DNA from: Gemmatirosa kalamazoonensis
GTDB lineage: Bacteria; Gemmatimonadota; Gemmatimonadetes; Gemmatimonadales; Gemmatimonadaceae
Direction: 5' to 3'
NCBI RefSeq assembly: GCF_000522985.1
Contig: NZ_CP007128.1
Location: 496,001-560,000, forward strand
DNA: 64,000 nucleotides
This document shows, in pieces, positions 1 to 64,000 of this stretch. A program made the translations under genes and the position numbers. Positions within the stretch are counted from its first letter, which is position 1, and every line of letters starts with the position of its first letter. A model generated the notes under the pieces. It was given only the letters and a program-made list of their open reading frames with translations. It had not been told where the DNA came from and ran no database searches.

Positions 1-1830
1 CAGAGCGAGCCGGACGCGTCGAGCTTCCCGAGCGGCGGGCTGCGCGCGACGTGGGAGGCGCGCGGCTACACGGCGTGGAACCCGGCGAGCCCGGTGTTCG
101 TGGTCGAGGGGCCGGGGACGCGCACGCTGTGCATCCCGTCGGTGTTCATCGGCTACAACGGCGAGGCGCTCGACGAGATGACGCCGCTGCTCCGCAGCTC
201 CGACGTCCTCTCCGAGAAGGCGATCGCGCTGCTCGAGCTGCTCGGCGACTCGGGGGTGCAGCGCGTCATCACGACGCTCGGGCCGGAGCAGGAGTACTTC
301 CTCATCGACCGCACGCAGTTCGCGCTGCGCCCCGACCTCGTGATGGCGGGCCGCACGCTCGTCGGCGCCGCGCCGCCGCGCGGGCAGCAGCTCGAGGACC
401 ACTACTTCGGCAACATCCCGGAGCGCATCGCGGCGTGCATCGCCGAGGTGGAGCACGAGCTGTACAAGCTCGGCGTGCCGATCGTCACGCGGCACAACGA
501 GGTCGCGCCGAGCCAGTTCGAGATGGCGCCGCGCTTCGAGGAGACCGACCTCGCCGTCGACCACAACCAGCTCGTGATGTCGACGCTGCGCCGCGTGGCG
601 CTCCGCCACGGGCTGCAGGCGCTGCTGCACGAGAAGCCGTTCGCCGGCATCAACGGCTCGGGCAAGCACTGCAACTGGTCGATGTCGCTCGCCGCCGACA
701 GCGCGGACCTCGACGGGCTGAACCTGCTGAAGCCGGGGAAGACGCCGCATCAGAACGTGCGCTTCCTCATCTTCCTCGCCGCCGTGCTGCAGGCCGTGCA
801 CAAGCACGCCGGGCTGCTGCGCGCCGGCATCGGCACCTCGGGCAACGAGCACCGCCTGGGCGCGAACGAGGCGCCGCCGGCGATCATCTCTGTGTTCATG
901 GGGCAGACGCTGTCGCAGATGATCGACGACATCAGCGCCGGCCGGTCGCGCGAGAAGCACGCGTCGCAGCAGCTCATCGACCTCGGCGTCGCGAAGCTCC
1001 CCGACATCGAGAAGGACAACACCGACCGCAACCGCACGTCGCCGTTCGCGTTCACGGGGAACAAGTTCGAGTTCCGCGCCGTGGGCTCGAGCCAGTCGAT
1101 CGCGTTCCCGGTGATGCTGCTGAACGTCGCCGTGGCCGAGGCGATCGAGGACCTCACGAACAAGCTGCGGAAGCAGCTCGAGACGACGAAGGAGATCGAC
1201 GACGCCGTGCTGGAGGTCGTGCGGCCGTCGTTCAAGGCGTCGGCGTCGGTGCTGTTCGAGGGGAACAACTACTCCGACGAGTGGGTGCAGGAGGCGGAGC
1301 GCCGCGGGCTGCTCAACCTGCGCCGCACCCCCGAGGCACTCGCGCAGCTCACCACGGAGTCGACGCGCAAGCTGTTCGCGAGCACCGGCGTGCTGAGCGA
1401 GGCCGAGCTCGAGAGCCGCTACCATGTGCGCGTCGAGCGGTACGTGAAGGACATGCTCATCGAGCTGCACACGCTGCAGCAGATCGTGGACACGCTGGTG
1501 CTGCCGGCGGCGTACTCGTACGCGAACGAGCTCGCGACGGGCGCCGCGCACGCGAAGTCGGCCGGCGTCGGCACGATCCCGCAGGTCGCCGCGGCGGACC
1601 GCGTCGGCAAGCTGATCGTCGCGCTCGAGGAGGCCCGCGGCGCGCTCGGCGAGGTGGTCACCCGTGCGGAGCACTCGCACGAGTCGCCGGACACCTGCGC
1701 GAAGCTGCTCACGAGCGAGGGTGCCGACGCGATGGCCGCCGTGCGCGCGGCGAGCGACGCGCTGGAGCTCGGCCTCCCCGACGACCACTGGCCGCTGCCG
1801 AAGTACCGGGAGATGCTGTTCCCGGTCTGA
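1..1830 (+). CDS. glnN: Glutamine synthetase type III (GlnN), 5'-truncated by window edge
   Basis: ATP-dependent ligation of ammonia to glutamate, cytoplasmic dodecamer of the GSIII family. The reading frame is open from base 1 (first residues QSEPDASSFPSGG) to the TGA at 1828-1830, so 609 residues are visible. GSIII proteins are usually about 700-730 residues, so roughly the first 100 are missing. Characteristic blocks are NGSGKHCNWS (about codons 217-226), GTSGNEHRLGANEAPP (about 277-292), and the C-terminal active-site stretch KDNTDRNRTSPFAFTGNKFE (about 337-356). A C-terminal helical extension typical of GSIII follows. A separate type I synthetase lies at 10982-12316, so this strain carries two unrelated glutamine synthetases about 9 kb apart. 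No start or promoter is visible in the window. Confidence 0.96.
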   Translation, partial: QSEPDASSFPSGGLRATWEARGYTAWNPASPVFVVEGPGTRTLCIPSVFIGYNGEALDEMTPLLRSSDVLSEKAIALLELLGDSGVQRVITTLGPEQEYFLIDRTQFALRPDLVMAGRTLVGAAPPRGQQLEDHYFGNIPERIAACIAEVEHELYKLGVPIVTRHNEVAPSQFEMAPRFEETDLAVDHNQLVMSTLRRVALRHGLQALLHEKPFAGINGSGKHCNWSMSLAADSADLDGLNLLKPGKTPHQNVRFLIFLAAVLQAVHKHAGLLRAGIGTSGNEHRLGANEAPPAIISVFMGQTLSQMIDDISAGRSREKHASQQLIDLGVAKLPDIEKDNTDRNRTSPFAFTGNKFEFRAVGSSQSIAFPVMLLNVAVAEAIEDLTNKLRKQLETTKEIDDAVLEVVRPSFKASASVLFEGNNYSDEWVQEAERRGLLNLRRTPEALAQLTTESTRKLFASTGVLSEAELESRYHVRVERYVKDMLIELHTLQQIVDTLVLPAAYSYANELATGAAHAKSAGVGTIPQVAAADRVGKLIVALEEARGALGEVVTRAEHSHESPDTCAKLLTSEGADAMAAVRAASDALELGLPDDHWPLPKYREMLFPV

Positions 1831-1857
1831 CGCGCGCACGGATCGTCATGCATGATA

Positions 1858-1886
1858 GGGCCCCGGGGTCGTCGACCCCGGGGCCC
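1858..1886. terminator. Perfect GC hairpin after glnN
   Basis: Two 14-base perfectly complementary arms (GGGCCCCGGGGTCG and its complement) flank a single central base, 27 nt after the glnN stop. In RNA the loop would open to 3-5 nt. No T-tract follows, so this is a terminator by position and stem strength only. Confidence 0.6.
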
Positions 1887-2002
1887 TCGCGCGTTCGGAC
1901 CCGGAAATGACGACGGGATGAGAGCGGGATGACGGACGGCTGAAGGGTCCTGCGCACTGTCCCTCCGATCCGATTCTCGTAACCGCATCAGGAGGTCTCG
2001 CG

Positions 2003-5000
2003 ATGATCCTCAGCAACCCGCGTCCGCGCGTCATGCCGCGTGCGCTCACCGCGTTGGTCTGCGCTCTCGTCGCCGCGTGCGGCGGCGGGGACGGCGGCAC
2101 CGACGTCCCCCCGCCGACGCCGACCATCGGCGTGTCGGTCGCGCCGGCGACGCTCACGTTGACGCAGGGACAGAGCGCGACCTCGACCGTCACGCTGACG
2201 CGTGGCGGCAACTACACCGGCGCCGTGACCGTCGCCGTGACCGGGGCGCCGAGCGGCGTGAACGCGACGCTGACGCCCACGTCGCTCACCGGCGGCACGC
2301 TGACCAGCACGCTGAACGTCGCCGTCGCGGCGAACGCCGCGGCCGGCCCCGCGACGCTCACCATCACCGCGAGCGGCTCCGGCGTCACGAGCCAGACGGC
2401 GACCGTCGCGCTCACCGTGAACGCCGCGACGCAGACGCTCACCGTGACGCGCGCCGGCACCGGCACGGGCACCGTGACGTCGAGCCCCGCCGGCATCGAC
2501 TGCGGCGCCACCTGCTCGGGGAGCTTCACCGCGGGCGCGACCGTGACGCTCACCGCGGCCCCGGCGACCGGCAGCGCGTTCGCCGGCTGGTCGGGCGCCT
2601 GCACGAACGCCACCGGCACCTGCACGGTGACGTTGAGCGCCGCGCAGAGCGTCACCGCGACGTTCAACACCGTGCCGGTGAACAACACGCTCACCGTCGC
2701 GACGGCCGGCGGCGGCACCGGGACCGTGACGTCGAGCCCGGCCGGTATCACGTGCCCGGGCACCTGCACGGCGAGCTTCGCCGCCGGCACGCAGGTGACG
2801 CTGACCGCCGCCGCCACCGGGGGCAGCACGTTCACCGGCTGGAGCGGCGCGTGCACGAACGCGACGGGCACGTGCACCGTGACGATGACCGCCGCGCAGA
2901 GCGTGACGGCGACGTTCGCGCCGGCGCCGCAGACGTTCGCCCTCACCGTCGCCACGGCGGGGACGGGCACGGGCACCGTGACGTCGGCGCCGGCGGGCAT
3001 CACCTGTCCCGGCACCTGCGCGGCGAACTTCGCCTCCGGCACGTCGGTGACGCTGACGGCGGCGCCGGCAGCGGGGAGCGCCTTCGGCGGCTGGAGCGGC
3101 GCCTGCACCGGCACGACGACCACGTGCACCGTGAACGTCACGGCGGCGGCGACCGTCACCGCGACGTTCAGCCAGGTCGCGCAGACGTTCGCGCTGACCG
3201 TGGCGACGGCGGGCACCGGCACGGGATCGGTGACGTCGAGCCCCGCGGGCATCACCTGCCCCGGCACGTGCACGAACAGCTACGCGTCGGGCACCGCGGT
3301 GACGCTCACCGCCGCTCCCGCCGCGGGCAGCGCGTTCGCCGGGTGGAGCGGCGCGTGCACGAACGCGACGGGCACCTGCGTCGTCACGCTGAACGCGGCG
3401 CAGAACGTCACCGCGACGTTCAACGCCGCGCCGGCGGCGAGCTTCACGCTCGCGCTCGCGCCGGCCGCCGTGAGCGTCCAGGCGGGCGCCACCGCGACCG
3501 CCGCGTCGACGGTGACGCTGACGCGCACGAACTTCACCGGCGTCATCGTCGTGGCCGCGTCGGGCGCGCCGCAGGGGCTCACGGTCACGCCGAATCCCAT
3601 CAGCGTCTCCGGCACCTCGGCGACGCTCGATGTCGCGGTCGCAGCGACGGTCGCGCCGGGGTCGTACCCCGTCAGCATCACCGGCACCGGCGTGGGCGTC
3701 ACGCAGCAGACGGCGACGCTCACGGTGAACGTCACCGCGGCACCGGCGGCGAGCTTCGCGCTCGCGCTCGCGCCGGCCGCGGTCAGCGTGCAGGCGGGCG
3801 CCACGGCGGCCGCCGCATCGACGGTGACCCTCACGCGCACGAACTTCACGGGCGCGGTCGCGCTCACCACGTCGGGCGCGCCGCAGGGGCTCACGGTCAC
3901 GCCGAACCCCGCCAGCGTCACCGGCACCACGGCCACGCTCGACGTCGCCGCGGCCGCCACCGTCGCCCCGGGTACCTACAACGTGACCGTCACCGGCGCC
4001 GGCACTGGCGTCACGCAGCAGACCGCGACGCTCGCCGTCACCGTGACCGCCGCGCAGCCCGCGGGGAGCTTCGGGCTCGCCGTGTCGCCCGCGTCGGTCA
4101 GCGTGCAGCAGGGCGCGAGCACGACGACGACGGTGAACGTCACGCGCGCGAACGGCTTCACCGGCGCGGTGAACCTGGCCGTCACCGGTGCGCCGCAGGG
4201 GCTCACCGTGACGCCGAACCCGGCGAGCGCCACCGGCGGCACGTCGACGCTCAACATCACAGCCGGCGCCACGACGGCGCCCGGCACGTACACCATCACC
4301 GTGACCGGCACGGGCACCGGCGTCACGCAGCAGACGGCGACGTTCACCGTGCAGGTGACGCAGGCGCCGACGGGCGGCACCGGCAACGTCACGTTCAGCT
4401 TCACCGGCTGCGACCCGACGCAGGTCCCCATCTGGCTCGCCGTGCAGAACGGCACCGGCGCGTGGACGCGCGTCACGCCGGGGGCGAACAACACGTTCAG
4501 CTTCACCGTCGGGACGAACGGCGGCGTCGCCTACGTGACGCAGAACGGGACGAACTTCAACACGACCGTGATGTACGGCGTGGTGAGCGATCTCACGACG
4601 ACGGCGAACCGGTGCACCGGCAACACCGCGCCGCTCGGCGCGAAGACGCTCACCGGCAACGTCGCTGGCCTCGGCCAGACCGACTTCGCGAGCGTCTCGG
4701 TCGGCGGCGCGACGAAGTCGATCTTCGGGCTCCAGGGCACCGCGTTCACGCTCACGAACGTCCCCGACGGACCGCGCGACCTCATCGCGACGCGGGCGTC
4801 GCTCGATCTGTCCACCGGCACGCAGGCGCTCTCGAAGGTCATCATCCGCCGCAACACGAACTACCCGAACAACAGCGTGATTCCGACGCTCGACTTCTCG
4901 AGCAGCGAAGCGTTCGATCCGGCGCAGGGCACGATCACGGTCAACAACCTCGGCACCGACCAGGCGTTCGCGACCGTCTCGTTCCTCACCGCGAACGGCG

Positions 5001-5605
5001 CATCGGCCGGGTTCTTCACCGGCTTGGGGAGCGGCAACACGCTGCCGTACTACGCGGTGCCGGCGTCGCAGCTGCAGCCGAGCGACATCCACCAGATCGC
5101 GGTCATCGCCACGCCGCCGGGCAACACGCCGACGTCGTTCCGGTACGTCTTCACGTACCTGCGCACGGCCGGCGCCCAGACCGTGACGCTCGGGCCGTCG
5201 CTCGGCGCGACCTCGGTGACGAGCCTCGCGACGACGCCGTACCTGCGGCTGCGCGCGCAGGTGCCATCGCAGAGCAACTACAACGGGCTTGCCACCGCGT
5301 CGTTCCAGCAGACCGGACACACCGTGACGGTGACGCAGACCGCGGCGTACACCGGCACCGCTCCCGCGAACTGGACGCTCGACATCCCCGATCTGTCGGC
5401 CGCCGGCTACGACCCGACGTGGGGGCTGCGCACCGGCGCGCAGACGACGTGGACGGTGACGGCCGTCGGCGGCGACTTCCTCACCTTCGCCGGCGGCACG
5501 CCGCAGAACAACGCGCAGATCGTCGCCGCCGGCGCGACCGGCTCGTCGAGCGCGTTCATCCAGTTCCTGCGGTCGAAGAGCGTGGTGTGGATGCGGAAGC
5601 CGTGA
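2003..5605 (+). CDS. Giant repeat lipoprotein (Ig-like and InlB-type bacterial repeats)
   Basis: 1200-residue secreted lipoprotein. The start is fixed by a strong Shine-Dalgarno AGGAGGT at 1990-1996, six bases before the ATG. Residues 1-26 form a lipoprotein signal ending in the lipobox LVAAC (Cys26), then a GGGDGG linker. Residues about 35-140 are an Ig-like repeat. Residues about 146-475 hold four ~80-residue repeats with paired cysteines (pattern G-I-x-C-x-x-x-C then W-S-G-A-C-x5-C), resembling the divergent InlB B-repeat / 'bacterial repeat' family. Residues about 476-790 are three further Ig-like repeats containing GAPQGLTVTPNP. Residues about 795-1200 are a non-repeated C-terminal region I do not recognise. 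Probably surface-anchored, with a structural or adhesive role inferred only from architecture. No enzymatic motif seen. Confidence 0.85.
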   Translation: MILSNPRPRVMPRALTALVCALVAACGGGDGGTDVPPPTPTIGVSVAPATLTLTQGQSATSTVTLTRGGNYTGAVTVAVTGAPSGVNATLTPTSLTGGTLTSTLNVAVAANAAAGPATLTITASGSGVTSQTATVALTVNAATQTLTVTRAGTGTGTVTSSPAGIDCGATCSGSFTAGATVTLTAAPATGSAFAGWSGACTNATGTCTVTLSAAQSVTATFNTVPVNNTLTVATAGGGTGTVTSSPAGITCPGTCTASFAAGTQVTLTAAATGGSTFTGWSGACTNATGTCTVTMTAAQSVTATFAPAPQTFALTVATAGTGTGTVTSAPAGITCPGTCAANFASGTSVTLTAAPAAGSAFGGWSGACTGTTTTCTVNVTAAATVTATFSQVAQTFALTVATAGTGTGSVTSSPAGITCPGTCTNSYASGTAVTLTAAPAAGSAFAGWSGACTNATGTCVVTLNAAQNVTATFNAAPAASFTLALAPAAVSVQAGATATAASTVTLTRTNFTGVIVVAASGAPQGLTVTPNPISVSGTSATLDVAVAATVAPGSYPVSITGTGVGVTQQTATLTVNVTAAPAASFALALAPAAVSVQAGATAAAASTVTLTRTNFTGAVALTTSGAPQGLTVTPNPASVTGTTATLDVAAAATVAPGTYNVTVTGAGTGVTQQTATLAVTVTAAQPAGSFGLAVSPASVSVQQGASTTTTVNVTRANGFTGAVNLAVTGAPQGLTVTPNPASATGGTSTLNITAGATTAPGTYTITVTGTGTGVTQQTATFTVQVTQAPTGGTGNVTFSFTGCDPTQVPIWLAVQNGTGAWTRVTPGANNTFSFTVGTNGGVAYVTQNGTNFNTTVMYGVVSDLTTTANRCTGNTAPLGAKTLTGNVAGLGQTDFASVSVGGATKSIFGLQGTAFTLTNVPDGPRDLIATRASLDLSTGTQALSKVIIRRNTNYPNNSVIPTLDFSSSEAFDPAQGTITVNNLGTDQAFATVSFLTANGASAGFFTGLGSGNTLPYYAVPASQLQPSDIHQIAVIATPPGNTPTSFRYVFTYLRTAGAQTVTLGPSLGATSVTSLATTPYLRLRAQVPSQSNYNGLATASFQQTGHTVTVTQTAAYTGTAPANWTLDIPDLSAAGYDPTWGLRTGAQTTWTVTAVGGDFLTFAGGTPQNNAQIVAAGATGSSSAFIQFLRSKSVVWMRKP
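2440..3430 (+). repeat. Four tandem ~245-bp coding repeats (Cys-containing)
   Basis: Four in-frame copies of a unit beginning ACCGT(C/G)(A/G)CG... and ending in ...ACCGCGACGTTC, each encoding one Cys-pair repeat with a conserved GWSGAC core. Near-identical stretches between copies suggest recent amplification or recombination. Confidence 0.8.
3430..4370 (+). repeat. Three tandem ~310-bp coding Ig-like repeats
   Basis: Three in-frame copies of an Ig-like module. Copies 1 and 2 share about 37 identical nucleotides around 3560-3595 and 3870-3906 (encoding SGAPQGLTVTPN). Copy 3 (around 4190) is more diverged. Confidence 0.8.
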
Positions 5606-5610
5606 CCTCG

Positions 5611-5676
5611 TAGCTGCGTGGCTGCGTGGCTGCGTGGTCGCCTGAGGGCCCACGTAGCCACGCAGCGACGCAGCCA
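5611..5676. repeat. Tandem-word palindrome (GCTGCGTGG family), convergent junction
   Basis: Left arm 5611-5637 is three copies of GCTGCGTGG. Right arm 5650-5676 is its imperfect reverse complement (about 24 of 27 matching), with a 12-nt loop. It begins 6 nt after the lipoprotein stop and ends 8 nt before the stop of the minus-strand VWA gene, so it is placed as a bidirectional terminator. Confidence 0.7.
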
Positions 5677-5683
5677 CACCGCA

Positions 5684-7675
5684 TCACTTCTCCCGCGACG
5701 CGGTGGTGGGCTCCAGGCCGCGCCACCGCTCCACGAGGCGCACGAAGTCGGCGCGGTATCCGCCGTCGTCGTCGCCTAACGCGCCACGGGCGAGCGTCAG
5801 CACCTGCTCGCCCGTGGCGCGGCCCTTGTGCTCGGAGTCGCGCAGCAGCATCCCGAACTCGGCCACCGCGGCGGCGAAGCGGAAGTCGGTCGACGCGTCG
5901 CGAGCCACCGTCGTCGGCACGGGGTGCGTCATGAGCCGGCTCGTCGACTCCCCGGGGCGCTTGTAGCGCAGTTGCACGTAGAGCAGCTCGTCGCGCCCGC
6001 GGCCGTTAGGCGCCGGCGCCGCGCCGTAGCGCAGCGGGTCCACGCCGCGCAGCGACACGGTGCCCGTCACGCCCGCCGGCACCACCTCGTACAGCGCCGT
6101 CACCGCGTGCCCCGCCCCGACGTCGCCGGCGTCCTTCTTGTCGTCGGCGAAGTCCTCGTCGCGCAGCAGGCGGTCCTCGTAGCCGATGAGCCGATAGCCG
6201 CGCACCGCGGCGGGATTGAACTCCACCTGCAGCTTCACGTCGTCGGCCACGGTGTGCAGCGTGGCGCCCAGCTCGCGGACGAGCACCTTGCGCGCCTCGG
6301 CCAGGTCGTCGACGTACGCGTAGTTGCCGTTCCCGCGCTTCGCGAGCTTCTCCATCTTCGCGTCCTGGAAGTTGCCCGTTCCGAAGCCGAGCACGGTGAG
6401 GTACGTGCCCTCCGCGCGCTTCGCCTCGACGAGCCGCTCCATCTCGGCGTCGCTCGACGGGCCCACGTTGAAGTCGCCGTCGGTGGCGAGGATCACGCGA
6501 TTCGTTCCGTTGGGCACCCGGTTGTCGCGCGCGACCTTGTAGGCGAGCAGCAGTCCCTCGCCGCCCGCCGTCGAGCCGCCGGCCTCGAGCCGGTCGATCG
6601 CTTCGGCGATGCGCGCCTTGTCCTCGCCGCTGGTGGACGGGAGCACGAGCCCCGCGGCCCCCGCGTACACGACGATCGCCACGCGGTCCTGCGGGCGGAG
6701 CTGGTCGACGAGCAGGCGCAGCGCACGCTTCACGAGCGGCAGCTTGTTCGGCTCGTCCATCGACCCCGACACGTCGATCAGGAACACCAAGTTGCTCGGC
6801 GGCAGCTGCGCGACGTCGATGGGGCGCGCCCGCAGCGCGATGCGCACCAGGCGGTGCTCCGGGCGCCACGGCGCGGGCGCGACCTCGGTGGTGATGGCGA
6901 TCGGGTCGTCGCCGCGCGGCGCGGGCACGTCGTACGGGAAGTAGTTCACGAGCTCCTCGATGCGCACCGCGTCCGCCGGCGGCCGCTGGCCCTGCGTGAT
7001 GAAGCGCCGCACGTTGCCGTACGACGCGGCGTCGACGTCGACCGAGAACGTCGAGCGCGGATTCGTCGCGACGGCGAGGAACGGGTTGTCCTCGATGCGG
7101 TCGTAGCCCTCGCGATCGACCGGCGCGCGCTCGCCCAACGGCTCGGGGCGCGCGGTGTCGCGCAGGGTGCCGCCCATCGTACCGCGCACGGTGCCGCGGC
7201 CGATGCGCTTGCCCGCCGCGCCCTGCATCACCCGCGCCCGCTGCCGCGTGCTCGGCGCGTACGAGACGTTAGGCGCGCCTTGCGCGTCGGCTGCCCCCGC
7301 CGCGGCGCCCGTGACGACCGCCGAGAGCTGCACGGACGCGGCGGCGAGCGTGAGGCTCACGTGCGTCGTGTCGCCGGCGAGGCGCACGCGCTGCGTCGCC
7401 GTGCCGTAGCCGATCGCGCGCGCCGTGAGCACGACGACGTCGCCGCGCGCGGCGCGCGGCACGTGCAGCACGAAACGGCCGCTCGCGTCGGTGAGCGCGG
7501 TGATCTGCCGATCGGCGATAGCGACGTACGCGTTGCCGATCGCCGCGCCGCGCGCCGCGTCGCGGACGACGCCGGTGACGATCGCGTCGGCGCGCCGCGC
7601 GCGGGCGTGCGAGGGAGCCACGGCGGCGAGGGCGAGCGCGCCGGCCGCCGCGGCATGAGTGAGGATCGATCGCAT
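5684..7675 (-). CDS. VWA-domain protein with N-terminal carboxypeptidase-regulatory-like domain (YfbK-like)
   Basis: 663 residues; exported. The ATG at 7675 is chosen because it is preceded by GGGAGA at SD distance and starts a signal peptide (MRSILTH followed by an Ala-rich core to about residue 24). Residues about 30-115 are a carboxypeptidase-regulatory-like beta-sandwich. Residues about 190-290 form the VWA-associated segment with FSVDVDAASY. Residues about 290-470 are the VWA domain with an intact MIDAS (DVSGSMD near residue 300, ATDGDFN later). The C-terminus resembles the region following VWA in YfbK-like proteins. It lies downstream of a same-strand sigma/anti-sigma pair whose anti-sigma factor carries a related sandwich domain, so a shared cell-envelope function is plausible. 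No ligand or enzymatic activity can be read from the sequence. Confidence 0.85.
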   Translation of the reverse strand: MRSILTHAAAAGALALAAVAPSHARARRADAIVTGVVRDAARGAAIGNAYVAIADRQITALTDASGRFVLHVPRAARGDVVVLTARAIGYGTATQRVRLAGDTTHVSLTLAAASVQLSAVVTGAAAGAADAQGAPNVSYAPSTRQRARVMQGAAGKRIGRGTVRGTMGGTLRDTARPEPLGERAPVDREGYDRIEDNPFLAVATNPRSTFSVDVDAASYGNVRRFITQGQRPPADAVRIEELVNYFPYDVPAPRGDDPIAITTEVAPAPWRPEHRLVRIALRARPIDVAQLPPSNLVFLIDVSGSMDEPNKLPLVKRALRLLVDQLRPQDRVAIVVYAGAAGLVLPSTSGEDKARIAEAIDRLEAGGSTAGGEGLLLAYKVARDNRVPNGTNRVILATDGDFNVGPSSDAEMERLVEAKRAEGTYLTVLGFGTGNFQDAKMEKLAKRGNGNYAYVDDLAEARKVLVRELGATLHTVADDVKLQVEFNPAAVRGYRLIGYEDRLLRDEDFADDKKDAGDVGAGHAVTALYEVVPAGVTGTVSLRGVDPLRYGAAPAPNGRGRDELLYVQLRYKRPGESTSRLMTHPVPTTVARDASTDFRFAAAVAEFGMLLRDSEHKGRATGEQVLTLARGALGDDDGGYRADFVRLVERWRGLEPTTASREK

Positions 7676-7748
7676 CGAGGTCTCCCGTCGAAGGGTGCAC
7701 ACGGGAGACGCTCTCGGCGCGCTCGCTTGCACACGCACGTGGCCTGGT

Positions 7749-7880
7749 TCCACGTACGAGTTTCTGAAGGACTGAAGAAGGACTGAAGGAGGACTGAAGA
7801 AGGACCAACACTTCTTGTTGGTGTTTCCTTCTTCAGTCCTCCTTCAGTCCGCCGTGGTCCAACGACCACTCGTACGTGGA
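7749..7880. repeat. 132-bp palindromic element with terminal inverted repeats (ACTGAAGGAG family, copy 1)
   Basis: Ends are TCCACGTACGAG and CTCGTACGTGGA, perfect 12-bp terminal inverted repeats. The inside has copies of GGACTGAAGAA on the left and TTCTTCAGTCC on the right around a loop near CTTCTTGTTGG. The reverse complement of 37915-38041 aligns along essentially its whole length, so this is a dispersed repeat. It lies between the anti-sigma stop and the VWA gene start and is less GC-rich than its surroundings. Confidence 0.85.
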
Positions 7881-7899
7881 GCCCCGACGGGCGCGCCGA

Positions 7900-9186
7900 T
7901 CACCGCGCCTCGCAGTCCGACGCGCGCGTGAGCGACACGGGCGCGCTCCGCCCGTCGGCCGTCGCCGTCCCCGACCAGCCGTCGTCGGCGGCGCGCAGCA
8001 CGAGCGACGTCGGCGCGGTGCCTAACGTGACGCGCAGCGTGCCGTCGGCGTCGAGCGACCAGCGCGCGCCCGCGCGCGGCGGCGCGTCGAGGCGCAGCCG
8101 CATCGGCAGCCCGAGCGAGCGCGCGCTGTCGGGCTTCGGCGTCGCGTCCAGGCGCACGACGTAGCAGCCCGCGACGGCGCGGTCGTCGCTCCGGGGCGCG
8201 GCGCGGCCGGCGCGCATGCGCTGCGCCGTGGCGGCCGGCGCCGCCGCCGCCGCACCGGTGACGACGGTCTGGGAGAGCGCGACGGCGGCCGAAGAGAGGG
8301 TGAGCGCGGTGCTCGCCGTCTCCGCCGGCGCGACGGTGACGGTCGCCGTTCCGGGCCCGTAGCCGAGGCGCCGAGCGACGACCGTCGCCTCGCCCGCGGG
8401 CACCGCGGGGAGCACGAACCGGCCGGCCGAGTCGCTCGTCGCGCCCTGCGGCGCGCCGGCGACGGTCACGCTCGCGAGCGGCAGCGGGGCGCCGCGGGGA
8501 TCGGTCACCATGCCGGCGATCGTGCCGCGCGGCGCGTCGGCGCGCGGTGGGGCCGACGCGGCGAGCTTCGCCGCATCGGTGGGTGCGGTCCGCGGCGCGC
8601 TACCCGCCGCGATCGCCGGCGTGGACGCGCGCCGCTCCGCGAGGGCCGGCTCCCGCGCTCCCATCGGCGGTGCCCCCTCCGCGACGGGCTGCGTCGGCGC
8701 CGGGAGCGTCGGCGCGGGCGCCATCGACGGCGTCGCGAGATCGGCCGCCGCCGCGCTCGGACCCGGTGCCGCGGCCGGAACGCTGTAGGCGACCGAGTCG
8801 GCCGCCGCGTACTGCGGCCGCGACGCGGAGCGCATGACGACCGTGGTACCGCCGACGAGGACCGCGATCCCCGCCGCGGCGCGCACCATCCACCGGCGCG
8901 GGTGGCGCGCGGGACGCGGAGCGGCGACGGGCGCGACGGGCGCGACGGGCGCTGCCGCGGGGGTCGGGATCACCCCGCCCGGCACGATGTCCAGCGCGCC
9001 GACAATGCGCGTCGCGCCGGCGATCAGCCCGCGCGCTTCGGCCACCAGTGCGGCACAATCGCGGCAGCTCTCGACGTGCGACTCGACGCGCGCCGATTCC
9101 TCCGGCGACAGCGCGCCGTCGAGCCAGGCGTGCGCCGTGCCCTCGTCCAGGTGCGGCATCGGGGCGAGAGTCTCGTCAGGACGCAT
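7900..9186 (-). CDS. Anti-sigma factor: zf-HC2, one TM, carboxypeptidase-regulatory-like domain
   Basis: 428 residues, predicted to bind and inhibit the adjacent ECF sigma factor at the membrane. The ATG at 9186 overlaps the last 11 bases of the sigma gene, implying translational coupling. The zinc-binding anti-sigma motif is H37-x3-C41-x2-C44. A transmembrane helix spans about residues 100-118 (MVRAAAGIAVLVGGTTVV). Beyond it lie a Pro/Ala-rich linker, a carboxypeptidase-regulatory-like sandwich (about 240-330, starting GTIAGMVTDPRGAPL), and a small C-terminal beta domain ending near WSGTATADG. The beta-sandwich on the outer face is unusual for an anti-sigma factor. It resembles the domain in the VWA protein downstream, suggesting a common outside signal or partner. 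Confidence 0.85.
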   Translation of the reverse strand: MRPDETLAPMPHLDEGTAHAWLDGALSPEESARVESHVESCRDCAALVAEARGLIAGATRIVGALDIVPGGVIPTPAAAPVAPVAPVAAPRPARHPRRWMVRAAAGIAVLVGGTTVVMRSASRPQYAAADSVAYSVPAAAPGPSAAAADLATPSMAPAPTLPAPTQPVAEGAPPMGAREPALAERRASTPAIAAGSAPRTAPTDAAKLAASAPPRADAPRGTIAGMVTDPRGAPLPLASVTVAGAPQGATSDSAGRFVLPAVPAGEATVVARRLGYGPGTATVTVAPAETASTALTLSSAAVALSQTVVTGAAAAAPAATAQRMRAGRAAPRSDDRAVAGCYVVRLDATPKPDSARSLGLPMRLRLDAPPRAGARWSLDADGTLRVTLGTAPTSLVLRAADDGWSGTATADGRSAPVSLTRASDCEAR

Positions 9187-9688
9187 GACTGTCCCTCCCG
9201 CGCCCGCCGACGAGCGCCTCGTACGCCTCCACGAGCCGCCGGCGCGCCCGTGCCAGCGTCGTGCCGACCGACCCCACCGAGAGCCCCAGCGCCTCGGCGA
9301 TCTCCCCGTAGTCCAAGCCCTCCTCCCGCATGAGCAGCGCGATCCGGTCGCGCTCCGCCAGCGCGTCCACCGCCCGCCGGGCGAGCGCCGCTTCCTGCGC
9401 CCGCTCGAGCGACGTCGGCTCCGGCTCCACGTACGCGTCGGCCGCCTCCTCGCGCAGCAGCTCGAGGTGGCGGCGGCGCCGAGCGTCCTTCCGGGCCTCG
9501 TCGCGCACGAGGTTCGTCGCCACGGCGAACAGCCAGGCGCGCTCGTGCTCGACGGGGCCGTGGCGGAGGGCGCGCAGAAACGTCTCCTGCGCGACCTCCT
9601 CGGCCCAGTCGCGATCCCCGAGCCGGCGCGTGAGGTAGCGCACGAGCGGGGCATGGTAGGTCCGGAACAGCCGATCGGCGTCGTCCAT
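9176..9688 (-). CDS. RNA polymerase ECF sigma factor
   Basis: 170 residues. Region 2 is near the N-terminus (LFRTYHAPLVRYLTRRL, then EEVAQETFLRAL). Region 4 is C-terminal (ALAERDRIALLMREEGLDY, then IAEALGLSVGSVGTTLARAR). The start MDDADRLFR at 9688 is preferred over an upstream in-frame start because ECF factors normally begin just before region 2. A TACGTT box lies 8 nt upstream. The gene overlaps the zf-HC2 anti-sigma gene by 11 bp, the classic ECF arrangement. Autoregulation is likely for the family but I cannot identify a specific ECF promoter. Confidence 0.93.
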   Translation of the reverse strand: MDDADRLFRTYHAPLVRYLTRRLGDRDWAEEVAQETFLRALRHGPVEHERAWLFAVATNLVRDEARKDARRRRHLELLREEAADAYVEPEPTSLERAQEAALARRAVDALAERDRIALLMREEGLDYGEIAEALGLSVGSVGTTLARARRRLVEAYEALVGGRGRDSHAS

Positions 9689-9771
9689 GTCTCTTGAACG
9701 TACGAGCCGCGCGAACTTGCACACGGATCGCCGTCGGATCCCGACGAGTCCGTGCCTCGGCCGTCATCCGC

Positions 9772-10761
9772 CTAACGATCGACGGCCGCCGCCGCCAGCC
9801 ACTCGCTCCAGCTCCGCTCGAGCGCCGTCCGGTCCTCCGGCACGCCCGGCAGCGCGGCGAACACCCGCTCCGTCGGCAGCCCCTCGAGCAGTGCGTCGGC
9901 GACCGCCTGCAGGAACGTCGGCCCGTACCGATCGACGAGGAACTCGCCGAACACGGTGGATTCGGCGGCGAGGAGCGCCGGCGGGTCGGCGCCCGCGGCG
10001 CCCCCGGCGCGCGGCGCGCCGAACGACAGCGACGGCAGCTTCCGGTCGGCCATCTCGCACCACGCCGGCGCGGCGAGTCGCGAGGCGGCGAACAGCCGCT
10101 GGAGCGGCACGAGGTGCGGGCGGTTCGCGCGGAGGAACCGTACGCCCGGCTCCACCGTCTCGGGGCCCGCGACGCGCGAGATGACCGCTTCGGCGAACCA
10201 GTGCGGCAGCCGGTCGACCGCGTGTCCGCCGGACGTCGCGTCCCACCGTCCGGTGCGCGCGGCGAGCACCGAGTCGGCGTACGCGGCGAGGAACAGCTCG
10301 GCGAACCGCGCGCGCATCAGGCCGTCGTCGATGCCGACCGTGCCGCCGCGCGCGCCCTTGCGGCCGCGCACGAACGCGAGCACCTGCGTGTGGGTCGCGC
10401 GGAACGGCGTGAAGTCGAACTCGCGCGTCGGGTCGGCCGGCGTCTCGAACACCAGCACCGCGACGCGTGGCGCGCCGCCGAAGTGCCGCGCGAACTGGCG
10501 CGTCGTCTCCTGCAGCCGCTCGTCGACCTCGGGGATGACCGCCGGCGACTGCACGTAGAGGTCGTACGCGGTACCGCGCGCGCGATACCAGAGCCGGCCG
10601 CTCATCGTGGTCGTGTCGCTCAGGCTCGCGTACGGCACGACGGGCGGCAGGAAGCTCTCGCCGATGCGCGGCAGACGGGGCATGTGCAGCGACCGTCCGG
10701 CGCACGCGCCGAGGAGCGCGGCGCACGCGACGGCGGAGATCGATCGAATCGCGCGTCCCAT
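9772..10761 (-). CDS. Lipoprotein of unknown function, peptidase-MA-like remnant
   Basis: 329 residues. Residues 1-20 form a lipoprotein signal with lipobox LGAC (Cys20). AAAGGT upstream of the ATG at 10761 could serve as SD. The body contains RLPHWFAEAVISR near the middle, reminiscent of the L-P-x-W-F-x-E-G stretch after the HExxH helix of peptidase-MA/M1-like proteins. The expected HExxH is absent: the equivalent helix reads ARFAELFLAAYADS. A catalytically dead or unrelated protein is therefore more likely than an active metalloprotease. It ends 84 bp before the sigma gene start on the same strand. Confidence 0.6.
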   Translation of the reverse strand: MGRAIRSISAVACAALLGACAGRSLHMPRLPRIGESFLPPVVPYASLSDTTTMSGRLWYRARGTAYDLYVQSPAVIPEVDERLQETTRQFARHFGGAPRVAVLVFETPADPTREFDFTPFRATHTQVLAFVRGRKGARGGTVGIDDGLMRARFAELFLAAYADSVLAARTGRWDATSGGHAVDRLPHWFAEAVISRVAGPETVEPGVRFLRANRPHLVPLQRLFAASRLAAPAWCEMADRKLPSLSFGAPRAGGAAGADPPALLAAESTVFGEFLVDRYGPTFLQAVADALLEGLPTERVFAALPGVPEDRTALERSWSEWLAAAAVDR

Positions 10762-10860
10762 GGCTTCGACCTTTCACGTGAGTGAGAGGTCGCCTGACAA
10801 GACCCGCGCCACAAAACCGGGATGCCGAGTGGGATCCGCGGCGTGGTGTGATGCGCGAGA

Positions 10861-10984
10861 GGCGGCGCTGACGACGCGGCGCTGATGGGGCGGCTCTGCT
10901 TCGGCGGCGCTGATCCCGCGCGTGCTCGGCGCCGCCGTTCCAGCGCCGATGCGTCAGCGCCGTCTCACCAGCGCCGCCGCATCA
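10861..10984. repeat. Tandem-word palindrome (GGCGCTGA family, copy 1)
   Basis: GGCGGCGCTGA words on the left are mirrored by TCAGCGCC words on the right around 10920-10940. Its right end contains the glnA stop codon (TGA = complement of TCA at 10982-10984). Same word family as 32793-32918, 33802-33924 and 47987-48113. Confidence 0.75.
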
Positions 10985-12316
10985 GTACTTCGCGAGATAC
11001 TGCTCCAGCTCCCACGCCGTGACCTGCGTGATGTACTCGCGCCACTCCTGCCGCTTCGCGGCGAGGTAGTTCTCGGTCACGTGGTCGCCTAACGCGGCCT
11101 GCATCACGTCGTCCTTCTCCAGCTCGTCGCACGCCTCGTTCAGGTCGTGCGGCAGGTCGTCGATGCGGAGGCGGCGGCGCTCGCGGTAGCTCATCTCCCA
11201 GATGTTCTGGTTCACCGGCTCGCGCCAGTCGGCCTGCGACTCGATGCCGTCGAGCCCCGCGGCGAGCATGACGGCGAGCGCGAGGTACGGGTTCGCCGCC
11301 GGGTCGGGGACGCGCAGCTCGACGCGCGTGCCGGCGCCGCGCCGCTCGGGGACGCGGATCATCGGCGAGCGGTTGCGCATGCTCCACGCGACGTTCACCG
11401 GCGCCTCGTAGCCCGGCACGAGCCGCTTGTACGAGTTCACGAGCGGGTTCGTCACGGCGCACATGCCGCGCGCGTGGCGCAGCTGCCCGCCGATGTAGTG
11501 CAGCGCCGTCTTCGACAGCTGCCACTCCGCCTTCTCGTCGAAGAACGCGTTCTTGCCGTCGCGGAACAGCGACTGGTGCGTGTGCATCCCGCTGCCGTTC
11601 TGCCCGAAGATCGGCTTCGGCATGAACGACGCGACGAGCCCGAACTGCTGCGCGACGTGCTTCACGACGAGGCGGAACGTCGCGATGTTGTCGGCCGTGC
11701 GCAGCGCGTCGGCGTAGCGGAAGTCGATCTCGTGCTGCGCGTGCGCGACCTCGTGATGCGCGGCCTCGACCTCGAAGCCCATCTGCTCCAGCATGTCGAC
11801 CATCGCGCGGCGCGCGTCCTCGCCGCGGTCGACCGGCGCGAGGTCGAAGTAGCCGCCGACGTCGTGCGTCGTGGTGCTCGTGCCGCCGTCGGGGCCGGCG
11901 CGGAACAGGAAGAACTCCGCCTCCATGCCGGCCATCATCGTGTAGCCCATGGCGCGCGCGCGCTCGAGCTGACGCTTCAGCACTCCGCGCGGGTCGCCGG
12001 CGAACGGCTGCCCGTCGGGCATCGCGACGTCGCAGATGACGCGCGCGACGCGCGCCTCGGGGTCGCTCCACGGCAGCACCTGGAACGTCGTGAGGTCGGG
12101 CTTGAGGAGCATGTCGCTCTCCTCGACGCGCACGAACCCCTCGATGGAGCTGCCGTCGAACATGATGTCGCCGGCGAGCGCCTTCCCGAACTGCGACGCG
12201 GGCACCTCGACGTTCTTGTTGACGCCGAGGATGTCGGTGAACTGGAGGCGGAGGAAGCGAACGTTCTCGTCCTTCGCGCGGGCGAGCAGTTCTTTCGGAG
12301 TCGGGGTGTCTGCCAT
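10982..12316 (-). CDS. glnA: Glutamine synthetase type I (GSI-alpha)
   Basis: 444 residues. Start MADTPTPKELL at 12316, matching family N-termini. Motifs include MFDGSSIEGF, MEAEFFLF, NGSGMHTHQSL, NPLVNSYKRLVPGYEAP and ELRVPDPAANPYLA. The length and the C-terminal end WELEQYLAKY resemble Bacillus-type GSI-alpha. The adenylylation tyrosine region and ~25-residue insertion of GSI-beta are not seen, so control by feedback rather than adenylylation is inferred. A TATTTT box lies 7 nt upstream of the ATG and no SD is visible, so the mRNA may be leaderless. The CBS-pair gene diverges from it. Confidence 0.95.
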   Translation of the reverse strand: MADTPTPKELLARAKDENVRFLRLQFTDILGVNKNVEVPASQFGKALAGDIMFDGSSIEGFVRVEESDMLLKPDLTTFQVLPWSDPEARVARVICDVAMPDGQPFAGDPRGVLKRQLERARAMGYTMMAGMEAEFFLFRAGPDGGTSTTTHDVGGYFDLAPVDRGEDARRAMVDMLEQMGFEVEAAHHEVAHAQHEIDFRYADALRTADNIATFRLVVKHVAQQFGLVASFMPKPIFGQNGSGMHTHQSLFRDGKNAFFDEKAEWQLSKTALHYIGGQLRHARGMCAVTNPLVNSYKRLVPGYEAPVNVAWSMRNRSPMIRVPERRGAGTRVELRVPDPAANPYLALAVMLAAGLDGIESQADWREPVNQNIWEMSYRERRRLRIDDLPHDLNEACDELEKDDVMQAALGDHVTENYLAAKRQEWREYITQVTAWELEQYLAKY

Positions 12317-12323
12317 GGGCACC

Positions 12324-12329
12324 AAAATA
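12324..12329 (-). promoter_or_regulatory. -10-like box TATTTT of glnA, leaderless spacing
   Basis: TATTTT on the minus strand, 7 nt before the glnA ATG; no SD between. Part of the recurring TANNNT-N5-7-ATG pattern. Confidence 0.5.
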
Positions 12330-12330
12330 G

Positions 12331-12398
12331 TCGACGGCGACCCTTCGACGGCGACCTCTCGACGGCGTCGCCGGCTCCAGGTCGCCGTCGAAGGGTGC
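12331..12398. repeat. Tandem-word palindrome (CGACGGCGACC family), divergent junction
   Basis: Left arm carries TCGACGGCGACC repeats (12331-12366). The right arm (12380-12398) complements GCGACCCTTCGACGGCGACC. It sits between divergent glnA and the CBS gene, so it cannot be a terminator for either in the usual sense. The same words recur at 31975-32079. Confidence 0.65.
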
Positions 12399-12455
12399 GG
12401 CATCCAGCTTGCCCTCGGTGTTGGGTTCCACCACACCCGCGAGGGAGGGAAACGC

Positions 12456-12884
12456 ATGAAAGCTAGAGACATCATGACGCAGAACCCGCGCGTCGTCACG
12501 CCCGAGACGTCGGTGCAGGAGGCGGCGCGGCTGATGAAGACCGAGGACACCGGCGTCCTCCCCGTCGTCGACAGCGAGGGCTCGCGCCGCCTCGTCGGCG
12601 TCATCACCGACCGCGACATCGCCATCCGGGTCGTCGGCGACGGCATGTCGTCCGCCCAGGTGCGCGACGCGATGTCGGCGAACCCGAAGACCTGCCGCCC
12701 GGACGACAACGTGAAGGACGTCCTCCAGGCGATGTCCGACTCGCAGGTCCGCCGCATCCCGATCGTCGACGACGGCGGCTCCGTGGTCGGCATCGTGTCG
12801 CAGGCGGACGTCGTCCTCGAGACCGACGGCCGGAAGGTCGAGAAGACGATCGAGAAGATCTCGCAGCCCGGCGCGAACAACTAG
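12456..12884 (+). CDS. Tandem CBS-domain protein
   Basis: 142 residues made almost entirely of two CBS motifs (about 1-60 and 66-125), usually an adenine-nucleotide-binding Bateman module. N-terminus MKARDIMTQNPRVVTPET; second repeat VRDAMSANPKTCRPDDNV; conserved GVITDRDIA and GIVSQADV. The ATG at 12456 has a purine-rich SD (GAGGGAGGGA, 12441-12450); an open frame upstream reads into the palindrome and glnA promoter and is not used. No effector domain is attached, so it may act on a partner in trans. It is divergent from glnA, but a role in nitrogen control is only a guess. Confidence 0.9.
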   Translation: MKARDIMTQNPRVVTPETSVQEAARLMKTEDTGVLPVVDSEGSRRLVGVITDRDIAIRVVGDGMSSAQVRDAMSANPKTCRPDDNVKDVLQAMSDSQVRRIPIVDDGGSVVGIVSQADVVLETDGRKVEKTIEKISQPGANN

Positions 12885-12962
12885 GGCAGGAGGGCAGGAG
12901 GGCGGGAGGGCAGGAGAGTCATCAGCTCTCCTGCCCTCCTGCGCTCCTGCCCTCCTGCCCTA
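12885..12962. repeat. Tandem-word palindrome (GGGCAGGA family, copy 1)
   Basis: Starts immediately after the CBS gene stop codon. Left arm is repeats of GGGCAGGA(G), loop AGTCATCA, right arm is repeats of TCCTGCCC. Long, strong hairpin; related copies at 25947-26040 and 28061-28140. Confidence 0.8.
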
Positions 12963-12964
12963 GT

Positions 12965-12970
12965 TAGCTT
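12965..12970 (+). promoter_or_regulatory. -10-like box TAGCTT, leaderless spacing
   Basis: TAGCTT 5 nt before the ATG at 12976, directly after the palindrome; no SD present. Confidence 0.45.
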
Positions 12971-12975
12971 GCGGC

Positions 12976-13827
12976 ATGACCTCGCCCGCCCCCAACGCGC
13001 CCGCTCTCCTGCGCTGCCCCGCCTGCGGGGAGCCCGGGACCGGTCGCTTCTGCTCGGCCTGCGGCGCGTCGCTCGGCGGCGCGACCTGCGCCGGCTGTGA
13101 CGCGCCGCTCTCGCCCGGCGCTCGCTTCTGCCACCGCTGCGGCCTCGCCGCCGGCGCTGCCGCCCCGACGCGCCCGGCCGCGGCGCGCGACCGCACCGCC
13201 TCGCTCGCCCCGTGGGCCGTGGCGTTCGTCGCGCTCCTCGCGCTCGCCGCGAACTTCGCCGGCCGCAACTTCGCGTCGGCGAAGGGCTCGGCCGTCGACG
13301 GATCCGCGAACGCGCTGCCGCAGGCGTCGCTCGGCGAGGGAGGCGCGGCGGCGAACGCGCCGTTCGCGGGCGGCGGCGGTGGCGGTCGCCCGCCGAACCT
13401 CGCGAGCATGTCGCCGCGCGAGATCGCGGACCGGCTGTTCGACCGCGTGATGGCGCTCAGCACGCAGGGGAAGGCCGACTCCGCGACGTTCTTCGCCCAG
13501 ATGGCGCTCCAGAACTACGCCGGCATGGGCGACCTCGACCTCGACCAGCGCTACGACATGGGACGCGTGGCCGAGGTCGCGGGACAGGCCGACGTCATGC
13601 GGGCGCAGGCCGACACCATCCTCCAGCGCAACCCGACGCACCTCCTCGGCCTCGTCCTCGCCACGAAGGCGGCGTCGATGCGCAACGACGCGAAGGCGCT
13701 CGCCGAGTACCGCGACCGCCTGCTCGCCGCCGACCGCAGCGGGGAACGGCAGCGCGGGCTCGAGGAGTATCAGCGCCACGCGAACGACATCGACGACGCG
13801 GTGAAGGCCGCGAAGGGAGCCAAGTAA
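12976..13827 (+). CDS. Double zinc ribbon membrane protein
   Basis: 283 residues. Two zinc ribbons at the N-terminus (CPACGEPGTGRFCSACG, then CAGCDAPL and FCHRCG; residues about 14-57). One transmembrane helix follows at about 78-97 (PWAVAFVALLALAANFAG), then a Gly-rich linker and a helical C-terminal region of about 150 residues that looks TPR-like (MALSTQGKADSATFFAQMAL). The zinc ribbons are predicted cytoplasmic and the helical part periplasmic. Only 5 nt separate it from the MqnD-like gene, so they are probably co-transcribed. No function can be assigned. Confidence 0.75.
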   Translation: MTSPAPNAPALLRCPACGEPGTGRFCSACGASLGGATCAGCDAPLSPGARFCHRCGLAAGAAAPTRPAAARDRTASLAPWAVAFVALLALAANFAGRNFASAKGSAVDGSANALPQASLGEGGAAANAPFAGGGGGGRPPNLASMSPREIADRLFDRVMALSTQGKADSATFFAQMALQNYAGMGDLDLDQRYDMGRVAEVAGQADVMRAQADTILQRNPTHLLGLVLATKAASMRNDAKALAEYRDRLLAADRSGERQRGLEEYQRHANDIDDAVKAAKGAK

Positions 13828-13832
13828 GCCAG

Positions 13833-14681
13833 ATGACCACGACCGTCGAACCGCGCACGATCCACGTCGCCCACAGCCCCGACTCCGACGACGCGTTCAT
13901 GTTCTACGCGCTCGCCGAAGGGAAGATCGACACCGACGGCCTGCGCTACGTGCACGAGCTGCAGGACATCGAGACGCTGAACCAGCGCGCGCGCCGCGCC
14001 GAGCTCGAAGTCACCGCCGTCTCGATCCACGCGTACGCGTACATCGCCGACCGCTACGCGCTGCTGCCCCACGGCGCGTCGATGGGCGACCAGTACGGCC
14101 CGCGGCTCGTCGCGCGCACTCCGATGACGAAGACCGACGTGAAGGGGCTGCGCATCGCGGTGCCGGGCCCGCTCACGAGTGCGTATCTCGCGCTGCGCCT
14201 CTACGAGCCGGAGTTCACGCCGGTGTGGACGCCGTTCGACCAGATCGAGGACGTCGTCGAGCGCGGCGAGGTGGATGCGGGGCTTCTCATCCACGAGGGC
14301 CAGCTCACGTTCGCGTCGCGCGGGCTGCACCTCGTGGCCGACATGGGCGTGTGGTGGTACGGCGAGACCGGCCTGCCCCTTCCCCTCGGCGGCAACGTCG
14401 TGCGCAAGGACCTCGGCGAGGACACCATCCGGCTCGTGTCGCGACATCTGCACGAGAGCATCGCCTACGCGCTCGACCACCGCGGTGCGGCGCTCGACCA
14501 CGCGATGCGCTTCGCGCGCGGGCTCGAGAAGGGCGAGGCCGACGAGTTCGTGGGGATGTACGTCAACGACTGGACGCTGGACTACGGCCCGCGCGGGCGC
14601 GAGGCGGTGAAGCTGTTCCTGAAGCGCGGCGTCGATGCGGGGGTGATCCCACACGCGGTCGACGTGACCTTCGTCGACTAG
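13833..14681 (+). CDS. mqnD: MqnD-like protein (1,4-dihydroxy-6-naphthoate synthase family)
   Basis: 282 residues with the MqnA/MqnD periplasmic-binding-like fold. The N-terminal signature HSPDSDDAFMFYALAEGKID matches the family's H-S-P-x-x-D-x-F/A-M pattern. Later blocks are VSIHAYAYIADRYALLPHG, MGDQYGPRLVAR and DAGLLIHEGQLTF. In the futalosine menaquinone pathway MqnD converts cyclic de-hypoxanthine futalosine to dihydroxynaphthoate. The ATG at 13833 lies 5 nt after the upstream stop. There is no signal peptide, arguing for an enzyme rather than an ABC solute receptor. Other mqn genes are not in the window, so MqnA or a related protein remains possible. Confidence 0.75.
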   Translation: MTTTVEPRTIHVAHSPDSDDAFMFYALAEGKIDTDGLRYVHELQDIETLNQRARRAELEVTAVSIHAYAYIADRYALLPHGASMGDQYGPRLVARTPMTKTDVKGLRIAVPGPLTSAYLALRLYEPEFTPVWTPFDQIEDVVERGEVDAGLLIHEGQLTFASRGLHLVADMGVWWYGETGLPLPLGGNVVRKDLGEDTIRLVSRHLHESIAYALDHRGAALDHAMRFARGLEKGEADEFVGMYVNDWTLDYGPRGREAVKLFLKRGVDAGVIPHAVDVTFVD

Positions 14682-14751
14682 AGCGGAGGATGTTGTTACC
14701 CGCGGGTCTCTCCCGGAGTCGCTAAACCGCGCCCCCGTCCGCAGTCCCCTC

Positions 14752-17700
14752 GTGCCTCAGCCGTCCTCCGACACACTCCGCCCCTCCTCGACCGACGCGC
14801 CCACCATGGGCGAGCCGGCGTCCGCGCGTACCTCCGGGCGGCCGGGGGAAGAGGCGGACCGGGCGACCGGTGGGGAGGCGCGCGACGCGGTGATGCGGCT
14901 CGACGCGACCGGTCGCGTGGTGTACGCGAACCTCGGCGCGGCGCAGCTGCTCGGCGCCGAGTCGCCGCTCGGCATCGTGGGGATGGAGCTCGCGGCGCTG
15001 CTGCGCCAGGGCGGCCAGGAGATCGCCGCGCTCGCGCTGCAGTCGGCGGCGGACGCGGTGCGCGGGCGCACGGTGCCCGACGCGTCGTTCACGGTGCACG
15101 ACACCCGCGGCGCGCCGCGCGCGCTGTGGCACGTGTCGCCGCACGGGACCGGCGTGTCGGTGATGGTGCGCCCGACCGGCGAGCCGCTGCGTGGCGCCGC
15201 GCCGTCGCCGAACGCCGCGCTCGACGCGCCGCCTAACGCGCTGTTCGTGCGTCCTCCGGCGCGGCCGGTCGAGCCGCCGCGTGCGGAGCCGGCGCGTGCG
15301 GAGCCTCCGCGTGTCGAGCCGTCGCGTGTCGAGCCGTCGCGCGTCGAGCCCGCGCGCGTCGAGCCCTCGAAGGCGACGCCGCCCATCGACGACGAGTGGG
15401 GCGACCTGTGGCCGAACGAGGCGCCTAACGCGACGACGGCGACGGACGAGACGGCGACGAACCCCGTTGCTGCGAGCGAGACGCCGCACGAGACGCCGAG
15501 CGAGACGCCGAGCGAGACGCCGAGCGAGACGCCGAGCGAGACGCCGAGCACGCCGGCGACGGCGGAGCGCGAGACGAGCGAGGCGCTCGTCGACCTGACG
15601 CGCGAGATCGCCGGTGCCGCCGATCAGGTGGACCGGGCGCTGGAGCAGCTCGCCGCCGCGGGCCGAGCGCTGCTGGGCGGCGACGGCGCGTGCATCGTGG
15701 TCCTCGACGGCGACGCGCGCATCGCGGCCGCGAACGGCACGCTCGGCGCACTCGCCGGACAGCGCACCGAGCTGCACGAGCCGCCGTCGCCGCTGCACGA
15801 GGCGATCGCCGCGCGGCAGGTCGTCGTGAGCCGGTTCGACGACCCGGCGGCGGGGAGCGCGCCGCGGCAGGTGCTCGTCGCGCCGCTCGCCGTCGGCGAG
15901 CAGGTGCTCGCCGCCCTGTGCGTCGTCACCGGCGGAGCCGAGGGCTTCACCGCGCACGACCGCGCGCTGGCCGAAAAGCTGGCCGAGCACGGAGCGCTCG
16001 CGGTGCGGAACAACCGGCTGTACCGCACGGTGGAGCGCGGCGCGCGCGCGACGCGCGGCTGCTCGCCGACGCGGCGCGCATCCTCGCGCGGCACGTCACG
16101 CCGCAGACGCTCTACCCCGCGCTCGCCGGCGTGGTGCGCGAGGCGTTAGGCGCGTGCGGCTTCACCGTCGTGCTCACCGATCCGGGGACGCGCACCGTCG
16201 AGCGGCTGTACAGCGAGGGCACCGGCGCCGCCGTCGCCGGCGCGGTGGATGCCGCGACGTTCTGGGAGACGGCCGGCGGCCGCGCCGTGCGCGACGGAGA
16301 GCCGAGCTTCGTCGACGGCACGCTTCCCGAGTCGCCGTCGACCGGCGACCGCCGCATCGCCGACCGGCTGCGCGGCACGCCGGCGCGTGCGCTCGCCATC
16401 CTGCCGCTCGTCGCCGACGAGACGCGCGGCGTGCTGTCGCTGCAGTTCGCCGAGCGCCACGCGTTCGACGAGCCGGAGCGTCGACTGCTCGCCGACTTCG
16501 CGGCGCACGTCGCGGTCGCGGTGCGCAACGCGACGCTGCTCGTGGCGCGCGAGCGGGAGCGCGACCGCGCGGCGGCGGCGGCCGAGATCGCGCGCGTCGC
16601 GCTCGACGCGTCGTCGCTCGACGCCGGCGCGGCGGCGATCCTCGGCGTGCTCGACCGCCTCGTGCCGTCGGCCGGCAAGGCGCTCAGCGTGCTGCGCGAC
16701 CAGGGCGCGGGCGCGGCCTACGTCGAGTGCGCGGCGGCGGTCGGCACGATCACGTTCCTGCGCGGGCTGCGCTCGGCGACGAGCGCGCGCGCCGCGCGGC
16801 GCGCCTCCGACGCGCGCGTGCGTCCGGTGATCGTCGACGACCTGCGCACGGTGCTCACCCCCGAGCGATGCCCCGACGCCACCGGGCAGCCGGGGACGGC
16901 GGCGGCAGCCGTGATGGTGCCGCTCGTCGCGCGCGGGCGCACGCTCGGCGATCTCGCCGTGACCACGCCGTTAGGCATCCCGCTCGCCGAGGCGGCGCGC
17001 GACACGCTCGCGCAGCTCGCCGCGCCGATCGCGCTCGCGCTCGACGCGCTGCTGCTCGGCGAGGAGCGGCGCCGCCGCCTCGTCGAGGAGCGGCAGATGA
17101 CCGAGCAGCTCCGGCAGGCGGAGAAGATGGCGGCGCTCGGCGAGCTGGTGGCCGGCGTGGCGCACGAGATCAACAACCCGCTCACCGGCATCTCCGCGTT
17201 CGCCGAGCTGCTGGCCGACGACGTGCTCACCGACGACCAGCGCGAGAGCGTGCGCCTCATCAAGCGCGAGGCCGACCGCGTGGTGGGGGTCGTGCGCGAC
17301 CTGCTCGTGTTCTCGCGCAAGACGGAGCCGGCGTACGCGGAGCTCGATCTGAACGAGCTCGTGGAGCGCACGCTGCGGCTGCGCAGCTACGCGCTGCGCG
17401 CCGCCGGCATCGACGTGCGTCTCGCGCTCGACCCGAGCCTGCCGGTGGTGTACGGCGACGAGGCGAAGCTGCAGCAGGTGATCCTGAACGTGGTGCTGAA
17501 CGCCGAGCATGCGATGCGCGAGACACCGCTGCGTCGGATCGAGGCCGCGACGCGCCACACCGGCGACCGCGTCGTGCTGTCGCTCACCGACACCGGCACC
17601 GGCATCGCGCCCGACGTGCTGCCGCGCATCTTCGAACCGTTCTTCACGACGAAGCCGGCGGGCGAGGGCACGGGGCTCGGCCTCAGCGTGAGCTACGGCA

Positions 17701-17834
17701 TCGTGCAGACGCACGGCGGCGAGCTGCGCGTCGAGAGCACGCCGGGACTCGGCACGACGCTGGAGATGGTGCTGCCGACGCACCCCGCCGGGGTGCCAGC
17801 CATCGACGCCGCGCTCTCCTCCTCCGCCTCATGA
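14752..17834 (+). CDS. Multi-GAF sensor histidine kinase, split by a frameshift at a GC-dinucleotide run
   Basis: The product would be about 1027 residues. From a GTG at 14752 (ATG alternative at 14806) frame 1 encodes a PAS-like domain (about 45-140), a Pro-rich linker with VEPSR repeats and SETP repeats, and a GAF domain ending NNRLYRTVERGA. At the (GC)5 run 16040-16050 the frame must change: frame 0 then reads RDARLLADAARILARHVTPQ, two more GAF-like domains, HisKA with phospho-acceptor in VAGVAHEINNPL, and HATPase_c (LNVVLNAEHAM, DTGTGIAPDVL, GTGLGLSVSYG). Total length is 3n+2, so deleting one GC restores the frame. Frame 1 otherwise continues out of frame to about 16149. The stop overlaps the HD-GYP regulator start (ATGA), so the two form a two-component pair. 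Sequencing error, phase variation and true decay are all possible. Confidence 0.85.
15276..15370 (+). repeat. 15-bp coding minisatellite in the kinase linker
   Basis: About six copies of a 15-bp unit around GCGTGTCGAGCCGTC encoding E-P-x-R-(A/V). In frame with the kinase. Confidence 0.75.
15478..15549 (+). repeat. 12-bp coding minisatellite (SETP repeats)
   Basis: About five copies of GAGACGCCGAGC encoding the SETP repeat of the linker. Length changes by whole units keep the frame. Confidence 0.8.
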
Positions 17835-18922
17835 CCGATCCTCTCGCCGCGACCGCGGTCCCGCTGACCGGCGTCGCGCCGGCCACCGGCGTGCGCATCC
17901 TCGTCGTCGACGACGAGGAGACGATCCGCCTCGCGTTAGGCCGCTTCCTGCGCGCGCGCGGCTACGACGTGCACGCGGTGGCGTCCGGCCAGGAAGCGCT
18001 CGACGCGATCACGCCGGGCGCGTTCGCGCTCATGCTCTGCGACGTGCGCATGCCGGGGCTGAGCGGCCTGGACGTCGTGCCGCAGGCGCACGCGATCGAT
18101 CCGCAGCTCGCGGTGGTGATGCTGAGCGCCGTGAACGACGCACCGACGGCGCGCAACGCGCTCACCCAGGGCGCGGTCGACTATCTCGTGAAGCCGGTGG
18201 AGCTCGCGGTGCTGCTGCAGTCGGTGGAGCAGGCGCTGCACCGGCGCACGCTCGTCGCCGGCCAGCAGGCGGTGGAGCGCACGATCCGCGACGAGGTCGA
18301 GGAGCGCACGCGGGAGCTCGAGCGCGAGAAGACGGCGCTGCGCGACATCAGCGTGCAGGTGGCCGAGGCGCTCGTGACGGCGATGGAGGCGAAGGACGTG
18401 TCGTTCCGCGGCGCGTCGGCGCGCATCGCCGACCTCGCGGCGTCGGTCGCGTCCGAGCTGCATCTCGACGAGGACACGATCGAGGACGTGCGGCTCGCGG
18501 GCCGGCTGCACGACGTCGGCAAGATCGGCGTGAGCGACGTGCTGCTGTCGAAGCCGAGCGCGCTGACGCCGGAGGAGTACGCGCAGGTGAAGGAGCACGT
18601 GCGCATCGGCCTCGACATCCTCGGCCCGCTGCGCCACCTCGGCCCGGTGCTTCGCTTCGTCGCCGACCACCACGAGCGGTGGGACGGGCGCGGCTACCCG
18701 AAGGGGCTCTCCGGCGAGGACATCTCCATCGGCGGCCGGATCCTCGCCGCGGCGGACGCGTTCGAGGCGGTGACGTCGTCGCGCACGTACCGCGCGGCGA
18801 TGAGCGCCGAGCAGGCGCTGGCGCATCTCGCGACGCTCGCCGGGTCGCTGCTCGATCCGGTGGTCTACGACGCGCTGCGCGCGGTCGTGGAGCGGGGGCG
18901 GCGGTTGACGTTCATCGAGTAG
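17831..18922 (+). CDS. Response regulator with HD-GYP domain (c-di-GMP phosphodiesterase)
   Basis: 363 residues. Receiver domain at about 20-135 with acidic pocket VDDEE and phospho-acceptor Asp in MLCDVRMPG, plus the conserved VKPVE lysine. A coiled-coil linker follows at about 148-180. The HD-GYP domain at about 190-360 has an intact HDVGKIGVSD and the GYP-type element HHERWDGRGYPKGL. Predicted to hydrolyse cyclic di-GMP under control of the preceding kinase. The ATG at 17831 overlaps the kinase TGA by 4 bases. Confidence 0.93.
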   Translation: MTDPLAATAVPLTGVAPATGVRILVVDDEETIRLALGRFLRARGYDVHAVASGQEALDAITPGAFALMLCDVRMPGLSGLDVVPQAHAIDPQLAVVMLSAVNDAPTARNALTQGAVDYLVKPVELAVLLQSVEQALHRRTLVAGQQAVERTIRDEVEERTRELEREKTALRDISVQVAEALVTAMEAKDVSFRGASARIADLAASVASELHLDEDTIEDVRLAGRLHDVGKIGVSDVLLSKPSALTPEEYAQVKEHVRIGLDILGPLRHLGPVLRFVADHHERWDGRGYPKGLSGEDISIGGRILAAADAFEAVTSSRTYRAAMSAEQALAHLATLAGSLLDPVVYDALRAVVERGRRLTFIE

Positions 18923-19335
18923 GGCGGGACGCCTCACTGCGGGACGCCTCACTGCGGGACGCCTCACAGCGGGACGCCTCACTGCGGGACGCTTACGGCG
19001 GGACGCCTTACGGCGGGACGCCTTACGGCGGGACGCCTTACGGCGGGACGCCTTACGGCGGGACGCCTTACGGCGGGACGATCGACGGCGGGACGGATAC
19101 GGCGGGCGCGCGGTCCCTAGGTCCTAGGGGGGCTCCCCCCCTTCGCCCAATATGCTATGCGCTGAACGCGCCGGCGTACCAATCGGACGCCGACCGGATC
19201 CAGCCGAACGCGGTGTGATCACCGCAGTAGACCGTCCCGCCGTCGATCGTCCCGCCGTAAAACGTCCCGCCGTCGACCGTCCCGCCGTCGATCGTCCCGC
19301 CGTCGATCGTCCCGCCGTCGATCGTCCCGCCGTGC
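18923..19335. repeat. Very long tandem-word palindrome (GGCGGGACGCC family), convergent junction
   Basis: This 414-bp gap holds no convincing gene. From the HD-GYP stop to about 19106 there are about a dozen GCGGGACGCCT(C/T)AC-type units. From 19226 to 19335 there are about seven copies of CGTCCCGCCGTCGAT, the reverse complement of the last left-arm words. The 120-nt centre is less GC-rich and holds a small CCTAGG-centred palindrome near 19119-19131. The right arm ends at the stop of the minus-strand gene at 19337. Confidence 0.8.
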
Positions 19336-19336
19336 G

Positions 19337-19711
19337 TCAGTGATGACGATGCGACCGCGCGTGATGAATCCATCCCGCCACCGTCGCAACCCGCCGCCCG
19401 TGCGCGTGTGCATCCTCCGCCGGCGGCACGATCAGGCACCCGCGGTCGGCCAGCGATCGGAGCGTCCCCCAGCGCGCCGCGTCGTCCACCCCGAACGCGG
19501 ACGCCACCTTGTCGGCCAGCGGCGCCCCGCCCAGCAGACCGACGTCGGGAAGCGCGGCGTCCACCACGACCGCGTCGTACGACGTCGGATCGGGCGGCGG
19601 ATCGATCGGCAGCACGTCGACCTCGGCGAACCGCACGGACCGCGCGCCCTCGGCGATCGCCTCGGCACCGGCCGGATCGTCGCCGGCGAACACAATCAGC
19701 GTCTTAGGCAT
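19337..19711 (-). CDS. Small flavodoxin-like protein
   Basis: 124 residues starting MPKTLIVFAGDDPAG. The first beta strand and loop, then SYDAVVVDAALPDVG and GCLIVPPAEDAHAHGRRVAT, follow the flavodoxin / WrbA-type layout. The phosphate-binding loop is atypical (AGDDPAG instead of S/T-x-T-G-x-T), so FMN binding is uncertain. A TATCCG box is 6 nt upstream of the ATG. Divergent from the efflux operon. A response-regulator-like or other Rossmannoid role cannot be excluded. Confidence 0.55.
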   Translation of the reverse strand: MPKTLIVFAGDDPAGAEAIAEGARSVRFAEVDVLPIDPPPDPTSYDAVVVDAALPDVGLLGGAPLADKVASAFGVDDAARWGTLRSLADRGCLIVPPAEDAHAHGRRVATVAGWIHHARSHRHH

Positions 19712-19737
19712 GAGGAACGGATACCGCACCACCGCGT

Positions 19738-19853
19738 GAGGCGGAATCGGGTCCGGCGGAATCGGGTGAAGCGGAAGCGCGAACGGCGGCCGCGGGACTG
19801 GCCGCCCTACCCCGTTCGGCCGTATCCCCTTTCGACGCACCCGATTCCGCCTC
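19738..19853. repeat. Tandem-word palindrome (GCGGAATCGGGT family), divergent junction
   Basis: Left arm GAGGCGGAATCGGGT with two further copies (19738-19773). Right arm CACCCGATTCCGCCTC at 19838-19853 matches it. Lies between divergent genes, upstream of the tolC promoter. Confidence 0.65.
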
Positions 19854-19863
19854 GCACGCACGA

Positions 19864-19894
19864 TTGAACGTTCCCCCTCCGGCGCTCGTATACT
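19864..19894 (+). promoter_or_regulatory. Sigma-70-like promoter of the efflux operon, leaderless
   Basis: TTGAAC (19864-19869) and TATACT (19889-19894) separated by 19 nt. The ATG at 19900 lies where transcription would start. The best-formed promoter in the window. Confidence 0.6.
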
Positions 19895-19899
19895 GGCGT

Positions 19900-21387
19900 A
19901 TGCCGACGCAGTCATTTCCGGGCGCACCTCGACGGTGCGTCTCATCGTTTCTTGGCCCTGTCGCCGCCGCCCTGCTCGCCGGCGGCGCGGGGCTCGCGCC
20001 GCTCGTGCCGCTCTCGGCGCTCGCCGCGCAGCCGCCCGTCACGCTCCAGGCGCGCGGCGACACCCTCCTCGTGTCGCTTCCCGACGCCGTCACGCGCGCG
20101 CTGAACGTCGGCGATGAGGTGCGGATCGCGGACGCGCAGGAGGACGCCACCGGCGCGCAGCTGACCGTCGCACGCGCGACGGCACTGCCGCAGCTCCGCT
20201 TCAACGGCGGCTACACGCAGACCATCGAGAACGCGCGCTCGACGATCGTCAGCTCCGTGTTCGCGCAGCGCTACAACTACAACGGCAACGTCAACCTCTC
20301 GATGCCGCTGTTCCAGGGCGGCCGAGCGGTCGCCGGGATGCAGGGAGCGCGGCACACCCAGGCGTCGAGCCGCTTCGCGACCGCGGAGACGCGCGCGCAG
20401 GTGACCGTCGACGTGCAGCGCGCGTACCTGAACGCGCTCGCCGCCGATCAGCTCGTGGCGATCCAGGAGCGCAACCTCGCGCTCTCCACCCAGCGCGTGG
20501 CGCAGGCCGAGCAGCTCGAGCGCGGCGGACGCGCGTCGCGCTACGACGTGCTGCGCGTGCGCGTGGAGCGCACGAACCTCGAGCCGCTCGCCATCCAGGC
20601 GCGCAACGATCGCGAGCTCGCGTACCTCGAGCTGAAGCGGCTGCTCAACCTGCCGCTGGAGCGGCCGCTCGCGCTCACCACGAGCGTGTCGACCGACTCG
20701 ACGTCGGTGCTCGCCGTGCTCTCGCGCGTCGCGTCCGACACCGAGCCCGGCGACCGCGGGCTGCTCCGCGCGTCGGAGGAAGCGGTCGGTGCGCGCGCGG
20801 CCGCCGTGAAGGTGGCCCGCGCCGACTACCTGCCGACGATCAGCGTGTTCTTCACGACCGGCTATCTCGCACTGCCCGCGACGCCGGCGTTCCCGTTCCG
20901 ACTCGGCCGCGCGAGCAACGACCTCTGTCCGGTGGGGTCGCCCGACACGCGCATCTGCCAGAACAACGGCTTCTTCGCCGACCGCTCGGCCGGCCTGCAG
21001 GTGAGCTGGCCGCTGTTCGACGGGCTGCGCACGAAGGGGAACGTCGACCTCGCGCAGGCGAACCAGCGCGTCGCGGAGCTGCAGCTCGCGCAGACGCGCG
21101 AGCGTGTGGCGGTCGAGGTGGCACAGGCGCGCGCGCAGGCACGGCGCGTGACGGCGCTCTTCCAGTCGCAGCGCGCGAACGTCGCACAGGCCGAGGAAGC
21201 GTTCCGCCTCGCCGAGCTGCGGCAGACGCGCGGCCTCGGCACGCAGCTCGAAGTCTCCGACGCACAGCTCGCGCTGCTCACCGCGCAGACGAACGCCCTG
21301 CGCGCCACGTTCGACGTCTATCTCGCGGCCGCCGATCTCGATCGCGCGCTCGGCCGGCCGATTCCCCTCGTGGGACAATCTCAATGA
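19900..21387 (+). CDS. TolC-family outer membrane efflux protein
   Basis: 495 residues. Signal peptide to about residue 41 (Ala/Leu-rich core after PRRCVSSFLG). Two TolC-type OEP repeats follow with long coiled-coil helices rich in Gln/Arg/Ala (VDVQRAYLNALAADQLVAIQ, and EVAQARAQARRVTALFQSQR). LTTPAL-like surface segments and the YNYNGNVNLSMPLFQGG strand support an outer-membrane channel. The ATG at 19900 is preferred over an in-frame TTG at 19864, which is part of the -35 box. The stop overlaps the membrane-fusion gene by ATGA, giving a tripartite operon. Confidence 0.92.
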   Translation: MPTQSFPGAPRRCVSSFLGPVAAALLAGGAGLAPLVPLSALAAQPPVTLQARGDTLLVSLPDAVTRALNVGDEVRIADAQEDATGAQLTVARATALPQLRFNGGYTQTIENARSTIVSSVFAQRYNYNGNVNLSMPLFQGGRAVAGMQGARHTQASSRFATAETRAQVTVDVQRAYLNALAADQLVAIQERNLALSTQRVAQAEQLERGGRASRYDVLRVRVERTNLEPLAIQARNDRELAYLELKRLLNLPLERPLALTTSVSTDSTSVLAVLSRVASDTEPGDRGLLRASEEAVGARAAAVKVARADYLPTISVFFTTGYLALPATPAFPFRLGRASNDLCPVGSPDTRICQNNGFFADRSAGLQVSWPLFDGLRTKGNVDLAQANQRVAELQLAQTRERVAVEVAQARAQARRVTALFQSQRANVAQAEEAFRLAELRQTRGLGTQLEVSDAQLALLTAQTNALRATFDVYLAAADLDRALGRPIPLVGQSQ

Positions 21388-22703
21388 CCAAGGATCACTA
21401 CCACGCTCCACGCGCCACGCTCCACGCTCGGCCAGCTCGCGGCGGATGGCGAGCGCGGAGCGTGGCGCGTGGAGCGCTCATCGGAGCGCTTCTGCTGCTC
21501 GGTGCATGCGGCGGCAAGTCGTCGGACGCCGAGGCGGCCGGCACCGCCGCCGGGCGCGGGGCCGAAGGGGGCCGCGGCGGCGGACCGGGTGGCGGTGGCG
21601 GCCCCGGTGGCGGCGGGCGCGGCGCGTCGACGATCATGCTCTCCGGGGCCGACGTCGCGACCGTGCACCGCGGCGCGATCGAGTCCGCGGTGCCCGTCAC
21701 CGGCGACCTGCGCCCGCTCGAGGTCATCGACGTGCGCGCGCGCATCGAGGGCGACCTCGAGGCGGTGCTCGTGCGCGAGGGACAGCGCGTGGGCGCGGGA
21801 GAGCTGCTCGCGCGCTTCGAGTCGGTGACGCAGCAGAGCGACCGCGCGAGCGCGGAAGCGGATCTCGCGAGCGCGCGCGCCTCGGCGTCGACCGCGGAGT
21901 GGAACGCGAAGCAGTCGGAGGATCTGTACAAGGCCGGCGCGATCGCCGAGCGCGACATGCGCGCCGCGCGCAACGACGCCGACGCCGCGCGCGCCCGCGT
22001 CGCCGCCGCGCAGGCACGCCTCGCCGCGACGTCGAACACGGCGCGCGACACGCGCGTGCTCGCGCCGAGCGGCGGTGTCGTCGAGAAGCGGCTGGCCGAG
22101 CCGGGCGAGCACGTCTCGCGCGGCACGACGCTGTTCACCGTGGTGCGCGGCGACGTGCTGGAGCTCACCGCTGCGGTGCCCGCGCGACTCGCCGGCGACG
22201 TGCGCCCCGGGCAGGTCGTGCACTTCGTCGCCGACGCGCGCCGCTTCGACGGCACCGTCTCGCGCGTGAGCCCGACCGTGGATCCCACGTCGCGCTCGGT
22301 GACGGTGTACGTCCAGATCCCGAACCCGAACGGCGCGCTGAAGGGCAACACGTTCGCCACGGGTCGCGTCGTCGCGCGAACCGCGCAGGGCGCGCTGCTC
22401 GTCCCGACGGCCGCGGTGCGCCAGTCGCCCGAGGCGGCCGACAAGCCGTTCGTGTACAAGATCGACGGCGACAAGCTCGCGCGCACGCCGGTGAGCATCG
22501 GCATCGTCGACGAGTCGCAGGGGACGGCCGAGGTCCTCGCCGGCGTCGACGAGGGCGACAAGGTCGTCGCCGGCAACGTCGGCACGCTCGGGAACGGCAT
22601 GAAGGTGCAGGTGCTCGACGCCGATCCGACCCGTCGGAACGGCGCGCCCGGCACCGGCGGCGGGAACCGCGGCGCCGCCAACGCTCGCCGCCCGCGCGGT
22701 TGA
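21384..22703 (+). CDS. RND membrane-fusion (adaptor) lipoprotein with palindrome-derived N-terminus
   Basis: 439 residues, HlyD/AcrA family adaptor linking the RND pump to TolC. Lipobox LLGAC with Cys42, then a Gly-rich linker (about 55-80), barrel-sandwich halves (VTGDLRPLEVIDVRARIEGD; VLAPSGGVVEKRLAEPGEHV), a helical hairpin (about 150-215) and a beta-barrel. Residues about 7-33 are encoded by the two arms of a perfect-looking palindrome (21403-21480) and are unlike a normal signal peptide; the hydrophobic core AL(I)GALLLLG begins right after. Overlaps tolC by 4 bp. Confidence 0.9.
   Translation: MTKDHYHAPRATLHARPARGGWRARSVARGALIGALLLLGACGGKSSDAEAAGTAAGRGAEGGRGGGPGGGGGPGGGGRGASTIMLSGADVATVHRGAIESAVPVTGDLRPLEVIDVRARIEGDLEAVLVREGQRVGAGELLARFESVTQQSDRASAEADLASARASASTAEWNAKQSEDLYKAGAIAERDMRAARNDADAARARVAAAQARLAATSNTARDTRVLAPSGGVVEKRLAEPGEHVSRGTTLFTVVRGDVLELTAAVPARLAGDVRPGQVVHFVADARRFDGTVSRVSPTVDPTSRSVTVYVQIPNPNGALKGNTFATGRVVARTAQGALLVPTAAVRQSPEAADKPFVYKIDGDKLARTPVSIGIVDESQGTAEVLAGVDEGDKVVAGNVGTLGNGMKVQVLDADPTRRNGAPGTGGGNRGAANARRPRG
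21403..21480. repeat. Palindrome captured inside a coding sequence (CACGCTCC family)
   Basis: Left arm 21403-21440 is built of ACGCTCC/ACGCGCC words. Right arm 21449-21480 is their reverse complement (about 26 of 28 matching in the core). It is translated as the N-terminal part of the adaptor protein. Confidence 0.75.
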
Positions 22704-22744
22704 TGCGCCCGCAGTAATCGACTCCGTCGTACCCGACTTCGCCC

Positions 22745-25700
22745 ATGTTCATATCGGACGTCAGTATTCGTCGGCCCGTCTTCGCGACGATGATGATGCT
22801 CACCCTCGTGGTGCTCGGCGTCGTCGCGTACCAGCGGCTCGCGATCGACGAGTATCCCGACATCACGTACCCGACGGTCATCGTCAACACGACGTACCCG
22901 GGCGCGTCGCCGCAGACGATGGAGCGCCAGGTGTCGCGCCCCATCGAGGAGGCGGTGAACACCGTGCAGGGGATGTACGAGGTCTCCAGCACCTCGCTGC
23001 AGGGGAGCTCGCTCGTCCGCCTGCAGTTCAACCTCGGCGTCGACATCCAGGCGGCGCGGCAGGACGTGCAGGCGAAGGTCGCCCGCATCCGCCGTCAGCT
23101 CCCGCCGAACATCGACGAGCCGATCATCCAGAACTTCGATCCGAACGACTCGCCGATCGTGACGCTCGCCGTGCAGAGCGGCGAGCGCAGCCTGCGCGAG
23201 ATCACCGATCTCGTCGACGAGTCGGTCGTGACGCGCCTCGAGGCGGTGCCCGGCGTCGGTGCGGTGAACCGCTCGGGCGGCGCGGCGCGCACCATCCGCG
23301 TGCAGCTCGATCCCTCGGCGATGCGCGCCTACGGCATCAGCCCACCGCAGGTGATGCAGGTGCTCGACCGGGAGAACCAGGAGATCCCCGCCGGGCGCGT
23401 GGACCGCGGCAACGTCGAGCAGCTCGTGCGCATCACGGGGCGCATCACCGATCCGAAAGCGTTCGCCGCGATCCCGATCCTCGTGCGCAACGGCGTCGCG
23501 GTCACCATCGGCGACGTGGCGACGGTGGTCGACGGCATCGCCGACAAGCGCAACGCCTCGGAGCTCGACGGCAAGCCGGCCGTCTCGGTGGACATCGTGA
23601 AGCTCTCCGGCGCGAACACGGTGGCCGTCGCCGACTCGGTGAAGGCCGCGGTGGCCGACCTGCAGCGCCGGCTGCCGAGCGACGTGCGGATCCAGCTCAC
23701 GAAGGACGACTCCAAGCGCATCCGCGACTCGCTCGAGGACGTCGAGATGAGCATCGGGCTCGGCGCGCTGCTCACGATCGCGATCATCTACCTGTTCCTG
23801 AACTCCTGGCGCTCGACGGTCATCACCGGCCTCGCGCTGCCGATCTCCGTCATCTCGTCGTTCTTCGGCATGTGGCTGTTCGGCTTCACGCTGAACACCA
23901 TGACGCTGCTCGCGCTGTCGCTCGCCATCGGGCTCCTCATCGACGACGCCATCGTGGTGCGCGAGAACATCGTGCGCCACATGGAGATGGGGAAAGACCA
24001 CCACCAGGCGGCGAGCGAGGGGACGAGCGAGATCGGGCTCGCCGTGTTCTCCACGACGATGGCGGTGATCGCGGTGTTCATCCCCGTGGCGTTCATGGGC
24101 GGCATGATCGGCCGCATCTTCTTCCAGTTCGGCGTCAGCGTCGCGTTCGCGGTGCTGGTGTCGCTGTTCGTGTCGTTCACGCTCGACCCGATGCTCTCGA
24201 GCGTGTGGTACGACCCCGACGTGGAGGGGGGGCACGCGTCGCGGCGCGCGACGCGGAACCCCGTCCGCCGGTTCGCGTTCGCGTTCAACGACTGGTTCGA
24301 GCGCGTGGGCGACCGCTACCCGCGCGGGCTCTCGTGGGCGTTGCGGCACCGCGCGATCGTGATGGCGGGCGCGCTCGTCTCCGTCGTGATCGCGTTCCTC
24401 ATCGTGCCGAAGCTCGGCTTCACGTGGATGCCGGACCTGAACGGCGACGACTACTCCGTCAGTGTCCGCACGCAGCCTGGCTCGACGCTGGAGTACACGC
24501 TCGAGCGCACGCGCGCGGTGGTCCGCGAGATCAAGAAGGACCCCGACGTCGAGTTCACGTACCTGAACGTGGGCGGCGGCTTCCGCGGCACGCCGAACAA
24601 CGGGAACGTCAACATCAAGCTCAAAGAGTCGACGAAGCGCGACCGCGACCTGAAGGACATCCAGAACGATCTGCGCGACCGGCTGCGGCACGTGGCCGGC
24701 ATGCGCGCCACCATCCAGGGCGCGTCGAGCATCTTCGGCGGCCGGGGCCAGCCGATCCGCGTCAACATCCAGGGCCCCGAGATCACGCGCCTGAAGATCG
24801 CCGCGGCCCAGGTGCTGGAAGCCATGCGCACGATTCCCGGCGTGGCCGAGCCGACGTCGAGCGACGAAGGCGACATCCCGCAGCTCGACGTGCAGGTGGA
24901 CCGGCAGCAGGCATGGGCGGCCGGCGTGAGCGTGGGGACGATCGGGCAGACGCTGCAGCCGCTGTTCGCCGGCCAGCGCGCCACGCGGTGGGAGGATCCC
25001 CTCGGCTACGAGCACGACGTGATCGTGGTCTACCCGGACTCGCTGCGCACGACGGCGGCGAACGTGGCCGACATCCCGGTGCCGCGCTCGGGCACCGGCA
25101 CGTTCACGGGGACCAACGCCACGTCGGGCACGACGCCGGTCGCCGGCGCCCCTCCGGGGACGATCGCGCTCGCGCAGGTGGCGGACATCCGCGCCGGCGT
25201 CGGGCCGCAGCAGATCGAGCGGCGCCAGCTCGAGCGTCAGATCACGATCAACTCCGGCGTGCTCCCCGGCTACGGCCTCGGCGACGTCGCCGATCGGGTG
25301 AAGTCGGCGATCGACTCGCTCGGCCTGCCGCCCGGCTACCACGCGGTGTTCACCGGCGACGTGCAGAGCCTGAACGAGACGAAGGGCTACGTCCTCTCGG
25401 CGCTGCTGCTCGCGGTGGTCTTCATCTACCTGATCCTCGCGTCGCTGTTCGGGTCGTTCCTGCAGCCGCTGGCGATCATGCTCGCGCTCCCGCTGAGCTT
25501 CATCGGCGTGACGCTCGCGCTGCTGCTCACGAACGGGAACATGAACGTGATGAGCATGATCGGCATCATCATGCTGATGGGGCTCGTGACGAAGAACGGC
25601 ATCCTGCTCGTGGACTTCACGAACCAGGAGCGCGCGAAGGGCAAGGCGCGCGTGGAGGCGATCCTCACCGCGTCGCGCGAGCGTCTGCGCCCGATCATCA

Positions 25701-25942
25701 TGACGACGATCGCGATGATCTTCGGCATGATCCCGCTCGCGCTGGCGATCGGCTCCGGCGCCGAGCAGCGCGCGCCGATGGCGCGTGCGGTGATCGGTGG
25801 CCTCATCACGTCGACGATCCTCACGCTGTTCGTCGTGCCGGTGATGTACACGCTGCTCGACGACGTCGGCCACGCCGTGCTGTCGCGCGTGCGCCGCGCG
25901 CCGACGCACGTCCCCGCACCGGAGCCCGTCTCCGGCGACTAA
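22745..25942 (+). CDS. RND multidrug efflux permease (HAE1 family)
   Basis: 1065 residues, normal length for AcrB-type pumps. Starts MFISDVSIRRPVFATMMML (TM1). Two large periplasmic loops, about 35-330 and about 560-870. Proton-relay residues are present: the Asp pair in GLLIDDAIVVREN (TM4) and Lys in LMGLVTKNGILLVDF (TM10). TM12 is near the C-terminus (GGLITSTILTLFVVPVMYTL). The third gene of the efflux operon, 41 nt after the adaptor. Proton-driven export of hydrophobic compounds is expected from the family; substrate unknown. Confidence 0.95.
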   Translation: MFISDVSIRRPVFATMMMLTLVVLGVVAYQRLAIDEYPDITYPTVIVNTTYPGASPQTMERQVSRPIEEAVNTVQGMYEVSSTSLQGSSLVRLQFNLGVDIQAARQDVQAKVARIRRQLPPNIDEPIIQNFDPNDSPIVTLAVQSGERSLREITDLVDESVVTRLEAVPGVGAVNRSGGAARTIRVQLDPSAMRAYGISPPQVMQVLDRENQEIPAGRVDRGNVEQLVRITGRITDPKAFAAIPILVRNGVAVTIGDVATVVDGIADKRNASELDGKPAVSVDIVKLSGANTVAVADSVKAAVADLQRRLPSDVRIQLTKDDSKRIRDSLEDVEMSIGLGALLTIAIIYLFLNSWRSTVITGLALPISVISSFFGMWLFGFTLNTMTLLALSLAIGLLIDDAIVVRENIVRHMEMGKDHHQAASEGTSEIGLAVFSTTMAVIAVFIPVAFMGGMIGRIFFQFGVSVAFAVLVSLFVSFTLDPMLSSVWYDPDVEGGHASRRATRNPVRRFAFAFNDWFERVGDRYPRGLSWALRHRAIVMAGALVSVVIAFLIVPKLGFTWMPDLNGDDYSVSVRTQPGSTLEYTLERTRAVVREIKKDPDVEFTYLNVGGGFRGTPNNGNVNIKLKESTKRDRDLKDIQNDLRDRLRHVAGMRATIQGASSIFGGRGQPIRVNIQGPEITRLKIAAAQVLEAMRTIPGVAEPTSSDEGDIPQLDVQVDRQQAWAAGVSVGTIGQTLQPLFAGQRATRWEDPLGYEHDVIVVYPDSLRTTAANVADIPVPRSGTGTFTGTNATSGTTPVAGAPPGTIALAQVADIRAGVGPQQIERRQLERQITINSGVLPGYGLGDVADRVKSAIDSLGLPPGYHAVFTGDVQSLNETKGYVLSALLLAVVFIYLILASLFGSFLQPLAIMLALPLSFIGVTLALLLTNGNMNVMSMIGIIMLMGLVTKNGILLVDFTNQERAKGKARVEAILTASRERLRPIIMTTIAMIFGMIPLALAIGSGAEQRAPMARAVIGGLITSTILTLFVVPVMYTLLDDVGHAVLSRVRRAPTHVPAPEPVSGD

Positions 25943-25946
25943 CTGC

Positions 25947-26040
25947 GAGGGCAGGAGGGCACGAGGGCAGGAGGGCAGGAGAGTCATTGGCTCTCCTGCC
26001 CTCGCGCGTTTCGCGCGCGCCCTCGTGCCCTCCTGCCCTC
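25947..26040. repeat. Tandem-word palindrome (GGGCAGGA family, copy 2)
   Basis: Begins 4 nt after the RND stop. GAGGGCAGGAGGGC repeats, loop AGTCATTGG, then TCCTGCCCTCG and a CGCGCG stretch before CCCTCGTGCCCTCCTGCCC. Likely operon terminator. Confidence 0.75.
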
Positions 26041-26227
26041 GGTGTTAAGTATTCGTCGCGTTCTGCGCACAACGCGCCGCGCGCGCGAGGAACATATGTC
26101 GGTACGGGGCACGCGACCTGCGTGCGACCTGCGTGCGACGACGCGGAGGCGAAGCGATTCCCCCGCACGCCACGCCGACGACAAGGCGACACACTCCACA
26201 GCAGGCGACACACGCACAGGAGGCGCT

Positions 26228-27244
26228 ATGCCGATGGGTGACGAGCTGCACGACGATCTTCGCTTCGCCGACCGCGACGACGACGACCTCGGGGGCTTCG
26301 AGGATCCGGGCTACGCGGACGACGAGGAGGAGGACGAGGAGGACGAGGCCTACGGGACCGGCATCCGGGGCAACGCGGACTCGCTGTTCGACAACCCCGA
26401 CGAGGACGACGACGACGAAGAGCTCGGGTTCGGCGCCGAGGACGAGGACGACGAGGAGGACGACGCGGACCTGTTCGGGTCGGCCGGCGGCGCCGGTGCG
26501 GGCGGGGGGCGCGGCCGACCCGCGGGCGGTGCGACCCGCGGTGCGGCGGGTGGTGCCACGAGCGGCGGCGCGTCGAAGGGCGGCGCGTCGAAGGGCGGCG
26601 CGGCGAAGGGCGGTGCGGAGAGCGGCGGCGCGACGAAGAGCGGCGCCACGAAGACCGGCGCGACGAAGGGCGCGGCGACGAAGGGCGCGGCGACGAAGGG
26701 CGCGGCGACCAAGAGCGGGGCGACGAAGAGCGCTGCCCCGAGCCCCGCGACGGGCGCGACGAAGGGCGCGACGAAGGGCGCGACGAAGAGCGCCGCGAAG
26801 GGCGGCTCCGTGGGCGCGACGAAGAGTGCGGCCAAGGGCGGCGCCGAGCGCGGGTCGAGCCGGGGCGGCGCGGCGACGCGCGGCGTGGCGAAGGGCTCCG
26901 CGAAGGGCACCGGCAAGAGCACCGGCGGCGGCGCGACGAAGGGAGCCCCGAAGGCCGGCGGCCGGACCTCTCCGGGGCGCGGCACGAGCACGAAGGGCGC
27001 GACGAAGGGCGCCGCGAAGACCGCCGGCCGCAGTGCCGCGGGCGGCGCGAAGAAGGGGGTCACGAAGGGCGGCGGCGCGGCGAAGCGCGGCGGCCCGACC
27101 CGCGGCGCGACGAAGGGCGCCGGCAACACCAGCCGCGGCGGCGGCGCGCAGCGCCCCGGCGGCAGCGGCGCGGGCGCGGCCAAGGGTGGCGCGAAGCGCG
27201 GCGCGGCGAAGGGCGGCGCGAAGAAGGGCGGCCGCGCGCGCTGA
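26228..27244 (+). CDS. Low-complexity acidic/basic protein (acidic head, Lys/Thr/Gly/Ala tail)
   Basis: 338 residues. The ATG at 26228 is set by a strong AGGAGG (26218-26223). Residues 1-80 are intensely acidic (runs of D/E such as DDEEEDEEDEA). Residues about 95-338 are basic and low-complexity, built on K-G-G-A and G-A-T-K-(G/S) repeats, with aromatic and most hydrophobic residues absent. The tail resembles bacterial histone-H1-like DNA-binding tails in composition, while the head could mask it; this is inference from charge only. No catalytic motif or signal. The tail's repeats are minisatellite DNA, so length probably varies between strains. A separate transcription unit between two terminator-like structures. 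Confidence 0.75.
   Translation: MPMGDELHDDLRFADRDDDDLGGFEDPGYADDEEEDEEDEAYGTGIRGNADSLFDNPDEDDDDEELGFGAEDEDDEEDDADLFGSAGGAGAGGGRGRPAGGATRGAAGGATSGGASKGGASKGGAAKGGAESGGATKSGATKTGATKGAATKGAATKGAATKSGATKSAAPSPATGATKGATKGATKSAAKGGSVGATKSAAKGGAERGSSRGGAATRGVAKGSAKGTGKSTGGGATKGAPKAGGRTSPGRGTSTKGATKGAAKTAGRSAAGGAKKGVTKGGGAAKRGGPTRGATKGAGNTSRGGGAQRPGGSGAGAAKGGAKRGAAKGGAKKGGRAR
26560..26860 (+). repeat. Coding minisatellite of GGCGCGACGAAG units
   Basis: Degenerate tandem 12- and 15-bp units around GGCGCGACGAAG / GGCGCGGCGACGAAG, in frame and encoding the GATK/GGASK repeats of the basic tail. Confidence 0.7.
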
Positions 27245-27260
27245 GCCGCGCGCCGGGCAC

Positions 27261-27291
27261 ACGGCGGGGGACCACCGGTCCTCCGCCGTTT
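27261..27291 (+). terminator. GC hairpin after the acidic/basic gene
   Basis: A 13-bp stem (ACGGCGGGGGACC with its complement, one G-U pair) and a 3-nt loop, followed by TTTC. 17 nt after the stop. Confidence 0.65.
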
Positions 27292-27311
27292 CGCGTCGAT
27301 ATCCCGAGCCC

Positions 27312-27317
27312 TAACTT
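27312..27317 (+). promoter_or_regulatory. -10-like box TAACTT, leaderless spacing
   Basis: TAACTT 6 nt before the ATG at 27324; no SD. Confidence 0.45.
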
Positions 27318-27323
27318 GGCGCC

Positions 27324-28055
27324 ATGGCCTCCCTGTCCCCCTCCCCGTCACCCACGACGGCACCGCGGCCGGCCGACGAGCGCGCCGAGCGGCGGCGGCG
27401 GCACGAGACGATCGGCGAGGTGGCGGCCGGCGTCGCGCGCGAGCTCCAGAACCCGCTCTACGGCATCTCGTCCGCCGCGCAGCTGCTGCGATTCCGCGTG
27501 CGCGACGACCCGGTCGTGGAGCGCAACGTCGGCCGGATCCTGCGCGAGGTGGAGCGCATGAACCGCCTCGTCACCGAGCTGCTCGACTTCGGCCGCCCCA
27601 CGCCGCCGCGACTCACGCCGGGCGATCCCGACGCGGTGTGGGACACGGTGCTCGAGAATGAGCGCGGGCGCCTCGAGAGCAAGTCGCTGCTCGTGCAACG
27701 CACGCGCGCCGAGCCGCCGGCGAGCTGCCGCATCGACGCCGAGCTGCTCGCGCAGGCGTTCCGTCACGTGCTCGTGAACGCGATCGACGCCGCGCCCGAC
27801 GCGAGCGACCTCGCGCTCGCGTCGTCGGTGACGCCCGACGGATCGTGGCACTGCACGCTGCGCAACGCCGGTCCGCCGCTCGCCGGCGAGGCGCAGGAGC
27901 GCGCGTTCGAGATCTTCTACACGACGAAGGCCGGCGGCACGGGCCTCGGCCTCGCGCTCTGCCAGCGCGTCATCGACGGCCACGGCGGCTCGATCACGCT
28001 CGAGAACGCGCAGCCGGACGGCGTGGCGGCCACGATCGACCTGCCGCACGGCTAA
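27324..28055 (+). CDS. Degenerate histidine-kinase-like protein lacking the phospho-acceptor His
   Basis: 243 residues with no sensor domain. HisKA-like helix at about 32-95: IGEVAAGVARELQNPLYGIS aligns with G-x-V-A-A-G-V-A-H-E-x-x-N-P-L, but His is replaced by Arg (codon CGC near 27441). The ATPase part has a good N-box (HVLVNAIDAA) and G2-box (GTGLGLALCQRVIDGHGG). The G1-box D-x-G-x-G is replaced by RNAGPPLAG. It therefore probably cannot autophosphorylate, and could be a regulatory pseudokinase or an ATP-binding phosphatase-like partner. No adjacent response regulator. A leaderless-type -10 box is at 27312-27317. Confidence 0.8.
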   Translation: MASLSPSPSPTTAPRPADERAERRRRHETIGEVAAGVARELQNPLYGISSAAQLLRFRVRDDPVVERNVGRILREVERMNRLVTELLDFGRPTPPRLTPGDPDAVWDTVLENERGRLESKSLLVQRTRAEPPASCRIDAELLAQAFRHVLVNAIDAAPDASDLALASSVTPDGSWHCTLRNAGPPLAGEAQERAFEIFYTTKAGGTGLGLALCQRVIDGHGGSITLENAQPDGVAATIDLPHG

Positions 28056-28060
28056 GGCGG

Positions 28061-28140
28061 AGGGCAGGAGGGCAGGAGCGCAGGAGGGCAGGAGAGCTTC
28101 GGACTCTCCTGCCCTCCTGCGCTCCTGCCCTCCTGCCCTC
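28061..28140. repeat. Tandem-word palindrome (GGGCAGGA family, copy 3), convergent junction
   Basis: AGGGCAGGAGGGCAGGAGCGC on the left, loop GCTTCGGAC, complementary TCCTGCCC words on the right. Fills the gap between the kinase-like stop and the MerR stop. Confidence 0.8.
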
Positions 28141-28145
28141 GTGCC

Positions 28146-28688
28146 TTACGCCATCCGCCCCAGGGCGGCGCGCACGGCCTCGCGCAGCGCGACCAGGCCG
28201 TCCTCCGACGAGGCGGACGAGTCGTCGCGCACGTGGATCTCGATGCCCTCGGCGACGGGGAGCCGACGCCACGTGGCGGGGCCCTCCTCGCTGCGGCGCG
28301 CGAGCGCGGCGCCGTCGCTGACGCCGAGCGCGGGAGCGAGCGAGTTCGCGACGCGACGCTCGAGCGCGTCGCCGCTCACTTCCTTCATCTCGCGCTTGAT
28401 CGCGTCGAGCGTCTGTCCCTCGCGCTGCCGGATCTTGATGCCGAGCAGCTGGAGGAGATGACGGTAGCCGTACGTGGCCGAGGTGCCGGTCCCCTCCGGG
28501 CGGTCGAGCAAACCGTTAGACACGTAGAAGCGCACCGAGCGCGCGCTCGGTGCCGCGCGCGCCGATGCGTTCGTGGGGCGCAGTCCCGCCGCGTCGACGA
28601 GCGCGGTGGCGTGCGCGGCGAGGCTGCGCGCGTTGAACGGCGCGTGCCGCGCGTGCAGCCGCAGCAATTGCACGGGGGAGTCAGCCAT
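28146..28688 (-). CDS. MerR-family transcriptional regulator
   Basis: 180 residues. The start at 28688 is chosen for the TATCCT box 6 nt upstream and the lack of plausible coding before it. The winged-helix MerR DNA-binding domain is at about 45-110 (SVRFYVSNGLLDRPEGTGTS, then YGYRHLLQLLGIKIRQREGQ), preceded by an unusual ~40-residue N-terminal extension. The C-terminal ~70 residues are an effector region with no cysteines suggestive of metal sensing. The target is unknown. Confidence 0.85.
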   Translation of the reverse strand: MADSPVQLLRLHARHAPFNARSLAAHATALVDAAGLRPTNASARAAPSARSVRFYVSNGLLDRPEGTGTSATYGYRHLLQLLGIKIRQREGQTLDAIKREMKEVSGDALERRVANSLAPALGVSDGAALARRSEEGPATWRRLPVAEGIEIHVRDDSSASSEDGLVALREAVRAALGRMA

Positions 28689-28694
28689 GCGCGA

Positions 28695-28700
28695 AGGATA
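28695..28700 (-). promoter_or_regulatory. -10-like box TATCCT of the MerR gene, leaderless spacing
   Basis: TATCCT on the minus strand, 6 nt before the ATG. A TGGAAC that could be a -35 lies 17 nt further upstream. Confidence 0.5.
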
Positions 28701-28819
28701 TTGCCCCACTCCTGGGCGTTCCAGGCCACGTGCCCAACCCGACGTCACGACCGACATGGCAGCTCCTCGCGGCGGAAGGGGCGCGACGCTACACGGCACC
28801 CGTCACGCCGGCGTCACGC

Positions 28820-30121
28820 TCAGAGCAGCCGCTCGAGCATGTCCGCCATCGCCGAGCGCGCGCGGCGCCACCACGGCCACCGCCGCACCTCGGCCAGCGT
28901 CATCTCCTTCGACGCCTTGAGGTCGTTCAGGAACATCGTGTCCATGCCGGCGACGATGCGGCGATCGTAGATCAGCAGCGTCGTCTCGTTGTTGAACGCG
29001 AGCGAGCGGTTGTCGAAGTTCATCGACCCCACCGAGCCCCACACGCCGTCGGCGCTCAGCGTCTTCGCGTGCATGTTCGCGGGTTGATACTCGTAGATGC
29101 GCACGCCCGCCCGCAGCAGCTCCGGGTAGCGCCACTGTCCCGCCCACAGCGTGGAGCGCACGTCGGTGTTCGGTCCCGTCGTGAGGATGCGCACGTCGAC
29201 GCCGCGCTTCGCGGCGGCCTTCAGCAGGTTGCGGAAGTCGTCGTCGGGGACGAAGTACGCGTTCGTGATGTAGAGCGTCTTGCGCGCCCCGGCGATGGTG
29301 AGCGCGTAGAACCGCTCCGCGGGCGTGCTCCCGGTCGACGGCACGGCATGGAACAGCCCCGCGCGCACGGTGCCCGCGGTGTCGAACGACACCGGCGGAT
29401 AGAACGCATCGCCGGTGAGCAGCTCGCCGGTGGCCTCCGCCCACGCGACGGCGAACGCCGCCTGCAGCTCGGCGACGGCGGGGCCCTCGAAGCGCACGTT
29501 GGTCTCGCGCCACTCGTCCGGCTTGTGGCCGCTGCCGAGCCAGTAGTCGGCGAGCCCGAAGCCGCCGGTGTACGCGACGCGCCCGTCGACGACGATGACG
29601 CGCGCGTGCGACCGCTCGGTCGCCATGTGCAGCGTGTACCACCGCAGCTGGCGGAGGTACGCGACCTCGACGCCCGCGGCGGTGAGCGACGCCCGCCACT
29701 CCTTCGTGAGGCTCTGCGCGCCGAAGCCGTCGAGCAGCAGCAGCACGCGCACGCCGCGCTTCGCGCACTCGCGCAGCACCGCGCCCATCGTGTCGGCGAC
29801 GGCGCCGGGCTTCGCGAAGTACATCTGCACGGTGACGGTCTGACGGCACGTGCGGATGTCCTGCCACAGCAGTGGGTACGTGCCGACGCCGTTCTCGAGC
29901 ACCTGCACGGCGTTCCCCGCCTCGAGGTCGACGCCGGTGTTCAGCTCGATCGTGCGACGGAACAGCGGGTCGTCGGTGGCCGGCGGACCGCGGGGATCGC
30001 CCTTCGCGAGCACGTACTCCACCGGCGTGCCACGGGTGACCGTGAGCAGGCCGATGAGCGCGAACACGAGGACCACGATGAGCAGCAGCGCGAGCGCGAT
30101 GCGCTTGAGCCAGACGAGCAT
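28820..30121 (-). CDS. Phospholipase D-family protein (cardiolipin synthase-like)
   Basis: 433 residues from the ATG at 30121; an in-frame TTG at 30163 would add 14 residues. An N-terminal membrane anchor at about 4-28 (LKRIALALLLIVVLVFALIGL) is followed by two PLDc domains. The second HKD motif is intact (MHAKTLSADGVWGSVGSMNF). The first reads SHARVIVVDGRVAYTGG, with Arg in place of the motif Lys. The family transfers phosphatidyl groups to make cardiolipin or hydrolyses phosphodiesters; the altered first motif makes full activity uncertain. Divergent from the GT39-like gene. Confidence 0.88.
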   Translation of the reverse strand: MLVWLKRIALALLLIVVLVFALIGLLTVTRGTPVEYVLAKGDPRGPPATDDPLFRRTIELNTGVDLEAGNAVQVLENGVGTYPLLWQDIRTCRQTVTVQMYFAKPGAVADTMGAVLRECAKRGVRVLLLLDGFGAQSLTKEWRASLTAAGVEVAYLRQLRWYTLHMATERSHARVIVVDGRVAYTGGFGLADYWLGSGHKPDEWRETNVRFEGPAVAELQAAFAVAWAEATGELLTGDAFYPPVSFDTAGTVRAGLFHAVPSTGSTPAERFYALTIAGARKTLYITNAYFVPDDDFRNLLKAAAKRGVDVRILTTGPNTDVRSTLWAGQWRYPELLRAGVRIYEYQPANMHAKTLSADGVWGSVGSMNFDNRSLAFNNETTLLIYDRRIVAGMDTMFLNDLKASKEMTLAEVRRWPWWRRARSAMADMLERLL

Positions 30122-30278
30122 GCGCCGGCTGTTGTGCACGCCTCGTTCCCGTTCCGCGATCAAGGAAGCGTGTGATCCACGACGCGCCGCGCGTCTGGAC
30201 TCGGGGGGGGCCGGACTGTACGCTTGCGCCGTCGTCGCCCAGCATGACCCAGCATGGGTGGCCCGTGCCGCACCCCAG

Positions 30279-31973
30279 ATGATGCCCGATCGCCTCGCGA
30301 CGCCGCCGCGAACCGGCTACGCGCCCGTCATCACGCCGGCTCGCTACACGCGCCCGATCGTCGCCGACGACGAGCCGCCCTATCCGATACGCGCGCGCTG
30401 GCGCAACCCGGTCTGGATCGGCCTCGTCGTCGCGGGCGTGGTGACGTTCGTGGTGCACATGGTCGCGAACCTCGTGTCGCCATACGGCCCGCACCGCGAC
30501 GAGCTGCTGTATCTCGCGATGGGGCGCCATCTGCGGTTCTGGGAGATGGACTTCCCGCCCGGCATCGCCGTCGTGGCCGAGCTGACCCGGGGGCTGATCG
30601 GCGCATCGCTGCCCGCGATCCGGCTGTCGAGCGCGCTCGCCGCGACGGCGCTCGTGATGCTCGCGTACGGGCTCGCGCGGCTGTTCGGCGGACGCGGACG
30701 CGCGTGCGCGCTCGCCGGCCTCGCGGTGCTCGCGAGCCCGCTGTTCCTCCGCACCGGCACGCTGTTCCAGCCGGTCGTGTTCGACCAGCTGTGGTGGACG
30801 CTCGGCTTCGTCGCGCTCGTGCGCATCGGCACGCTCGCGCCGCGCGGTTCGATGCGGCGTCCGCGCGCGACGCCGGCGCCCGATCGCGTGGCGTGGCTCG
30901 GGCTCGGCGCCGCGGTGGGGCTCGGGCTGCTCACGAAGTTCAGCATCGCGTTCTTCGCCGTCGCGGTGCTCGTCGGCGTGCTCGCCACGCCGCTCCGCCG
31001 TCGCCTCGCGACACCGTGGCCGTGGGCCGCCGTCGCCCTCGCGCTGACGATCGGCGCGGCGAGCCTGGTGGGGCAGATCCGGCTCGGCTGGCCGGTCGTG
31101 GGGCAGCTGTTCGACCTGCGCGCGACGCAGCTCGAGCGCGTGGGGCCGATCGAGTTCGTCGCCGGCCAGCTGCTGCTCGGCCCCGCGTTCGCGCTCGCGG
31201 TCCTTGGCGCGTGGCACCTGCTGCGTGCCGAGGACGCGGAGCGCTGGCGCGCCGTGGGATGGGCGTGCGTGACGGCGTTCGTGCTCCTGCTCGTGCTGCG
31301 CGGGAAGCCGTACTACCTCGGCCCCGTCTACCCGGTGCTGTTCGCCGCCGGCGCGGTGGCGTTCGAGCGGCGCGTGCTGCGGCTGCCGCGGCTCTCCATG
31401 CGGCGGATCGCGCGCGGGGCGGCCTACGCGGTGATCGCGGCGTACGGCGCGGTGACGCTCCCGTTCGGGCTCCCGATCCTCGCGCCGGCGTCGATGGCGC
31501 GCTACGCGTCCGCGCTCGGCGGCACCGGGACGACGACGAACACGGGTGGTCGGCTCGCGCTGCCTCAGGACTACGCGGACATGCTCGGCTGGCCGGAGCA
31601 GGCCGCGCGGGTGGACGCGATCGTGAACACGCTGCCGCCGGCGAAGCGCACCGACGTCGTGCTGCTCGCCGGGAACTACGGCGAGGCGGGCGCGCTTGAG
31701 TACTACGGTCCGCCGCTCGATCTGCCGCCGGTGGTGAGCCCGGCGGGGAGCTTCTGGTTCTTCGGTCCGGGTGACCTGCCCGGCACGACGACGATCGCGG
31801 TCGGCATCCCGCTGCAGCAGCTCCGCCGCTACTTCCGCCGAGTGACGCCGATGGGGCGCATCCGGCACGAGCTCACGCGGTGGGTCGTGGACGAGGAGCG
31901 CGACGTGGTCGTGGCGCTGTGCGAGGAGCCGTATCAGACGCTGCAGGACGTCTGGCCCAACCTGAGACCCTGA
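30279..31973 (+). CDS. Polytopic glycosyltransferase, GT39/ArnT-like (GT-C fold)
   Basis: 564 residues. Start at the tandem ATG-ATG 30279/30282 (MMPDRLATPP), followed by a ~45-residue cytoplasmic N-terminus and about 10-11 membrane helices. The first periplasmic loop carries PYGPHRDELLYLAMG, the D/E catalytic signature of the dolichyl/undecaprenyl-phosphate-sugar transferases. The C-terminal soluble part includes YYGPPLDLPPVVSPAGSFWF. Expected to transfer a sugar from a polyprenyl-phosphate donor to an envelope acceptor. No SD seen; the real start could be a nearby GTG. Confidence 0.85.
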   Translation: MMPDRLATPPRTGYAPVITPARYTRPIVADDEPPYPIRARWRNPVWIGLVVAGVVTFVVHMVANLVSPYGPHRDELLYLAMGRHLRFWEMDFPPGIAVVAELTRGLIGASLPAIRLSSALAATALVMLAYGLARLFGGRGRACALAGLAVLASPLFLRTGTLFQPVVFDQLWWTLGFVALVRIGTLAPRGSMRRPRATPAPDRVAWLGLGAAVGLGLLTKFSIAFFAVAVLVGVLATPLRRRLATPWPWAAVALALTIGAASLVGQIRLGWPVVGQLFDLRATQLERVGPIEFVAGQLLLGPAFALAVLGAWHLLRAEDAERWRAVGWACVTAFVLLLVLRGKPYYLGPVYPVLFAAGAVAFERRVLRLPRLSMRRIARGAAYAVIAAYGAVTLPFGLPILAPASMARYASALGGTGTTTNTGGRLALPQDYADMLGWPEQAARVDAIVNTLPPAKRTDVVLLAGNYGEAGALEYYGPPLDLPPVVSPAGSFWFFGPGDLPGTTTIAVGIPLQQLRRYFRRVTPMGRIRHELTRWVVDEERDVVVALCEEPYQTLQDVWPNLRP

Positions 31974-31974
31974 G

Positions 31975-32079
31975 CGGCGACCCTGTGACGGCGACCTCGC
32001 GACGGCGAGCCGGTCACGGCGAACGGTCGCCGTCGACGGGGTCGCCGTCTTCATGTCGCCGTCTCCAGCGCGCCGTCGA
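31975..32079. repeat. Tandem-word palindrome (CGACGGCGACC family, copy 2)
   Basis: Starts 2 nt after the GT39-like stop. GCGGCGACC / GACGGCGACC words on the left; GGTCGCCGTC words from about 32026 on the right. Confidence 0.7.
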
Positions 32080-32088
32080 GGGGCACGA

Positions 32089-32787
32089 ATGAACGTCCTG
32101 ATCACCGGAGTGGGCCGAGAGGGGCAGATTGGCGAGGCGCTCGCCGCGGCGTTCGCGGCGGACGGTGCGCGGCTCCTGCTCGTGGACCGCACCCGCGCAA
32201 ACGTCGAGGCGCGGGCCGCCGCGGTGCGGGCGCGCGGCGCGGAGGCGCACGCGTTCGACTGCGACCTCACGGACGCCGACGCCCTGGCGCGGCTGGCCGA
32301 CGACGCCGGGCAGGCACTCGGCGGCGAGTCGCTCGACGCGGTGGTGTGCGCGGCCGGGGGCTTCGGCCCGACGGGACCGCTCGACCAGGGGAGCGTGGCG
32401 GACTGGGACCGGATGCTCGCCGTGAACCTCGCGACGGCGCACCGGACGACCCGCGCGCTGCTCCCGTCCCTCCGCCGGCGAGGCGGGGCCCTCGTCTACT
32501 TCACGTCGCCGGCGGCGCTGCCCGGCGCGGCCGCGGGTGGCATCGCGGCGTACGCGGCGGCGAAGGCGGGCGTGATCGCGCTCATGCGCGCGGTGGCCGC
32601 CGACGAGCGGGCGCATGGCGTGCGAGCGAACGCGGTCGCGCTGAGCGCGGTGCGGACGACGGCGAACGTGGCGGCGATGGGCGGCGACGGGCCGTTCGTG
32701 GAGCGGGAGGACGTCGCGCGGGTGGTGCGGTGGCTGTGCTCGGCCGAGTCGGCGAGCGTGACAGGGCAGATCGTGCGGCTCGGCTAG
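32089..32787 (+). CDS. Short-chain dehydrogenase/reductase
   Basis: 232 residues. The ATG at 32089 has GAGGGG just upstream. Rossmann nucleotide motif TGVGREGQIG at the N-terminus, acidic residue in CDLTDADAL, CAAGGFGPTG (equivalent of NNAG), catalytic Ser in FTSPAALPG and Y-x-x-x-K as YAAAK. Lies between two palindromes, so it is monocistronic. Substrate not predictable. Confidence 0.9.
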   Translation: MNVLITGVGREGQIGEALAAAFAADGARLLLVDRTRANVEARAAAVRARGAEAHAFDCDLTDADALARLADDAGQALGGESLDAVVCAAGGFGPTGPLDQGSVADWDRMLAVNLATAHRTTRALLPSLRRRGGALVYFTSPAALPGAAAGGIAAYAAAKAGVIALMRAVAADERAHGVRANAVALSAVRTTANVAAMGGDGPFVEREDVARVVRWLCSAESASVTGQIVRLG

Positions 32788-32792
32788 ATCTG

Positions 32793-32918
32793 GTGCGGCG
32801 GCGCTGATACGACGGCGCTGAAGCCTCGGCGCTGATACCGCGGCGCTGATCCCGCGCGTTTCCAGCGCCGCCGGACCAGCGCCGAGGCTTCAGCGCCGCG
32901 GTTCCAGCGCCGCCGCAC
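32793..32918. repeat. Tandem-word palindrome (GGCGCTGA family, copy 2)
   Basis: Ends are GTGCGGCGGCGCTG and CAGCGCCGCCGCAC, a perfect 14-bp match. Between them lie GGCGCTGA units and their complements. 6 nt after the SDR stop. Confidence 0.8.
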
Positions 32919-32952
32919 GAGGGTTCAGTCGTCACCAACCCCAGCCGGGTTG

Positions 32953-32958
32953 TAGTTT
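32953..32958 (+). promoter_or_regulatory. -10-like box TAGTTT, leaderless spacing
   Basis: TAGTTT 6 nt before the ATG at 32965; no SD. Confidence 0.5.
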
Positions 32959-32964
32959 CCGTGC

Positions 32965-33801
32965 ATGCCCCTCGCGTCCCGTCGCTCGCAGGTGACCACG
33001 GTCCTCCTCGATCGCGCGCTCGAGGTGCTGCCGCTGTTTCGCCTCAGCGACTCGGCCGACGACGGGGCGCTGCAGTACGCCCCGGACGGCGGGGGCCGCT
33101 GGCGGGTGCTGCCGGCACCGGGTGACCGCCTCCCCGGCACGTTCGACCAGGACGTCTACGTCGAGCTGCTGCACCGCTTCCACGAGGCCGACTGCCCCGA
33201 CGACGGCGCGCTCACGTTCACGCTGCACTCGTTCCTGCGCACCATGGGGCGCAAGGCGGACGGCCGCACGTACGAGCAGCTCCGTGCGGCGCTGTCGCGG
33301 CTCGAGCGCACGACGCTGGAGTCGACCGACGCATGGTTCAGCGCGGCCAGCGGCGCGCCGGCGACGCTCAGCTTCACCATCCTCAGCGCGGTCGTCATCG
33401 AGCGTCGCCGGGTGGGCGACCGCGAGCAGCTCGCGCTCTTCCCCTCCCTCACCGCGAACGAGCCCGGCGACGCCCGCGTCGTCCTGTCGCCGCCGCTGCG
33501 CGCGAACATCGCCGCGCAGCACGTGACGACGATCTCCTGGAGCCGCTACCAGCAGCTCAACTCGCCCGTCGCCCGCCGTCTCTACCGATTGCTCGCCGGG
33601 CTCCGCGTCGAGTCGGCCGGCCGCTGGCGCGCGCCGCTCGACCGGTGGGCCGAGCAGCTGCCGCTCTCCCAGCGCTACCCCTCGCACCTCCAGCGCGTGC
33701 TCCAGCCCGCCCACGAGATGCTCGTCGCCGGCGGCGTCGTACGCAGCGCGGCGATCCGGCAGGAGGGGCGGGAGTGGTGGGTGGAGTATGCCATGAAATG
33801 A
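32965..33801 (+). CDS. Plasmid replication initiator RepA-like protein (RPA family)
   Basis: 278 residues resembling the 'replication initiator protein A' winged-helix family. Blocks are TFDQDVYVELLHRFHE, GRTYEQLRAALSRLERTTLE (the sub-helix following the first wing), LSPPLRANIAAQHVTTISWS and NSPVARRLYRLLAGLR. In plasmids such proteins bind iterons at the origin. No iterons, parA/parB or AT-rich region flanks this gene, so it is probably a chromosomal paralogue with an unknown role, perhaps as a transcription factor. Monocistronic between two GGCGCTGA palindromes with a leaderless-type promoter box. Confidence 0.7.
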   Translation: MPLASRRSQVTTVLLDRALEVLPLFRLSDSADDGALQYAPDGGGRWRVLPAPGDRLPGTFDQDVYVELLHRFHEADCPDDGALTFTLHSFLRTMGRKADGRTYEQLRAALSRLERTTLESTDAWFSAASGAPATLSFTILSAVVIERRRVGDREQLALFPSLTANEPGDARVVLSPPLRANIAAQHVTTISWSRYQQLNSPVARRLYRLLAGLRVESAGRWRAPLDRWAEQLPLSQRYPSHLQRVLQPAHEMLVAGGVVRSAAIRQEGREWWVEYAMK

Positions 33802-33924
33802 TGAGGCGGCGCTGATGGGGCGGCGCTGTTGGGCGGCGCTGGAACGGCGGCGGTGAACGCGCGGGGTATCAGCACCGACGTATCAGCGCCGCCCCATCAG
33901 CGCCGAAGCATCAGCGCCGCCTCA
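33802..33924. repeat. Tandem-word palindrome (GGCGCTGA family, copy 3)
   Basis: Begins immediately after the RepA-like stop with TGAGGCGGCGCTGAT and ends ATCAGCGCCGCCTCA, a perfect 15-bp inverted pair. Internal GGCGCTG units are mirrored. Confidence 0.85.
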
Positions 33925-33936
33925 CCAGCCCTCCCC

Positions 33937-34149
33937 ATGCCGCTCCCTCTCGACAAGACTCTCAAACGTGAAATCCTCATCGACGGCGTCCCCCACACCG
34001 TGACCGTCGGCCCCCGGGGGGTGAAGGTGACGGCGAAGGGGTTCCGCATCGGTCGCGGGCTGAGCTGGCGGGCCATTCTCGCGCTCGGCGCCGAGGAAGG
34101 ACCGGAGCCGCCCGGACGCACGTCGGGAGCGCCGGCGGGAGAGCCGTGA
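33937..34149 (+). CDS. Small hypothetical protein
   Basis: 70 residues starting MPLPLDKTLKREILIDGVPH. The N-terminal half alternates as a small beta sheet (TVTVGPRGVKVTAKGFRIGR) and the end is Pro/Gly-rich. The start is chosen because the open frame upstream runs back into the palindrome. CTCCCC before the ATG is not an SD. Coding potential is supported mainly by its codon pattern and position; function unknown. Confidence 0.5.
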   Translation: MPLPLDKTLKREILIDGVPHTVTVGPRGVKVTAKGFRIGRGLSWRAILALGAEEGPEPPGRTSGAPAGEP

Positions 34150-34180
34150 ACGGCACGCGATACGCGGATGCACCGCCGGA

Positions 34181-34230
34181 GACGGCCGGGCGCCAACGGG
34201 TGTAGCAACGGAACACCCTGCCCGGCCGTC
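34181..34230. terminator. Nested GC hairpin
   Basis: GACGGCCGGGC (34181-34191) pairs perfectly with GCCCGGCCGTC (34220-34230), with an inner GGGTG/CACCC pair in the loop. It separates the small gene from the protease gene. Confidence 0.6.
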
Positions 34231-34275
34231 AGTATGTACTACGTTCCCGTTCCACACACTTCGACCGCAGCCCAC

Positions 34276-35865
34276 ATGCGAGTCTCGCGTCGTTCCCTGA
34301 CCGTCGTCCTCCTCGGCGCCGCCCCGCTGTTCGCCGGCGGGTGGATCCTGCAGTCGCGCGCGAACCGCGACGGCGCCCAGCTCCTCGGTCAGGTGATGGA
34401 TCTCGTCTCCAACCGCTTCGTCGATACCGTCGGCGCGCAGGCGCTGTACGAGAAGGCGGCGCGCGGGCTCGTGAAGGAGCTGAACGATCCGTACACCGAG
34501 CTGTTCACGCCGAAGCAGATCGCCGACTTCTCGCGCACCACGAACGGGCGCTACGGCGGCATCGGCATGGAGATCACGGAGCAGAGCGGCTTCGTGACGG
34601 TGCAGAACGTCTTCCCGCACACGCCGGCCGAGAACGCGGGGATCCAGTCGGGCGACCGCATCGTCCAGATCGGCGACTCGAACACCACGCACTGGAAGTC
34701 GACGCAGGTGTCGAACGCGCTGCTCGGCACGCCGGGGACGAAGGTGAAGGTGTCGTTCCAGCGCCCGGGCGTCACGACGCCGATCACGACGACGTTCACG
34801 CGCGCCGAGATCCACATCCCCGCCGTGCCGTTCCAGATCTCGTTCGACGGCTCCGTCGGCTACATCCCGGTGCAGCGCTTCAGCGAGCAGACGGCCGAGG
34901 AGATCGCCGGCGCGCTGCAGACGTTGCAGGGCAAGGGCGCGAAGAGCGTCATCGTCGATCTGCGCGACAACCCGGGCGGCATCCTCGAGCAGGCGATCGC
35001 GACGAGCAACCTGTTCCTGCGCCGCGGTCAGGAAGTCGCGAGCGTGCGCGGGCGCGGCGGCGACGCGCAGAGCTACGCGGCGACGCAGAACCCGCTCGCG
35101 CCGGCCATCCCGCTCGTCGTGCTCGTGAACCAGTACTCCGCTTCGGCGTCGGAGATCGTCGCCGGCGCGCTGCAGGATCACGATCGCGCGCTCGTCGTCG
35201 GCACGACGTCGTACGGCAAGGGGCTCGTGCAGACGCTCTTCCCGCTCGACGGCGGCTACGCGCTGAAGATGACGACGGCGAAGTGGTTCACGCCGAGCGG
35301 CCGGTCGATCCAGAAGGAGCGCAAGATGATCGACGGGCAGTACGTCGAGGTGCACCCCGACTCGCTGGAGAGCGACTCGGCGAAGAGGGCGCGCCCCGTG
35401 TATCACAGTGACGCGGGCCGCATCGTGTACGGCGGCGGCGCGGTGTCGCCCGACGTCACGGTGCGTCCGGACACGCTGAGCACCGCGGAGCAGACGCTCG
35501 CCAAGGCGCTCGTGCCGAAGTCGCCGGAGGTGTTCGGCATCCTCAGCGATCTCGCGTTCGAGCTGAAGGGCAAGGTGACGCCCGACTTCACCGTGCAGCC
35601 GCAGTGGCGCGAGGACTTCTACAACCGGCTGCAGCGGGCGAACATCAAGGTCGAGCGCCCGGTGTGGGACGCGGGGCACGAGTGGGTGGACCGCCAGATC
35701 GAGCAGCGCGTCGCGCGCGTGGCGTTCGGCGACTCGACGGCGCTGCGCCACTCGCTGAAGGACGACCCGCAGCTGCAGAAGGCGATCGAGCTGCTCAAGA
35801 AGGGACAGTCGCAGAAGGATCTGTTCGCGATCGCGCAGGCGTCGCCGGTGCGGACGCCGCGCTGA
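34276..35865 (+). CDS. S41 C-terminal processing peptidase (CtpA-like) with PDZ domain
   Basis: 529 residues, envelope serine protease. Start MRVSRRSLTVVLLGAAPLFAG at 34276 gives an N-terminal signal/anchor; an open frame upstream is non-coding in character. PDZ domain about 85-170 (RYGGIGMEITEQSGFVTVQN, SGDRIVQIGDSN). The S41 core contains VIVDLRDNPGG, catalytic Ser in YSASASEIVAG and Lys in TTSYGKGLVQ, an intact Ser/Lys dyad. A ~120-residue C-terminal tail follows. Degrades or trims periplasmic proteins. No SD or leaderless box is evident. Confidence 0.93.
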   Translation: MRVSRRSLTVVLLGAAPLFAGGWILQSRANRDGAQLLGQVMDLVSNRFVDTVGAQALYEKAARGLVKELNDPYTELFTPKQIADFSRTTNGRYGGIGMEITEQSGFVTVQNVFPHTPAENAGIQSGDRIVQIGDSNTTHWKSTQVSNALLGTPGTKVKVSFQRPGVTTPITTTFTRAEIHIPAVPFQISFDGSVGYIPVQRFSEQTAEEIAGALQTLQGKGAKSVIVDLRDNPGGILEQAIATSNLFLRRGQEVASVRGRGGDAQSYAATQNPLAPAIPLVVLVNQYSASASEIVAGALQDHDRALVVGTTSYGKGLVQTLFPLDGGYALKMTTAKWFTPSGRSIQKERKMIDGQYVEVHPDSLESDSAKRARPVYHSDAGRIVYGGGAVSPDVTVRPDTLSTAEQTLAKALVPKSPEVFGILSDLAFELKGKVTPDFTVQPQWREDFYNRLQRANIKVERPVWDAGHEWVDRQIEQRVARVAFGDSTALRHSLKDDPQLQKAIELLKKGQSQKDLFAIAQASPVRTPR

Positions 35866-35870
35866 CGGCC

Positions 35871-35920
35871 GGAACTCGGGACTCGGGACTCGGGACTCGG
35901 AACTCGCGTTCCGGGTCCCG
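35871..35920. repeat. Tandem-word palindrome (GGACTCGG family, copy 1)
   Basis: GGAACTCGGGACTCGGGACTC repeats; only the last unit has a mirrored right arm. Starts 5 nt after the S41 stop. The same words recur inside the kinase gene at 44603-44682. Confidence 0.7.
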
Positions 35921-35929
35921 TTTTATTTT
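35892..35929 (+). terminator. Intrinsic terminator with T-tract overlapping the next promoter box
   Basis: GGGACTCGGAAC pairs with GTTCCGGGTCCC across a TCGC tetraloop (one mismatch) and is followed by GTTTTATTTT. The only textbook rho-independent terminator I see. The TATTTT within its T-tract (35924-35929) lies 6 nt before the next ATG. Confidence 0.7.
35924..35929 (+). promoter_or_regulatory. -10-like box TATTTT, leaderless spacing
   Basis: 6 nt before the ATG at 35936; shares bases with the preceding terminator's T-tract. Confidence 0.5.
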
Positions 35930-35935
35930 GCGTCC

Positions 35936-37006
35936 ATGCGATCCCCCGTCCTCCTCGCCGTCCTCACCGCCGCGCCGCTCACGGCGCAGGCGCCGATCCC
36001 CGCGAACCAGCGCATCCCCACCGGCTCGCGCGCCGTCGCCGCCGACAGCGGCGAGCGGCATCTCGCGAACGTCCGGCAGCTCACGTTCGGCGGCGAGAAC
36101 GCGGAGGCGTACTTCAGCCGCGACGGACGGTTCCTCACGTTCCAGGGTCGCGTCGACCCGAACGGCTGCGACCAGCAGTACGTCGTGCGCGTGCGCGACG
36201 GCGGCGGCCTGGCGCGCATCTCGCCGGGCGACGGCAAGACGACGTGCGGCTTCTTCTACGGGAACGACGAGCGCGTGCTGTTCGGCTCCACGCACGACAA
36301 CGCGCGCGGCTGCCCCGCCCCGCCGGATCGGTCGAAGGGCTACGTGTGGAAGCTCGACGACTACGACATCTACACGAGCCGCCGCGACGGATCCGACGTC
36401 CGGCGCCTGACGCGCTACGGCGTCTACACCGCGGAGGCGGTGGTCTCGCCCGACGGCAGGCGCATCGTGTTCACGTCGCTCAAGGACGGGGACCTCGACA
36501 TCTACACGATGGACATCGACGGGCGGAACGTTAGGCGCCTGACGACCACGCCGGGCTACGACGGCGGGCCGTGGTGGAGCCCCGACGGCACGACGATCGT
36601 CTACCGCGCGTGGCACCCGGCGGACAGCGCCGGTCTGGCCGAGTACCGCGGGCTGCTCGCCGAGAAGCTCGTGCGGCCGAACCGCATGGAGCTGTGGGTG
36701 ATGAACGCCGACGGCAGCGGGCAGCGCCAGATCACGTCGTTAGGCGGCGCGAACTTCGGGCCGAGTTGGACCGCCGACGGGCGGCGCATCATCTTCTCGA
36801 GCAACTACAAGAACCCGCGCAGCGGCAACTTCGATCTCTTCCTCGTGGGCCTCGACGGCACGGGGCTCGAGCAGGTGACGACGAACGGCACGTTCGACGG
36901 CTTCCCGATGTTCAGCCGCGACGGCCGCACGCTCGTGTGGGCGTCGAACCGTCACGCGGAGACCGCGAGCTCGACGAACCTGTTCGTGGCGGACTGGGTC
37001 CCGTGA
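35936..37006 (+). CDS. TolB-like beta-propeller (WD40-like repeat) secreted protein
   Basis: 356 residues. Signal peptide MRSPVLLAVLTAAPLTAQA. About five or six PD40/WD40-like blades, each with a S-P/R-D-G-R core: FSRDGRFLTFQGR, VSPDGRRIVFTS, WSPDGTTIVYRA, WTADGRRIIFSS, FSRDGRTLVWAS. Typical of TolB/DPP-IV-type propellers without a peptidase domain, so a periplasmic binding scaffold is likely. Cysteines in RGCPAPP and elsewhere may form disulphides. Followed 7 nt later by a DMT transporter on the same strand. Confidence 0.85.
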   Translation: MRSPVLLAVLTAAPLTAQAPIPANQRIPTGSRAVAADSGERHLANVRQLTFGGENAEAYFSRDGRFLTFQGRVDPNGCDQQYVVRVRDGGGLARISPGDGKTTCGFFYGNDERVLFGSTHDNARGCPAPPDRSKGYVWKLDDYDIYTSRRDGSDVRRLTRYGVYTAEAVVSPDGRRIVFTSLKDGDLDIYTMDIDGRNVRRLTTTPGYDGGPWWSPDGTTIVYRAWHPADSAGLAEYRGLLAEKLVRPNRMELWVMNADGSGQRQITSLGGANFGPSWTADGRRIIFSSNYKNPRSGNFDLFLVGLDGTGLEQVTTNGTFDGFPMFSRDGRTLVWASNRHAETASSTNLFVADWVP

Positions 37007-37013
37007 GCGCGCG

Positions 37014-37895
37014 GTGACGCTCACCGCCGTTCTGCTGGTCCTGCTCTCGGCCGTCACGCACGCCTACTGGAACTACCTGCTGAAGCGGGCCGGCGGGTCG
37101 CACGCGTTCGTCGGCATCAGCAAGGCGTGTGAGGCGGTCGTGTACCTGCCCGTGTTCCTCGCCGTGCTGTGGACGGCGCCGTCGAACGCGCTCCGCGGCA
37201 CGGGCGTGTACGTGCTCGTGGGAACGGTGATGACGCTCGTCTCGTACGTCACTCTCGCCACGGCGTACCGGCACGGCGACCTGTCGTTCACGTACCCGAT
37301 CGCCCGCGGCGGCGCGCTGCTGTTCCTCCCCGCGTTCGGGTGGCTCGCGTTCGGCGAGCGGGTCGGCCCGTTAGGCTGGGCGGCGATCGCCGCGATCCTC
37401 GGCGGGGTGGTGGTGATGCAGCTGCCGCGGCTCGCGTGGGTGGAGCTGCGCGCGTTCTTCAGCCACGCGAGCGGGCCGGCGACGCTGTTCGCGCTGCTCA
37501 TGGCGCTGGTGCTCGCCACGGGCACGATCTGGGACAAGCTGTCCGTGATGCGCGTCAACCTGTTCGTGTACTTCTACGGCTACACCGCGGGTGCCGGCGC
37601 GTGCTACCTGGCGTGGGTGCTGCGCCGGCAGGGCGGCGACGCGGTGCGCGCGGAGTGGCGCGCGCACGGCGGCGCCGCGGTCGCGGTCGGGGTTCTCAAC
37701 ACGCTGAGCTACGGCCTCGCGCTGTTCGCGCTGCGCGACGGCGGCTCGACGTACGTCGTGGGGCTGCGGCAGATCAGCATCGCGGTCGGCGTGCTGTTGG
37801 GCGCGCGCTTCCTCGGCGAGCACGTGTCGACGCCGCGGCGGGTCGGGGTGACGCTGGTGCTCGCGGGGTGCTTCCTGATGGCGTGGGGCCGGTGA
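37014..37895 (+). CDS. EamA/DMT-family transporter
   Basis: 293 residues, ten predicted membrane helices in two EamA halves (about 5-140 and about 155-290). Starts at GTG 37014 with MTLTAVLLVLLSAVTHAYWN. The second half ends with LGEHVSTPRRVGVTLVLAGC, a typical last-two-helix signature. Probably co-transcribed with the propeller gene (7-nt gap). Substrate unknown (amino acids, nucleotide sugars or metabolites in the family). Confidence 0.9.
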   Translation: MTLTAVLLVLLSAVTHAYWNYLLKRAGGSHAFVGISKACEAVVYLPVFLAVLWTAPSNALRGTGVYVLVGTVMTLVSYVTLATAYRHGDLSFTYPIARGGALLFLPAFGWLAFGERVGPLGWAAIAAILGGVVVMQLPRLAWVELRAFFSHASGPATLFALLMALVLATGTIWDKLSVMRVNLFVYFYGYTAGAGACYLAWVLRRQGGDAVRAEWRAHGGAAVAVGVLNTLSYGLALFALRDGGSTYVVGLRQISIAVGVLLGARFLGEHVSTPRRVGVTLVLAGCFLMAWGR

Positions 37896-37914
37896 GGTGC
37901 TCGCCTCTCCCAGA

Positions 37915-38041
37915 CTCCACGTACGTGTGCTCGTTGGACTGAAGAGGGACTGAAGAAGGAGCAAACACAAGAAAGTGTTGTTGGTCCTTCTTCAGTCCTC
38001 CTTCAGTCCTTCTTCAGTCCTCCAGAAACTCGTACGTGGAG
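37915..38041. repeat. 127-bp palindromic element with terminal inverted repeats (ACTGAAGGAG family, copy 2, inverted)
   Basis: Ends CTCCACGTACG and CGTACGTGGAG. Its reverse complement starts TCCACGTACGAGTTTCTG like the copy at 7749 and stays closely similar throughout, apart from a few indels around the loop. Lies between convergent genes. Confidence 0.88.
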
Positions 38042-38057
38042 CCGTGAATGTCGCGCC

Positions 38058-39257
38058 TCACACCGGCACCGGCGCGAGCCCGAACGGCGCGCGGGCGCGA
38101 ACGTTGGGCAGCTGATCCGCGATCGCCGCGATCTCCTCCGCCTCGCGCCACGCCGCCTCGAGCTCGGCCAGCTCGCCCTCCAGCGCGCGCCGCTCCACGT
38201 CCTCGTTCGCCGCCATCTCGAGCGCGAGCCGGTCGATCGTGTTGATGCCGGGCAGCGGCGTGCGGCTCTCGCTGCCGATGCCGCCGCGGCTCCAGAACGA
38301 GCGGTTCGTGATGTAGAGCGCGAGCGCCTCGGTCGTCGTCGACGCCGGCGTGGGGACGATCGCCGAGGGGAACACGTGCGGCGTCTCGACGCGGCCCCAG
38401 CGCGTGCGCATGGCGAGCCCAATCACGCGGTGGAAGAAGCCGTCGGGCTGGCCGGCGTCGTCGAGCTTGCGCACGGCGAGCCGCACGGTCTCGCCGCTCG
38501 GCCACCGCGTGTTCAGGCTCGCGAGCAGCTTGCCGGCCACGCGCAGGCCGTCGGTGCCGCGGAGCGTGAGCACGCCGTCGTCGTGCGGCACGTCGAGGCG
38601 CCACGGGTCGGAGCGATCGTTAGGCCGCACGAGCTCCGCGTGCGCGAGGTGGCGATAGCGGACCACCGCCGGCACGATGCGCTCGCCGTCGTGCGCGCCG
38701 GTGACGTGCGCGACCTTCTCGCCGTGCACGTGCAGCCGCCACCACAGCTGCACGTCCTCGCCGCGCGGCGCGACGTCGCGCAGCGGCGCGAGGAGCTTCT
38801 CCCCGATGGGCCGCGTGAGTCGCGCCGCCTTCCCCGCCGCGCGCTCGGCCCGCTCGGCGACGGTGAGCACCGCGTGCGCCACGACGGCCACGGCACGCGC
38901 GGTGCCGCCGGCGCCCGGCGCGGCGACGCGCGCGAGCGTGCGACCGTAGCGCCACGCCGCGAGCTCCGGCCGCAGCGCGTCGCCCACGCGTACGAGGTCC
39001 ACGCCCTCGACGAGCTGCGCGAGCCCGATGCGATCGGTGGAGTAGCGCAGCCGCGTGCTGCGGAACAGCCGCTCGCACGCCTCGATCGCCTCCCACCGCT
39101 CGTCGAGCGGCGTGAGGTTCCACCGCTCGCAATGTGGGCAGATCACCCACAGCCGCCCCTTCCGCGCGTCGAACGCGAACCGGCGTCCGACGGGAAAGCT
39201 GGGCAGCACCTCGTTCTTCCCGAGCGGCGAATTGCACCACAGGCAGGCGGTGTACAC
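38058..39257 (-). CDS. Hypothetical protein with N-terminal zinc-binding CxxC pairs
   Basis: 399 residues, start GTG at 39257 with GAGGACG upstream. The N-terminus has CLWCNSPL (about 5-12) and CPHCERWNLTP (about 41-51), a likely split zinc ribbon. The rest is soluble, with no helices long enough for a membrane; a Glu-rich helix (ALEGELAELEAAWREAEEIA) lies near the C-terminus. A W-x-L-H-V-H-G block sits mid-protein. I do not recognise the family. It may be co-directional with the kinase genes upstream, 54 bp away, but a TATCTT box at 39295-39300 suggests its own promoter. Confidence 0.6.
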   Translation of the reverse strand: MYTACLWCNSPLGKNEVLPSFPVGRRFAFDARKGRLWVICPHCERWNLTPLDERWEAIEACERLFRSTRLRYSTDRIGLAQLVEGVDLVRVGDALRPELAAWRYGRTLARVAAPGAGGTARAVAVVAHAVLTVAERAERAAGKAARLTRPIGEKLLAPLRDVAPRGEDVQLWWRLHVHGEKVAHVTGAHDGERIVPAVVRYRHLAHAELVRPNDRSDPWRLDVPHDDGVLTLRGTDGLRVAGKLLASLNTRWPSGETVRLAVRKLDDAGQPDGFFHRVIGLAMRTRWGRVETPHVFPSAIVPTPASTTTEALALYITNRSFWSRGGIGSESRTPLPGINTIDRLALEMAANEDVERRALEGELAELEAAWREAEEIAAIADQLPNVRARAPFGLAPVPV

Positions 39258-39311
39258 GACGGCGTCCTCGCGTTCGGTGGTGGTGAGATTCGGAAGATAG
39301 AGTACGCGCCG

Positions 39312-42311
39312 TCAGCGTCCCGCGCTCGCCCGTTCGAGCCGGGCGAGCGCGTCGCGCACGGACGCGAGGTGGACCGCGAACGACGGCTCCGCGTTCCGGC
39401 GCAGCGTCAGATAGTGCCGGTAGGCGCGGATCGCCTCCTCCCGCGCCCCCCCGCGCTCGGCCAGGCGGGCACGCTCGCGCAGATACGTGGAGAACGCGAA
39501 CGGGATGGACGTGTCGACGCGACGCCGTCCCGTCGCGGCGAGCGCGCGTGGCAGATCCCCTTCACGCTCCCACAGCGACGCCACGATCAGATTCCCCGCC
39601 CCCTCGAGCTCCCGACCGCCGGGCCCCTCGCGGAGCATGGAGTCGGCGGCGACGAGCAGCGCGTGCGCGTCGGAACGGCGCTCGAGGGCCGCGATCTGCG
39701 CGTCCAGCAGCAGCGCGAAGCGGCGCGCCGGTGCGTTGGACCACGGCGCGGCGGGCGACGCGGGCACCGAGCGCAGCGCGGCGATCGCCCGCCGGGTGCT
39801 CGCGGTGTCGCGTCGGGCCGCCGCATCCTCGCCGACGGCGAACGCGGTCAGCACGGCGTTCCGCGACGGCGCGGTGTCGAGCGGTGCGTCGAGCGTGCGG
39901 CGCGCACCGTCGCGCACCGAGCGCGCGAGCGTGCTGTCACCGTCCCAGAACAGCGCGGCGAGCAGCGCGAACGCGGTGTCGACGCCGCCCGGGCTCGCGC
40001 GCATCGCGGCCGCGGCGCGCGACGGCTGGCCGCGTGTCAGCGTGAACTCACGCGTCTGGCGCTCGGCGCGATCCCGGTCGGCCGTCGTCACCGCCGCGCG
40101 CCGGACCCGCGCGAGCAGGGGCTCCGCCGCCTCCGCACGCGTGCCACCGGCGTACGTCACCGCGAGGCCGAGGGCGGCTCCCGCCATCCACGCCGGCCCG
40201 CGTTCCAGCTCGGCGAGCGCGGCGCGCATCGTCGCCGAATCGCCCTGGATGAACCCCGTGAACAGCCGCGAGTCGGCCAGCGCCGGGTCGTGCAGCGCCG
40301 CGTCCACGGCCCGCCGCTCGCGCGCCGTGTCGCCGAGGAGGTGGTAGGTCGGCGCGTAATGATCGCGCACGCCGGCGTACGACGAGTCGAGCGCGAGCAC
40401 GCGGTCGAACGCGTTGAGCGCGCGGCGCAGCGCGTCGTCGATGCCCATGGCGGGACCGCAGTGCACGAGCGTCTCGCCCAGCAGATACCAGAGGTCCGGC
40501 ATGTCGGGCGCCTGGGCGACGCCCTGCTCGTGCTCGCGTAGCGACTCGGCGCACGTGCGCGGCCGCTCGAGCTCCGCGGTCGATCCGAGCAGCAGGCGGT
40601 CGCGCGGACCGAGTCGGTCGGCGTAGCGCGCGACGAGGCGGTGCGCGTCCGCGGCGCGCGCGCTCGGCGTCCAGTTCGTCGACGTGAGCCACAAGCGCAG
40701 CGCGGCGAGCGCGAACGTCGAGTCGGCGTCCATCGCGCGCGCGTACGCGGCGGTCGCGTCGTTGTAGCGTCCCGCGCGCTCGAGCGAGCGTCCCTCCAGG
40801 TAGTGCTGCAGCGCGGCGAGCGGCACGCCGGCGAGCGCGGTCGCGCGCTCGTCGTTCTCGCCCGCGTCGAGCGCGAGCAGCTTGCCGACCACCGAGTCGA
40901 GCAGCGCGGGCAGCGCGGTCGCGGCGCCGCGCGCGGACGCGTGCCGCTCGCGCCCGTCGTGGGCCGAGAGCAGCGTCCCGTCGAGCGACAGGCTACCCGG
41001 CGCGACGATCGCGCTCCCCTCGATGACGGCGCCCGCGCCGACGCGGCGGGCGAGCAGCATGGCCGCGTCGCGCGGCAGGTCGAGGCGCTCGCCACCGGCC
41101 GCGCGCCACGCGGCGAGCACCGTGCGGACGTCCACCGCATGCACCCGCCCCGTGAGCAGCGCCGCCACGAGGTCGGGGATCCCCTCGCGCAGCAGCCGCA
41201 GCGACGCGTCGCCGCCGACGACGCGGAACGGGAGCACCGCGACGGCGTCGCGATCGACGAGCACCGGCGGGTCGCGCAGCCGCGACGCGATCCACGCGCC
41301 CCCGCCGACGAGCACCGCGGCCGACGCGAGCGCCGCGATGCCTAACGTGCGTCGCGTCGTGCGACGCGCGTCGGGCTCCGGCGGACGCGTCGCGTGCGGC
41401 GTCACCGACGTGTCGGCGGGCGTGGCCCGCACGTCGAGCGCATCGAGCGCGCGGACGATCTCGTCCGCGGTCGGCGGCCGGTCGGCGGGATTCTTCGCGA
41501 GGCAGCGCATCACGAGCGCGGCGAGCGCCGGCGGCACGTCGGGCCGTCGATGCTCGATCGGCTCGGGCGGCTCGGCGACGTGCGCGGCGATCAGCGCCTG
41601 CGCGCCGCGGCCGGCGAACGGCGGGGTGCCGGCGAGCATCTCGTAGGCGAGGACGCCGAGCGCGTAGAGGTCCACGCGGTGGTCCGCGAGCGGGTCGGCC
41701 GTCGCCTGCTCGGGCGCCATGTACGACGGGGTGCCTAACGCGAGCCCCGCCGAGGTGAGCGCGCTCGCGTCCGTCGCCGCCGCGCGCAGCGCCTTGGCGA
41801 CGCCGAAGTCGACGACCACCGCGTCGTGCTCCGTGAGCAGCACGTTCTCCGGCTTGATGTCGCGGTGGACGACGCCCTCGCGGTGCGCGTACGCGAGTGC
41901 CGATGCCACGTCGCGCGCGACGGACACCGACTCGGCGATCGGCAGCGCGCCGACGCGCGTCAGCCGCGCGCGCACCGACTCGCCGCGCACGAACGGCATC
42001 GTGTAGTAGAGGAGCGGCGCCCACGCCGGCCGGTCGTCGCCGCTCGACTCGCCGGCGGCGAGCAGCGGCACGATGTGGGCGTGCTGGAGCCGCGCGGCGA
42101 TCGCGATCTCGCGCCGGAACCGCTCGACGCTGATCGCGCCGGTCAGCTCGGGCGGCAGCACCTTCACGACGACCTCACGACCGAGCGCGACCTCGGTGGC
42201 GACGAACACGCGCGACATGCCGCCGCCGTCGAGCTCCCGCTCGACGCGATAGGCGGCGCCGAACGCCGCCTGCAGCTCGTCGCGGACGCCCGCTCTCACG
42301 CCGCGGGCCAC
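39312..42311 (-). CDS. Membrane Ser/Thr protein kinase with TPR-type sensor region (kinase A)
   Basis: 999 residues from GTG 42311 (42299 is an alternative), 2 nt after the upstream stop. Kinase domain about 18-285: Gly loop GGGMSRVF, ATP lysine in VVVKVLPPEL, catalytic VVHRDIKPENVLL, DFG as VDFGVAKAL, APE as APEQAT. TM about 322-345 (IAALASAAVLVGGGAWIASRL). The extracytoplasmic part starts with a TolB/FlgO-like module (DAVAVLPFRVVGGDASLRLL), then TPR-like helices rich in Ala/Arg (YLEGRSLERAGRYNDATAAY, GPRDRLLLGS). Hanks-type kinase with a predicted periplasmic sensor. Organised as the second gene of a two-kinase operon with 42314-45582. Confidence 0.88.
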   Translation of the reverse strand: MARGVRAGVRDELQAAFGAAYRVERELDGGGMSRVFVATEVALGREVVVKVLPPELTGAISVERFRREIAIAARLQHAHIVPLLAAGESSGDDRPAWAPLLYYTMPFVRGESVRARLTRVGALPIAESVSVARDVASALAYAHREGVVHRDIKPENVLLTEHDAVVVDFGVAKALRAAATDASALTSAGLALGTPSYMAPEQATADPLADHRVDLYALGVLAYEMLAGTPPFAGRGAQALIAAHVAEPPEPIEHRRPDVPPALAALVMRCLAKNPADRPPTADEIVRALDALDVRATPADTSVTPHATRPPEPDARRTTRRTLGIAALASAAVLVGGGAWIASRLRDPPVLVDRDAVAVLPFRVVGGDASLRLLREGIPDLVAALLTGRVHAVDVRTVLAAWRAAGGERLDLPRDAAMLLARRVGAGAVIEGSAIVAPGSLSLDGTLLSAHDGRERHASARGAATALPALLDSVVGKLLALDAGENDERATALAGVPLAALQHYLEGRSLERAGRYNDATAAYARAMDADSTFALAALRLWLTSTNWTPSARAADAHRLVARYADRLGPRDRLLLGSTAELERPRTCAESLREHEQGVAQAPDMPDLWYLLGETLVHCGPAMGIDDALRRALNAFDRVLALDSSYAGVRDHYAPTYHLLGDTARERRAVDAALHDPALADSRLFTGFIQGDSATMRAALAELERGPAWMAGAALGLAVTYAGGTRAEAAEPLLARVRRAAVTTADRDRAERQTREFTLTRGQPSRAAAAMRASPGGVDTAFALLAALFWDGDSTLARSVRDGARRTLDAPLDTAPSRNAVLTAFAVGEDAAARRDTASTRRAIAALRSVPASPAAPWSNAPARRFALLLDAQIAALERRSDAHALLVAADSMLREGPGGRELEGAGNLIVASLWEREGDLPRALAATGRRRVDTSIPFAFSTYLRERARLAERGGAREEAIRAYRHYLTLRRNAEPSFAVHLASVRDALARLERASAGR

Positions 42312-42313
42312 GC

Positions 42314-45300
42314 CTAACGGACCGGCGTCGCCGGGCCGACATCGCGCACGCGCGCGAGCCCCGCCTGCGCTTCGCGGAGCTGCGGCTGCAGGGCGGGGTC
42401 GGCGTCCTTCCAGAGCGCGGCGAACCGCTGGTACGCCGCGGCTGCCTCCGCGCGCTGGCCGAGCTGCTCGTACAGCCGCGCGCGGGCGAGCAGGCTGCGC
42501 GCCCACAGCACCGGCGACGGATCGAAGATCTGCACGTCGGGGAAGCGCTTCGGGTCGATCACCTCGTACATCGCGACGGCGCGCCGCGTGTCGCCCAACG
42601 CCGTGAGGACCTCGGCGCGCACCACCCACCGCGGCGCGTTGATCCCGAAGGAGGCAGCGCGCGCGGAGTCGGGCGACGGAAAGCGCTGGGCGGCAACGCG
42701 GGCGCGCGCCGTGTCGCCGGCGAGCAGCGCGTCGAACGCGTCGACCTCCGGCCAGGCGGTGGTGTCGGCACCGCGCCACCGGCGCATCATGTCCACGTAC
42801 TTGCGGTCGCGGAACGCCGCCATCGCGACGTAGGGCACCATCAACGACTGACGCCGCGCGCCGTCGCCGAAGCGGCCGGGGATGCGGTCGAGCCCCGCGA
42901 GACCGCCGTCGATCGTGCCGCGCAGCGCGGGCGTGCTCACGCCCGCCGCGACACGCGTGGCCGCGCCGTACCACTGCACGAGCAGCGACGTCGGCGTGCC
43001 GGCGCCGGGAATCGTCGGCTGCACCGCGGCGGCGAGCCGTCCGGCGCGGTCGGCGTCCGACAGCCGGCCGCCGAGCGCCGCCACCTGCATCGTCGCCATC
43101 AGCATCGCGAACCGATCGGATCCCCCGACGCGCGTGAGCGCCGCCGAGTCGCTCGTGGCGAGCGCGTCGTGCACGCTGGCGACCGCGCGCGACGCGTCGG
43201 TGCGCACGAGCACGACCGACCGCACGAACGGCAGCAGCCCCGCATCGGGACCGAGACGGCGCACCGCGTCGTCGAGCACCGCGGCGGCGGAGTCCCAGTA
43301 CGCGGGGATGTACGCCTGCGCGACGGCCATGTACGCCGGTGGCACCGGATCGGCGGCCGCCCACGCGCGCGCGTCGCGCACGGCGAGCTGGCGTGCACGC
43401 TCCTTCGCCGCCGTCAGCCGCGGGCCCTGGAACGCCTGCCGCGTCGCGGCATCGCCCAACGACCGCAGCGTCTCGCCGTCGAGCACGAGCGCCGCGTTCG
43501 GCCCCGCGGCCTGCTGGTAGATCTGGACCTTGTGCGAGTACGCGAGGTGGAACGTGGAGTCGAGCGCGAGCGTGCGATTGAACGCGGCGAGCGACTTCGT
43601 CCAGTGGTCGCGGGTCGTCGAGTCGGGCCCGCCGCCGGTGGTGTGATGGAAGTACGCGTCGCCGAGCCCGTACCACGCCTCGGCGTCGCCGGAGTCGCGC
43701 GCCACCGCGGCGGCGTACTTGCGCTGTGCGTCGACGAAGCGCGCATCGCGCACCGAGTCGGTCGCCTCCGATCCGTACATCGCGGTGGAGAACGCGGCGT
43801 ACGCGTCGAGCAGGGCGCGCTCGCGCGCCGGCAGCCGCCCCGCGTTGCGCACGGCGCGCTCGACGAGCTCGGACTGCAGCGGGTCGCCGGCCTTCCACCA
43901 GCCGTAGGTGAGCGCGCGCTTGTAGTACGCGAGCGCGAACGTGGAGTCGGCCGCCGTCGCGGCGGCGAACAGCGAGTCGGCGCGCGGGAGCTGCCACGCG
44001 TTCAGCGCGCGCGCGCGCCATCCAGGTAGTCGCGGTACGCGGCGACGGAGGTGGTGGTGCTCTTCGTGATGCCTAACGACACCGCGGGCGCGCCGACGAG
44101 GTCGAGCAGGTCGCGCGCGAGCGCGTCGAACAGCGGCCGCGGATCGGCGCCGCGCGGGGTGGCGCGCATCGCCGAATCCACCTTCTTGCCGGAGGCGACG
44201 TCGTAGACGTTCGCGACGACGAGCGTGGAGTCGCCGATGCCGGTGACGCGGCCCGTGACGACGGTCCACACGCCCGCCTTGCGGGCGAGGCGGCGCGCGT
44301 CGTCGAGGCCGATGCGGCGCGCGCCGTCGAGCTTGAGGTCGCGCTGCAGATCGAGCCCGCGCTCGTAGTCGACGACCTGCAGGTCGCGCCACTGCGCGAG
44401 GTCGAGCGACAGCATGCTCACCGCGCCCTCGCGCAGCCACGCGAGCTGCGGGTCGGGGCTCAGCACGTCGAACGGCGCGACGAGATACGACCGGCGGGGG
44501 TCGACGCCGCGCGGGACGCCGCCGCTCGTGCCTAAGGCCGCCCACGCCGCGGCGGCCGCCGCCGCCAGCGCGAGGATCGCCACCCCGACGAGCATCGGGC
44601 GGCGGGTCGGGACTCGGGATTCGGGACTCGGGACTCGTGGGGGAGCAGTTCCCGAGTCCCGAGTCCCGAGTCCCGAGTCCCGCACTCCGGTGTCCAGCGC
44701 GTCGGCCATGTCGTTCGCGGTGGCCCAGCGCGCCTCGGGCCTCTTCTCGAGCGCGCGATCGATCACGCCGGCGACGGCGGGGGGCACGTGGTCGTTGCGC
44801 GTCACGAGCGGCGCCGGGCGCTCGGTGATCTGGCGCATGATGATGCTCGCCGCGCTCCCGCCGGCGACCGCGGGCTCGCCGGCGAACATCTCGTAGCCGA
44901 CGAGGCCGAGCGAGTACACGTCGCTCCGCCCGTCGAGCTCGCGCTCGCCGGCCGCCTGCTCGGGGCTCATGTAGCGCGGGCTGCCGACGACGAAGCCGGT
45001 GCCGGTCATCCGCTCGTCCTCGGCGGAGAACGCGCGCGCGACCCCGAAATCGGTGAGCATCGCGCGTCCGGTCTCGGCGTCGAGCAGCACGTTCTCGGGC
45101 TTCACGTCGCGGTGCACGATCCCCTGCGCGTGGGCGTAGCCGAGGGCGCGGGCGAGGTCGCGCAGCGCGGTCACCGCGCTCGCGTCGTCGTACCGGCCGC
45201 GGGCGAGGCGGTCGCGGAGGCTCTCCCCGGGGACGAACTCCATCACGAAGTACAGCAGCCCCTCCGTCTCGCCCGCCGCGTGCACGGCCACGATGTTCGG

Positions 45301-45582
45301 GTGCCGCAGCCGCGCCACCGTGCGCGCCTCGCGCAGGAACCGCTCGCGGAGCGCGGTCGACGCGGCGAGATCCGAGGAGATGACCTTGATGGCGACCCGC
45401 CGGTCGAGCGTCACGTCGCGCCCGAGGTAGACGCTCCCCATCCCTCCCTGCCCGAGCAGCCGCTCCACCTCGTAGCTCCCGGCGAGCGCGCGACGGAGCG
45501 CCTCGAGGGCGTGCAGCTCCGGATCGAGCGGGGCGGGGGTGCCGTGCGGGGGAGACGACTGGCCGGAGGGGGGGCTGCTCAT
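42314..45582 (-). CDS. Membrane Ser/Thr protein kinase with TPR region (kinase B), frameshifted at a GC run
   Basis: About 1089 residues if the frame is repaired. Start MSSPPSGQSSP at 45582 (CACATT box 6 nt upstream). Kinase domain about 36-300 (GQGGMGSV, VAIKVISSDL, IVHRDVKPENVLL, TDFGVARAF, SPEQAAGE). Then a linker encoded by an inserted palindrome, a TM (LVGVAILALAAAAAAAWAAL) and a TolB/FlgO-like module. In one frame it stops at 44002 (DYLDGARAR then TGA). The adjacent frame continues RALNAWQLPRADSLFAAAT and a ~560-residue TPR region to 42314. The junction is the (GC)7 tract at 44005-44018. Total length 3n+2, so one GC unit too many, exactly as in the histidine kinase at 14752. Without repair a kinase lacking its TPR half would be made. 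Confidence 0.85.
44603..44682. repeat. Palindrome in frame within kinase B (GGACTCGG family, copy 2)
   Basis: Left arm GTCGGGACTCGGGATTCGGG... (44603-44637), 15-nt loop, right arm of four GAGTCCC units (44653-44682). Translated as a linker containing RDSGLGTRDSG and PSPESRVP between the kinase domain and the TM helix. Confidence 0.85.
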
Positions 45583-45730
45583 GGGGGCAATGTGGAACTC
45601 ATGACGGCGACCTGGCAACGGCGGTGGGGCGTACGGCTGTCGACTTTTCTGGACTAAAGAAACTCCTGGTGCCATCGTAGGCCGTCCCTCGCCCTCCGGA
45701 ATCCTCCGGACCCCGCCCACCGACCCTCCG

Positions 45731-46636
45731 ATGAAGAACCGCTGGCTCCGCCGACTCGCCTACGCGCTCGGCGGCCTCCTGACCGTCGTCGCCGCGCTCG
45801 TCGTCGCCATCTACGGCGTGACGTGGGCGCGCACCGGCAGGACTTTCCAGGTCGCCGCGACCCCGGTACCGGTCGCGCACGACTCGGCCACGCGCGCCCG
45901 CGGCGAGCACCTCGTGACGGCGATCGGGAAATGCGCCGAGTGCCACGGATCGGACTACGCCGGCAAGGTGTTCGTCGACGATCCCGCGCTCGGCCGCGTG
46001 GTGGCGCGGAACCTCACGCCCGGCGGCGACGTCGCGCGCTACAGCGACGCCGAGTTCGCACGGGCCATCCGGCACGGCGTGCGGAAGAACGGCCAGGGGC
46101 TGCTCATCATGCCGTCGAGCGACTACGCCTCGTTCTCGGACGAGGACGTCGGCGCGGTGATCGCCTATCTGCGGTCGCTGCCGCCGGTGGCGAAGCCGCT
46201 ACCCGCCACGGAGCTGCACTTCCTCGCGCGCGCGCTGTGGGCGAGCGGCCAGCTCCCGCTCATGGACGCCCTGCGGATGGATCACGCGAAGCGGGCGCCC
46301 GAGCGGGTGGCGGTGGCGCCGACGGCGGAGTACGGGCACTACCTTGCGGACGTGGGCGGCTGCACGGGGTGCCACGGCCCCGGGCTGTCCGGCGGAAAGA
46401 TCCCGGGCACCCCGCCCGACTGGCGGCCGGCGGCGAACCTCACGCCGGCGGGCAATCTCGGGAAGTGGACGTACGACGACTTCACGCGCGCGCTCCGCAC
46501 CGGCCGCCGCCCCGACGGCTCGCCGATCGACTCCATCATGCCGTGGAAGGCGACGGCGAAGATGACCGACGACGAGATCCAGGCCGTCTACGCGTTCCTG
46601 AAGACGGTGCCGGCGAAGCCGTTCGGCAACCGGTGA
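45731..46636 (+). CDS. Dihaem cytochrome c, membrane-anchored
   Basis: 301 residues. An N-terminal anchor (YALGGLLTVVAALVVAIYGV, about 11-30) is followed by two cytochrome c domains with haem motifs CAECH (about 79-83) and CTGCH (about 210-214). Each has a downstream Met candidate (LLIMPSSDYASFSDEDVGAV and SIMPWKATAKMTDDEIQAV). Resembles the c-type subunit of alcohol/gluconate dehydrogenases or electron shuttles near oxidases. Divergent from kinase B. Electron partner unknown. Confidence 0.9.
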   Translation: MKNRWLRRLAYALGGLLTVVAALVVAIYGVTWARTGRTFQVAATPVPVAHDSATRARGEHLVTAIGKCAECHGSDYAGKVFVDDPALGRVVARNLTPGGDVARYSDAEFARAIRHGVRKNGQGLLIMPSSDYASFSDEDVGAVIAYLRSLPPVAKPLPATELHFLARALWASGQLPLMDALRMDHAKRAPERVAVAPTAEYGHYLADVGGCTGCHGPGLSGGKIPGTPPDWRPAANLTPAGNLGKWTYDDFTRALRTGRRPDGSPIDSIMPWKATAKMTDDEIQAVYAFLKTVPAKPFGNR

Positions 46637-46670
46637 GACCTGCTGCGCAGCCACCCACAGGAGTCCTCCG

Positions 46671-47753
46671 ATGCTCGCACTCGTACCGCTGCTCGTCGTC
46701 GCGCTCATCGTGCTGTTCGTCGCCACGAACAGCTTCAAGATCGTCGGCCAGGCCGAGGTCATGGTGATCGAGCGGCTCGGGCGCTTTCACCGGATCGCGC
46801 ACTCCGGCTTCAACGTGCTCATCCCGTTCGTGGAGCGGCCGCGCGCGATCGACGTGCGGTACGCGACGACGGACGTCTCGGGGATGAAGAAGATCACCGC
46901 CGGCACCACGTCGCGCATCGATCTGCGCGAGCAGGTGCTGAACTTCCCGAGCCAGCCGGTGATCACGAAGGACAACGTCACGATCGACATCGACGCGGTG
47001 CTGTACTACCGCATCGCCGATCCGCAGAAGGCGACGTACGCGGTGCAGAACCTCCCGTACGCGCTGGAGACGCTGACGAAGACCACGCTGCGCAACATCG
47101 TCGGCGAGATCGAGCTCGATCAGACGCTGGCGAGCCGCGACATGATCAACCAGCGCATGCGCGAGGTGATCGAGGAGGCGGCGATCGGCTGGGGCGTCGA
47201 CGTGACGCGCGTGGAGCTGCAGGCGATCGAGCCACCGCGCGACATCCAGCAGAGCATGGAGCTGCAGATGCGGGCCGAGCGCGAGCGCCGCGCGGCGGTG
47301 ACGAACGCGGAGGCGAGCAAGCGCGCGGCGGTGCTCGAGGCCGAGGGCCAGCGCGAGGCGGCGATCCGCCGCGCCGAGGGCGACAAGGAGGCCGCCGTGC
47401 TGCGTGCACAGGGCGCCGCCGAGGCGCGTCTCGCGATGGCCGATGCCGAGGCGCAGGCGGTGCGCCGCATCGCGCTGTCGCTGCCGAGCGGCGACGCGTC
47501 GATGTACCTGCTGGGGCTGAAGTACCTCGACGCGCTGCCGCAGATCGCGCAGGGCAAGGGCTCCACGGTCTTCCTCCCCACCGAGGCGATCGGCGTGATG
47601 GGCGCCCTCGGCGGGCTCCGCGAGATGCTGCGCGCGCAGGGTGTGCCGGCGGCGCCGCCGGTCGACGGGCGCCCGGCCGAGGCGCCGCCGGGCGCGCTCC
47701 GCTCCCTGCTCGACCCGACCGCGCGGCCGGCCCGCGACGCCGGCGACCGTTAG
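46671..47753 (+). CDS. SPFH/Band 7 membrane protein (QmcA/HflK-like)
   Basis: 360 residues. N-terminal TM (LVPLLVVALIVLFVATNSF), then an SPFH domain (GQAEVMVIERLGRFHRIAHS, VITKDNVTIDIDAVLYYRI, LRNIVGEIELDQTLASRDMI) and a long charged coiled coil about 195-265 (ERERRAAVTNAEASKRAAVL). A C-terminal hydrophobic helix and a Pro/Ala tail end the protein. SD AGGAG is 8-10 nt before the ATG. Stomatin/QmcA-like proteins organise membrane microdomains and proteases. Followed by a small gene 17 nt downstream. Confidence 0.93.
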   Translation: MLALVPLLVVALIVLFVATNSFKIVGQAEVMVIERLGRFHRIAHSGFNVLIPFVERPRAIDVRYATTDVSGMKKITAGTTSRIDLREQVLNFPSQPVITKDNVTIDIDAVLYYRIADPQKATYAVQNLPYALETLTKTTLRNIVGEIELDQTLASRDMINQRMREVIEEAAIGWGVDVTRVELQAIEPPRDIQQSMELQMRAERERRAAVTNAEASKRAAVLEAEGQREAAIRRAEGDKEAAVLRAQGAAEARLAMADAEAQAVRRIALSLPSGDASMYLLGLKYLDALPQIAQGKGSTVFLPTEAIGVMGALGGLREMLRAQGVPAAPPVDGRPAEAPPGALRSLLDPTARPARDAGDR

Positions 47754-47770
47754 GCCCTCGTCAGGAACGA

Positions 47771-47989
47771 ATGGCGATCACCCGCGAGCGCGCCGAGCGC
47801 ATCGCCCGCGCGCACGCCTGCGTGCGCTGTCAGGAGTACAGCTACAAGAAGCTCACCGTCCGCCCGGCCGAGGCGTCGATCCGTCACGAGCTGCACGTGG
47901 CGTGGAGCGCACGGCTCGTCTGCGGCGTGTGCGGCACGCACCAGGAGCTGGGGATCGACGACGAGGGGGACATCGTGTACGTCGGGTGA
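47771..47989 (+). CDS. Small zinc-finger-like protein
   Basis: 72 residues with two Cys pairs, CVRC (about 17-20) and CGVC (about 51-54), a treble-clef or zinc-ribbon spacing. AGGAAC upstream of the ATG. The end HQELGIDDEGDIVYVG is acidic. Its stop codon is the first three bases of the following palindrome. Probably co-transcribed with the SPFH gene. No known function. Confidence 0.65.
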   Translation: MAITRERAERIARAHACVRCQEYSYKKLTVRPAEASIRHELHVAWSARLVCGVCGTHQELGIDDEGDIVYVG

Positions 47990-48113
47990 GGCGGCGCTCG
48001 CACTTCGGCGCTGTTATGTCGGCGCTGGAAAGGCGGCGCTGATGACGCGTGGTTTCAGCGCCGCCGTATCAGAGCCGCCTCACCAGCGCCGACTCATCAG
48101 CGCCGCCTCATCA
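47987..48113. repeat. Tandem-word palindrome (GGCGCTGA family, copy 4), convergent junction
   Basis: Begins with the TGA of the small gene (TGAGGCGGCGCT) and ends with TCA, the stop of the minus-strand outer membrane protein (GCGCCGCCTCATCA). GGCGCTG units are mirrored throughout. Confidence 0.85.
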
Positions 48114-48722
48114 GAACCTCCACGTCGCGCCCAGCCCCAGCGTGCCGTAGCCGAAGCCGACCTGCCCCTGCACGGCCATCTTGTCCGTCACGAAGTAGCG
48201 CACCCCGCCCTGCCCCGCGAACGCCGTCGTGCTCGCGCTCGCGCTGGCCGGCGCGGTGAACGTGCCGTTCCACGACCCGCTGTAGTGCGAGTACACGAGC
48301 GCGACGCCGAGGTACGGGTCGATCTTCTTGTTGCTCTCGATCGGGAAGTGGTAGTTGCCGAACAGCTGCACCGGGATGACGGTGTACTTGTACTCGCCGC
48401 GCACGCCGGCGGCGCCGAAGCTCTGGCTCCAGCTGTACCAGTCGATGCCGACGCCGCCGGCGATGATCCCCGGCCCGAACGCGCCCGGCTGCGTGAAGCC
48501 GCGCTCCGCCTGCCCACCGATCGCGATGGCGCCGTTCAGGTTGCCGAGCCACAGCCGCGGTCCCGCGTACAGGGGACCCGACTGGAACTGTGCGGACGTA
48601 GCAGACGCCGCGGATTTACCGGCGGCCGGGGCACCCTGCGCGAGCAGCGGGGCGGCGGCGAGCGCGATGAGAGGGACGGTGGCGGCGACGACGCGGACGA
48701 CGTTGCGAGCAGCGGTAGGCAT
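48111..48722 (-). CDS. Outer membrane beta-barrel protein
   Basis: 203 residues. Signal peptide to about residue 29 (IALAAAPLLAQG). Then eight or so amphipathic strands with alternating aromatic residues (YAGPRLWLGNLN, IGGQAERGFTQP, FGNYHFPIES, YLGVALVYSHYSGSW) and a C-terminal Phe (GLGATWRF), the BamA recognition hallmark. Resembles OmpA/OmpW-type small barrels. GGGAGCC upstream of the ATG could be an SD. Confidence 0.85.
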   Translation of the reverse strand: MPTAARNVVRVVAATVPLIALAAAPLLAQGAPAAGKSAASATSAQFQSGPLYAGPRLWLGNLNGAIAIGGQAERGFTQPGAFGPGIIAGGVGIDWYSWSQSFGAAGVRGEYKYTVIPVQLFGNYHFPIESNKKIDPYLGVALVYSHYSGSWNGTFTAPASASASTTAFAGQGGVRYFVTDKMAVQGQVGFGYGTLGLGATWRF

Positions 48723-48817
48723 GGTGGCGGCTCCCGTGTGAGCGTGGTACCGTTACCCCCGCTTCGTGGCGCGAGGGTCAGCGCCCCGCATTGCGCAGAC
48801 GCGCGCACAGGACCGTC

Positions 48818-49405
48818 ATGCTCTCTCCCAGTGGCGGCAGGATCCATGGTCTCGCCGACGACGCGAGTGTCTCCTGGACGCTCGATCGCCACGCGCTCGA
48901 CCACCTGTTCAGCGCCACCTACGAGGAGCTGAAGCGACTCGCCGCGACCGTGCGCCGCGCCGACCCGGCGGCGACGATCAGCCCCACGGCGCTCGTGAAC
49001 GAGGCGTGGCTCAAGCTCGCCGACTCGCCGGGGCTGCGGATCGCCTCGTCGCTGCACTTCAAGCGGATCGCCGCGCGCGCCATGCGGCAGGTGCTCGTCG
49101 AGGCGGCCCGCCGCCGTTTCGCGCGCAAGCGCGGCGGCCGTGACGTCGCCATCGTGACGTTCGAGGACGCCGTCGCCGCCGGCGAGACCGGCGTCGAGGA
49201 GCTGCTCGCACTCGACGACGCGCTCGACGAGCTGGCGCGCCTGCACCCACGGCAGGCGACGATGGTCGAGAGCCGCTTCTTCGGCGGCCTCGACGTCGGC
49301 GAGACGGCCGAGCTGCTCGGCGTCTCCGAGGCCACCATCCTTCGCGACTGGCGCGCGGCGAAGGCGTGGCTCGCGCACCGCATGCGAGAATCGCGTGACG
49401 CGTGA
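48818..49405 (+). CDS. ECF sigma factor of the kinase-associated type
   Basis: 195 residues from ATG 48818. Region 2 LDHLFSATYEELKRLAATVR and region 4 ELARLHPRQATMVESRFFGG / VGETAELLGVSEATILRDWRAAKAWL match the ECF group found in Planctomycetes, Acidobacteria and Gemmatimonadota that is often adjacent to Ser/Thr kinases. No anti-sigma gene is nearby; kinase C 40 nt downstream is the probable regulator (inference from family context). Confidence 0.9.
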   Translation: MLSPSGGRIHGLADDASVSWTLDRHALDHLFSATYEELKRLAATVRRADPAATISPTALVNEAWLKLADSPGLRIASSLHFKRIAARAMRQVLVEAARRRFARKRGGRDVAIVTFEDAVAAGETGVEELLALDDALDELARLHPRQATMVESRFFGGLDVGETAELLGVSEATILRDWRAAKAWLAHRMRESRDA

Positions 49406-49426
49406 CGGATGACGCGTGACGCCTGA

Positions 49427-49440
49427 CCTCCTCGAGGAGG
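49427..49440 (+). promoter_or_regulatory. Palindrome sequestering the Shine-Dalgarno of kinase C
   Basis: CCTCCTCGAGGAGG is a perfect 14-base palindrome. In mRNA CCTCC could pair with the SD GGAGG across a TCGA tetraloop, four bases before the start codon. Upstream are GTGACGC/GTGACGG tandem words (49394-49425). Confidence 0.5.
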
Positions 49441-49444
49441 GGGC

Positions 49445-52048
49445 ATGGACGCTCTGCGCTGGGATCGCATCCAGATCGTCTTCCATCACGCCGCTGACCT
49501 CCGCGACGCGGAGCGGCACGCGTACCTCGCGCGCGAGTGCGGCGACGACGCCGAGCTGCTCGCCGACGTGCTCACGCTGCTCGAGGAGGACGCGCGCGGC
49601 GCGCCGCTGCTCGACGACGGCCGCGACGCACTCGCCGACGTCGCGGGGGTCGTGCTCGACGGCGAGACCGTTGCCACGCTCCCGCTCCACGACTTCGGCC
49701 CGTACCACGTCACCTCCGTGCTCGGTGAGGGCGGCATGGGCGTCGTGTACCTCGCCGAGCGCGCGGACCTCGGCAGCCGCGCGGCGGTGAAGATCCTGCG
49801 CGACGCGTGGCTCTCGCCGGCGCGGCGCGCGCGCTTCGCCGCGGAGCAGCGCACGCTCGCGCAGCTCAGTCACCCGTCCATCGCGCGGCTGTTCGACGCC
49901 GGCACGCTCGCCGACGGCACGCCGTGGTTCGTCATGGAGTACGTCGCCGGCGCGCCGCTCACCGCGTACTGCGACGAGCACGCGCTGTCGGTGACGGAGC
50001 GGCTGCGGCTGTTCCGCGACGTGTGCGAGGCCGTGCAGCACGCGCACCGCCACGCCGTGCTGCACCGCGACCTGAAGCCGTCGAACATCCTCGTGTCCGC
50101 CGACGGCGCGGTGAAGCTGCTCGACTTCGGCATCGCGAAGCACCTCGAGGGCGCCGGTGCGGAGGACCAGACGCGCACGGGGCTGCGCATGCTCACGCCG
50201 GCCTACGCCGCCCCCGAGCAGCTCCGCGGCGACCGACTCGGCGTGCACACGGACGTGTACGCGCTCGGCGTCATCCTCTACCAGCTGCTCGCGGGCCGGC
50301 TGCCGTTCGACCTCTCGAATCGTACGCCGGGCGAGGCGGAGACGCTGCTCCTCGAGGCCGAGCCCGAGCGGCCGTCGGCAGTGGCGCGGCGCGCGCCTAA
50401 CGATTCGTCGGTGCGCGGCGTCGGGCGCTCGGCGTGGGCCGACCTCGACGTGCTGTGCCTCACGGCGATGCACAAGGACGTGGCGCGGCGCTACGGGACG
50501 GTGGACGCGCTCGTCCGCGACGTCGACCACTTCCTGCGCGGCGAGCCGCTCGAGGCGCGCGCCGACACGCTGCGCTACACGCTCGGCAAGTTCCTGCGGC
50601 GTCACTGGCGTCCGGTGTCGGCGGCCGCCGCGGTGCTCGTCGTCGTGGTCACGCTGGTCGCGTTCTACACCGTGCGCCTCGCCGCGGCGCGCAACGCGGC
50701 GGTCGACGAGGCGGCGCGCACGCAGCGCATCCAGCGGTTCATGCTCGGCGTCTTCGAGGGCGGCGATCCCGACGAGGGGCCAGCCGATTCGCTGCGCGTG
50801 ATCACGCTGCTCGACCAGGGCGTGCAGCAGGCAGCGAGCCTCGGCGCCGAGCCCGCGGTGCAGGCGGAGCTCTACGGCACGCTGGGCGGCATCTACCAGA
50901 AGCTGGGCCGCCTCGACCGCGCCGACACGCTCCTCACCCGCGCGCTCGCGCGCCGCCGCGCGATCCGCGGCCCGGAGCACCCCGAGGTGGCCGCGAGCCT
51001 CGTGGCGTTAGGGCTCCTGCGCGTCGACCAGGCGCGCGTGGCGGACGGCGAGAAGCTGATCCGCGACGGCCTCGCGATGACGCGGCGGTTGCGCCCCGCC
51101 GGGCACCCGGAGATCGCGGGCGCGACGGTCGCGCTCGGGCGCGCGCTGCAGGCGCGCGGCGCGTTCGACGACGCCATCCGCGCGCTCGACGACGCCGTAC
51201 GGATGCAGTCGGCGTCGGGCGGCATGACGCGCGAGCTGGCCGTGACGCTCAACGTGCTCGCCGTCTCGCATCTCTACGCGGGGCACTTCGCCACCGCGGA
51301 CTCGATCTATCGTCGCGCGCTCGCCACCGACCGTCGACTCTACGGCCTGGGGCACCCGCAGATCGGCACCGACCTGATGGATCTCGCGTCGGTGCACTTC
51401 GAGCGCGGCATGTACGCCGAGTCGGAGCGCCTCTACCGCGAGGGCGTGGCGATCTTCGAGCGGTGGTACGGTCCGGAGCATCCACAGACCGCGGGGGCGC
51501 TGATGCTGCTCGCGCAGCCGCTCATCAAGCTGCACCGCGTGGACGAGGCGGTGCCGCTGCTGCGGCGCGCGTTGGCGATCCAGGAGCGCGTGTACGGCAA
51601 GGTGCACCCGCGGGTCGCCGGCACGCTGAACGCCCTGGGCGCTGCGCTCGCCGAGCAGGGACGGCAGGCCGAGGCCGACGACTACTACGCGCGCACGGCC
51701 GACATCTTCCGCGCCGTGTACGGCAACGAGCACTACCTGGTCGGGGCGTCGTTGGGCAACCGCGCCACGACGTTCACGGAGCGCGGCGACAACGCGCGTG
51801 CCGAGCAGCTGCTGCGCGACGCGCTCGCCATCTACGCGAAGACGCTCCCGCCCGATCACCTCTACGTCGGCATCGCGCGCATCAAGCTCGGACGCGCGCT
51901 GCTCCGTCAGCGGCGCTACGCCGAGTCCACGCGCGAGCTGGAGGCCGGGATCGCGATCGTGTCGAAGGGCTCGGACCCGTCGTCGGCATGGCTCGTGAAA
52001 GGGCGCGCCGATCTCGCCGAGGCGAAGGCGGCGCTCGGCAGGCACTGA
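49445..52048 (+). CDS. Ser/Thr protein kinase with TPR sensor region (kinase C)
   Basis: 867 residues. ATG 49445 behind a strong GAGGAGGGGGC SD. An N-terminal ~80-residue helical domain (resembling kinase-associated N-terminal segments of PknB-like proteins) precedes the kinase domain about 85-360: GEGGMGVVYLAE, AAVKILRDAW, VLHRDLKPSNILV, LLDFGIAKHL, APEQLRG. TM about 398-418 (VLVVVVTLVAFYTVRLAA). The rest is about nine TPR repeats of the TPR_12 type (GGIYQKLGRLDRADTLLTRA; repeated G-x-E-H-P-x-V/T-A). Likely phosphorylates or controls the upstream ECF sigma. Confidence 0.92.
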   Translation: MDALRWDRIQIVFHHAADLRDAERHAYLARECGDDAELLADVLTLLEEDARGAPLLDDGRDALADVAGVVLDGETVATLPLHDFGPYHVTSVLGEGGMGVVYLAERADLGSRAAVKILRDAWLSPARRARFAAEQRTLAQLSHPSIARLFDAGTLADGTPWFVMEYVAGAPLTAYCDEHALSVTERLRLFRDVCEAVQHAHRHAVLHRDLKPSNILVSADGAVKLLDFGIAKHLEGAGAEDQTRTGLRMLTPAYAAPEQLRGDRLGVHTDVYALGVILYQLLAGRLPFDLSNRTPGEAETLLLEAEPERPSAVARRAPNDSSVRGVGRSAWADLDVLCLTAMHKDVARRYGTVDALVRDVDHFLRGEPLEARADTLRYTLGKFLRRHWRPVSAAAAVLVVVVTLVAFYTVRLAAARNAAVDEAARTQRIQRFMLGVFEGGDPDEGPADSLRVITLLDQGVQQAASLGAEPAVQAELYGTLGGIYQKLGRLDRADTLLTRALARRRAIRGPEHPEVAASLVALGLLRVDQARVADGEKLIRDGLAMTRRLRPAGHPEIAGATVALGRALQARGAFDDAIRALDDAVRMQSASGGMTRELAVTLNVLAVSHLYAGHFATADSIYRRALATDRRLYGLGHPQIGTDLMDLASVHFERGMYAESERLYREGVAIFERWYGPEHPQTAGALMLLAQPLIKLHRVDEAVPLLRRALAIQERVYGKVHPRVAGTLNALGAALAEQGRQAEADDYYARTADIFRAVYGNEHYLVGASLGNRATTFTERGDNARAEQLLRDALAIYAKTLPPDHLYVGIARIKLGRALLRQRRYAESTRELEAGIAIVSKGSDPSSAWLVKGRADLAEAKAALGRH

Positions 52049-52077
52049 GAGCGCAGAGCGTAGAGCGCTCTGCGCTC
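52049..52077 (+). terminator. Perfect hairpin after kinase C (GAGCGC words)
   Basis: GAGCGCAGAGCG (52049-52060) pairs perfectly with CGCTCTGCGCTC (52066-52077) across a 5-nt loop, immediately after the stop. Also an instance of the tandem-word palindrome architecture. Confidence 0.7.
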
Positions 52078-52082
52078 CGCGC

Positions 52083-52088
52083 TAGATT
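52083..52088 (+). promoter_or_regulatory. -10-like box TAGATT, leaderless spacing
   Basis: TAGATT 6 nt before the ATG at 52095; no SD. Confidence 0.5.
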
Positions 52089-52094
52089 CTCCCC

Positions 52095-53159
52095 ATGCCT
52101 CGGCGCGTCTGCATCGTACTCCTCACAGGGCTCGGCGACGTCGTGCACGGCCTGCCGATCGCCAACGCGCTGAAGGATGCCGGATGGCACGTGACGTGGG
52201 TGTCCGAGCCGATGCCGTCGAGCATCCTCGAGCACCATCCGTCGGTCGACACGATCGTGCGCTACCGGCGTCGCGAAGGTGCGCGCGGCGTGCTCGCGCT
52301 GCGTCGCGAGCTGCGCGCGGCGCGGCGCGCGGTCGGCGGGTTCGATCTCGCGGTCAACCTCAACGTGTACTTCAAGAGCGTGTGGCCGGTGCTGTTCTCC
52401 GGCGCGCCGCATCGACTCGGCTTCGAGCGCGGACGCGCGCGCGACGGGATCTGGCTCGCGACGAACGATCATCTCGCGCCCCGGCCGCGCGCACACACCC
52501 AGGACATGTTCCTGGAGTTCCTCGCGCACCTCGAGGTCCCGCACCACCCGCCGTCGATGCCGCGCGACTGGCGCATCGCGTTCTCGCCCGCGGAATGCGC
52601 GGCGCAGGCGGCGTTCGTCGCCGAGCGCAGCGGCCGGCCGCTCGCCGCGATCGTCCCCGCGTCGGCGAACGCGGCGAAGGACTGGCGCGCCGAGCGATGG
52701 GCGATGGTGGCCGACGGGCTCGTGGAGCGCGGCTTCGAGGTCGCGCTCGTGGGCGGACCGGGCGCGCGCGAGACCGGCGTGGCACGCGCGATCGAGGCGG
52801 CGGCGCGCGGGCCGATCACGTGGGCGATGGGCGACGGCGTGCGGCGCGTGGCGTGGATCCTCGAGCGGTGCGCGCTCGTGCTCGCGCCCGACACGGGGCC
52901 GCTGCACATCGCGCGCGCGTTAGGCGTGCCGGTGGTCGGGCTGTTCGGGCACACGAACCCGTGGCGCGTGGGCCCGTACCGCGCGTACGAGGATCTCTGG
53001 ATCGACCGCTACACACCGCCCGGCACGGCGCCCGACCCGTCGAGCTTCGACCCGCCGCCCGACGACCGCATGGCGCTCATCACGCCGGACGACGTGCTCG
53101 CAAAGGTGGACGTGGCGATCGCGCGCTACGGCGTGCTGGACGTGAAGCGCGAGGCGTGA
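52095..53159 (+). CDS. Glycosyltransferase family 9 (heptosyltransferase-like)
   Basis: 354 residues, GT-B fold. N-terminal VCIVLLTGLGDVVHGLPIAN (G-x-G-D family signature), then LNVYFKSVWPVLFSG, and C-terminal APDTGPLHIARALGVPVVGL, the donor-site D-T-G-P/M-H-I-A motif of ADP-heptose transferases. Probably adds a sugar to LPS core or a related glycan. Leaderless-type start. Followed by the NTPase cassette, which may have its own promoter at 53161-53188. Confidence 0.9.
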   Translation: MPRRVCIVLLTGLGDVVHGLPIANALKDAGWHVTWVSEPMPSSILEHHPSVDTIVRYRRREGARGVLALRRELRAARRAVGGFDLAVNLNVYFKSVWPVLFSGAPHRLGFERGRARDGIWLATNDHLAPRPRAHTQDMFLEFLAHLEVPHHPPSMPRDWRIAFSPAECAAQAAFVAERSGRPLAAIVPASANAAKDWRAERWAMVADGLVERGFEVALVGGPGARETGVARAIEAAARGPITWAMGDGVRRVAWILERCALVLAPDTGPLHIARALGVPVVGLFGHTNPWRVGPYRAYEDLWIDRYTPPGTAPDPSSFDPPPDDRMALITPDDVLAKVDVAIARYGVLDVKREA

Positions 53160-53160
53160 C

Positions 53161-53188
53161 TTGCCCTGCCCGGTGCGGCGTGTATCAT
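53161..53188 (+). promoter_or_regulatory. Candidate promoter of the NTPase cassette
   Basis: TTGCCC (53161-53166) and TATCAT (53183-53188) with a 16-nt spacer. Supports starting the first cassette gene at 53217 rather than at the ATG inside the -10 box. Confidence 0.4.
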
Positions 53189-53216
53189 GGCGCCAACCGG
53201 TCTCCGAGGCCCGCGC

Positions 53217-54029
53217 ATGCGCACGAGGCGTCGTCTCTCCCCGCTGCTCGCGGTGCTCTGCCTGGCGCTCCCGCACGGGATGTCCTCGCAGCCGGCGACG
53301 CAGCAGCCCGCATCGTCCACCGCGACGGTGGTGCGCGACACCGCGACGCGGCTCGACAGCGCCCCGCGGCGGACGAGCACGACTCCCACGCGTGAGGTCG
53401 GTACGCCGACCGGGTTCGAGCGCGCGTTCGGCGTCGTGCTTCTCGTCGGCGCGTTCCTGCTGGCGTTCGGCGGTGAGCTGCTGGACGATCGGCCTGCCGA
53501 CGTGTCGAGTCAGGTGCGGCGGTGGAGGCGGCTGGCACGCGGCACCGTGACGTTCGTGACCGTGGTGGGCGCCGCCACTCTCGGGACCTTTCTGCTGACC
53601 GGCGCGCCGCCCACGCTGCTCGGTGGCCGCGCGCCCGCCGGCGCCGTCTCGTCGCCGCCTAACGTCCTGCCGGCCGCACGCATCACGTCCGACAGCGTGC
53701 ACGCGGCCGTCGCCCTGCCGCCCATCGCCACGCTCGACGGGTCGGGGCTGGGCTTCGTGTTCGCCGTCGCGGGGGTCCTCGTCGTCGGCGCCGCGGCCTG
53801 CTTCGCGCTGTTCGTCGACGCGGCGCGCAGCGACCGTCCGCTCGTCGAGGGACACTGGGGCGGCTTCGGCGGCGGCGCGAGCGGCTGGCGCGTGTCGCCG
53901 GCGGTGCTGTTCCTCGTCGGGCTGCTCGCGTTAGGCGCGATGCTCACCGCCTTCGCCACCGCGGCGCTGCGGCCGGCGCCGAACGCCGCCGCGGCGCCGG
54001 CCGCCGCGCCGCCGGCGAAAGGCGAATGA
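53217..54029 (+). CDS. Membrane protein, first gene of the KAP-NTPase cassette
   Basis: 270 residues. The ATG at 53217 gives a signal peptide MRTRRRLSPLLAVLCLALPHG; an in-frame ATG at 53187 overlaps the promoter. A Thr/Ser-rich segment (about 25-60) is followed by four predicted helices: FGVVLLVGAFLLAFGGEL, TFVTVVGAATLGTFLLTG, GFVFAVAGVLVVGAAACFAL and SPAVLFLVGLLALGAMLTAF. No recognised domain. Its last 4 bases overlap the NTPase start (ATGA), arguing for a membrane partner of the NTPase. Confidence 0.7.
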   Translation: MRTRRRLSPLLAVLCLALPHGMSSQPATQQPASSTATVVRDTATRLDSAPRRTSTTPTREVGTPTGFERAFGVVLLVGAFLLAFGGELLDDRPADVSSQVRRWRRLARGTVTFVTVVGAATLGTFLLTGAPPTLLGGRAPAGAVSSPPNVLPAARITSDSVHAAVALPPIATLDGSGLGFVFAVAGVLVVGAAACFALFVDAARSDRPLVEGHWGGFGGGASGWRVSPAVLFLVGLLALGAMLTAFATAALRPAPNAAAAPAAAPPAKGE

Positions 54030-56248
54030 CCGGGCCTTCCTCGGCCGTCGCCGACCGCCGCCTCACGAGCATCCTCATCCGGCAGCTCCCCGAGCCGCTC
54101 GCCGGCACGCAGGCGGCGCCGGAGACCACCGCGGCGCATGCCGAATCGCGCGAGCTGATGCGCCTCGTCGGCGAGCTGTCGCGCTACTGCAAGGCCGAGA
54201 TCAGCGGGCGCTCGTTCCTCATCGCCGGGCACCGCGGCGCCGGGAAGACCACGCTCGTCGCGGCGGCCGTGGAGCGCGCGACGCGCGCGGCGAGCGGCGT
54301 GCGGCCGCTGCTCGTGCCGCTGCACGGTCCCAGCCTGCTGCCGCGCGCGGAGGGCGACGACGCGGCGACCGACGATCTGCGCGGCGTGCTGGAGCAGATC
54401 GTGCTCGGCCTGCACCGCGCGCTCGCGACGCATCTCGCGGGCGAGTACCGACGCCGCGTCGTGGAGCGCGTCGAGGCGCTGGCGAAGTGGGAGAAGAACG
54501 CGACCTCGCCGCGTGACGCGCGCTCGCGGCGACGCGTGACGCGGTTCGCCGAGCGCCGGCGCGCGGAGCTGCGCGACGCGTTCGAGCTCGCGGCGCAGCT
54601 CGAGCTCGAGCTGTTCGAGTCGCCGACGCCGCTGCGTCTCAACGAGTACTGGCGGCGCGGCGGATTCCTCCCGCACGGCGTGGGCTCGGGCGATACGTCC
54701 AGCGAGTGGTACTACGCGACATGGTTCGCCGACGGCGTCCCGGCGCGCGACGCGCTCGGCGACCGCGGGCTGCGCGAGCTCGTCGCGCTCGTGAGCGCGA
54801 GCCACGCCTACCAGCGCATCTCCGGCACGTTCACGCGGCGCGAGCGGCTCGCCGAGAGCGGACGGCGCCGCGCGCGCGCGGGGTGGAGCGCCGACGCCGC
54901 GCGCGCCGTCACGCTGCCGCTCGTGTCGCTCGTCGCGGGCGGCCTCGCGGGCGGCGCGCTGCTCACGTCCACCGATGGCCTGCTCGCGACGTTGGGCGGC
55001 ATCGCCACCGCGGCCGCCACCGCGGGCACGCTCCGCCTCTCCGTCGACACCGAGCGCACGCGGCGAATGTCGTGGGAGCAGACGTTTCTCCCCGACCTGT
55101 CGCGTGCGACGCTCGACCGCGTGATCCCGCTGCTCATCGAGCGCACGCGCGCCGCGGGGCTCGCGCCGGTGTTCGTCGTCGACGAGTTGGACAAGGTCGA
55201 CGCCGAATCGGGCGACCTCGCGAAGCGGCTGCGCCGCGCGGTGCGTCACCTCAAGAAGCTCGTGGCGGAGAGCGCGTTCTTCTGCTTCCTCACGGACCGC
55301 AGCTACTACGAGGAGCTGCTGCGGCTCGATGCGTCGCGCGTGTTCGCCGAGGAGTACACGTTCTACACGCACCGGCTGTTCGTGTCGTACGACATGCTCG
55401 CGCTGCACCGGTTCCTCGACAGCGCGCTGTTCGTGGCGCCGGAGGTCGTCGCTTCCACCACGTCGGAGGCGAACAAGATCAAGGACGACGCGGCGGTGCT
55501 GCCCTACATCCTGCTGCACCGGTCGCGCGCGCACACCATCGATCTGCACCGCGAGCTGCTGCTCCACCGCGACGCCGAGGGCTACGTCGCGCCGTCGCTC
55601 ACCGTCGTGCGCGACGGTCCCGCGGGATGGAACGACGTGCGGATCCAAGTCGCGGCCGAGATCGTGCTCGACGGACGCGAGCTGCGGCAGCGCTTCGAGC
55701 GCGATCCCGCGTTCCGTCGGCTCGCGCACGACGCCGTGTACTACCTGTCGCGCACGTGGAGGGAGCGCGAGCAGACGGTGGACCTCTCCGACGACGCGCT
55801 CTCGCGCTTCGAGGCATATCTGCGGAGCCGCACCGGCGCCGAACGAGGCGGCTCGCGGTGGACGCTCGAGCTGTCGGAGAAGGATCTCGCGCTTCTGTTC
55901 CAGGCCGTGCGCAGCCTCGCCGAGATGCTGTCGAACCCCGAGGCATTCCGCGCGCGGCTCGAGGAGCATCAGAACGACTGGGAAGGGCGGACACTCGACC
56001 CGCCACCGTACGAGGGCGCGATCTTCGACGCGCTGCAGCTCGACGCCGCGATGCCCGATTCCGAGGGCGTCGTCACGGTGCCGCTGCCGCTCGCGCGCAC
56101 CGACGGTGACGCGTGGCAGTTCCGATGGGTCTACGACCCCGCGGGCAATGGCGATCCCGAGGAGATCGACCCCGAGTCGCGCTGGCGGCCGTACGCGGCG
56201 TTCGCGCGCGAGTTCGAGACGTTCCTCCGCGGGCTCGGCGCGTCGTGA
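54026..56248 (+). CDS. KAP-like P-loop NTPase with membrane segment inserted in the NTPase domain
   Basis: 740 residues. Walker A GHRGAGKTT at 68-76; Walker B VFVVDELDK at about 383-391, followed by a sensor-like FFCFLTDRSYYEELLRL. Between the two lies a ~300-residue insertion with two hydrophobic stretches (about 293-312 and 316-335: VSLVAGGLAGGALL; GGIATAAATAGTL). An insertion with a helical hairpin between Walker A and Walker B is the defining feature of the KAP family (which includes PifA, the F-plasmid T7-exclusion protein). The C-terminal third (about 500-740) is unrecognised. Overlaps its neighbours by 4 bp on both sides. Confidence 0.75.
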   Translation: MTGPSSAVADRRLTSILIRQLPEPLAGTQAAPETTAAHAESRELMRLVGELSRYCKAEISGRSFLIAGHRGAGKTTLVAAAVERATRAASGVRPLLVPLHGPSLLPRAEGDDAATDDLRGVLEQIVLGLHRALATHLAGEYRRRVVERVEALAKWEKNATSPRDARSRRRVTRFAERRRAELRDAFELAAQLELELFESPTPLRLNEYWRRGGFLPHGVGSGDTSSEWYYATWFADGVPARDALGDRGLRELVALVSASHAYQRISGTFTRRERLAESGRRRARAGWSADAARAVTLPLVSLVAGGLAGGALLTSTDGLLATLGGIATAAATAGTLRLSVDTERTRRMSWEQTFLPDLSRATLDRVIPLLIERTRAAGLAPVFVVDELDKVDAESGDLAKRLRRAVRHLKKLVAESAFFCFLTDRSYYEELLRLDASRVFAEEYTFYTHRLFVSYDMLALHRFLDSALFVAPEVVASTTSEANKIKDDAAVLPYILLHRSRAHTIDLHRELLLHRDAEGYVAPSLTVVRDGPAGWNDVRIQVAAEIVLDGRELRQRFERDPAFRRLAHDAVYYLSRTWREREQTVDLSDDALSRFEAYLRSRTGAERGGSRWTLELSEKDLALLFQAVRSLAEMLSNPEAFRARLEEHQNDWEGRTLDPPPYEGAIFDALQLDAAMPDSEGVVTVPLPLARTDGDAWQFRWVYDPAGNGDPEEIDPESRWRPYAAFAREFETFLRGLGAS

Positions 56249-57624
56249 CCGTCCCCCCCACACCGCCGCAGGCGGCACCGGCGCCCGGATCGTTAGGCAC
56301 CGCGCTCCGCGTCGACCGGCGCCGGCCCATCGACTTCGAGCTGCTGTCGACGACGCTGCGCATCCTGGAGACGTCGTCGTCGTGGGGCGAGACGGTGAAC
56401 GCGATCGCTCGGCTCGCGCGGGCGGCCGAGCGTGGATGGAAGCCCGACAGCCACACCTCCGACGCGACGATCGTGCGCTCGTTCGCCGCGATGCTCGTGC
56501 GCACCGGGCCGCTGCTGCGCGACGCGCTCGTGTGCGCGGCGTATGCCGGCGGCGTGCGCGGCGGCGACTCCGCGCGCGTCCGCGCGCGCCACGAGCGGCT
56601 GCTGTACGGCCTGCACGCGCTGAGCGACGTGTACAACCTGCGCGACCTGAAGACGGAGGACGCCACGCGCGTCGTCGCCGAGGCGCGGCGCGTGCTCGAG
56701 GGGCTGGCCCCGCTCGCGCTGCCGCCGACGGCGCATGCCGCGCCGCCCGCGCTCGTCGCCACGCGCTCGGCGAGGCCGTGGCTCGACCGGCTGCAGCAGG
56801 AGATCGATGCCGCGTTCCAGGCTTCCGAGCGGCGGCTGATGGCGCGGTCGCAGGAGCTCGTGGAGCGCGCGTGGGATTCGGCGCGCGGGCGCATCGCGCG
56901 CGCGTGGCTCCCGGGCGACACGTCGGAGACGGAGTCGCGCGCGCTCGAGATGTTCGCGTACGTGCTGGGGCTCGGGCCGAGCGGCATGATCGCGCGCGAT
57001 CCATCGACGATGACCGTGGACCAGTGGACGCGCGTGCTGCACGGAGCGATCGACGACGCGCCGCCGTGGAAGCCGACGTTCGCCCCGTACTGGATGGCGC
57101 CGATCGCGATGTGCGCGCTCGGCGTCCTGGCCGCGCATCAGGACACGCTGCTGCGACTGCTGGCGCAGCGTCCCGGCGAGCAGCGCCCGACGGCGCTCGC
57201 CGAACAGGCGCGACAGCGGATCAGGCAGTGGTCGTGGCTCCAGGCGGGCTCGCCGACGGAGTTCCGCGTGCTCGTGGTCGACGAGCGCACGCCGCTCCCC
57301 GCGTGGCCGCTCCCTGCGCGCGTCGGCGTGCTGCCGCTCACGCTCGACCAGCTCGAGTCGGGGCTGCAGGAGATGGTGCGCAACAGCGAGCACCATCCCG
57401 GCGAAGCGACGCCGTACGTCGTGACCGCGTCGCTGCGCGAGTTCGCGGCGGATCGACTCGACCGCCTGCAGCAGTCGTTCGAGCACACCGTCGGTCGCCA
57501 GCTGCAGCCCGTGCTCTGGCATCGCGAGCCGACGGCTGTCGTCAGTCTGCCGACGAAGGCGCTGACGGGCGAGTTCGCGACGTGGGACGACCTCGCGGCC
57601 GCGGCGGACGCCGCGGTGCGCTAG
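56245..57624 (+). CDS. Unknown protein, third gene of the KAP-NTPase cassette
   Basis: 459 residues starting at GTG 56245, overlapping the NTPase stop (GTGA). Mostly alpha-helical and Arg-rich, without signal peptide. A helical N-terminal domain (about 20-140, ETVNAIARLARAAERGWKP, ERLLYGLHALSDVYNLRD) and a middle helical domain are followed by an alpha/beta C-terminal part (FRVLVVDERTPLPAWPLPAR, VVTASLREFAADRLDRLQQS). No catalytic motif recognised; possibly an effector or adaptor. Confidence 0.65.
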   Translation: MTVPPTPPQAAPAPGSLGTALRVDRRRPIDFELLSTTLRILETSSSWGETVNAIARLARAAERGWKPDSHTSDATIVRSFAAMLVRTGPLLRDALVCAAYAGGVRGGDSARVRARHERLLYGLHALSDVYNLRDLKTEDATRVVAEARRVLEGLAPLALPPTAHAAPPALVATRSARPWLDRLQQEIDAAFQASERRLMARSQELVERAWDSARGRIARAWLPGDTSETESRALEMFAYVLGLGPSGMIARDPSTMTVDQWTRVLHGAIDDAPPWKPTFAPYWMAPIAMCALGVLAAHQDTLLRLLAQRPGEQRPTALAEQARQRIRQWSWLQAGSPTEFRVLVVDERTPLPAWPLPARVGVLPLTLDQLESGLQEMVRNSEHHPGEATPYVVTASLREFAADRLDRLQQSFEHTVGRQLQPVLWHREPTAVVSLPTKALTGEFATWDDLAAAADAAVR

Positions 57625-57860
57625 GGCGTGCCGGTCTTCGGCATCGGCCGAATGACGTAGTACACCGCCGTGTCCGCGCCGACGTTGCGCACGCCGTGCA
57701 GCTCGTTCGACGCCTCGAAGATCAGGCTCCCCGCCGGTGCGCGCCGCATCACGCCCTCGAGCGTCGTGAAGCGTCGTGACGTGCGCCTCCAGCTTGCCTA
57801 ACGTCGCATCGCTGGGTCCGGGGAAGGGACGGGGAGCGTACCGGCCGCCCGCCCACGCGG
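57621..57860 (-). pseudogene. Cupin-domain gene with internal deletion
   Basis: Two in-frame pieces in different frames on the minus strand. The upstream piece (57860 to about 57770) reads PRPFPGPSDATLGKLEAHVTTL. The downstream piece (about 57770-57621) reads FTTLEGVMRRAPAGSLIFEA, then SNELHGVRNVGADTAVYYVI and RPMPKTGTP before TAG. Intact cupins of this type carry about 35 residues between H-V-T-T-L and the P-G-S-x-I-F strand, including the metal-binding His pair; here they are gone. The break falls at a direct repeat GCGTCGTGA (around 57757-57778), consistent with slippage deletion. The start is not preserved and the 3' end overlaps the last codons of the cassette's third gene. Confidence 0.6.
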
Positions 57861-57893
57861 CAAGCGGACCGTCCCTTGCGCAGGGGCGGCCGC

Positions 57894-59093
57894 ATGGCAC
57901 TCGACGCACTGATCTTCGACCTCGACGGCACGCTCGTCGACACGAACGGCGCGCACGTGGAGTCGTGGGTGCGCACGCTCGCGCGCTTCGGCTACCGGCT
58001 CGGCGCCGACCGCATCGGCCCCGAGATGGGCAAGGGCGGAGACAACCTCGTCCCCGACGTGCTCGGCCCCGAGGCCGACGCGCGCGACGGCGACGCGATG
58101 CGGCAGATGGTCGCCGACGAGTACGTGAAGATCGTCACGACCGAGCGGCGGCTGCGCGTGTTCGCCGACGTGGTGGAGCTGCTGGCCGCGATCCGCGCCC
58201 GCGGCGTGCGCACCGCGCTCGCCACGTCGAGCGGCGACCGCCAGCTCGACGCGACGTTCCGGAGCGCGGGCATCGACCTGCGCGAGCACGTCGACGTCGT
58301 CGTGAAGAAGGACGACGTCGAGCGGAGCAAGCCGCAGCCCGACGTCGTCCTCGCCACGCTCGACAAGCTCGCGCTGTCGCCCGCGCAGTGCGCGATGGTC
58401 GGCGACACGCCGCACGACGCGGAAGCGGCGAAGCGCGCCGGCGTCGTGACGCTCGGCGTGCTGTGCGGCGGCTACAACGACGAGCGGACGCTGCGCGGTG
58501 CCGGCGCGCGCCGCGTGTGGCGCGACCCCGCGCACCTGCTCGCGGAGCTCGACGACGCGCTGCACGTCGCGTCGCCGGGCGCGGCGCACTTCACGCACGC
58601 GCTGCTCGAGCGGCTCATGCGCGACGCGCTCGCGGCCGCCGCGGAGGGCCTAACGGCGGGCGAGGTCCCCGTCGGCTGCGTCATCGCCGACGGCAGCGGC
58701 GCGGTGGTGGCGCGCGCCTTCAACGCCGAGAACGCGACCGGCGACCGCACCGCGCACGCCGAGATGGAAGCGTTCCGGCAGCTCGCCGAGCGCGTGCCGC
58801 GCGACGAGGCGAGCGCGCGGGACCTCGTGCTCGTCGCCACGGTGGAACCGTGCATCATGTGCCTCGGCGCGGCGATCGTGAGCGCGGTGGACACCGTCGT
58901 CCACGCGCTCGCCGCGCCGGCCGACGGCGGCATGCTGCGCGTGCGCAACCCCGAGGACCCCGACAGCCAGATGCCCCGCATCGTCGGCGGCGTGCTCGCC
59001 GACGACAGCCGCGCGCTGCTCACGCGATGGCTCGCCGCCCATCGCGGCGAGCGCGCCGCGGCTTACGTGGAGCAGCTGCTGCGGGACGCGTGA
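57894..59093 (+). CDS. Fusion of HAD phosphatase and nucleoside/base deaminase
   Basis: 399 residues. ATG 57894 with AGGGG upstream. Residues about 1-220: HAD-like hydrolase with nucleophile motif DLDGTLVDT, LATSSGD, SKPQP and GDTPHDAEAAKRAG, close to beta-phosphoglucomutase/CbbY-like HADs. Residues about 240-399: CDA-fold deaminase with H-A-E (AHAEMEAF) and PCIMCLGA zinc-binding motifs, as in GuaD/TadA-type enzymes, not the RibD signature. Suggests coupled dephosphorylation and deamination in nucleotide salvage or damage control, but the substrate is unknown. Convergent with DUF3597: the two stop codons lie in a palindrome GTGACTTGTCAC at 59090-59101. Confidence 0.88.
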   Translation: MALDALIFDLDGTLVDTNGAHVESWVRTLARFGYRLGADRIGPEMGKGGDNLVPDVLGPEADARDGDAMRQMVADEYVKIVTTERRLRVFADVVELLAAIRARGVRTALATSSGDRQLDATFRSAGIDLREHVDVVVKKDDVERSKPQPDVVLATLDKLALSPAQCAMVGDTPHDAEAAKRAGVVTLGVLCGGYNDERTLRGAGARRVWRDPAHLLAELDDALHVASPGAAHFTHALLERLMRDALAAAAEGLTAGEVPVGCVIADGSGAVVARAFNAENATGDRTAHAEMEAFRQLAERVPRDEASARDLVLVATVEPCIMCLGAAIVSAVDTVVHALAAPADGGMLRVRNPEDPDSQMPRIVGGVLADDSRALLTRWLAAHRGERAAAYVEQLLRDA

Positions 59094-59097
59094 CTTG

Positions 59098-59493
59098 TCA
59101 CTTGTTGAGCAGGTTCGCCGCGACCTGCCCGTTATCCTGCGCCAGGTTCTCCATCACCTTCTGGTGCAGCCACACGTTCATCTTCGCGCTGTCGTTCATG
59201 TCGCCCGTGTAGCCGAGCTCCTTCGCGAGCTCCTGCCGCTTCGCGAGCGAGCTGTCCATGTGGACCAGCTTCATCAGGTCCACGATCGAGTTCCGCCAGT
59301 CGAGCTTCTGCGAGCTCTGCGCGGCGAGCTGCTCGAGGATGTCCTCGGCGCGCTCGGAGTTCGCGGCGGCCATGGCGGGCGCGGCCGCCGGTGCGGGCGC
59401 CGCCGGTGCCGCGGCAGCCGCAGGTGCGGAGGCGGGGGCCGCGGCCTTGCTGTGGCTGAAGATCTTGGAGACGAGTTCGCCGAAGACGCTCAT
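59098..59493 (-). CDS. DUF3597 family protein
   Basis: 131 residues starting MSVFGELVSKIFSHSKA. An Ala/Pro-rich linker (about 18-45) precedes the conserved DUF3597 domain: EDILEQLAAQSSQKLDWRNS, IVDLMKLVHMDSSLAKRQEL, AKELGYTGDMNDSAKMNVWL. Small soluble protein of unknown function. Confidence 0.85.
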   Translation of the reverse strand: MSVFGELVSKIFSHSKAAAPASAPAAAAAPAAPAPAAAPAMAAANSERAEDILEQLAAQSSQKLDWRNSIVDLMKLVHMDSSLAKRQELAKELGYTGDMNDSAKMNVWLHQKVMENLAQDNGQVAANLLNK

Positions 59494-59614
59494 GGTCAGG
59501 TCTCGTAAGTGTCGGGGAAGTGTCGACGCCGGCCCGGACCTCCGGGCGGCGGAGTACCGTACGATCGAGCAAGGACGGGACCGGACACCCCTGCCGCCGG
59601 CGTGAAGCACGCCG

Positions 59615-59620
59615 TACGAT
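59615..59620 (+). promoter_or_regulatory. -10-like box TACGAT, leaderless spacing
   Basis: TACGAT 6 nt before the ATG at 59627; no SD. Confidence 0.5.
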
Positions 59621-59626
59621 GCGCGC

Positions 59627-61609
59627 ATGACCGACGGCCCCGTCTGGAGTCCCTCGCCCGCGCGCGTCGCCCGCTCCAACCTCGCCGCGTTCGCCGAGCG
59701 CATCGGTGTGGGGCGCACGGCGGGCGGCGTGGACTACGATGCGCTGTGGCGGTGGTCGGTCGACGAGCCCGCGCGCTTCTGGGCGGCGATCTGGGATGCC
59801 GGCCGCGTGATCGCCGACGACCGCTGGGACGAGGTCGTGGTCGGCGTCGACCGCATGGCGCCGCCCGATCCGGTGCTCGGCCCGCGCTGGTTCACCGGCG
59901 CGCGCCTGAACTTCGCCGAGAACCTGCTGCGGCCGGGCGAAGCGCGTGATGGGCCCGCGATCGTCGCGCGCACCGAGCGCGGCGACCGGCGCGAGCTGAC
60001 CTGGGACGAGCTGCGCGCCCGCGTCGCAGCGGCGCGTGCCGCGCTCGTGGCGGAGGGCATCGGCGCGGGCGACCGCGTCGCCGGCTTCATGCCTAACGTG
60101 CCGGAGACGGTGATCGCGATGCTCGCCGCGGCGAGCCTCGGCGCCGTGTGGTCGTCGTGCTCTCCCGACTTCGGCGTGAAGGGCGTGCTCGATCGGTTCA
60201 GTCAGATCGAGCCGGTCGTGCTCGTGTGCGCGGAAGGATACCAGTACGCGGGCAAGCCGGTCGACTCGTTAGGCCGCGTGCGCGAGATCGCCGCCGCGAT
60301 CCCGAGCCTGCGCCGCGTCGTCGTCGTCGGGACGCGCGCCGACATCGGCGTGCCGAGCTCCGTCCGGTGGGACGACTGGGTCGCGCCGCACGCGGGGGCC
60401 GAGCTCGCGTTCGCGCGGCTGCCGTTCGACCATCCGCTCTACATCATGTACTCCTCCGGCACCACCGGGCTGCCGAAGTGCATGGTGCACTCCGCGGGCG
60501 GCACGCTGCTGCAGCACCTCAAGGAGCACACGCTGCACTGCGACATCGGCCCCGCCGACCGCGTGTTCTACTACACCACCTGCGGGTGGATGATGTGGAA
60601 CTGGCTCGCGAGCGTGCTCGCGACGGGGGCGGCGATCGTGCTGTGGGACGGCGCGCCGATGGCGCCGACGCCCGACGCCCTGTGGACGATGGCGCAGGAG
60701 GAGCGGCTCACCGTGTTCGGCACGAGCGCGAAGTACCTCGCGCTGTGCGAGAAGGACGGCCTCGCGCCGCATCGCACGCACGACCTCTCCGCGCTGCGCG
60801 CGATCCTGTCCACGGGGAGCCCGCTCGCGCCGGCGAGCTTCGACTGGGTGTACCGCGACGTGAAGCGCGACGTGCACCTCGCGAGCATCAGCGGCGGCAC
60901 CGACATCATCTCGTGCTTCGTGGGCGGCGTGCCGACGCGGCCCGTGTGGCGCGGCGAGATCCAGGGGCCCGCGCTCGCCATGCGCGTCGACGTGTACGAC
61001 GAGCGCGGCCGACCGGCGCCGGTCGGCGCGCAGGGGGAGCTGGTGTGCACGATGCCCTTCCCCAGCATGCCCGTCGCGTTCTGGAACGATCCCGGCGGCG
61101 CGAAGTATCGCCACGCGTACTTCGCCACGTGGCCGAACGTGTGGCGGCACGGCGACTGGATCGCGCGCACGGTGCACGACGGCTTCGTGATCACGGGGCG
61201 CAGCGACGCGACGCTGAACCCGGGCGGCGTGCGGGTGGGCACCGCGGAGATCTATCGGCAGGTGGAGCAGCTTCCGGAGATCGTGGAGGCGCTCGTCGTC
61301 GGCCAGGACGTGCCCGACGGCGGCGCCACCGACACGCGCGTCGTGCTGTTCGTGCGCCTTCGCCCGGGCCTCGCGCTCGACGACGCGCTGCGCGACCGCA
61401 TCCGCCGCCGGATCCGCGACGGCACGAGCCCGCACCACGTGCCGAAGGTCATCGTGCAGGTGGCCGACATCCCGCGCACCATCAGCGGCAAGATCACCGA
61501 GCTCGCGGTGCGCGACGTCATCCACGGGCGGACGGTGAGCAACACCGACGCGCTCGCGAATCCCGAGGCGCTCGCCCTCTACCGCGATCTACCGGAGCTC
61601 CACCTGTGA
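59627..61609 (+). CDS. aacS: Acetoacetyl-CoA synthetase
   Basis: 660 residues, normal for acetoacetate-CoA ligases (adenylate-forming family, acetoacetate + ATP + CoA). N-terminal ACAS-type domain, RWFTGARLNFAENLLRPGEA, AMP-binding P-loop YSSGTTGLPKCMVHSAGGTL, GWMMWNWL (typical of AacS), and the C-terminal GRSDATLNPGGVRVGTAEIY hinge and catalytic Lys in SGKITELAVRD. Supports use of acetoacetate from ketone bodies, leucine or PHB breakdown. Leaderless-type start. Confidence 0.95.
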   Translation: MTDGPVWSPSPARVARSNLAAFAERIGVGRTAGGVDYDALWRWSVDEPARFWAAIWDAGRVIADDRWDEVVVGVDRMAPPDPVLGPRWFTGARLNFAENLLRPGEARDGPAIVARTERGDRRELTWDELRARVAAARAALVAEGIGAGDRVAGFMPNVPETVIAMLAAASLGAVWSSCSPDFGVKGVLDRFSQIEPVVLVCAEGYQYAGKPVDSLGRVREIAAAIPSLRRVVVVGTRADIGVPSSVRWDDWVAPHAGAELAFARLPFDHPLYIMYSSGTTGLPKCMVHSAGGTLLQHLKEHTLHCDIGPADRVFYYTTCGWMMWNWLASVLATGAAIVLWDGAPMAPTPDALWTMAQEERLTVFGTSAKYLALCEKDGLAPHRTHDLSALRAILSTGSPLAPASFDWVYRDVKRDVHLASISGGTDIISCFVGGVPTRPVWRGEIQGPALAMRVDVYDERGRPAPVGAQGELVCTMPFPSMPVAFWNDPGGAKYRHAYFATWPNVWRHGDWIARTVHDGFVITGRSDATLNPGGVRVGTAEIYRQVEQLPEIVEALVVGQDVPDGGATDTRVVLFVRLRPGLALDDALRDRIRRRIRDGTSPHHVPKVIVQVADIPRTISGKITELAVRDVIHGRTVSNTDALANPEALALYRDLPELHL

Positions 61610-61805
61610 TTCGTGACGGCGCGGGCGATACGCCGCTGGCGATGCTGCGCGGTGCAGCGCAAGACGCGTCTCACCCCGCTCGACTGCGCAGTGCGGCGCC
61701 CTTCAGCGGTTCGAGCGTCGTTCGCGCCCCATCGCGCCGTATCGTCAGCGCCGTACCGCCCGCGCAGTTAACCTGCGCAGTGAACAAGCCCCAGAGCGAA
61801 CCCTC

Positions 61806-62870
61806 ATGCCTCTGACTTCCCGCCGCGAGTTCCTCGCGCAGCTCGCCGGCGCCGCCGGCGCCGCCGGCCTAACGGCGTTGGGCGCTCCGCTGCTCGCCGC
61901 CCAGCCGCGCTCGTACACGAACCCCGTCTACGCCGGCTCCATGCCCGACCCCGGCGTGCTGCTCCACCAGGGCGTGTACTACGCGTTCGGCACCACGGGC
62001 AAGGACCGCAAGAGCGACGGCCGCATCTTCACGCTGCTCCGCTCGCGCAATCTGTTCGACTGGGAGGAGCTCGGCGGCGCGCTCACGCCGCCGTCGACCG
62101 ACGCGCGGTACGAGTACTGGGCCCCCGAGCCCGCGTTCGACGGCGGGAAGTTCTACCTGTACTACGCGCAGGGCGGCATCGAGGAGGAGAAGTTCGCCGT
62201 GCGCGTCGCGGTCGCCGACCGGCCGGAGGGGCCGTACGTCGACACCGGCACGCCGCTCGTCGACTGCACCGGCAACCGCTTCACCATCGACCCGCACCCG
62301 TACCGCGACACCGACGGGACGTGGTACCTGTTCTACGCGCGCAACTACCCGAACACCGAGGGCGGCTTCCACCCCGGCACCGGCCTGGCCGCCGATCGCC
62401 TCGTCGGCATGACGAAGCTCGCCGGCGAGTGCCGTACCATCCTTCGCGCGCGCTACCCGTGGACGCTGTACGAGGCGCACCGCCGCATGAACGTCTACGA
62501 CGCGACGTTCGACTGGCACACGATCGAGGCGCCCTACGTCAGGCGGCACGGCGGCAAGTACTATCTCTTCTACAGCGGCTCCAACTGGCAGACGCCGAAC
62601 TACGGCGTGGACTACGCGGTCGCCGACCACGTGCTGGGCCCGTACACCGGCCAGGGCCAGTCGGCGCGCGTGCTGCGCGGCTCGCCCGGCGGTGCGCGCG
62701 GTCCCGGCCACCACGCGATCGTCACGGGCCCCGACGGCCGCGACTGGGTGCTCTACCACGCGTGGAACAAGGAGATGACCGTGCGCCAGCTCTGCGTCGA
62801 CCCGCTGCGCTGGACGCCCGACGGCCCGCGCTGCACGCCCACGGTCGCGCCGCAGAAGGTGACCAAGTGA
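61806..62870 (+). CDS. Glycoside hydrolase family 43 with Tat signal
   Basis: 354 residues. Twin-arginine-type signal SRREFLAQLAGAAGAAGL at residues 4-22. Five-bladed propeller of GH43: catalytic base in YAGSMPDPGVLLHQGVYYAF, WAPEPAFDGGKFYLYYAQGG, pKa-modulating Asp in TIDPHPYRDTDGTWYLFYAR, acid in TIEAPYVRRHGGKYYLFYSG, and GHHAIVTGPDG. Expected to cleave arabinan or xylan side chains outside the cytoplasm. The 196-nt gap upstream shows no clear gene. Confidence 0.93.
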   Translation: MPLTSRREFLAQLAGAAGAAGLTALGAPLLAAQPRSYTNPVYAGSMPDPGVLLHQGVYYAFGTTGKDRKSDGRIFTLLRSRNLFDWEELGGALTPPSTDARYEYWAPEPAFDGGKFYLYYAQGGIEEEKFAVRVAVADRPEGPYVDTGTPLVDCTGNRFTIDPHPYRDTDGTWYLFYARNYPNTEGGFHPGTGLAADRLVGMTKLAGECRTILRARYPWTLYEAHRRMNVYDATFDWHTIEAPYVRRHGGKYYLFYSGSNWQTPNYGVDYAVADHVLGPYTGQGQSARVLRGSPGGARGPGHHAIVTGPDGRDWVLYHAWNKEMTVRQLCVDPLRWTPDGPRCTPTVAPQKVTK

Positions 62871-62890
62871 GACGCTGCGCCGCCGGCTCG

Positions 62891-63123
62891 TAACTGGGCG
62901 CACGCGGAGCCGCGGAGGACGCGGAGACCCCTGCAAAGCCGAGCGATTCCTCGAATTCTCGAAATTCCTCGAATTGAAGACCAAGACCGTGGAGTCGTGC
63001 TCGGCGACACTGAATCGCGCCGGAGACGACTCCACGACGCGGGGCTCGATTCAGCGAATCGCGAGAGTTCGAGAAATCCGCAGGTGTTTTCCGCGTCCTC
63101 CGCGGCTCCGCGTGCGCCAGTTA
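62891..63123. repeat. 233-bp MITE-like element with 34-bp terminal inverted repeats
   Basis: Left end TAACTGGGCGCACGCGGAGC... (62891-62925) and right end (63090-63123) are identical after inversion except for one extra G. The core is less GC-rich and itself contains inverted segments (CTCGAATTC / TCGAGAAA; GTGGAGTCGT / ACGACTCCAC). No ORF. Lies between convergent genes; its right end contains the stop codon of the Pnkp gene. Could also act as a terminator or a structured RNA. Confidence 0.75.
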
Positions 63124-64000
63124 GGCCGATGTCCCTTCCGCGAAGTGAAACGGCAGGAACGGCCGCGACGAGCGGGCGTACTCGCGGTGCGCCGGCACGG
63201 AGACCGTCTCCAGCTCCGGCCACCGTAGCGCCGTGAGCCGCCCGCCGAACACGCACCCCGTGTCGATGTTCACCGTGCGGTGCATCCACCGCGGCTCCGC
63301 CACCGGTGTGTGCCCGTACACCACGAACCGCTCGCCGTGGTACGACGCCGCCCAGTCCAGCCGCACCGGCAGCCCGTACTGGTCCGTCTCCCCCGTCGTC
63401 TCGCCGTAGAGCGCGAAGTCGCGCACGCGCGCCGAGTCGCGCACGCGCGCCGAGTCGCGCCCCTGCAGCGACGCCTTCATGCCCGCGTGCGCGACGAGCA
63501 GTCGGCCGCCGTCGAGCACGAGATGGCTCGGCAGCGCGTCGAGGAACGCGACGACGCGCTCGCAGAACTCGCGCGGCTCGCGCTCCAGCTGCTCCAGCGA
63601 CTCGGCGAGGCCGTGCGACACCTGCACGGGGCGGCCGCGCAGCTTCTTCAGCAGCTTGCCGTCGTGGTTGCCCGGCACGCAGAACGCCGCGCCGGCGTCC
63701 ACCATGTCCATCGCGATGCGCAGCACGTCCGTCACGCGTGGGCCGCGGTCCACCAGGTCGCCGACGAACACCAGCCGCCGCCACGGGTGGCGGTACACGC
63801 CTAACGGATCGCGTGCGTACCCCAGCGCGGCGAGCAGCGCCTCCAGCTCGTCGCCGCAGCCGTGCACGTCCCCCACGACGTCGAACGGGCCGAGCTCCGT
63901 GCGGCGGTCCACCGGCAGCGGCACGCGCGACACCGTCGCCGCCGCCACGTCGTCGAACGAGCGCAGGTGGAAGACGGTGCCGAACCCCTCGTGCGGGAGC
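63121..64000 (-). CDS. Polynucleotide kinase-phosphatase (Pnkp) 3' part, ends after phosphatase domain
   Basis: The frame is open from the window edge, so the kinase domain lies beyond 64000. Visible part: linker LPHEGFGTVFHLRSFDDVAA, then the metallophosphoesterase domain GPFDVVGDVHGCGDELEALL, VFVGDLVDRGP, PGNHDGKLLKKL, VAHAGMKASL, VYGHTPVAEP and NIDTGCVFGGRLTALRW. Family Pnkps continue with a ~350-residue ligase; here the stop comes right after PFLPFHFAEGTSA, so the ligase is absent or separate. A short tandem duplication (DSARVRDSARVRD) occurs at about 63418-63462. The protein is involved in RNA repair in the family. Confidence 0.85.
   Translation of the reverse strand, partial: LPHEGFGTVFHLRSFDDVAAATVSRVPLPVDRRTELGPFDVVGDVHGCGDELEALLAALGYARDPLGVYRHPWRRLVFVGDLVDRGPRVTDVLRIAMDMVDAGAAFCVPGNHDGKLLKKLRGRPVQVSHGLAESLEQLEREPREFCERVVAFLDALPSHLVLDGGRLLVAHAGMKASLQGRDSARVRDSARVRDFALYGETTGETDQYGLPVRLDWAASYHGERFVVYGHTPVAEPRWMHRTVNIDTGCVFGGRLTALRWPELETVSVPAHREYARSSRPFLPFHFAEGTSA

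Follow-up and report, generated by a model that had tools for sequence, protein, structure and literature searches.

Simple repeats within coding regions are well described as switches of gene expression. In the phase-variable methyltransferase gene of Mycoplasma mycoides, which carries an (AG)n repeat (PMC3498834), and in the tetranucleotide-repeat phase variation of Haemophilus influenzae (PMC2651432), the length of the repeat sets the reading frame, as it does in the gene described here. A second known case is that of genomes assembled from PacBio reads only and polished with early versions of Quiver, which also rest on a single technology and carry small indels in simple repeats, with apparent frameshifts in genes of all kinds. 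The genome of Gemmatirosa kalamazoonensis KBS708 (72.6% G+C) was determined with PacBio RS reads as the only data, using HGAP for assembly and Quiver for polishing (PMC3974934). The assembly comprises 7.48 Mb in four contigs, among them contigs of 5,311,527, 1,106,233 and 20,952 bases. Here we analyse a gene broken at a GC repeat in a window of 64,000 nucleotides of this genome, and compare it with other GC runs of the assembly and of related genomes.

Results

A kinase-TPR gene is broken at a (GC)7 run

The first-pass annotation had proposed that a (GC)7 tract breaks a kinase gene. We could confirm a perfect (GC)7 run of 14 bp at 44005..44018 and found that the frame of the minus strand changes exactly there. 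The 5' part of the gene (44002..45582, minus strand) starts with an ATG at 45582 and ends with a TGA at 44004-44002, immediately past the GC run. This open reading frame encodes a Hanks-type Ser/Thr protein kinase domain (PF00069, E-value 2.2e-50), probably followed, as judged from a hydrophobic stretch, by one transmembrane segment and the start of an extracytoplasmic part. The 3' part of the same gene (42314..44004, minus strand) runs on from the GC run in a different frame until it reaches a stop at 42314, and was recognized as a TPR region from its translation, its relatives and weak TPR matches. A Viterbi scan of codon usage, blind to the earlier finding, placed the frame change at 44006/44007 and preferred a frameshift to two adjacent genes by 23 nats. 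Both halves of the gene display a full coding signal and have kept their conservation.

The run itself is not improbable for the composition of the window, in which 1.5 alternating GC runs of at least 14 bp are expected and one is seen. Genome-wide, (GC)7 gives 59 hits and the control (CG)7 gives 77. The companion break that had been reported in a histidine-kinase gene is also real: the frame scan detected a frame change in the same direction at an 11-bp GC run (16040..16050, plus strand).

Relatives encode the kinase-TPR fusion in a single frame

By searching the TPR part against 148 genomes of the family, we found a match in 26 of them, the genome of the window included. All 25 related copies span the junction in a single frame and without any gap, most of them within an open frame of ~1,060 amino acids and with a junction motif resembling AYRAYLDGxRALNxWQL. 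One continuous frame through the kinase and the TPR region, lacking in the published assembly, is thus what relatives have. Since they align gap-free across the junction only with a shorter run, the (GC)7 has two bases more than the frame requires, which bears out the earlier suggestion of one GC unit too many. Furthermore, long GC runs are lacking at the junction in all 25 related copies, so that a conserved repeat switch is excluded. With its kinase domain, probable membrane segment and TPR region, the gene is an ordinary member of the kinase-TPR fusion proteins of Gemmatimonadota, from which it differs only by its broken assembled frame.

Frame breaks increase with the length of alternating GC runs

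Frame changes were called throughout 2.4 Mb of the genome (1.76 Mb continuous and unselected, plus 0.64 Mb picked for long runs) with a codon-usage model trained on the long open reading frames of the same 2.4 Mb. At short alternating GC runs, the broken fraction was 0.7% (7 bp), 0.8% (8 bp), 1.0% (9 bp) and 0.7% (10 bp), with a background of 1.1% at random sites. The fraction was 6.5% at 11 bp and 19% at 12 bp, and longer runs were broken in 12/19 (13 bp), 5/11 (14 bp), 4/8 (15 bp), 3/5 (16 bp), 0/1 (17 bp) and 1/1 (18 bp) cases. Altogether, 25 of the 45 runs of at least 13 bp were broken, one doubtful site being counted in. In the unselected 1.76 Mb, alternating GC runs of at least 11 bp make up 0.2% of the sequence and harbour 10 of the 15 strong frame breaks. 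A few strong breaks were also seen away from long GC runs (C2:920355, C2:1160385, C2:1373350 and C2:603821), some of them at homopolymers of G5-G6, and may reflect either true pseudogenes or errors of another sort.

The direction of the shift was nearly constant, with one GC unit too many in 35 of 36 accepted broken runs, the exception being the 18-bp run. As frame calls, these depend on codon usage, and gene boundaries may account for a few of the 36. Three sites (C2:1112028, C3:949718 and C3:46715) had been left out of the 36 as gene boundaries or because they were too short. Background frame changes were skewed 42 to 8 towards the same shift, probably owing to short gene overlaps. However, this background of ~1% is much lower than the rate seen at long runs and is too rare to account for the pattern.

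Long GC runs keep the frame in related genomes

As controls we used 3-kb loci, obtained by pattern searches, from three members of the family, two at 75% G+C and one at 65%. In these genomes, none of the 45 assessable runs of 13-14 bp was broken, compared to 25/45 runs of at least 13 bp in KBS708 (Fisher's test, p about 5e-10). Within the KBS708 assembly, only 2 of 135 G/C homopolymers of at least 6 bp coincided with a frame break, and both mutS and mutL are intact. A hypermutator strain was rejected as an explanation, given that the mismatch repair genes are intact and that G/C homopolymers keep the frame.

Genes of every kind are broken

The broken genes belong to every functional kind and are not chiefly sensory, even if kinases are among them. 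The best match to hisC in the genome loses its frame at a GC run of 14 bp (C2:1440244), and no hisC match above the family cut-off was found anywhere in the genome. Other biosynthetic, transport or catabolic functions are hit as well, such as a D-xylonate/dihydroxy-acid dehydratase, LolD-like and CcmA-like ABC ATPases and a family 95 glycosidase, together with a methyltransferase, a glyoxalase-family protein, MacB-like permeases and a FadL-like outer membrane protein. For many of these genes, the two halves match consecutive parts of one profile, for example residues 1-51 then 58-136 of ABC_tran, 1-144 then 157-258 of Pkinase, and 141-398 then 408-639 of YjhG/YagF.

Iterated motifs

With both strands counted, the 7-mer GCCTAAC, which resembles highly iterated motifs such as HIP1, has 1,356 occurrences in C2:1-1,760,000 (window included), about 9 times the 154 expected from base composition; examples in the window lie at 41340, 41733 and 44071. 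GCCTAAC accounts for 98% of all CCTAAC, and the following base is G in 87% of cases. Within genes the motif is mostly antisense, that is read as TTA-GGC, despite the rarity expected of TTA at such a G+C content. No copy is present in 130 kb of the relative G015. In addition, clusters of CGGGACTCGGGACTCG and its complement are found chromosome-wide, with about 100 positions in the 1.76 Mb. Some lie in-frame within genes, and clusters are present in the kinase linker in the window (about 44607-44683) and at two sites (C2:1031797 and C2:1031836) within the mutS match.

Discussion

Two explanations had been offered by the first-pass annotation for the breaks in both kinases: either GC runs are systematically mis-assembled, or sensory genes undergo phase variation at them. 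The first-pass annotation had itself named the same shift in housekeeping genes as the mark of a technical artefact, and such genes were indeed found broken at GC runs. As the same fault affects all kinds of genes and none in relatives, it argues for an error rather than an on/off switch. The best reading of the whole pattern is that the consensus goes wrong systematically at GC dinucleotide runs, and on these genome-wide grounds we consider, with a probability of about 0.93, that the kinase gene is broken in the published assembly by a consensus error. What was found agrees with the expectations for such an error: the genome was built from error-prone long reads only and was not polished with short reads, the rate of breaks rises with run length, the function of the gene is ignored, and the fault is absent in relatives.

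We infer that consensus calling was the source of the error. The draft consensus would carry one extra GC unit at long alternating GC runs, and a polisher trying single-base edits could be stuck where a two-base unit must go; with a consensus one GC unit too long, genes crossing such runs would look frameshifted. Dinucleotide repeats are a known trap for a polisher. On the other hand, PacBio errors are commonly regarded as homopolymer indels, which counts against a consensus error, and our literature search found no description of exactly such an error at GC runs. Compared to the residual indels typical of early Quiver assemblies, those described here are found at alternating GC runs of at least 11 bp instead of homopolymers, and the run is nearly always one unit too long. 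The option refineDinucleotideRepeats was invoked by later users with Quiver (PMC6071602) and with Arrow (PMC7756384). Its existence means that the makers of the tool provided for dinucleotide repeats, and it points to a weakness of Quiver at two-base repeats.

Phase variation, in which replication slippage at the GC run would switch the sensory kinase and the assembly would have caught its OFF state, could explain why the run sits in a sensory kinase and why a second sensory gene is broken, and the slippage rate would likewise climb with run length. We nevertheless consider it very unlikely. Slippage runs both ways, whereas the breaks go almost exclusively in one direction, and a slippage-prone strain should also show unstable homopolymers, which are stable here in a genome with intact mutS and mutL. 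Moreover, unlike in the Mycoplasma and Haemophilus genes, the tract is not conserved in orthologues and the breaks, that of hisC among them, are not concentrated in surface or regulatory genes; none of the equally long runs assessed in related genomes was broken. There is similarly little chance that KBS708 truly holds dozens of one-unit expansions of its long GC runs, in genes of every kind, through a GC-specific peculiarity of replication or repair, and tolerates them by reversible slippage or recoding.

A true and fixed frameshift that made the kinase gene a pseudogene in KBS708 would fit the broken frame of the published sequence, and the few other breaks distant from GC runs may be real. 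Yet full coding signal and conservation persist on either side of the break, and with the genome-wide pattern an isolated mutation in the kinase becomes an unneeded coincidence, making this reading highly improbable. Finally, two frames that abut at a repetitive run could suggest programmed frameshifting, by which the GC run would fuse both frames into one product. This is exceedingly improbable: the usual slippery site has the form X_XXY_YYZ, which an alternating GC run does not have, relatives encode the fusion in a single frame so that the two-frame layout is not conserved, and dozens of unrelated GC runs carry the same shift.

A consensus error at GC runs would have consequences beyond this locus. 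The unselected 1.76 Mb contains about 11 broken runs per Mb; by extrapolation, some 80 genes may have been split, or labelled as pseudogenes, in error in the deposited genome. Other assemblies of the same era based on long reads only, for G+C-rich bacteria, may need re-checking. KBS708 provides an early complete reference genome for a poorly cultivated phylum, and claims of missing functions (histidine synthesis, for example) or of phase variation drawn from its assembly need to be re-checked. As for the kinase, its fusion with the TPR region is most likely encoded by an intact gene in the living cell, as it is in relatives.
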